Assembly: GCA_028706715.1 (NCBI GenBank)
Contig: JAQTVQ010000007.1
Span: forward strand, 11,411-44,251
Direction: 5' to 3'
Origin: Minisyncoccota bacterium
GTDB lineage: Bacteria > Patescibacteriota > Minisyncoccia > Minisyncoccales > JAQTVQ01
DNA length: 32,841 nt
Shown here piece by piece: positions 1 to 32,841 of the stretch. Both the position numbers and the translations under genes were made by a program. The notes below the pieces were generated by a model that did no database searches, had not been told where the DNA came from, and was given only the letters and a program-made list of their open reading frames with translations. Position 1 is the first letter of the stretch. Every line of letters starts with the position of its first letter.

Positions 1-127
1 GTTTTGCTTCCATATTCTTGGATGTTCGCCAAGAATGTTTTTTCGGGTGCGGTTTCCATGTTTGGGAAAACCGCGGCAGGGTTGGATCCTGGTAATGGAT
101 CTCCCAAAAAAGGTTAAACTACTCTTT
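1..127. repeat. Copy 1 of a >=127-bp direct repeat, cut by the window edge; probably part of a structured RNA element
   Basis: Identical to 339-465. Internal hairpins: attcttgg/ccaagaat, gcggttt/aaaccgc, gatcc/ggatc with ggg/ccc. Confidence 0.9.
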
Positions 128-215
128 TTGCCTCGCTTCTTTCTGTAATACCGCCTCGTATCTCCCTCCTAGAAACCCTAAGAAGGAAATTTAAAACGGC
201 ATAAAAAAGGGAAAA

Positions 216-263
216 GATAGCCAGAGAGTCGTCGCGCTTTTACGCGAAGACTTCTGGCTATCT
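216..263. other. Long near-perfect hairpin between the two repeat copies; possible - strand intrinsic terminator
   Basis: agatagccaga (216-226) pairs with tctggctatct (253-263). Inner gtcgtcgcg (229-237) pairs with cgcgaagac (243-251) with one mismatch. Loop cttta. On the - strand it is followed by ttttcccttttttatg. Confidence 0.6.
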
Positions 264-338
264 ATAAAAAAGAACTGTTACAAGGCGATTATGCCGGATG
301 GAGCGGCTTCTCTGTTCAAGAAACCGAGAGGGAAGCTG

Positions 339-465
339 GTTTTGCTTCCATATTCTTGGATGTTCGCCAAGAATGTTTTTTCGGGTGCGGTTTCCATGTT
401 TGGGAAAACCGCGGCAGGGTTGGATCCTGGTAATGGATCTCCCAAAAAAGGTTAAACTACTCTTT
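339..465. repeat. Copy 2 of the >=127-bp direct repeat
   Basis: Exact 127-bp match to 1-127. The sequence after each copy (to ~200 and ~537) is diverged but recognisably similar: ACCGCCTCgTATCTcCcTCC..TTTAAAaCGG versus ATCGCCTCaTATCTtCtTCC..TTTAAAgCGG. Confidence 0.9.
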
Positions 466-564
466 ATCCGTCGGCTATAATTATCGCCTCATATCTTCTT
501 CCAAGCATAGCTTGGAAAGAAGATTTAAAGCGGTAATTTGTTTTTTGCAAATGAACGGCCGTAT

Positions 565-595
565 TAAATAAAAAAGCCTTCTTTTTAAGAAGGCT
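565..595 (-). terminator. Rho-independent terminator
   Basis: - strand: agccttctt-aaa-aagaaggct followed by tttttattt. Confidence 0.8.
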
Positions 596-621
596 GTCTT
601 TTTGATATTTATTCCTGTTTA

Positions 622-762
622 TTAAACCGTTGGAATCAATATTGAAAAGACAGCCTTGCTAAGAAGAAGGCTCATAATAATGACAAACAAAATAGCGCTA
701 TTGGTTATAGCTATTCTTTCAAAAACATTTATATCAATTTGCGATTTTACTGATGCGCTCAT
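622..762 (-). CDS. Small predicted membrane peptide, 46 aa (MSASVKSQIDINVFERIAITNSAILFVIIMSLLLSKAVFSILIPTV)
   Basis: Hand-translated ORF, ATG at 762 to TAA at 622. Hydrophobic central/C-terminal stretch. Flanked by TTGACA-17-TAATTT upstream and a terminator downstream. Below the size cutoff of the ORF track. Confidence 0.55.
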   Translation of the reverse strand: MSASVKSQIDINVFERIAITNSAILFVIIMSLLLSKAVFSILIPTV

Positions 763-771
763 AATGTAATT

Positions 772-800
772 AAATTAACAAAACCTAAAAATCTTGTCAA
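772..800 (-). promoter_or_regulatory. Predicted sigma70-type promoter for the 46-aa ORF
   Basis: - strand TTGACA (800-795), 17-nt spacer, TAATTT (777-772); ATG 9 nt downstream. Confidence 0.65.
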
Positions 801-826
801 TAGATTTCAACCACCCTAAGCACGCC

Positions 827-856
827 TTTAAAAAATGCACCAATCGGATTGGTGCA
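827..856 (-). terminator. Rho-independent terminator (second of two)
   Basis: tgcaccaatc/gattggtgca perfect 10-bp inverted repeat around one base (836-856), followed on the - strand by TTTTTT. Confidence 0.7.
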
Positions 857-898
857 GATTGAAGCTCTTGGCAAGGAGCAGTAAAGTTTTTAAAATTT

Positions 899-937
899 AA
901 AAAAGGAAAGGCTGGGGGTGATGGCAACGCCCAGCCT
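899..937 (-). terminator. Rho-independent terminator overlapping the stop of the 936-1619 CDS
   Basis: - strand aggctggg...cccagcct stem (930-937 / 909-916) followed by ttccttttttt. Confidence 0.65.
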
Positions 938-1619
938 ATGATGCGGCAATTTTCTCTTCGGACGAAGGAAGGTCTATCCAGCTGGCGGCAATTATTAGAA
1001 CATCTCCTTCTTTTTTGATGTGAAAAGCAGGTTCATGTTCGCCGCTGTTAGGCTTAATTGAAGCTTTTTCCAGCTTCAGGCCTATGCTTCTCCATTGGAC
1101 CATGGCATATCCAAGGATAAAATCAGAGAGAGTTGTTTCTCCGATTTTTCTTTCCTCAAAAATAAAGCCTGCGGACTTTTTGTCCGGCTTTTTCTGCGAG
1201 CACGGCAAAGGCCTTATTCCGACAAGCTGATAATAGCCTGCGGCCAAAGGATTATCCGGCCTTATAAAATCCACTTGGTATCTTGTGGCTTTAGGATCCA
1301 TGCCCAGCCTCTTAAGAATAGGCCCAAGGTCGTTATGGATTCGCATCCAAGAAACTACCTCCACTCCTCCGCTAACCCTTAGATTGGCTTGGAAAATGTC
1401 GCTTATGCTTTTTCCTGCGAAACGATTAAGCAAAGCGTATTTGCTCGGTTCGCCGAAGGACTTTTCTCTCGCCGATACTTCCACTCCGTTTTTTTCTGCT
1501 CCTGTTTTCATCTCTTTCGTCTCCCGTATATGGTTTTGCAAATGAACTGTTTGAGCAAGGCCGCGTCTGCCATCAGACATATTGCTTGCTCTTGAATATT
1601 CCCTAACGGATCCATTCAA
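936..1619 (-). CDS. Hypothetical protein, up to 227 aa; the start is uncertain and the internal ATG at 1511 has a better upstream purine stretch
   Basis: Long ORF with its own promoter and leader upstream and terminators downstream. TTG start at 1619; in-frame ATG at 1580 and 1511 (…gggagacgaaagagATGAAAACAGG). No family recognised. Confidence 0.7.
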   Translation of the reverse strand: MNGSVREYSRASNMSDGRRGLAQTVHLQNHIRETKEMKTGAEKNGVEVSAREKSFGEPSKYALLNRFAGKSISDIFQANLRVSGGVEVVSWMRIHNDLGPILKRLGMDPKATRYQVDFIRPDNPLAAGYYQLVGIRPLPCSQKKPDKKSAGFIFEERKIGETTLSDFILGYAMVQWRSIGLKLEKASIKPNSGEHEPAFHIKKEGDVLIIAASWIDLPSSEEKIAAS

Positions 1620-1640
1620 GAAAAAACAATTTAGCCCAAA

Positions 1641-1664
1641 ATAAAAAATCCTCAGAGGACTGAG
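1641..1664 (-). terminator. Terminator-like hairpin inside the leader of the 936-1619 gene
   Basis: - strand CTCAG-tcct-CTGAG-GATTTTTTAT. Confidence 0.5.
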
Positions 1665-1777
1665 AATTTGTAATCTTTTTAAATCTTTTTTACAAAGCTA
1701 AATTCCCAGACCTTGAGTCTTTCTAAAGGTAAAGTAAAACCAAAAATTGTTTTTTATCTGGGTTGCCATTGTCTTTT

Positions 1778-1806
1778 TATTTATCAAACCAGCCGGAATT
1801 TGTCAA
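1778..1806 (-). promoter_or_regulatory. Predicted sigma70-type promoter
   Basis: - strand TTGACA (1806-1801), 17-nt spacer, TAAATA (1783-1778). Confidence 0.6.
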
Positions 1807-1880
1807 TTCTAGCGGTATTTAACGGTTGTTAAAAGAATAGAAACATTTTTTACCCTTGCCTCCCACAACCAATCCACAGC

Positions 1881-3395
1881 CTATCCATTATTAATCCTCG
1901 GGAAAAGAGGCTCCGGTTTTTTTGACTCAAGCTGTTTTCTTATTTCCAAAGAAGTTTTCGGCAAAAACGGTTCTGCCATTTCGCTTATCCTTCTCAAGGC
2001 AAATAATATTTCTCCTATCGCTTTTTTATTTTTTTCAATTAGAGATTCTTCCTTTTCCCACGGTCTCTCTCTTTCAATTATTCTGTCGCAAAAAGCGGCT
2101 AAATCCCAAATAGAAGCCAAGGCTTCGTTGAATTTATACAAATCGGTTTGCTCAAAAGATTTTTTTTCGGCTTCTTGGATTTTAATTTTTAATTCTTTTT
2201 GAGGCTCCTCTTCTTGCGCGTCCAATTTTTTGGCCATAGCCAAAGTCCGCGATAATAAATTGCCCAGTCCTCCGGCCAAATCTCCGTTGTATCTTTGTTT
2301 GAATTTTTCTTCAGAAAAATCTCCGTCATCCCATCCGGGAATCTCTCGCAAAAGATAATAACGCACCGCATCTGTCCCATATTTATCAACCAAAAAAATC
2401 GGATCAACTACATTCCCAAGGCTTTTTGACATTTTTTGTCCGCTGGAAGTAATATAGCCATGGATAAAAACCTGTTTTGAATTGGGAAGTCCGGCCGACA
2501 TCAGCATTGCTTGCCACATCGCGGTTTGCTGTCTTAAATTATCCTTACCGGCAACCTGTACGGCATTTCTCTTTTCTTTTGTCCCCCAAAATTGCTCAAA
2601 TTTTCGGGCCTCGCCGCTGCGGGCCTCTCCGCTGCGGGCCTCGCCCGCCATAGCTTTAGCGGAGGCGGGCCACCCAAGACAGGAGATATAGTTCACCAAG
2701 GCGTCAAACCAAACATACATTACATGTTTTTCGTCTCCCGGAATCGGCACGCCCCACGGCATTTTTTCTTTTAAGCGAGAGATACTGAAATCCTGCAGCC
2801 CCTCTCTAACAAAATTATAAATTTCATTTTGCTTTGTGTCCGGGATAACAAAATCGGGATTGGCTTCGTAAAAATCAAGCAAAGGCTTTTGATATTTGGA
2901 AAAACGGAAAAAATAGTTTTCTTCTTCTATGGCTTCAAGCTCCTTGTTCGGATGAATCGGGCAACGGCCCTCTACCAGCTCAGAATCGGTCTTTTCCAAC
3001 TCGCATCCCACGCAATATTTGGCTTTATAGCTTGCTTTATAAATATCTCCGTTGGCCTCGCATCTTTTCCAAAACTCCTGCGCGGCTTTGATATGGCTCG
3101 TATCGGTGGTGCGTATAAAATTATTGTAAGAAAGGTTCAATTTTTCTTTCAGCAGGCTGAATTTTTCGGCATATTCATCGCAATAAGCCTGCGGGTCTTT
3201 TTTTTCTTCCAAGGCTTTTTGATAAATTTTCAATCCGTGCTCGTCTGTGCCGGTATTAAAAAAAACTTCTTTGCCTCTTTTTGCCATGCTCCTCGCGACA
3301 ACATCGGCTTGGACAATTTCCAAGGCAAATCCTATATGGGGAGCGGCGTTGACATAAGGCAAGGTTGTAGTGATGTAGAATTTCTCTGAATCCAT
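1881..3395 (-). CDS. metG: Methionyl-tRNA synthetase
   Basis: TTTLPYVNAAPHIG, TDEHG, CVGCELE...C zinc region and KMSKS motifs. Confidence 0.96.
   Translation of the reverse strand: MDSEKFYITTTLPYVNAAPHIGFALEIVQADVVARSMAKRGKEVFFNTGTDEHGLKIYQKALEEKKDPQAYCDEYAEKFSLLKEKLNLSYNNFIRTTDTSHIKAAQEFWKRCEANGDIYKASYKAKYCVGCELEKTDSELVEGRCPIHPNKELEAIEEENYFFRFSKYQKPLLDFYEANPDFVIPDTKQNEIYNFVREGLQDFSISRLKEKMPWGVPIPGDEKHVMYVWFDALVNYISCLGWPASAKAMAGEARSGEARSGEARKFEQFWGTKEKRNAVQVAGKDNLRQQTAMWQAMLMSAGLPNSKQVFIHGYITSSGQKMSKSLGNVVDPIFLVDKYGTDAVRYYLLREIPGWDDGDFSEEKFKQRYNGDLAGGLGNLLSRTLAMAKKLDAQEEEPQKELKIKIQEAEKKSFEQTDLYKFNEALASIWDLAAFCDRIIERERPWEKEESLIEKNKKAIGEILFALRRISEMAEPFLPKTSLEIRKQLESKKPEPLFPRINNG
2605..2671. 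repeat. 15-bp tandem repeats plus a palindrome inserted in frame within metG
   Basis: cgggcctc(g/t)ccgctg at 2605-2619 and 2620-2634, with a related unit at 2635-2649; then palindrome gcccgcc(2643-2649)-atagctttagcgga-ggcgggc(2664-2670). Encodes ASAKAMAGEARSGEARSGEAR. Confidence 0.9.
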
Positions 3396-3430
3396 AACTT
3401 ATAATTAACAAAAAGAACGATCTTTTGCAA
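3396..3430 (-). promoter_or_regulatory. Possible metG promoter close to the start codon
   Basis: TTGCAA (3430-3425), 17 nt, TAATTA (3407-3402), then 6 nt to ATG. Confidence 0.4.
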
Positions 3431-3456
3431 AAAGAAGCTTTTACAAGCAGAAAATA

Positions 3457-4152
3457 TTAGCTGGCAGAAGGCCCGACAACAACGACGAACTCTCCCTTTG
3501 CCGTTCCTCTTTCCAGCTGGACGGCTATCTCTCCCGCCGAGCCTCTGTAAATTGTTTCAAATTTTTTGCTAAGCTCGCGGCAAACGGCGAGTCTCCTTTT
3601 CTTCCCCAAGGCGGATTCTTTTTCCAGCGCAGCCAATTCTTCAAGGCTTTTTATTATCCTATGGGTTGATTCATAAAAAATAACCGGATGCTGTGAAGCC
3701 AAAACTTCTTCAAAAAACTTTTTTCTTTTGTTCTTTACGGGAGGAAAGCCTAAAAATAAAAATTTATCCATTGAAAAATCGCAGACGCTGGCTGCGGCCG
3801 CCAAAGCGCATGCCCCTGGCACGGGAATTATTTTTAGTCCGGGTAAAAATTTTAAGGCCTCTTCTATCAATTTATTGCCCGGATCGGAAACGCCGGGAGT
3901 GCCGGCGTCAGAAACCAGCGCTATGTTGCCTCCATTTTTCAGCAATTCTATAATTTTTTCTGTTTTTTTAATTTTGGAATGCTGATGATAGCTTAATAAG
4001 GGTTTTTTGATTGCATAATGCTCTAATAATTTTTGGGTATTGCGAGTATCTTCGCATAAAATCAAATCCGCCTCGGACAGAATCCTTACGGCTCTGGCGG
4101 AAATATCTTCCAAATTGCCTATCGGCGTAGCGATTATATAAAGTTTCGGCAT
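3457..4152 (-). CDS. rsmI: 16S rRNA (cytidine(1402)-2'-O)-methyltransferase
   Basis: MPKLYIIATPIGNLEDISARAVRIL, CEDTRNT, LVSDAGTPGVSDPG motifs. Confidence 0.95.
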   Translation of the reverse strand: MPKLYIIATPIGNLEDISARAVRILSEADLILCEDTRNTQKLLEHYAIKKPLLSYHQHSKIKKTEKIIELLKNGGNIALVSDAGTPGVSDPGNKLIEEALKFLPGLKIIPVPGACALAAAASVCDFSMDKFLFLGFPPVKNKRKKFFEEVLASQHPVIFYESTHRIIKSLEELAALEKESALGKKRRLAVCRELSKKFETIYRGSAGEIAVQLERGTAKGEFVVVVGPSAS

Positions 4153-4157
4153 TTTAA

Positions 4158-5708
4158 TTAGGCCTTATTGTTAATTTCTTCTTTTTCTTCCAGCTTTTTA
4201 ATCTGATCCTTAAGCTCTGCCATCCTCAATTCCCTGCCGATGGTCAATTTATAAAATCTTTCCAGCTCTTCTTTTCTATTCTCAAGCTCTTCATAGGCCA
4301 AAGAATTGTTAAAGGCTACTGAAGCTTGAGCCATAAATGACTCCAAAAGATCCATCTCCTGCCCGCTGTAAATTTTGCCGGCTTCTTTTTCACCTAAAAA
4401 TATTATCCCTATCAGCTTATTCTCCACGAAAAGAGGTATCGCCGCCGCGATTTTGCTCTTTTCCATCTCCTCTTCCAGTTTTTCAAATTTTCCCTCCAAG
4501 GATTTTTTCTCTTCTTTTTGCAGGCCTCCGGCAATAATTTTTATTTTGGATTTCAACAGGCTTTTTTTTGATTTTTTAAGCCAAAAAGGCAAAAAGCCTT
4601 CTTCCTCATCAAGCAGAAACATAATGATTTCTTTGGACAGACCGTTTTGTTTTTGAACGAAGAAAGAGTCCTTCTCGCTATTCCATAAAACAATTGCCGC
4701 TTTTTCTGTTTTTAAAGAATTCCTTAAGGAGTCCATCATAAATCCGGAAAGCTTTTCCATCTCAATCATTTGGTTTATTTTTTTGGAAAGAAAAGATATT
4801 TTTTCCTGCAAACCGTAAAAAGAATTGTAAAAATAACGGCTGGCAATCTTTTCAACAAACCGCAAAAATCGGTTAAAAGAAAAAATGCACAAGAAAGCGA
4901 AAAGCGCTTCCAAAGAGAAAGAAACCAAGCTATTTTTAATAAATGGCAGAGCATAAGAAAGCAGCGCGGACATTAAAATAATAGGCAAAAAAGCAAGGAT
5001 ATAAACCCCTGTACGGCTCAAAATGGAACGGACCTCCATAAAGCTGTAGCGAAAAACTATATATAAAAAAGACAGTCCCCAAACGGAAACAAAAATATTA
5101 AACCATGGAGGAAACGGTATTCCATACCATAAGAAAAAATTGGTAAATCCCCCGCCAAAACCGATAGGCATGGAAATTAAAATATATTTAAGCTGTATTT
5201 TTTTACTTCCCGAGCTTTCTTGCCAGCCTCTAAAAAGCCTCCAATAAGTATAAAATAAAATTATTCCCCAAGAAATAATCAGATAATAGGGATGAATCTT
5301 CCCAGGCATGGGCCAATAAGGGAAAAAAAGCGCTGGCTCCACTCCTCTTACATAATAAGGATGAAAGCTGACTGCCGTAAAAAAGGCGGTAGCCGAATAA
5401 GCCAAAAACAAAAAAAATTTTTGGCTCTTTCGCTTGTCTATCCCAAGCAATACAAGAACCCAATGGCAAAAAAACATAGGGATAAATACGGCAAAAAGAT
5501 TCAATACCCTAGCCCAAAACAAAGCCTGTGATTCAACGCCGGAACTTAGCCACAAAATATAACTTGTTGACCATCCGGCCACTGAAGCGCAAAAAAGGGA
5601 ATAGAGTATATTGCTTTTACTCCTACGGTCGTTTAAAAAGATAAAACAACCCATAAAAGTAAAAAATACAGCATTGACAAAGGAAAATGTAATGAAAATT
5701 TCCAACAT
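4158..5708 (-). CDS. Multi-TM sensor-like protein with a GAF-like domain and C-terminal coiled coil, no kinase domain
   Basis: N-terminal multi-TM region resembling histidine-kinase N-terminal 7TM domains, GAF-like region, ending in ERFYKLTIGRELRMAELKDQIKKLEEKEE. Confidence 0.75.
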   Translation of the reverse strand: MLEIFITFSFVNAVFFTFMGCFIFLNDRRSKSNILYSLFCASVAGWSTSYILWLSSGVESQALFWARVLNLFAVFIPMFFCHWVLVLLGIDKRKSQKFFLFLAYSATAFFTAVSFHPYYVRGVEPALFFPYWPMPGKIHPYYLIISWGIILFYTYWRLFRGWQESSGSKKIQLKYILISMPIGFGGGFTNFFLWYGIPFPPWFNIFVSVWGLSFLYIVFRYSFMEVRSILSRTGVYILAFLPIILMSALLSYALPFIKNSLVSFSLEALFAFLCIFSFNRFLRFVEKIASRYFYNSFYGLQEKISFLSKKINQMIEMEKLSGFMMDSLRNSLKTEKAAIVLWNSEKDSFFVQKQNGLSKEIIMFLLDEEEGFLPFWLKKSKKSLLKSKIKIIAGGLQKEEKKSLEGKFEKLEEEMEKSKIAAAIPLFVENKLIGIIFLGEKEAGKIYSGQEMDLLESFMAQASVAFNNSLAYEELENRKEELERFYKLTIGRELRMAELKDQIKKLEEKEEINNKA

Positions 5709-5714
5709 AAAAAA

Positions 5715-6740
5715 CTAGCCTATTGTTTCTTCTTTTTTCTTTTGGAGAAAGTCCTTTAGGAATTCATAGAGGATCCCGGCCATAGGGATAACCAAAATCG
5801 CTCCCATTATGCCCCAAAGCCTGGCTCCTACAAGCAAAGAAATAATAACTACCACCGGCGGAATGCCTACCATTTTCTTGGTAAGCATAGGAGTCAAAAT
5901 ATTCCCTTCCACTTGCTGTATCAAAATAAAAGCGATTAAAATCAATATCGCCGCATTCAATCCGGGGTCCAGCAAAGCGAAAAAACCTATAAAAAGCCCG
6001 GCAACCATAGGTCCGGCAATAGGAATTATATTGGTGACCGCGGCGATAAGAGATAAAGTAAAAGAATATTTTATCGCAAAAGATTCAAGGAGCAGGTAAG
6101 TAAGAATTCCCACAAAAACACAGCTTAATACTCTGCTGCCGAACCATCCGGCAACCTTGGCTTCAATCCTGGAAAAACGGCTGCAGACATATTCTTCATA
6201 TTTTTTAGGCGATGCCAAAAACAAAAACTTTTGGACGGGTTTTTCTTCCAAGGATAAGAATATCGCAATGGTAAAGATCGCGAACATTGTAAAAATTCCT
6301 CCGAAAAAAGTGGAGGCCGCGCTAAAGATATTGCTTGAAGCAGCCAGTAAAATTCCCTGCAAATATTTGTTAAAAACTTCAAAGCTTTGGAATTGGTTTA
6401 TGTTAAAATCCTTTAAAAAAGGAGCCGCTTTTTCAAAATAAACAGGCAAAAGCTGGGAAAAATTGGTAAGCTCTTTGGAAAGGATATCAGCGGTAAAATA
6501 AACGAATCCTCCAACCAACAGGAAAAAGATTAAATAAACCAAAGCCGTCCCCGCGGGCCTTGGAATTTTTCTTTTTTGCAAAAAATCAATTACCGGATTA
6601 AAAAGAACTGAAATTATCAAAGAAAAGATAAAAAGAGTTAAAATATCCTGCGTCAAAAAAATGACATAAAAAAATATTAAAGCCAAGCCTATTTTAAGAA
6701 GAGACCCCCATGAAATATCCAAGCTGTTTCCGTTAGCCAT
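5715..6740 (-). CDS. AI-2E family transporter (PerM-like)
   Basis: Multi-TM protein with the family C-terminal region NIIPIAGPMVAGLFIGFFALLDPG...LIQQVEGNILTPMLTKKMVGIPP. Confidence 0.9.
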   Translation of the reverse strand: MANGNSLDISWGSLLKIGLALIFFYVIFLTQDILTLFIFSLIISVLFNPVIDFLQKRKIPRPAGTALVYLIFFLLVGGFVYFTADILSKELTNFSQLLPVYFEKAAPFLKDFNINQFQSFEVFNKYLQGILLAASSNIFSAASTFFGGIFTMFAIFTIAIFLSLEEKPVQKFLFLASPKKYEEYVCSRFSRIEAKVAGWFGSRVLSCVFVGILTYLLLESFAIKYSFTLSLIAAVTNIIPIAGPMVAGLFIGFFALLDPGLNAAILILIAFILIQQVEGNILTPMLTKKMVGIPPVVVIISLLVGARLWGIMGAILVIPMAGILYEFLKDFLQKKKEETIG

Positions 6741-6744
6741 AAAT

Positions 6745-8013
6745 TTAAAAATTATTTAACAAATTAATAAATTTTTCTTCTTTTTCAAACGGACCCACCA
6801 AAGCTAAATTGAGTTTTTCCGGCTTAAAAATATCTTGGGCAACAGCCAGTATCTCTTCGGCTGTTACATTGTCAATTTTAGCAAATAACTGCTCCGGAGT
6901 TAAGATTTCTCCTTCAAACAGCTCCTGTTCGGCGCAGAAAGAAGCCAAAGCATCGGAAGACTCCAGCGCCATCACAGATCTTCCTTTAATTATCTCTTTC
7001 GCTTTTTTAAGCTCTTCATTTTCCACTTTCTCTCGGGAAATTATTTTATATTCTTTTAATATGGCGGAGATTCCTTCTTCTATCCTGGAATTATCAAGGC
7101 CTATTCTAGTCGCTAAATATCCGGCATCCGGATCCAGCAAGCATTCCGTGGACAGATAGTAAGAAAGGCCGAGTTTTTCCCTCACATTCATAAACATTCT
7201 TGAGCTCATCCCTTTTCCCAAGATTACGCTTAAAAGCTTTAAAGCGTATTTTCTGCCGTCAAAAACATTAAAAGCTCTCACTCCCAAAAACATATGAGCC
7301 TGATCGGTTTTCTTCTGGCGGAGAAGAACCATAGGCTTGTCTTGAGAATCCAAAACTTTTTCTTTTTGGCAAGGCTCTCTTTCTTCAAAAGATCCAAAAT
7401 ATTCTTGAACTTTGGCCAAGGCTTCTTCTTCTCCAACTCCCCCGGCGATACATACTACAGTATTGGATGGAGAATATTTTTTTTCTTTGTAATCAACCAA
7501 TTTTTTTCTGTTGATAGCGGCGATGCTCTCTTTACTCCCGAGAATTAATCTTCCTGCAGGACAATCTCCGTAAAGAAGCTTTGACCAAAAATCCTCAACC
7601 AATATTTGAGGATTGTCCATACACATATTAAATTCTTCCGTAATCACTTTTCTTTCTTTTTCTATCTCTTTTTCCGGCAAAAGAGGATTTAAAAAAATAT
7701 CAGCGATAAAATCAAGGGCCAGTTCAAAATTTTCATTCCGCGTCTTCGCCCAATATCCCGTGCAGTCATATCCTGTAAAGGCGTTAAAAATTCCACCGAC
7801 TTTTTCCATTGTCTCCGCAATATCCTTTTTGTTCGGTCTTTTTTTGCTGCCGTTAAAAATCATATGTTCCAAGAAATGGGAAATTCCGTTATCTTCTTTT
7901 GTTTCGTGTTTGGCTCCCGCTCCCGTCAAGGCTAAAACCGCCGCAGTTTGGCTGGACGGCAGGGGAACGACGACGACTCTCAATCCATTTTTTAAAGTAG
8001 TTTTTTTGTACAT
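6745..8013 (-). CDS. M16 family zinc metallopeptidase
   Basis: HFLEHMIFNGSKKRP (HxxEH) and M16 family architecture. Confidence 0.93.
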   Translation of the reverse strand: MYKKTTLKNGLRVVVVPLPSSQTAAVLALTGAGAKHETKEDNGISHFLEHMIFNGSKKRPNKKDIAETMEKVGGIFNAFTGYDCTGYWAKTRNENFELALDFIADIFLNPLLPEKEIEKERKVITEEFNMCMDNPQILVEDFWSKLLYGDCPAGRLILGSKESIAAINRKKLVDYKEKKYSPSNTVVCIAGGVGEEEALAKVQEYFGSFEEREPCQKEKVLDSQDKPMVLLRQKKTDQAHMFLGVRAFNVFDGRKYALKLLSVILGKGMSSRMFMNVREKLGLSYYLSTECLLDPDAGYLATRIGLDNSRIEEGISAILKEYKIISREKVENEELKKAKEIIKGRSVMALESSDALASFCAEQELFEGEILTPEQLFAKIDNVTAEEILAVAQDIFKPEKLNLALVGPFEKEEKFINLLNNF

Positions 8014-8051
8014 CCGGCTAATAAGATTAAAAATTTAATATTTAAGATTAA

Positions 8052-9479
8052 TCAGCATCCGAATTTCTCTTTTAACAGTCCCGCTAAATCGCTTATTCCC
8101 ACTCTCTCCTGCTCCATAGTATCTCTGTCGCGCAAAGTAACGCAATCGTCTTGCAGCGTTTCAAAATCTATCGTAATTGCATACGGAACGCCTATTTCGT
8201 CCAAACGGCGATAGCGCCGGCCGATTGATCCGGTTTCGTCATACTTGCACATAAAATATTTCTTCAGCTCTTCGTGAATTTCTTTGGCTTTATCAACCAA
8301 TTCCGGCTTGTTTTTTAAAAGAGGCAAAACGGCAGCCTTAACGGGCGCCAAACTTTTAGTAAAACGCAAAACCGTTTCCGCTTCTTTTGCGGATTCCGTG
8401 GTTTGAGTCCTTCCTCCTTTAATCTCTTCAAAAGAATCGCATAAGACTGCAAAGAAAAGCCTTTCCACTCCGCAAGAAGGCTCTATCACATAAGGAATAT
8501 AAGAGCTTTTATCCGACTCGTCAAAATATTGCAAATCCGTTCCTGAAAACTTTTGATGGCGTCCAAGATCAAAGTCGCGGCGATTGGCAATTCCTTCTAT
8601 TTCCGACCACCCCCAAGGAAATTTATATTCAACATCAACGCACGCCTTGGCGTAATGGGCCAGTTCATCCGGGCGATGAGGCCTGAATCTCAAGTTTTCT
8701 TTTTTTAACCCCAAATCTTCCTCATACCAGCGCATTCTTTCTTTGGTCCAATATTCAAAAGCCTTGTCGTCTTCGCCGGGCTTGACAAAATACTCCAGTT
8801 CCATCTGCTCAAACTCGCGGCTTCGGAAAATGAAATTGCCGGGAGTAATTTCGTTGCGAAAAGCTTTTCCGATTTGGGCTATTCCAAAAGGAAGCTTAAC
8901 TCTTTGAGTATCAAGAATATTTTTATAGCTGGCAAAAATCCCTTGAGCCGTCTCCGGACGCAAATAAGCGAGAGAAGCGCTGTCTTCGGCCGGACCCACA
9001 AAAGTTCTGAACATCAAATTAAATTTGCGGGGAGCGGCAAGTTCTCCTCCGCAATCAGGACATTTGGCGTTAGCCAAGACTTTGGCCATTTGGCTGATAT
9101 CCGCCGTATCTTTGACTTCCTCTTCACTAAATCCAAGATTTTTAAGCGTGCCGTCGTCTCTTAATTTTTCCATTAAATGATCCGCTCTAAACCTTTTATG
9201 GCAGCCCTTGCATTCCGACAAAGGATCGGAAAATTCGGTGGTATGTCCGGAAGCTTCCCATATTTTCGGACTCATGATAATTGAGCTGTCCAACCCGACA
9301 ATATCGTTTCTTTTTTGAACCAAAGCTTTCCGCCAAGCTTTCTTGATGTTATTTTTCAGCTCGGCTCCCAAAGGTCCAAAATCAAAAAACCCTCCAAACC
9401 CTCCGTAAATTTCAGAACTGGGAAAAACAAATCCCCTTCTCTTAATCAAAGAAAGAATTTTTTCTGTTGTGTCCTCCAT
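8052..9479 (-). CDS. glyQS: Glycyl-tRNA synthetase (single-chain, alpha2 type)
   Basis: GFVFPSSEIYGGFGGFFDFGPLGAELKNNIKKAW; FRNEITPGNFIFRSREFEQMELEYF. Confidence 0.96.
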   Translation of the reverse strand: MEDTTEKILSLIKRRGFVFPSSEIYGGFGGFFDFGPLGAELKNNIKKAWRKALVQKRNDIVGLDSSIIMSPKIWEASGHTTEFSDPLSECKGCHKRFRADHLMEKLRDDGTLKNLGFSEEEVKDTADISQMAKVLANAKCPDCGGELAAPRKFNLMFRTFVGPAEDSASLAYLRPETAQGIFASYKNILDTQRVKLPFGIAQIGKAFRNEITPGNFIFRSREFEQMELEYFVKPGEDDKAFEYWTKERMRWYEEDLGLKKENLRFRPHRPDELAHYAKACVDVEYKFPWGWSEIEGIANRRDFDLGRHQKFSGTDLQYFDESDKSSYIPYVIEPSCGVERLFFAVLCDSFEEIKGGRTQTTESAKEAETVLRFTKSLAPVKAAVLPLLKNKPELVDKAKEIHEELKKYFMCKYDETGSIGRRYRRLDEIGVPYAITIDFETLQDDCVTLRDRDTMEQERVGISDLAGLLKEKFGC

Positions 9480-9551
9480 AATATTGCAACCTGTTCTGTT
9501 CCTTTTTTCCTTTTTTGGCTTTTGCCTGCGGAATTAAAGTTTTAGAAGGTT

Positions 9552-11207
9552 TTATTGGCTGTTAGATTGATTATTATCTTTAACTTGTATCCGTAATTCC
9601 TGTATTTCGGAATATAAAGAAGTTTTAGTCCATTGGTCTTCTCCCGAAACTTGGACCGTGCCCAAGGCAAGAACTTCTTTCCCGGCGTCTTCGGCCCTAG
9701 GTATGACAGAAAGTTGGAAGGCGCATAATTTCGGTTCTGTTAAAATCCCCAGGCCGGCTTCCGCATCTCCTGCCTGCCATAATATTTCTCTTGACTCGGA
9801 GTCATAAGTAAGTCCGGAATTTTCTTCGGGCCAAACTTTTCCGGTAAAAATCGCTCCTTCCGGCAAAATAGCCCTAAGTTTTATATTGTTAACGCTGTTA
9901 TAAGAATTGGAAATTTTCCAAACAACGGCAAAAGTGTTGGCTTCTCCCGGGTTCAAAGGCAGGGATCCTCCGCTTACAAAATATTTGCTATCCAAAGAAG
10001 TTTCCTGCTCTCCTTTAAGAGTGGAAGAAATTTTATTGGTAAAACTTTCGGACAGCTGGCTTATCGTAACTTTGTTTTTAATCTCCGGGTTTTTGTCCGC
10101 CGCGGTTTCAACCGGCCACTCGTCTTTTAATTCTATCCAAAATTCCGCCTTGCCTTCTTCTCCTTTGTCCAAATATTGCAGCTGGGGATTTTTTTTGCCG
10201 TCCCAAATGATAGAACTGTCTCCCTTGCCGAAATCACCTTCCGGAGCCTTGATGGAATAGAAATCAAAGCTTTCTCCTTCCAATCGGGAAATCAAGACCA
10301 AATCGGTCAAGGGTTCTTCCCCTATGTTGCGGAAAAATATTTCATAGTGAAGAATGTCTCCCGGCACCGCCGTATATTGCGGACTGTTGTTGATGCTCTG
10401 CGTAATGTAAAGATCGGGAACGGAAATTTCCACGCCTTTTATATCCTCTTTCAACAGGATAAAATCATCATCTTGCCATATTCCGATTTGAGCTTTAAAT
10501 ATCTTTTGCTCTTTCACTTCTCCGCTGACCTTGCCGGTAACTTCTATCCTTCCTCCTTCCCCCTCGTTAAGGTTGGAAATATTCCATTGCGTTTGGTCTA
10601 TGGCTTGAGGCTTGGCTGACACGAAATCAAAGCCTGAAGGATATTGGATCTTACAAGTCAAATCGGACAAAGGGTAAGAAATGTTAGACCAATAGTTTAT
10701 TTTAAAAGTAAAAGCCTTGCCTGCCGCGATTGAAGACGGCACGTCAAGCGCAAAGCTTAAAGAAGCTTTTTCCACGATAGTGGTAAAGGTCGTAGAAACT
10801 TCATTGCGCGTGTTCAGCCCCTTCGGCTGGAAAGTCAAAACCGCTTTGGCCGTCTTTGCTTCTCCTTCCTTTCCCAAAAGACGGGCCGGAAAAGTAAAGA
10901 TACGCTCTTCTCCGGGGTAAATATCTCCTTTCAGCTGGGATGACGACATTCTTTGTATTCTGTTGAATCCCTCTTCTAAGATTGAATTTTGAGGAAATTC
11001 AAAAGAAAGTTCCGGGTTCTCCGCCCTGACAGTGCCATTATTTTTGAACTTAACAATATATTCAACTTCATCTCCCAAGGAAGCGTTTTGCGGCCCCAAA
11101 ATTTCAATTTTAATGGTCTCCTTGGAATAAGAGCTTTGGTTCCACAGATAAAAACTGCCTCCCAAAATTAAGATAAGAATTGCAAAAATGAGAATAATTT
11201 TTTTCAT
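9552..11207 (-). CDS. Secreted/membrane-anchored protein with DUF11-like conserved repeat domains
   Basis: N-terminal signal/TM (KKIILIFAILILILGGSFYLW); repeats such as PGDILHYEIFFRNIGEEPLTDLVLISRL. Confidence 0.75.
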   Translation of the reverse strand: MKKIILIFAILILILGGSFYLWNQSSYSKETIKIEILGPQNASLGDEVEYIVKFKNNGTVRAENPELSFEFPQNSILEEGFNRIQRMSSSQLKGDIYPGEERIFTFPARLLGKEGEAKTAKAVLTFQPKGLNTRNEVSTTFTTIVEKASLSFALDVPSSIAAGKAFTFKINYWSNISYPLSDLTCKIQYPSGFDFVSAKPQAIDQTQWNISNLNEGEGGRIEVTGKVSGEVKEQKIFKAQIGIWQDDDFILLKEDIKGVEISVPDLYITQSINNSPQYTAVPGDILHYEIFFRNIGEEPLTDLVLISRLEGESFDFYSIKAPEGDFGKGDSSIIWDGKKNPQLQYLDKGEEGKAEFWIELKDEWPVETAADKNPEIKNKVTISQLSESFTNKISSTLKGEQETSLDSKYFVSGGSLPLNPGEANTFAVVWKISNSYNSVNNIKLRAILPEGAIFTGKVWPEENSGLTYDSESREILWQAGDAEAGLGILTEPKLCAFQLSVIPRAEDAGKEVLALGTVQVSGEDQWTKTSLYSEIQELRIQVKDNNQSNSQ

Positions 11208-11262
11208 TTTTATTGCCTCAAAGGCTGCGATTTAAACAATTTGGATAAAAAGAGCCTTTATT

Positions 11263-14139
11263 TTATTTTTTATTAATTTTAATGCCAAGCCAAAGTTCTT
11301 CGCCGTTAATTTTCAATTTCTTTTGTCCTGTAACGCTTGGGTCTTCTTCTCTCTTTTCAACGGCATCGGCGATTACTTCTTTGGCTAAAAATTTTGCATT
11401 TTTTTCCACCATCCGGCAAATTTCTTCTCCTCCGTTAAATCTTACCAAAATTTTGTCGTTTGGGGTAAGCCCGGCCTCTTTTCTTATCTGTTGAACTTGT
11501 CTAATAATCTCGCGAAGGTCTCCCTCTTCTTTTAAATCAGGGGTAATTTCAAAATCAAGCTCTATATCGTTTTCAATTTCTTTGCAAAAAGAAATCTTTT
11601 TAATATTTGTTTCTTCTTTTATCAGTTTATGGAAAGACTCGTTTTTTTGTATATTCTCCATGGCCTTTTTTATTTTAAGCTCTGCCAAGGGCTGTTTTAC
11701 TTTTATCCCTTTTTCGGACCTCAAGCGCAAGACTTCAGCCACTATTTTTCTTGTTTCATCCATATCTTCTTCCAGCTCCTTGCTGATAAAATCGCTGTTT
11801 GCTTCAGGCCAATCGGACAAATGGACGGACTCTTTTTCTCCTCCTATCGTTTTATAAATATATTCTGAAACAAAAGGAGCGAACGGAGCCATTATTTTGG
11901 CAGTTTGAAAAATAACATAGCCGAATGTTTTTATTCCTTCGGAATCTCCCTCTTTGAACCTTTGCCGAGATCTTCTTAAATACCAGGTAGAAAGGCCGTT
12001 GATAAATTCCTCAATTTTTCTTGCGGAAGAAACGACATCGTAATTATCCATTTTTTCGGTAACTTCTTTGATAAAAAGATTAAGCTTTGACAAAATCCAT
12101 TTATCCAAAATATGCCCGCTTTCAGGCAAAGAAAAATCAACCGTTCCTTCTTTTCGGTATGTTTTATAAAAAGAATAAACATTCAAAAGCAGTAAAATAT
12201 TTTTTTGGTAAGTTTCTTTAAGTTCTTTTTCGGAAAAAAACAAATCTTCTCCCTTCATAACCAAAGAAGACATCAAATAAAGCCTTAAAGAATCGGCTCC
12301 GTATTTTTCAATCGCTTCCCACGGATCGGGAAAATTCTTTTTTGACTTGGAAAGCTTTTCTCCTTTTTCGTTTAAAACCGTTCCTGTGGTAACGACATTT
12401 TCAAAAGGAATTTTATCAAACAAAATAGCCGACATTACGTGCATAACATAGAACCATGCCCTTGTTTGGGCGATATATTCAGCCACGAACTGCGCAGGCA
12501 GGCGTTTTTCAAAAGCTTCTTTATTCTCAAAAGGATAATGCAGTTCTGCAAAAGGCATAGAAGAAGACTCCACCCAGCAGTCAATAACTTCCGGGACTCT
12601 TTCCATCTCTTCTCCGCATTCGCATTGAATTTTAACGCCGTCAATAAACGGCCTATGCAAATCTTCAATTTTTGTCCCGCTAAGCTCTTCCAGCTCGGCG
12701 ACAGAGCCGATAACTTTCATCTCTTTGCATTTCTCACATCGCCAAATAGGCATCGGAGAAGCCCAATAACGATTTCTAGAAATATTCCAATCAGGAGCGG
12801 ATTCAAGGCCTTTTAAGAAGCGGCCGTATTTCAGGTGGTTTGGATGCCAGCTGATTTTTTCGTTAAGTTCAACCAGCCGGTCTTTTATTTTTTGGATATT
12901 AATAAACCAAGCGGGAATGGCATTATAATACAAAGCCGTTCCGCATCTCCAGCAAAAAGGATAAGGATGGACGGTTTTTTCTTTTTTATAAAGCAATCCT
13001 CTCTCTGCCAGTTCTTTTTTCACAAATTCGTCGGCTTCTTTGAATTTTTTCCCTTGAATAAATTCCGGAGAATCTTCAATAAATTTTCCTTTGCCGTCCA
13101 GCAAGGATAAAACCGGCAAGCCGTATTTTGCTCCAAGTTTGTAATCGTCCTCGCCGTAAGCCGGAGCAATATGCACAATTCCGGTTCCGTCTTCCGCTGT
13201 CACAAAATCAGCGGACAAAACTTTGTAAGATTTCTCTGCTTCTTCCTCGCTTAAGCCAGCTTTGTAAAGAGGCTCATATTCAAGGCCTGCCAGATCTCCT
13301 CCTTTAAATTCTTTTATAATTTTCTTGTCCAGCCCGTAATTTGACGCCCTATTCTTGGCAATAATAAATTTTTCTTCTCCTTCTTTTGCCAAGACATAAG
13401 AGAATTCGGGATTGACGGCCAAAGCAAGATTGGACGGCAGCGTCCACGGAGTTGTCGTCCAAGCCAATATGGAAGCTCCGGAAAAATCGGAACCGTTTTT
13501 GATTTTAAATTTGACTATTACGGATTCTTCTTCCAGCTCTTTATAGCTGTTGTCCATTGCCACTTCAAAATTGGACAAAGGAGTCTCGCATCTCGGACAA
13601 TAGAGCAAAACTTTTTTGCCCTCGTAAATCAGCCCTTTTGCCCATATTTCTTTAATCGCCCACCAAACGGATTCAATATAAGAACTGTCCATTGTTTTGT
13701 ATGAGTTTTCAAAATCAATGAACCGGCCGATTCTTTCAATCATTTTCCCCCATTCATTGGCATAAGTTAAAACATTCTCCCTGCAGGTTCGGTTAAAAAC
13801 ATCTATGCCTATTTCTTCAATCTGCTTCTTCCCGGAAATTTTCAGCTTTTCTTCAACAATGTTTTCTATAGGCAATCCATGGCAGTCCCAGCCCCAGCGC
13901 CGGGCGACATAACGCCCTTTCATTGTCCAATAGCGGGGAACCACATCCTTAATAGTTGAGGCCAAAATATGGCCATAGTGAGGCAAGCCGGTGGCAAAAG
14001 GAGGCCCGTCGTAAAAATTAAAAACAGGACAATTTTTTCTTTGTTCCAAGGATTTTTCAAAAATTCTTTTATCCTTCCAAAATTCTATGATTTGTTTTTC
14101 CCTCGTGGAAGGATTTTTATCTCCTTCTTCAAAAAACAT
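11263..14139 (-). CDS. ileS: Isoleucyl-tRNA synthetase
   Basis: YDGPPFATGLPHYGHILASTIKD, GWDCHGLPIE, KLSKSKKNFPDP. Confidence 0.97.
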   Translation of the reverse strand: MFFEEGDKNPSTREKQIIEFWKDKRIFEKSLEQRKNCPVFNFYDGPPFATGLPHYGHILASTIKDVVPRYWTMKGRYVARRWGWDCHGLPIENIVEEKLKISGKKQIEEIGIDVFNRTCRENVLTYANEWGKMIERIGRFIDFENSYKTMDSSYIESVWWAIKEIWAKGLIYEGKKVLLYCPRCETPLSNFEVAMDNSYKELEEESVIVKFKIKNGSDFSGASILAWTTTPWTLPSNLALAVNPEFSYVLAKEGEEKFIIAKNRASNYGLDKKIIKEFKGGDLAGLEYEPLYKAGLSEEEAEKSYKVLSADFVTAEDGTGIVHIAPAYGEDDYKLGAKYGLPVLSLLDGKGKFIEDSPEFIQGKKFKEADEFVKKELAERGLLYKKEKTVHPYPFCWRCGTALYYNAIPAWFINIQKIKDRLVELNEKISWHPNHLKYGRFLKGLESAPDWNISRNRYWASPMPIWRCEKCKEMKVIGSVAELEELSGTKIEDLHRPFIDGVKIQCECGEEMERVPEVIDCWVESSSMPFAELHYPFENKEAFEKRLPAQFVAEYIAQTRAWFYVMHVMSAILFDKIPFENVVTTGTVLNEKGEKLSKSKKNFPDPWEAIEKYGADSLRLYLMSSLVMKGEDLFFSEKELKETYQKNILLLLNVYSFYKTYRKEGTVDFSLPESGHILDKWILSKLNLFIKEVTEKMDNYDVVSSARKIEEFINGLSTWYLRRSRQRFKEGDSEGIKTFGYVIFQTAKIMAPFAPFVSEYIYKTIGGEKESVHLSDWPEANSDFISKELEEDMDETRKIVAEVLRLRSEKGIKVKQPLAELKIKKAMENIQKNESFHKLIKEETNIKKISFCKEIENDIELDFEITPDLKEEGDLREIIRQVQQIRKEAGLTPNDKILVRFNGGEEICRMVEKNAKFLAKEVIADAVEKREEDPSVTGQKKLKINGEELWLGIKINKK

Positions 14140-14428
14140 ATTGCCGGCTTTTTCAAAAATTTAAAAATTATAAATAGACTCGCTATTCAGTGCATAAATT
14201 CATTTCTATCCATACAAATTTGCCTATTTTTAGACAAATTAAAACCCGATTCCATCTTGATTAGAGAAAAAATATATCGTAAGCCTATACAATTTGTCCT
14301 CTATAAATTCCTTAGCATTTTTGCCTCTTTTTGACAATTCCACAAAAAAGATAAAAAGCGGTCAAAATGGCCTCCTTAATAAAGATTAAACCGGCCGAAG
14401 TTGGTCCTTATCCATCTTTCGTCGGTTT

Positions 14429-16171
14429 TTACATTTTTTTAGGAATTTTTATGCCTAAAAGACTTAAGGAAATTCCTAAAATTTGGACTACTGCTTCGGT
14501 TAGAGATAAACGGAAATCTTTTTCTTTGGATTTTAAAATCGGGCATTTTTCGTAAAATAAATTGTATTTTTGCGCCAGTTCGTAAGCGAAACTGCATAAA
14601 AGATTAGGCGAAAATGTTTTGGCCGCTTCGGCAACTATTTCGGAAAACTTGAAAAGCGCGCCCAAAACCGCCCTCTCCTCCAAAGAAAGCTTACAGAGGC
14701 CCGGCCTCTGTAATGTTTTTGCTTTGTTTATAAGGCTTTGGCAGCGCACGGCCGTATATTGCAGGTAAGGAGCGGAATTTCCTTTGAGATTAAGCATCCT
14801 GTCCCAATCAAAAATAATTCCTTTGGAATAATGCTGGGAAAGGTCGTTGTATTTTATCGCGCCAATGCCTATTATCTTGGAAAGTTCTTCTTTTTCTTCG
14901 GGTAGAATCTTGCTTTGCTCCGATGCTTCAATCAATTTTCCGGCGCGCATAATTGCTTCTTCCAAAACCTCTTCCAAATGGATAGTTTGGCCTTTGCGAG
15001 TTGAAAATTTTCCTTCAGACGCACGGTAAAGCCCATGGGCTACATGGATAAGCCGATCTTCTTCTGCCCAGCCCAAGAGTTCGGCGGCCAAAAAAACTTG
15101 GCGAATATGCAAATTTTGCTCCACTCCGACCTCATAGACAAACAATTCCGGCTTCCATTTGTCAATACGGTATTTTAAAGCGGCCAAATCTCTGGCAAAA
15201 TAGGTTGAGGCCTCGTCCGACTTCAAAAGCATAGCCGGAGGCAGATCGTCCTTTGGATATTCAAAAATCAAAGCTCCTTGGCTTTGTTTGGCAAATCCTT
15301 TTTTCTTGGCTTCTTTTATAACGGACTCTGTTTTATCCAAATAAAAACTTTCTCCTATCGCGTTGTCTATTTTTATTCCAAGGAGATCATAAATTTTAGC
15401 AAATTCCTCCATACTGATTTTTACGCAGGCATTCCAAATTGTTTTGGCGGCTTTATCTCCCTGTTCCAATTTTTTAAACCATTCCCGGGCAGATTCTATC
15501 ATTTCAGGATTATTTTCCGCTTCTTGATGAAAGTCCACATATATTTTCTCAAGCTCCGCAATAGTTAAACCGGCCAGCTCTTTGGAGTAATCTTTTAGAG
15601 GCAAATCCTTTAATTTTTTCTCAAATATCTGATAGCTTAATTTGCCATACTGCGTTCCCCAGTCCCCCAAATGATTGTCGCCAATCGCTTTCCAGCCCAA
15701 AAATTCATATAAATTATATATGGCCTGGCCTATAATTGTTGATCGCAAATGGCCGATACCGAACGGTTTGGCAATATTAACCGAAGAATAGTCAATTAAA
15801 ACGGTTTTGCCGTTCTTTTTGCCGCGGCCGTAGTCTTTCCCCTCTTCCAATATTTTTTCCATCTCTTTCAGCAAAAACTTTTCAGAAACAAAAAAATTTA
15901 TAAATCCGGGAGAAGCAATTTCAATTTTTTCAAACTCTTTCGGCTGCTGCTTTTCTATTTCTTCTTTTAAAATGGAAGCCGCTTCCATCGGGCTTTTTTT
16001 GATTATTTTTGCCGCCTGCAAAGCCAAGCCTGTCGCATAATCTCCCCGGCCGTAATCGGGATATTCTATTTTTATTTTAGCCAAATCAAAGTCGGCCGGA
16101 AAACGGCCTTCTTCTTGCAAAGACTCAATGGACTTTTCCAAATATTCCAAAATTTTCTCTTTCATCTGCAT
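14429..16171 (-). CDS. argS: Arginyl-tRNA synthetase
   Basis: VNIAKPFGIGHLRSTIIG, LGDWGTQYG, C-terminal DALR-like domain. Confidence 0.96.
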   Translation of the reverse strand: MQMKEKILEYLEKSIESLQEEGRFPADFDLAKIKIEYPDYGRGDYATGLALQAAKIIKKSPMEAASILKEEIEKQQPKEFEKIEIASPGFINFFVSEKFLLKEMEKILEEGKDYGRGKKNGKTVLIDYSSVNIAKPFGIGHLRSTIIGQAIYNLYEFLGWKAIGDNHLGDWGTQYGKLSYQIFEKKLKDLPLKDYSKELAGLTIAELEKIYVDFHQEAENNPEMIESAREWFKKLEQGDKAAKTIWNACVKISMEEFAKIYDLLGIKIDNAIGESFYLDKTESVIKEAKKKGFAKQSQGALIFEYPKDDLPPAMLLKSDEASTYFARDLAALKYRIDKWKPELFVYEVGVEQNLHIRQVFLAAELLGWAEEDRLIHVAHGLYRASEGKFSTRKGQTIHLEEVLEEAIMRAGKLIEASEQSKILPEEKEELSKIIGIGAIKYNDLSQHYSKGIIFDWDRMLNLKGNSAPYLQYTAVRCQSLINKAKTLQRPGLCKLSLEERAVLGALFKFSEIVAEAAKTFSPNLLCSFAYELAQKYNLFYEKCPILKSKEKDFRLSLTEAVVQILGISLSLLGIKIPKKM

Positions 16172-16277
16172 TTTTTAATCTTAACGGATTTTGTTTAAAA
16201 TTCAAAGAAGCCCGCCGATAAACAGCGATTTTTTGAGAGATAAGAGAATTTTTGGGATTTAAAAATGCGAAAAGCGG

Positions 16278-16307
16278 TGGACAAGCATTAATTAAACGGT
16301 TTAAGAT
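16278..16307 (+). promoter_or_regulatory. Possible smpB promoter close to the start codon
   Basis: TGGACA (16278-16283), 18 nt, TAAGAT (16302-16307), 6 nt to ATG. Confidence 0.45.
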
Positions 16308-16313
16308 AAATCT

Positions 16314-16775
16314 ATGAAAATTATTTCCGAAAACAGAAAAGCAAAATTTGATTATGAGATCCTTGATCGGTTTGACGCCGGGATTGTTTTGAACGGACAG
16401 GAAGTTAAATCAATAAAAACAAGCGGCGCCAGCCTGAACGGCACATATGTCGCTTTTCAACAGGATAAAAGGGTTAAGCATCCGGAGTTATTTTGGGTAG
16501 GAGCCAATGTCCCCCCTTATCAGCCAGGAAATATTATGTCCAATTACGATACGCACAGGCCGAGAAAACTGCTTTTGAATAGGAAAGAAATCAATTATTT
16601 AATAGGAAAAACAAAGGTTAAAGGCTTGACTTTGGTGCCCTTAAAGTTGTATGATGAGAACGCTAAATTGAAGCTTGAGTTTGGTATTGGAAGAGGAAGA
16701 AAGAAGGCCAACAAAAAGGAACTTCTTAAAACTCGCGATGCCGAACGAGAAATGAGGAGAGCCCTCGTAAGATAA
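16314..16775 (+). CDS. smpB: SsrA-binding protein
   Basis: MKIISENRKAKFDYEILDRFDAGIVLNGQEVKSIKTSGASLNGTYV; adjacent to tmRNA. Confidence 0.96.
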   Translation: MKIISENRKAKFDYEILDRFDAGIVLNGQEVKSIKTSGASLNGTYVAFQQDKRVKHPELFWVGANVPPYQPGNIMSNYDTHRPRKLLLNRKEINYLIGKTKVKGLTLVPLKLYDENAKLKLEFGIGRGRKKANKKELLKTRDAEREMRRALVR

Positions 16776-16781
16776 AGACGC

Positions 16782-17130
16782 GGGGGCGATTGTTTTGACA
16801 GAAAAATTCTTTTCAAAGCAAGCAAGCCGAGCTTGATAAGCGGCTCGCAAATATGCTTATCAAAAGTATAAGTGCCAACTTATTCAAAAAACCCGCATTA
16901 GCTTTAGCTTAATGCCATCCGCCAGCCGATTCTCAATAAGCTTCAGCGGGTGTCGATCATTGAGATAGGCAGCTGTCTTTCCTAAAACAGCAGCCGAACA
17001 GGCTTAGGATAGAAAAGCTGAAATTTTTGCCTGTTGCATATTCAGTTTTTCAAAAAATCAAAACAGGCTAAGCTTGTAGAAAACTTTGGATAATTTTTTT
17101 GGACGGGGTTTCAATACCCCCGCCTCCACC
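16782..17130 (+). ncRNA. ssrA: Transfer-messenger RNA; tag ORF 16874-16912 encodes ANLFKKPALALA*
   Basis: 5' GGGGGCG pairs with 3' CGCCTCC; 3' end GGACGGGGTTTCAATACCCCCGCCTCCACC; tag ORF GCC AAC TTA TTC AAA AAA CCC GCA TTA GCT TTA GCT TAA; next to smpB. Confidence 0.93.
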
Positions 17131-17229
17131 TCGTAAGCTTAATTTTTGCTTTAGACTTAAAGATGTCCCCTTTAAGCAAAATTATTTAAAAAGAATTAAA
17201 TTTAAAAAGAATTTATTAAGAGGATATAC

Positions 17230-17724
17230 ATCAACAATCAAATAAGGGCTTCCGAAGTCCGGCTGATAGACGAAGAAGGAAAACAAATAGGCGTTTTGCC
17301 TTTGAGCCAGGCTTTAAAGGCCGCGCGAGAAAAAAGCCTTGATTTAATACAAATTACCGAAAAAGTGGAGCCTCCGATTTGCAAGATTGGAAATTACGGC
17401 AAATACCTCTATTCCGTCCAAAAGAAAGAAAAGAAGGACAAGTCCGTTGGCAAGACCGGAGAGATAAAAGGCATTAGACTCGGCTTTAATATCGGAATAC
17501 ACGACTTGGAAACAAGAGCGAGAAAAGCCGAAGAATGCTTGAAAGACGGCTCTAAAATAAAAGTGGAATTGATTTTAAGGGGAAGAGAAAGAGGATTAAA
17601 AAACTTTGCCGAACAAAAAATCCAGCAATTCTTGGATATCTTAAGCTCCAAAATGCCGATAAAAACAGAAAGAGAGTTAAAAAAAGAAGCAAGATCTTTA
17701 ACGATAATCATCTCAAAAAAATAA
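17230..17724 (+). CDS. infC: Translation initiation factor IF-3, probable ATC start
   Basis: In-frame extension upstream of the listed ORF gives INNQIRASEVRLIDEEGKQIGVLPL, the canonical IF-3 N-terminus. AAGAGG lies 6 nt before ATC at 17230; no ATG/GTG/TTG between the in-frame TAA at 17203 and 17296. Confidence 0.9.
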   Translation: MNNQIRASEVRLIDEEGKQIGVLPLSQALKAAREKSLDLIQITEKVEPPICKIGNYGKYLYSVQKKEKKDKSVGKTGEIKGIRLGFNIGIHDLETRARKAEECLKDGSKIKVELILRGRERGLKNFAEQKIQQFLDILSSKMPIKTERELKKEARSLTIIISKK

Positions 17725-17725
17725 T

Positions 17726-17923
17726 ATGGCGAATAAACCAAAAACTAGAAAAGCAATCATCAAAAGGTTCAAAATAACCAAAACCGGAAAGATTTTGAGG
17801 CGCGCATCCGGACAGAACCACCTTTTGTCTAAAAGATCTTCCCAAAAGAAAAGAAGCCTAAGAAAATGGGTGGAAGTTTCCCCCAGCGAAACCAAGAAAA
17901 TAAAAAGAGTTTTAACCTACTAA
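17726..17923 (+). CDS. rpmI: 50S ribosomal protein L35
   Basis: KPKTRKAIIKRFKITKTGKILRRASGQNHLLSKRS; infC-rpmI-rplT synteny. Confidence 0.95.
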   Translation: MANKPKTRKAIIKRFKITKTGKILRRASGQNHLLSKRSSQKKRSLRKWVEVSPSETKKIKRVLTY

Positions 17924-17926
17924 AAT

Positions 17927-18271
17927 ATGGTAAGAGTAAAAAGAGGCGTTGCCGCCAATAAAAGAAGAAAGAATACAATCAAAGAAGCGAAAGGATTTAA
18001 ATGGGGACGAAAATCTAAATTTAAATCAGCGAAACTGGCATTGATGAAAGCGCGCAAATACGCTTATCGCGACCGAAAAGTAAGAAAAAGAACAGCTAGA
18101 GCGCTTTGGCAAGTTCATATTAGCTTCGCTGTCCGGGAAGAAGGGTTGTCTTATAGCAGGTTCATTGATTCCTTGAAAAAAGCCAATATTGAACTAGACA
18201 GAAAAATATTATCCAGCTTGGCCTCTAAAAATCCGGAAATATTCAAGGCAGTGGTCGCCAAAGTAAAATAA
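17927..18271 (+). CDS. rplT: 50S ribosomal protein L20
   Basis: MVRVKRGVAANKRRKNTIKEAKGFKWGRKSKFKSAK; synteny. Confidence 0.97.
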   Translation: MVRVKRGVAANKRRKNTIKEAKGFKWGRKSKFKSAKLALMKARKYAYRDRKVRKRTARALWQVHISFAVREEGLSYSRFIDSLKKANIELDRKILSSLASKNPEIFKAVVAKVK

Positions 18272-18287
18272 CTTTTTCAAAAGATTT

Positions 18288-18326
18288 AAAACCGCCACAC
18301 GATCTGATCTGTATGGCGGTTTTTTA
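18288..18326 (+). terminator. Rho-independent terminator after rplT, possibly bidirectional
   Basis: aaccgcca...tggcggtt stem followed by tttt; the opposite-strand gene ends at 18346. Confidence 0.8.
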
Positions 18327-18345
18327 AATGCAAAAAGCCAGCCTC

Positions 18346-19269
18346 TTATAATATCCTAATCTCAATATTAGAAGGCATTTTTTCTTTTTTTGAATATTTT
18401 ATTATTAATTCTTCGGCTCTTCTCAAGGCCTTCTCTTTTTTGTCTTTTGTCTTTTGTCCTAAAAATCTGACCAAAACAGCCGGTCCGGCAAAGTTCTTCG
18501 GCTCGGCAAGCAGATCTTTTGGCTTCTTTAAACCGGCTAGCTCCCCTCCTTCTTTTTGGTCGCGCGCCACAGCTATAAAAAAATCTTTTTCAAAAAATGT
18601 TCTTCCTTTTTTTAAAACTGAAATGTCTTCTCCTGTAAAAGCCGGTTTTATTTCCATCAAATTCTCCAGCTTTTTTGAGAATTGGCAGTCAGTAAGCAAA
18701 CATCCTCCCGCAGGCTGGGGAAAATACCTTATATTAAATTTTTTCGCCAGTCCCAGCTGGCCTTTTCTAGTCTTCCCTTGAAAATCAAAAAAATTATCTC
18801 TTTTTACAAGTTTTCTTTTTTCAGGGTTTGTTTCCGGCAAAAGTTTGGCCGAAAGAGGCCTTACAATAAGCTCTTCCATTCCGGACTTTTTTTCGGCGAT
18901 GTTAAAAACTCTGCCGCTTTGGGAGAAAGGCCTTTGTCCCAAAACCTCGCCGGTGGCAAGGAAGTCGGCTTTTTCCCTCTTCATTATTTTTTTGGCCTCT
19001 TGAAGCATCAGCAGATGGCAGTCAATACAGGGATTTAAATGCTTCCCTCTTCCATGCCGCGGATTTTTTACTATATCAAGCTGGGCTTTGGATATATCAA
19101 CGGTTTTAATCTTAAAGCCATTGTTCCCAGCAGATTTTTGGGCTTGATCGCAATTAAAAAAATAGCTTTCAAAGCAAATCGGAACAACATTTATGCGCTG
19201 GCTCTCTAAAATTTTATAAGCCAAAATAGAGTCCAGTCCTCCAGAAAAAAGTAAAATCGCTTTAGGCAT
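18346..19269 (-). CDS. PP-loop ATPase, tRNA thiolation-like (ThiI/MnmA-related)
   Basis: LLFSGGLDSILAYKIL (SGGxDS PP-loop), CIDCH, PAGGCLLTDCQFSKKL. Confidence 0.8.
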   Translation of the reverse strand: MPKAILLFSGGLDSILAYKILESQRINVVPICFESYFFNCDQAQKSAGNNGFKIKTVDISKAQLDIVKNPRHGRGKHLNPCIDCHLLMLQEAKKIMKREKADFLATGEVLGQRPFSQSGRVFNIAEKKSGMEELIVRPLSAKLLPETNPEKRKLVKRDNFFDFQGKTRKGQLGLAKKFNIRYFPQPAGGCLLTDCQFSKKLENLMEIKPAFTGEDISVLKKGRTFFEKDFFIAVARDQKEGGELAGLKKPKDLLAEPKNFAGPAVLVRFLGQKTKDKKEKALRRAEELIIKYSKKEKMPSNIEIRIL

Positions 19270-19327
19270 ATTATGTTGGCTCCGTATCTCAAGGTTAAAA
19301 TTTTTTTGGTTTCCAAGTTAAATATTG

Positions 19328-19774
19328 CTAACCGAGGATAGAGCCTTTTATCAAATAATTATTGGCTTGCTTTAAAGTATTTTTAGCATTGGCAAATTTC
19401 ATTTCCTTGAACGCTTCTTCAAACGGCAGCCATTGGTATCCGATATGCTCGTCGGATATTGTTATTTCCTTTTTCCTTGTTTCTGCTAAAAAAAAGGCGA
19501 CTGTCTTAAAAACGGTCCTTCCCTTAAATTTAAAAAAATAATCAATGGACTGCCTAAACCCGGAAACGAAAGAAAGGTCTTTTAATCCTGTTTCCTCTTC
19601 TATCTCTCTGCGTGCCGCCGCTTCTTCCGTTTCTCCCTCCTCTAAATGGCCTTTGGCAAAATCCCAATAGCCCCTGGATCCGGGTTTGGATCCGGCATAA
19701 TGCAAGAGCAAATAAAAAATTTCTCCCTGCTCTTCCCTAAATATAACCGCACCGGCAGATTTTTCTGAAAACAT
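19328..19774 (-). CDS. NUDIX hydrolase
   Basis: Nudix box GHLEEGETEEAAARREIEEETGL. Confidence 0.93.
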   Translation of the reverse strand: MFSEKSAGAVIFREEQGEIFYLLLHYAGSKPGSRGYWDFAKGHLEEGETEEAAARREIEEETGLKDLSFVSGFRQSIDYFFKFKGRTVFKTVAFFLAETRKKEITISDEHIGYQWLPFEEAFKEMKFANAKNTLKQANNYLIKGSILG

Positions 19775-19837
19775 AATAAATAATTAATTTCTAATTTTGA
19801 ATTTTCAATAAATCAATTTTTAAACCAACGGCAAAAA

Positions 19838-21568
19838 TTATTTTCTATGCCGCAAATATTCTAACAATTTTTCCAATGGCCAAGAATTGATAATATCCGC
19901 TGGCTCGGCCCAGCCTCTTCTTGCTTGCGCCGCTCCCATCTCCATAAAACGCATTCTATCTTTAACGTGGCTGTCGGTATTTATTGCCATTTTTACTCCC
20001 GAATCTTTCGCTTTTCTAATATTTACATCATTCAAGTCAAGCCTTTCCGGGCAGGCGTTTATCTCCAACGCCGTATTAAATTCTTTTGCCGCCCGTAAAA
20101 GCTTGGCAAAATCAACCTCGTATTCATCTCTTTTTTTCAATATCCTGCCCGTCGGATGGGCAATTATTTTGATATTCGGATTCTTCATCGCCTTGATAAT
20201 TCTTTCGGTCATTTGCTGTTTTTCCATTTTGAAATGGGAGTGCACTCCGGCGATGGCGTAATCCAATTCAGCCAAGGCATCGTCTTTGATATCTATGGAT
20301 CCGTCTTTTAGAATATTGGTTTCGGCGCCGTGTAAAATCCGAAAAGACGGCTTTTGGCTTTGAAGCTCAAGGTTTATTTTTACAATTTCGCTTTTCTGCT
20401 TTTTCAGCTTTTTTTCATCTAAACCGTTTTCTATCTTTAAATATTTTGTATGGTCGCTGATACCGATATAGTCATAATTTAACTCTATGGCTTTTTCAGC
20501 CATTTCCTTTATGCTGTTTTCTCCTCCGTTCCAGTCCGTATGGCAATGCAAGTCTCCCCTGATATCTTCCAGCTTAATCAGCTTAGGCAAACTGCCGCTT
20601 TTTGCCGCTTCAATCTCTCCGCGATTTTCCCTTATTTCCGGAGCAATCCAATCAAGGCCCAAAATATTATAAATTTCTTTTTCGTCCTTTCCCGCAACCA
20701 TTTTATCTCCCTTAAAAAGCCCGTATTCTGAAAGCTTCATTCCTTTTTCAATGGCAATTTTCCTTAAAATAATATTGTGTTCTTTGGAGCCGGTAAAATA
20801 CTGCAAAGCCGAGCCGTAGCTTTTTTCAGGAACTACGCGAATATCCATATCAAAGCCCTTCTTCATTCTTACTGATGCTTTGGTTCCTCCTTTTCCCCAA
20901 ACTTTAACTATGCCGGGCAAATTAACAAAAAAATCCATTACCTTCTTTGGATTATTTGAGGCTGCCAAAAAATCAATATCGCCAATTGTTTCTTTTCTTC
21001 TCCGCAAAGAGCCGGCAAAATCAATCCGCCGAACTTCTTTTAAATTTTTGAGATCGTTATATGTCTTTTGCGCCGTTGGAAAAATTTCTCCCAGTAAAAA
21101 TCTTCCTTTGGCTCTCTTTAGAAATTCTATGCTTTGAAGGATGTTAGCCTGGGCCTTCGGCCCGAAGCCAAACAGCATGGAAATCTTATCCTGCTTGGCC
21201 GCTTTTTCCAAGTCTTTAAGATTCGCTACGCCAAGCTTTTGAAAAAGAAGCTTGGCTCGTTTTGGGCCCATTCCCTCAACCGCAATAAGTTCTTCCATCT
21301 TAACCGGTAATTTCCTTTGCAATTCTCTATGATATTTTATTCTTCCCGTTTTGATATACTCTTCTATCTTTTTGGCAATGCTGTCTCCCACTCCGGGAAT
21401 CTCTTCCAGCGCTTTCAGTCCTCCTTTTTTATAAATATCGGCAATGTTCTTCTCCAAAGAGTCAACCGTAATAGCCGCGCTTTTATAAGCGTAAGGCTTA
21501 AAGGGAACTTCTTCGCTTTCTAAGAAGTCTCCTATTTCGTATAAAATTTTAGCGAGATCTTGATTCAT
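19838..21568 (-). CDS. polX: DNA polymerase X family protein with C-terminal PHP domain
   Basis: Helix-hairpin-helix motifs (IPGVGDSIAKKI, VEGMGPKRAKLL), GSLRRRKETIGDIDFL polX motif, PHP motif DLHCHTDWNGG. Confidence 0.95.
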   Translation of the reverse strand: MNQDLAKILYEIGDFLESEEVPFKPYAYKSAAITVDSLEKNIADIYKKGGLKALEEIPGVGDSIAKKIEEYIKTGRIKYHRELQRKLPVKMEELIAVEGMGPKRAKLLFQKLGVANLKDLEKAAKQDKISMLFGFGPKAQANILQSIEFLKRAKGRFLLGEIFPTAQKTYNDLKNLKEVRRIDFAGSLRRRKETIGDIDFLAASNNPKKVMDFFVNLPGIVKVWGKGGTKASVRMKKGFDMDIRVVPEKSYGSALQYFTGSKEHNIILRKIAIEKGMKLSEYGLFKGDKMVAGKDEKEIYNILGLDWIAPEIRENRGEIEAAKSGSLPKLIKLEDIRGDLHCHTDWNGGENSIKEMAEKAIELNYDYIGISDHTKYLKIENGLDEKKLKKQKSEIVKINLELQSQKPSFRILHGAETNILKDGSIDIKDDALAELDYAIAGVHSHFKMEKQQMTERIIKAMKNPNIKIIAHPTGRILKKRDEYEVDFAKLLRAAKEFNTALEINACPERLDLNDVNIRKAKDSGVKMAINTDSHVKDRMRFMEMGAAQARRGWAEPADIINSWPLEKLLEYLRHRK

Positions 21569-22233
21569 TATTTTTCTTCTTTACCTCTTCTGCGCGGGCG
21601 GAAAAAAAATACGTTTTTTTTGATAAAATCAAACTTTATGGGAATAATTATTGACGGCTCAACTTTATTTCTTAAAAGCAAAAGAAGAAAAGCCCCGAAA
21701 ATCCCCAAAAATCCGGTTGCGACAAAAACTTGCTGGAAAGAAAAATACGTGACTGCCAGCCCTCCCAAAGCTCCCGAAATGCCGGTGCCCAAGCCGACGG
21801 CCGTAGCGTCCAGTCCAAATTCTGTCGCTTCTTTCCCTCTATCAAGATGGCGGCTAAAGATAGCGGACCACCCTGATAAACTCATAGCCATTGCCAATCC
21901 ATGCACGGCTTCAAAAGAATAAAGCTGCCACGGCTGAACGGCATAAATATAACCGAAAGGAATCAAGGCGGAGATAAAAAGTCCGCCTGTCATAAGCCAA
22001 TAGTCGTCTTTTTCCCCGTTAAAAGAGTCCAAAAACATTCCAATCGGCACTCTTGCTAATGACTTCACAATCCAAAAAACCGCAGTGGCAAAGCCGGCGA
22101 CCATAGCGTTTCCGCCTTCAATGTTCTGCAAGATGAATATGGCAAAAACCGGGCCTATCAGCCCCCAGCCAAGCCAAAAAATCAAATCGCTCAAGACCAA
22201 TATTTTTATAATTTGATTAACTTTAAAAGCCAT
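21568..22233 (-). CDS. Half-size MFS transporter-like protein (about 6 TM)
   Basis: 221 aa, hydrophobic, MFS-like loop AVFWIVKSLARVPIGMFLDSFNGEKDDYW; stop overlaps the polX start. Confidence 0.75.
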   Translation of the reverse strand: MAFKVNQIIKILVLSDLIFWLGWGLIGPVFAIFILQNIEGGNAMVAGFATAVFWIVKSLARVPIGMFLDSFNGEKDDYWLMTGGLFISALIPFGYIYAVQPWQLYSFEAVHGLAMAMSLSGWSAIFSRHLDRGKEATEFGLDATAVGLGTGISGALGGLAVTYFSFQQVFVATGFLGIFGAFLLLLLRNKVEPSIIIPIKFDFIKKNVFFFRPRRRGKEEK

Positions 22234-22323
22234 ATAGTTGTTTTCGTTGTTTCATTCTATGGCAAAAAGACGGAGCAGTCCACAAAAAAGCCGCTATTGA
22301 CGGCTTTTTCGCTCTTAAAAGCC

Positions 22324-22794
22324 TTACGCCTCTCCGTAAGAAATTTTTAAAACTTTATAAATAAGGCTAGAAGACGGAACAGAAACGGTTTCTCCCGCCT
22401 TTTTGCCAAGTAAAATTTTTCCCACCGGAGATTCGTTGGAAATCTTTCCTTCAAAAGGATTGGCTTCAATCGTTCCGACAATGGTAAAATCAAGCTTTTT
22501 CCCTGAATTATCTTTTAAGGAGACTTTGGACCCTAGACAGACGGACCCTCCGCCGTCTTTGGGAGGCTTTATTATCTCATAATTTTTCAAGACTCTTTCC
22601 ATTTCTCGCAGCCTGCTTTCAAGCATTTCCATATCTTCATGAAAAGACAGATATTCCGAATCAATATCTTCCGACTGCAAAACCTTAGGAATTTCTCCTT
22701 TGGTCTTTGCTTCCCTTATTTTTTTTAATTCTTCAAATTCTTTTTCAATCTTAGCCAATCCCTCTTTGGTTAAATAAAATTTTTTGCCCTGCAT
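22324..22794 (-). CDS. greA: Transcription elongation factor GreA
   Basis: MQGKKFYLTKEGLAKIEKEFEELKKI...; C-terminal NPFEGKISNESPVGKILLGKKAGETV. Confidence 0.95.
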   Translation of the reverse strand: MQGKKFYLTKEGLAKIEKEFEELKKIREAKTKGEIPKVLQSEDIDSEYLSFHEDMEMLESRLREMERVLKNYEIIKPPKDGGGSVCLGSKVSLKDNSGKKLDFTIVGTIEANPFEGKISNESPVGKILLGKKAGETVSVPSSSLIYKVLKISYGEA

Positions 22795-22811
22795 AATTTT
22801 CGTTTTCGTAT

Positions 22812-22842
22812 TTTTAAAAGCTCCCTTTTTGCTAAGGGAGCT
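22812..22842 (-). terminator. Terminator-like hairpin in the greA leader
   Basis: - strand agctccctt-agcaaa-aagggagct then tttaaaaa; 9-bp perfect stem but a short U-tract. Confidence 0.5.
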
Positions 22843-22888
22843 GCTTCTGTGTTTTTTATTTGTGTTAAACTTATAAGCTTTCTCCCTT

Positions 22889-22981
22889 TTATGGCTGGCC
22901 TCCTCCGCAAATTAAAAATTTACCGGCAAGACTAACGGTTAAAGGGCAATGCATTGCAATCTGAAGCTTAAGTTTCCTCAT
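22889..22981 (-). CDS. Possible 30-aa leader ORF upstream of greA (MRKLKLQIAMHCPLTVSLAGKFLICGGGQP)
   Basis: ATG lies 7 nt after the -10 box of a near-consensus promoter; 30 sense codons and TAA, translated by hand. Confidence 0.4.
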   Translation of the reverse strand: MRKLKLQIAMHCPLTVSLAGKFLICGGGQP

Positions 22982-22991
22982 ATTAAATATA

Positions 22992-23020
22992 ATAATAGGC
23001 TCTGCAAAATTCTTTGTCAA
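22992..23020 (-). promoter_or_regulatory. Strong predicted sigma70-type promoter upstream of greA
   Basis: TTGACA (23020-23015), 17 nt, TATTAT (22997-22992) on the - strand. Confidence 0.75.
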
Positions 23021-23125
23021 CGGCTGGAATCTCCTTCTTTTTTAAGGCTTTCCGGCCTTTATCAACAGACAAGAACGGAAACAAAAACTCCGCAAGCAAA
23101 ATGCTTGCGGAGGCGATAAAATCTT

Positions 23126-23401
23126 CTAATTCTTCTCTCCTGCTTGGCAATAGAGAAAAACTTCTCCCGTTACCAAAACCGTTGTTTCTTTGGGCTGGAC
23201 TTCCAATATCCCTCTTTCTATGTCAAAAATAAAATCTTTTGACTTCTTGTCGTGGATTTCTATTTTCCCTTTTTTTAAGGGAGTGATTAATGGAATGTGT
23301 CCGTCAAGAACTGTAAGCTCCCCGGCAAGCCCGGGCAAAGTAACGGAAGCTGCTTCTCCCTGAAAAACCGTTTTTTCGTGGCTGATAAGGCTTAACTTCA
23401 T
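23126..23401 (-). CDS. atpC: ATP synthase epsilon subunit
   Basis: MKLSLISHEKTVFQGEAASVTLPGLAGELTVLDGHIPLITPLKKG; operon context. Confidence 0.95.
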   Translation of the reverse strand: MKLSLISHEKTVFQGEAASVTLPGLAGELTVLDGHIPLITPLKKGKIEIHDKKSKDFIFDIERGILEVQPKETTVLVTGEVFLYCQAGEKN

Positions 23402-23407
23402 AATAAT

Positions 23408-24781
<1,374 letters not shown>

Positions 24782-24874
24782 CTAATTTTTAAATAATATC
24801 TAATTTTTAATTTCTAAACAACCGGCTATTCCTATATAAAATCCTTGTTTAAAAATTGGTTCATTGAAAATTTT

Positions 24875-25777
24875 CTAGCTTATCGCTTCTTTGGCGGAAG
24901 TGATTTCTCCCAGCTCGGAAGTAATTTGCTCCTGCCTTGCCTTGTTATAATCTAAAATCAAAAGCTTGATAATTTCTTTGGCGTTATCGGAAGCGTTTTT
25001 CATTGCAATCATACGGGCGGAATGTTCGGAAGCGTTGGCCTCCAAAATAGAATGGTAGACTTCAAAAGTAACCAGCTCCGGAACCAAGCTTTCATAAATA
25101 TCTTTTGAGCTTGGCTCAAAAACATATTCCAAAAAAGGTTCAGACATAATTTTTTCAAAATCTTTCGGAAATCTTTCTTTTAAAAAATCTTCCAATATTC
25201 TTTCTTCCACCGGAAGAAGCTGAACCATGCAAGGCTCTTGAGCGAAAGTCGTTACAAAATCAGTGAAAATAATATAAATTTTTTGATATTCTTTTTCAAA
25301 ATACTTTACAAACAATTCGGCCAAAGGCCTTATCTCGTTTAATTTTCCGAAGTCTCCGATCCCGCTGAATTCTATTTTTATTTTCCGGCCCTTTTTTCTG
25401 AAAAAAGCCGCTGATTTTTTCCCGACGGCGGCAATTTCCACCGGCGCAGTTTTTTCAAGTTCTTGGATTTGCTTTTGGGCGTAATTTAAAATATTTTTGT
25501 TGAAAGGCCCGCAAAACCCTCTATCGGAGCTGACCACTACGGCTAATATTTTTTCAACCGGCCTTTCTTTAAAATAAAATCCTGTTGCGCCTTCTTTTTT
25601 TTGGTGAGCGCTCAATTTTTTTAATATTTGATAAACTTTCAGAGCAAACGGACGAGAGTTTAAAGCCAGCGTCTGCGCCTTGCCCATTTTTACCGCCGAA
25701 ACCAAGCCCATAGCATTGGTAATCTTGGAAATATTTTGAACGGATCCGATTTTCTGCTTAATTTCCTTTGACTTCAT
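24875..25777 (-). CDS. atpG: ATP synthase gamma subunit
   Basis: KEIKQKIGSVQNISKITNAMGLVSAVKMGKAQ; VVSSDRGFCGPFNKNI. Confidence 0.96.
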   Translation of the reverse strand: MKSKEIKQKIGSVQNISKITNAMGLVSAVKMGKAQTLALNSRPFALKVYQILKKLSAHQKKEGATGFYFKERPVEKILAVVVSSDRGFCGPFNKNILNYAQKQIQELEKTAPVEIAAVGKKSAAFFRKKGRKIKIEFSGIGDFGKLNEIRPLAELFVKYFEKEYQKIYIIFTDFVTTFAQEPCMVQLLPVEERILEDFLKERFPKDFEKIMSEPFLEYVFEPSSKDIYESLVPELVTFEVYHSILEANASEHSARMIAMKNASDNAKEIIKLLILDYNKARQEQITSELGEITSAKEAIS

Positions 25778-27272
25778 ATTTTTGCAAAGCTTCTCTTAAT
25801 CCTTTTTCCAGTTCCGAACGCAGCTCGGTACTGATATCCCTGGATTCCTTGATCTCTTTTAAAACCCCCGGCTTAATTGATTCAAAGTATTCAATAATAT
25901 CGTTTTCAGCCTGCTTAACTTGGGACAATTCAATTTTATCCAGCCATCCCTTTACAGCGGCAAAAATGACCAAAACCTCTTTTTCAAAAGGCAAGGGAGC
26001 TCTTTCTTCCTGCCTTAAGAGCATCATCATTCTTTGCCCTCTTTGGATTTTTTCTTTAGTTTCCTGGTCAACCTCTTCGGCAAATTCTAAAAAGGCTTCC
26101 AGCTCTTTAAATTGGGCTAGCTCCAATTTTAAAGTTGACGATATCTTTTTCATAGCCTTGGTTTGCGCCGCTGACCCGACCCTTGAAACGGAAAGGCCGA
26201 CATTTACTTCCGGCCTTTGGCCTTTGAGATATAAGCCGGCGTCAAAGAAAAGCTGTCCGTCGGTGATGGAAATAACATTCGTCGGAATATAGGCGGTGAT
26301 ATCTCCTCCTTGCGTCTCAATAATCGGAAGAGCGGTCAAAGATCCTCCCCCCTTTTCTTTGCTAAGCCTTGCCGCTCTTTCAAGAAGCCTTGAATGAAGG
26401 TAGAAAATATCTCCCGGATAAGCTTCTCTCCCGGGAGGCCTTCTTAAGATTAAAGCGACTTCTCTCCACGCCCACGCATGCTTTGTAAGATCGTCGTAAA
26501 TTACCAGCGCGTCTTTCCCCGCATTCATAAAGTATTCTCCCTGCGCAGCTCCGCAATAAGGAGCCAAATACCAAAAAGGAGCCGGATCAGATGATGTTGC
26601 CGCCACAACGATTGTATATTCCATGGCTCCGTTTTTTTCCAAAATTTCAATGGTTCTTGCCAGTTTGGATCTTTTTTGGCCTATGGCGACATAAATGCAA
26701 ACAGGCCTTTTTGCTTCGTTTTTTTGGTTTAAAATTACATCTATGGCCAAAGAGCTTTTAGTGGAAATTCTGTCTCCTAAAAGAAGCTCTCTCTGCCCTC
26801 TTCCTATTGGAATTAAGCTATCTACTATCTTGATGCCCGTATGCAAAGGATAATCAACCGGTTCTCTTTCTATTACCGACGGCCCTATTTTTTCAATAAG
26901 ACCGGAATCTTTGAAATTAATTTTTCCTTTTCCGTCCAACGGCCTTCCCAAAGGATCTATTACTCTCCCTATCATTTCTTCCCCCACCGGAACGGAAGCG
27001 ACTTTGCCCGTCCTCTTAACAATGTCTCCTTGCTTGATTTTGGAATCTTTTCCCAAGATAATCGCTCCCACTTCAGATTCTTCCAAGCTTAAAGCTATCC
27101 CTAATGTTTCTTCTTCTCCTTCAAATTTGATAATTTCCATTGAGCAAACATCCAACAACCCGCTGATTTTAGCGGTTCCGTCTTTAACCTCAATTACTTG
27201 GCCTACCTCCTCTTTTTGGGAGCTAAAATCCAAATTTTCTATCTCTTTTTTTAAATAATCTAAAATTTCCAT
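25758..27272 (-). CDS. atpA: ATP synthase alpha subunit; likely start at ATG 27272 rather than TTG 27296
   Basis: Operon context; GRGQRELLLGDRISTKSSLAID, AYFMNAGKDALVIYDDLTKHAWAWREVALILRRPPGREAYPGDIFYLHSRLLERAA-like region. Confidence 0.96.
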   Translation of the reverse strand: MEILDYLKKEIENLDFSSQKEEVGQVIEVKDGTAKISGLLDVCSMEIIKFEGEEETLGIALSLEESEVGAIILGKDSKIKQGDIVKRTGKVASVPVGEEMIGRVIDPLGRPLDGKGKINFKDSGLIEKIGPSVIEREPVDYPLHTGIKIVDSLIPIGRGQRELLLGDRISTKSSLAIDVILNQKNEAKRPVCIYVAIGQKRSKLARTIEILEKNGAMEYTIVVAATSSDPAPFWYLAPYCGAAQGEYFMNAGKDALVIYDDLTKHAWAWREVALILRRPPGREAYPGDIFYLHSRLLERAARLSKEKGGGSLTALPIIETQGGDITAYIPTNVISITDGQLFFDAGLYLKGQRPEVNVGLSVSRVGSAAQTKAMKKISSTLKLELAQFKELEAFLEFAEEVDQETKEKIQRGQRMMMLLRQEERAPLPFEKEVLVIFAAVKGWLDKIELSQVKQAENDIIEYFESIKPGVLKEIKESRDISTELRSELEKGLREALQKYEVKGN

Positions 27273-27305
27273 ATAATTTGCGGGCCTTGGATACAAGCCC
27301 CGGAA

Positions 27306-27689
27306 TTAAACTAATTTTTTCCTAATGCTCCCAATAAGAGTTTTTATTGAAGAGTCAATCAAAACATTATTGGTTTTGGCTTTAAAGCCTCCTATAATAG
27401 ATTTGTCTATCTGAATTTTAAATTTATCAACTTTTCCCAATTCCGGTTTCAACCTGCTTTTTATTGCTTCTACCTCCTCCTCTCCCATATCTCTGGCTAA
27501 AATTAAGACAGCTTCTTTCTCTTTGCTTATTGCTTCCATCTCTTTTAAAATTTTGGGAAGAAGATGTTCCTTCTTTTTGGCGACGGCCACCTGTAAAAAA
27601 TTACGGACGATTTCTTTTTGCCTTTCTTCTTCTTTCCCTTCCAAAGCCGCGGCAAGAGCCTTGCCAAAAATTTTTGCTTCGTTTTCCAT
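27306..27689 (-). CDS. atpH: ATP synthase delta subunit
   Basis: Position in operon; C-terminal IDKSIIGGFKAKTNNVLIDSSIKTLIGSIRKKL. Confidence 0.88.
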   Translation of the reverse strand: MENEAKIFGKALAAALEGKEEERQKEIVRNFLQVAVAKKKEHLLPKILKEMEAISKEKEAVLILARDMGEEEVEAIKSRLKPELGKVDKFKIQIDKSIIGGFKAKTNNVLIDSSIKTLIGSIRKKLV

Positions 27690-28174
27690 TATTTTCGGGC
27701 GGCTAAAAATTTATTTATCAGATCTTTGTCTTTTTGAGCATCAATTTTTTCTTCCAATATTTTTTCCGCCAAAGCCAAGGCCGCTTCTATTTCTCTGTTT
27801 TTCTCGGCTTCTTTTATTTTTTCCGCTTCCAGCAAGGCTTCCTTTTTAGCCGATTGTATCATGTTGATTCTTTCCTGCTCTCCCAATAAAACGGATTCTT
27901 TCATTTTATCTTCTCCTTTCTTTTTTCCTTGCTCAAAAATTTCCACCGCTTTTTGCTGGGCCTTTGAAATAATATCTTCCCGTTTCTCCCTAATGTCCTT
28001 TATTTTTTCTTCTGCGGCTTTTGATTTTTCCAGCCCTTCTTCTATCCTCTGCTTCCTTTCCCTCAAAATTCGTAAAAACGGGCTTAAAGCGAATTTTTTC
28101 AGCAAGAACAAGACAATCAAAAAATTGATTATTTGCCCCAGTAAAATTTTCCAATCAATTCCCAGCATAAACAA
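27689..28174 (-). CDS. atpF: ATP synthase b subunit
   Basis: N-terminal TM plus long charged helix: IDWKILLGQIINFLIVLFLLKKFALSPFLRILRERKQRIEEGLEKSK. Confidence 0.93.
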   Translation of the reverse strand: MFMLGIDWKILLGQIINFLIVLFLLKKFALSPFLRILRERKQRIEEGLEKSKAAEEKIKDIREKREDIISKAQQKAVEIFEQGKKKGEDKMKESVLLGEQERINMIQSAKKEALLEAEKIKEAEKNREIEAALALAEKILEEKIDAQKDKDLINKFLAARK

Positions 28175-28279
28175 AATAATTAAAGCGGCGCGGCAAAGCG
28201 AAACGAAAGCTTCTGCCGAAAACCGGCCATAGGCGGCAGTTCCGCCTTTTTTAGAAAGCGGAACCGCTTAATAAATAAA

Positions 28280-28758
<479 letters not shown>

Positions 28759-28769
<11 letters not shown>

Positions 28770-29475
28770 GGAGAACGGTCGCCGTCGTATAAAAAACCAC
28801 TACCAGCGAAGAAAAAATAAAAGCCTGTATAAACCCGACCAAAATTTCCAGCGCCAAAAAAGGCAAGGGAATCAAATAAGCAAGACTCCAATGGATCCCC
28901 GTCGCCACCACTATCAATAATGTTTCTCCGGCAAACAAGTTTCCAAAAAGCCTCATGGACAAAGAAATTATTCTGGTAAACTCTCCCAGCCCCTCCAGTA
29001 TCCCCACAAAAAAAGCCACAGGGCTTCTAAAATCAAGAAATCTTTTAAGGTAAGAGAAAAAGCCAAGTTCTTTAACCGCGGAAAAATTAATGAAAAAAAC
29101 AGACAGAATCGCCAAAGCCAAAGTAAAGTTTATATCAGAGCTTGGAGACCTTAAAAAGTGAAAAAGCCCCAATCCCGGCAAAAGCTCGGTTAGATTGGAT
29201 AAAAGTATCATTAAGAACAAAGTAACCGCTATGGGAAAAACTTTTTCCGATTTCGCCCTGTTGTGGGTAACGCTGTCAATGAAATTAAGATAGCTTTCCA
29301 AAATCCATTCTAAAAAATTTTGGATTTTTCCGGGAGAAATGCTGTTTTTTTTAAAAGCCCAAAAAAACAGGAGAGATAAAAATCCTCCTATTAAAACAAT
29401 TAATAAGAAAGTGTTGGTAACCGGAAAATCGCCAATTTGGAAAAATTTTGCGGCTTCAATGGATATTTCTTCCAT
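28759..29475 (-). CDS. atpB: ATP synthase a subunit
   Basis: ISLSMRLFGNLFAGETLLIV and ALEILVGFIQAFIFSSLVVVFYTTA. Confidence 0.96.
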
Positions 29476-29483
29476 AATGTTCT

Positions 29484-29513
29484 ATTGTAGCCTCGCAAAA
29501 TCAAAAATGTCAA
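29484..29513 (-). promoter_or_regulatory. Predicted promoter of the ATP synthase operon
   Basis: TTGACA (29513-29508), 18 nt, TACAAT (29489-29484), ATG 8 nt downstream. Confidence 0.7.
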
Positions 29514-29547
29514 GAATCGCTTTTTTTTTACAGAGCAGACGCCCTCT

Positions 29548-30588
29548 CTAGTCGGCCAAGGCCGGCTGGTAAAATTCGTTGATTTCTATTTTTCTAGCTA
29601 CAGCCTGCTTAATCTCTTTATTTTCAATAAAGGCTTCTAAAATCAGGCCTTCCATCGTTTCTTCTGAAAAACTTTGATCAAAGATAAAATTTCCTAAAGA
29701 ATAAGCTATATATTTGCTTTTATAGCGCTCCGCTTCCTGCGCCACATGAGGATGGTGCCCCACTACCAAATCCGCTCCCAAATCAACAGCCAAGCGGGCA
29801 AAACTTTTTTGGCTGTCGTTTGAAAACGATTGATACTCTTCTCCCCAATGAAACATCGTTATGATTATGTCTGCCTCTCTTCTCGCGCTGGAAATGCCTT
29901 CTTCCAAACTTTCCCTGTCCAGCCATGCCAGTCCCGTTGAATCGTCTTTGGCTTCCCATGTTTTCGGCCCCAAATTGGAAAAAGCCAAAAAAGCGACTCT
30001 TGTTCCGTCAGACAATTCAATTATTTTTGGAGACAAGGCTTCTTCTTTATCCCATCCGGCGCCGGCATATTTTATCCCCGCCTTTTGCAAACGGACAAAA
30101 GTATCTTCCAGCGCGGCGGAAGTATAATCAAAAGCATGGTTATTGGCCAAACTGACCAAGTCAAACCCCGCAAATTCCAGTCCTTTTATTGCTTTTGGTT
30201 CGCTCCTAAAAGAATATATGCTCCCAACATTATATCCTTTGTCGGAGATCGCTCCCTCTAAGTTCCCCACCGTTAAATCCGCTCTTTTTAAATAATCCGC
30301 TATTTTCAAAAAAGGAAAAGAATAGTCTCCTCCGCCATACTCGCTTATTGCCGTTTCTACCCCGCGATCCAGCATAATATCGCCGGTAAAAATAATTTTA
30401 TAGCTGTTTAATTTAGCCGAACTGGCATAGTTTCTTAGAATATAGCGGTCGGAATATATGGCTTCAACTTCTTTCCTCACGTTAACCGCTTTTTGAAACA
30501 GCAAAAATCCAACAAAGACGGTAAAGGCTAGAAGGATTAACATCCCCTTATAGCGCAAATTTAACTCCAAAATACTTTTAAGTTCCAT
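29548..30588 (-). CDS. CapA family protein (metallophosphatase-like)
   Basis: IFTGDIMLDRGVE, VSLANNHAFDY, DLVVGHHPHVAQ; N-terminal TM segment. Confidence 0.92.
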   Translation of the reverse strand: MELKSILELNLRYKGMLILLAFTVFVGFLLFQKAVNVRKEVEAIYSDRYILRNYASSAKLNSYKIIFTGDIMLDRGVETAISEYGGGDYSFPFLKIADYLKRADLTVGNLEGAISDKGYNVGSIYSFRSEPKAIKGLEFAGFDLVSLANNHAFDYTSAALEDTFVRLQKAGIKYAGAGWDKEEALSPKIIELSDGTRVAFLAFSNLGPKTWEAKDDSTGLAWLDRESLEEGISSARREADIIITMFHWGEEYQSFSNDSQKSFARLAVDLGADLVVGHHPHVAQEAERYKSKYIAYSLGNFIFDQSFSEETMEGLILEAFIENKEIKQAVARKIEINEFYQPALAD

Positions 30589-30592
30589 AGGA

Positions 30593-31855
30593 TTAAAAAA
30601 GCGTTTTTTGAAAAACGCAGTTATTTTTCTCTTGGTCCGAAAATATTCTTATTTTCCCGAAAACGCCGTCATACCCGGGAGCGATTGAAACATCCCCGCT
30701 TCTCATTTTTTTAATTCCTTCCGCTATTCTCGTCCAAGGCGTTTTTGACAAACTATCAATGGAATATTTTAATAAGATCGCAAATTCCGAGCCAAAATCT
30801 TTTATCATCTGATGATAGGCTAAATTCACTTTTTTTGAAGAAGGACCAACTCCCAAAGATTCTGCTATGATTTCCTGCAAGGGTATTATGCTTTTAAAAG
30901 GCGCGGCTTTTTCCGGAGCAAACCCTATCGGACGGTCAGACAGCTCTGCTGCGCGGTTCAAAACCCCTATTGTTAACGGACGTCCGCAGACAGGGCAAAG
31001 ATTATTATATTTTCTTGACTCTTCCGGGGAAAGGCAAACGCCGCATTCCCTATGGCCGTCATTATGATATTTTCCCTCTTCGGGATAAAATTCAAGGGTA
31101 TATAAAAATTTCTTCGGATCTTTTTCTTTTAACGCTTGTATTATAGCTTCATAACTTAATTCCGTATCAAAAACCGTAGCCTCTCTTCCCAATTTGGACG
31201 GAGAATGGGCGTCGCTGGAAGAAACAAAAGCTATTTTATCAAGGCTGGAATTTCTCCAGCTCATAGCCGGGTCAGAGGATAGTCCCGTTTCTGCCGCATA
31301 AATATATTTGGAATATTCTTCAAAGCATTCTTCCAAAGAATTAAATCCGGAACGGGAGCCAAACAAAGAAAACCATGGGGTGTAAATATGCGCAGGGATA
31401 ACAAAAGCCTCCGGCTCCGCATTCAAGACAATCTCAACTAATTTTTTTGCGTCCAGCCCTAAAATGGGTCGGCCGTCCGATTTTAGATTTCCTCCGGCCG
31501 AAACTAAATCTTTGTTTATCTTGGTTGCTCCCTCAAAAGACGGCGCCAAAAAAACGATATGAATTTTCCGCACTCTCCCGTTTTTTTTGTAAATACAGCT
31601 TATTTCCGAAGTTAAAAGAAAACGAGTTTTATTTTTAAAATCTTCTTCTGCGTTTTTTAAAACAAAAAGCCCGGGTTCGGCCGGTTCCAATTTTTTAATT
31701 AAATCCGCCAGCCAAATCGGATGGGTAAAATCGCCCGAGCCCAAAACCTGGATGCCTTTTATTTTTGCCCATTGGTTTAACGGCTCAAGCTCCATCTGGC
31801 TGCTCGTAGCCCGGGAATATTTGGAATGGATATGGAGATCGGCAATAAATTCCAT
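30593..31855 (-). CDS. Endonuclease Q-like PHP-family protein
   Basis: EFIADLHIHSKYSRATS, GSGDFTHP, HIVFLAPS, SSDAHSPSKLGRE, zinc-site-like CGVCL...CPVCGRPL, GFAPEKAAPFKSIIPLQEII. Confidence 0.85.
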   Translation of the reverse strand: MEFIADLHIHSKYSRATSSQMELEPLNQWAKIKGIQVLGSGDFTHPIWLADLIKKLEPAEPGLFVLKNAEEDFKNKTRFLLTSEISCIYKKNGRVRKIHIVFLAPSFEGATKINKDLVSAGGNLKSDGRPILGLDAKKLVEIVLNAEPEAFVIPAHIYTPWFSLFGSRSGFNSLEECFEEYSKYIYAAETGLSSDPAMSWRNSSLDKIAFVSSSDAHSPSKLGREATVFDTELSYEAIIQALKEKDPKKFLYTLEFYPEEGKYHNDGHRECGVCLSPEESRKYNNLCPVCGRPLTIGVLNRAAELSDRPIGFAPEKAAPFKSIIPLQEIIAESLGVGPSSKKVNLAYHQMIKDFGSEFAILLKYSIDSLSKTPWTRIAEGIKKMRSGDVSIAPGYDGVFGKIRIFSDQEKNNCVFQKTLF

Positions 31856-31912
31856 TGATAAAAGTGATTAACCGGATTAGTTAATTTTAAAACCGAAAAA
31901 TCAAAAATTCAG

Positions 31913-32413
31913 CTAAATTTTATAAACCTTGTAGCCTTCTCTGGCTTTTCCTTTTAGCCCAACTCCTATTGCCTGTCCCTTTTTAGCTTTCTTGATTTTT
32001 TTATGATCCAGCTCCATTGATTTAATGGCTTGCTTAAAATCGGTTTCCTGCCCTCCGATAACTCTAATCATATCTCCAACGCACAGCCCTCCGTCTAACT
32101 CAACGACTGCCACGCTGATTTTGTCAAAATAATGCAGAATTTTTCCAATCTGTTTTCCGTTTTTCTCCTTGCCGGTTTTTGCCGCAGAAATCAAAGTTTT
32201 TTTATTTTTGACAGCGGGCTTTTTAGCCAAGGCTTTGGGTTTTTTAACAGGTTTTTTCGCTGCTTTCTTGATTGGTTTTTTAATAGCCTTCTTGTCTGTT
32301 TTTTTAACAGGTTTGGCAGTTTTCCCGACCGGCTTTTTCGCGGTTTTTTTAGCAGGATTCTTAATCTCCTTCTTCACGGATTTTTTAGCTGGTTTTATTT
32401 TTTTTGTTGCCAT
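31913..32413 (-). CDS. Lys/Ala/Pro-rich N-terminal tail fused to an EF-Tu domain 2-like C-terminal domain; likely start ATG 32413
   Basis: MATKKIKPAKKSVKKEIKNPAKKTAKKPVGK... then GKILHYFDKISVAVVELDGGLCVGDMIRVIGGQETDFKQAIKSMELDHKKIKKAKKGQAIGVGLKGKAREGYKVYKI. Confidence 0.7.
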   Translation of the reverse strand: MATKKIKPAKKSVKKEIKNPAKKTAKKPVGKTAKPVKKTDKKAIKKPIKKAAKKPVKKPKALAKKPAVKNKKTLISAAKTGKEKNGKQIGKILHYFDKISVAVVELDGGLCVGDMIRVIGGQETDFKQAIKSMELDHKKIKKAKKGQAIGVGLKGKAREGYKVYKI

Positions 32414-32499
32414 GGATATAATTTTTGGCCACTTTTTGCTCGCCTCCTCTCTCTGTCTGCGAGAGCTGCGGCAAAGCAAAGTAAAATAAACGGGCGAAA

Positions 32500-32841
32500 T
32501 TATTGCCCGATGTCGACCTCTTCGTTCAATTTTTTTTCCTTGTCTATTAATTTTATTATCTTCTCCACTATTTTGTGCGGGTCCTTTTCGTAAATTATTT
32601 TATTAACTCCCGGGCAAGGAGTATCGGCAACCATTCTTGCCTTATCGGCAAAACCTCCCGTTCCCTCCAAAACCGCCAGGGGCTTTTTGGTTTCAAAGGC
32701 TGTGGCAAATTCATGCATTGTCCCCATTCTGCCGCAAACGATTATTACTCCGTCGGCTGATTTTGTCATCATTACGTTGCGGCCGACATAATCAGCCCCG
32801 GTATAAACCATTACGTCAAAAGGTTTTACCGGCAGTCTATA
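32500..32841 (-). CDS. LOG-family/Rossmann nucleotide-binding protein, 5' end outside the window
   Basis: GVIIVCGRMGTMHEFATAFETKKPLAVLEGTGG; frame stays open from M at 32811 to the window edge (YRLPVKPFDV...). Confidence 0.75.
   Translation of the reverse strand, partial: YRLPVKPFDVMVYTGADYVGRNVMMTKSADGVIIVCGRMGTMHEFATAFETKKPLAVLEGTGGFADKARMVADTPCPGVNKIIYEKDPHKIVEKIIKLIDKEKKLNEEVDIGQ

Follow-up and report, generated by a model that had tools for sequence, protein, structure and literature searches.

A tandem pair of orphan genes for a standalone structured noncoding RNA, each about 270 nt long and encoded on the minus strand, is our preferred reading of the left end of the window (the whole 32.8-kb stretch analyzed, C7:11411-44251, from the 755-kb, 24-contig genome G000), and we give it a probability of about 0.62. 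Each RNA would comprise a 5' hairpin (P0), a copy-specific closing region (P1), and a five-hairpin core, and a terminator-like hairpin comes after each; the element would be transcribed, and each copy would end at its downstream hairpin. An earlier note on this DNA had proposed a noncoding structured RNA, a view that is supported by the fold statistics, by pair-preserving changes in P0, and by the absence of a coding signal. The features are as follows, in window coordinates unless another sequence is named.

1-202, minus: in-window part of copy 1 (core at 1-127, P1 5' arm at ~128-146, P0 and outer helix at ~149-202)
~C7:11100-11183, left of the scaffold gap: remainder of copy 1 (37 nt of core, P1 3' arm, and tail)
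160-190, minus: P0 hairpin of copy 1, ATTTCCTTCTTAG / CTAGGAGGGAGAT; pairing probabilities 0.93-1.0
203-263, minus: terminator-like hairpin after copy 2 (hairpin at 215-263, then TTTTCCCTTTTTT); 77-nt fold of -32.9 kcal/mol
265-535, minus: copy 2 of the element, ~270 nt, consisting of P0 (5' hairpin), P1 (closing region), the identical core, and the 3' tail CTTGTAACAGTTCTTTTTT (~265-283)
284-299, minus: P1 3' arm of copy 2, predicted to pair with 466-488
302-465, minus: 164-nt core
304-326, minus: P5 hairpin, CGGTTTCTT-GAACA-GAGAAGCCG, with two G.U pairs; complete on the minus strand only
331-349, minus: P4 hairpin, GGAAGC / GCTTCC; pairing probability 0.98-1.0 in both copies
352-374, minus: P3 hairpin, ATTCTTGG / CCAAGAAT; pairing probability 0.85-1.0 in both copies
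376-449, minus: P2, TTTTTTGGG / CCCgAAAAAA, enclosing P2a (423-439) and P2b (387-412)
466-488, minus: P1 5' arm of copy 2; GGCGAT/ATCGCC and the P0 base are competing pairings
493-524, minus: P0 hairpin of copy 2, ATCTTCTT-T-CCAAGC-TAT-GCTTGG-AAGAAGAT
575-595 (L005:6986-7006), no strand assigned: bidirectional terminator-like hairpin, which on the minus strand closes the unit preceding copy 2
L005:6009-5986, minus: terminator-like hairpin with a T-rich tail after copy 1

Repeat length and copy number

The locus had been described as carrying an exact 127-bp repeat. The identity stands (window 1-127 and 339-465 are identical), but the length does not: the true repeat is 164 nt (window 302-465) and is 100% identical to a left copy at C7:11147-11310. 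More specifically, a 100-N scaffold gap lies just left of window position 1, the piece to the left of this gap carries the full 164-nt repeat at its end and stops exactly at the repeat end, and the window starts exactly 127 bases before that point. Upon comparison of the ends of 20 contigs, we found seven other contig-end pairs in G000 that overlap by exactly 127 bases; 127 bp is thus the k-mer overlap of the assembler and not the true repeat length. (These seven overlaps would allow several contigs of the assembly to be joined.) Most likely, window 1-127 and C7:11184-11310 represent one physical stretch of DNA, and therefore the genome would hold two copies rather than three; copy 1 as described here was joined across the gap by this k-mer argument.

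It might be supposed that an assembly artifact accounts entirely for the apparent exact repeat, given that 127 equals the k-mer overlap and that window 1-127 comes right after the scaffold gap. We consider this highly improbable, because a full 164-nt core is present both left of the gap and at 302-465, with flanks that differ on both sides, so that two copies survive removal of the overlap. As far as the two-copy claim goes, the artifact reading is refuted; it is supported for the apparent third copy, which we ruled out as k-mer overlap. Two physical copies of the core with differing flanks are thus the most likely arrangement, and a longer array is possible. The upstream flanks of the two copies differ in length by 13 nt, which is no multiple of three, and the GC content is 46% in the element versus 34% in the adjacent intergenic DNA. 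Beyond this locus, the case shows that an assembler k-mer overlap is able to produce an apparent exact repeat.

Fold, strand, and pair-preserving change

The consecutive hairpins reported earlier for the repeat, at least three in number, are present, and the core folds beyond dinucleotide shuffles, with z-scores of -6.0 on the minus strand and -2.9 on the plus strand; on the minus strand its minimum free energy (MFE) structure equals the centroid. Likewise, the 252-nt unit (284-535) reached -92.7 kcal/mol on the minus strand (z -7.95, 0/200 shuffles as good); the palindromic nature of most stems made its plus-strand fold exceed chance as well (z -5.1). Among 262 strand-windows across the 32.8-kb window, the unit ranked first on the minus strand (-7.7) and second on the plus strand (-5.2). 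The tmRNA, used as a control, scored -4.8 when read on its own strand versus -1.7 on the opposite one, i.e., the same statistic picks the correct strand, and the element on the minus strand surpasses this control. The strand, which the earlier note had left unresolved, is now settled toward minus by these z-scores and by the P0 pairs, and the models are in favor of a minus-strand RNA.

Six hairpins (P0, P2a, P2b, P3, P4, and P5) showed high pairing probability in both copies, and for the latter five most pairs had a probability of at least 0.9 in both. Values for P5 were 0.97-1.0, with 0.67-0.74 for its closing pair. P2 itself is swapped for another pairing in the MFE fold of copy 1, and P1 is weaker, with alternative pairings. 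The minus-strand loops (ATTACCA, CGAACAT, AAAACCA, AAACAT, and GAACA) are A/C-rich.

The best evidence for a structured RNA appears to be P0, which lies outside the identical core. This diverged module had been proposed to form a hairpin in both copies, weakly so in copy 1; it does form in both, but copy 1 is not weak, since it has a 13-bp helix on the minus strand. On this strand, 13/13 aligned pairs are standard in both copies despite 7 substitutions at the 26 paired positions, with two-sided changes in 2 of the 13 pairs (RNAalifold counts one more near the loop). The probability of keeping all 13 pairs under random change is 0.0005-0.006. On the plus strand, P0 of copy 1 retains 10/13 pairs, with three A.C mismatches. 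For the joined copies, RNAalifold returned 72 pairs, 3 of them with two-sided change and 0 broken. Only two sequences are available and their cores are invariant, so covariation lends the core structure no support. That the core is fully identical while the flanks have diverged suggests recent homogenization, which would have proceeded via duplication or gene conversion, rather than selection on every base, because even stems tolerant of compensatory change are identical.

As to the closing helix, the one proposed for copy 2 proved real by shuffling on the minus strand, where only 2-23 of 1,000 shuffles paired as well, depending on flank length. For copy 1, the earlier prediction that sequence left of the copy should pair was borne out in its letters, since TTTGCC and TTTCTG on the right-hand side of the core find partners in CAGAAA-atc-GGCAAA, but not beyond chance (on the minus strand, ~120-140/1,000 shuffles as good with 25- to 35-nt flanks and 329/1,000 with 45-nt flanks). 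Matched flanks paired better than swapped flanks on both strands.

Relatives, known families, and gene context

Regarding a family of such RNAs, we detected no homologue beyond G000 in the order, in the class and phylum samples, or in pattern scans. The covariance model suggested as a check in related genomes was built (R1) and recovered only its own locus among 247 genomes of the order and 384 of the phylum; blastn against 196 genomes of the order and 387 of the class returned only chance matches inside genes, weak DNA matches in G131 and G742 being dismissed on this ground; and no relative was confirmed when genome and viral collections were scanned for patterns. R1 was built on two sequences, and distant homologues would escape these searches. 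The one same-genus genome retains metG and an orf227 homologue and lacks the element; a gene for a 684-aa protein follows the orf227 homologue where the element would be. A lineage-restricted element is the best reading of this pattern.

The element also appears undescribed: comparison with Rfam, likewise suggested as a check, matched no family over it. Rfam 15 applied to the whole window at the gathering cutoff reported only the tmRNA (16782-17131), and a search of C7:10999-12199 with E up to 10 gave only sub-gathering matches, nearly all of them on the neighboring terminator-like hairpin. A diverged bacterial SRP or RNase P RNA is not supported, as the element matched neither family with E relaxed to 10; the RNase P RNA of G000 lies elsewhere (C2:22649-23018). 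Separately, a search of G000 for the small SRP family only (RF00169) detected no such RNA, RNase P RNA and tmRNA being present. A type III toxin-antitoxin RNA (ToxIN-like) is not supported either, since no endoribonuclease toxin gene is adjacent (the neighbors being tatD, metG, and orf227, the last without a significant Pfam match) and no open reading frame (ORF) of the kind expected for such a toxin lies between the copies.

The element is intergenic, and its neighbors metG, orf227, and tatD are also on the minus strand. Terminator-like hairpins on this strand stand before copy 2 and after each copy, and for this reason the unit looks freestanding rather than like a tatD leader; the hairpin at 215-263 has no U-run on the plus strand. 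Immediately upstream of copy 2, the minus strand showed no clear promoter, and promoter-like sites occur between copy 1 and tatD. An exact 14-mer (GTTCATTTGCAAAA, minus strand) occurs at 543-556, just upstream of copy 2, and at 1534-1547 in the 5' part of orf227, with no other exact copy and one mismatched copy in the genome; a shared promoter or operator was considered, and the match is possibly due to chance. Several further observations concern the neighborhood. A homologue of orf227 (936-1619, minus strand) with 43% identity was found in the same-genus genome only, among 60 genomes of the order. A small ORF of 46 aa (622-762, minus strand; MSASVKSQIDINVFERIAITNSAILFVIIMSLLLSKAVFSILIPTV) probably encodes a one-helix membrane peptide, and directly 3' of it is a 41-bp imperfect hairpin ending in a terminator-like stem. 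Two related terminator-like elements flank the locus on the minus strand (L005:5935-5975 and window 834-870), both consisting of GCTTCAATCT, then a CCAATC arm, a second arm GATTGGTG, and a T-run.

Alternative readings and possible role

Other explanations would assign the repeat to DNA, to a protein, or to the regulation of tatD. A DNA-level hairpin repeat, i.e., a remnant of a miniature transposable element or a REP-like palindromic unit in which folding matters, if at all, as DNA, is in keeping with palindromic stems able to fold in either strand (z -5.1 and -7.95), with the 100% identity of the cores, and with the absence of the element from the corresponding place in the sister genome. However, P0 of copy 1 is intact only as minus-strand RNA, its G.U pairs being A.C on the other strand, and the element matched no phage or plasmid, has no transposase in the sequence read beside it, and has no dispersed copy in the 755-kb genome, where a full-length match occurs at the tandem locus only and the other matches (26-49 nt) are due to chance or self-complementary. 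The lack of dispersed copies speaks against the mobile element entertained earlier, and a MITE, REP, or other mobile repeat was rejected for that reason; we regard the DNA-level reading as improbable. Even less credit is due to a duplicated cis-acting leader or attenuator of tatD: the element shares the strand of tatD and lies ~300 nt upstream, but terminator-like hairpins separate copy 1 from tatD, promoter-like sites lie in between, and there are two full copies with another terminator-like hairpin separating them. A small protein gene or its remnant (plus frame AASLFKKPRGKLVLLPYSWMFAKNVFSGAVSMFGKTAAGLDPGNGSPKKG* or minus frame METAPEKTFLANIQEYGSK) has in its favor one 50-codon open frame that runs through the core to a shared stop. 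Against it, codon scores in all six frames are non-coding, close to the 5th percentile for genes of the window or lower, the element's frames have no Pfam match, the upstream flanks differ by a number of nucleotides not divisible by three, and tblastn confirmed no relative in genome or viral contigs; homologues with a kept frame, or with kept stems but a broken frame, were found in neither form. The earlier view that there is no convincing ORF holds, and a coding origin seems very unlikely.

Under the preferred reading of a tandem RNA gene pair, the closest likeness is in arrangement. The tandem sibling sRNAs PrrF1/PrrF2, OmrA/OmrB, and AbcR1/AbcR2 are related RNA genes side by side, and the element similarly appears to be two related RNA genes in one intergenic region with near-identical and divergent parts; unlike OmrA/B (82-88 nt), it is ~270 nt long and far more structured, and the likeness drawn here is one of layout (PMC4211561). 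Two highly similar putative noncoding genes in tandem are what we found, and the terminator-like hairpins agree with small-RNA transcription. The rare "unnamed IGR" structured RNA candidates of intergenic-region pipelines offer a further comparison, from which the element differs in having two paralogues in one genome and limited pair-preserving change (PMC8632094).

The pair may act in trans as sibling sRNAs. Our best guess at the mode of action, held only tentatively, is a scaffold or sponge in which rigid, A/C-rich loops of 5-8 nt would contact a protein or target RNAs. A GGA loop motif defines sRNAs of the CsrB/CsrC type; unlike these, the element lacks a repeated GGA loop, and its loops are A/C-rich. 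What it shares with these protein-sequestering sRNAs is a series of strong hairpins exposing short loops and the presence of multiple copies, csrB being duplicated as well (PMC6262261). Rather doubtful is a bolder reading, in which a Patescibacteria-type genome would encode a hitherto undescribed class of standalone structured RNA that has a new biochemical role (e.g., as a protein-sequestering or scaffold RNA) and whose family would be too diverged or too rarely sequenced for a two-sequence model. Streamlined, mostly uncultured bacteria of the CPR/Patescibacteria type, to which the earlier note inferred this genome to belong and with which its size and gene content agree, seem to have few known regulatory RNAs, and we found none in the literature. 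If the reading of a tandem RNA gene pair is true, metatranscriptomes could be searched for a specific target, namely a folded RNA of ~270 nt whose two copies lie between terminator-like hairpins.
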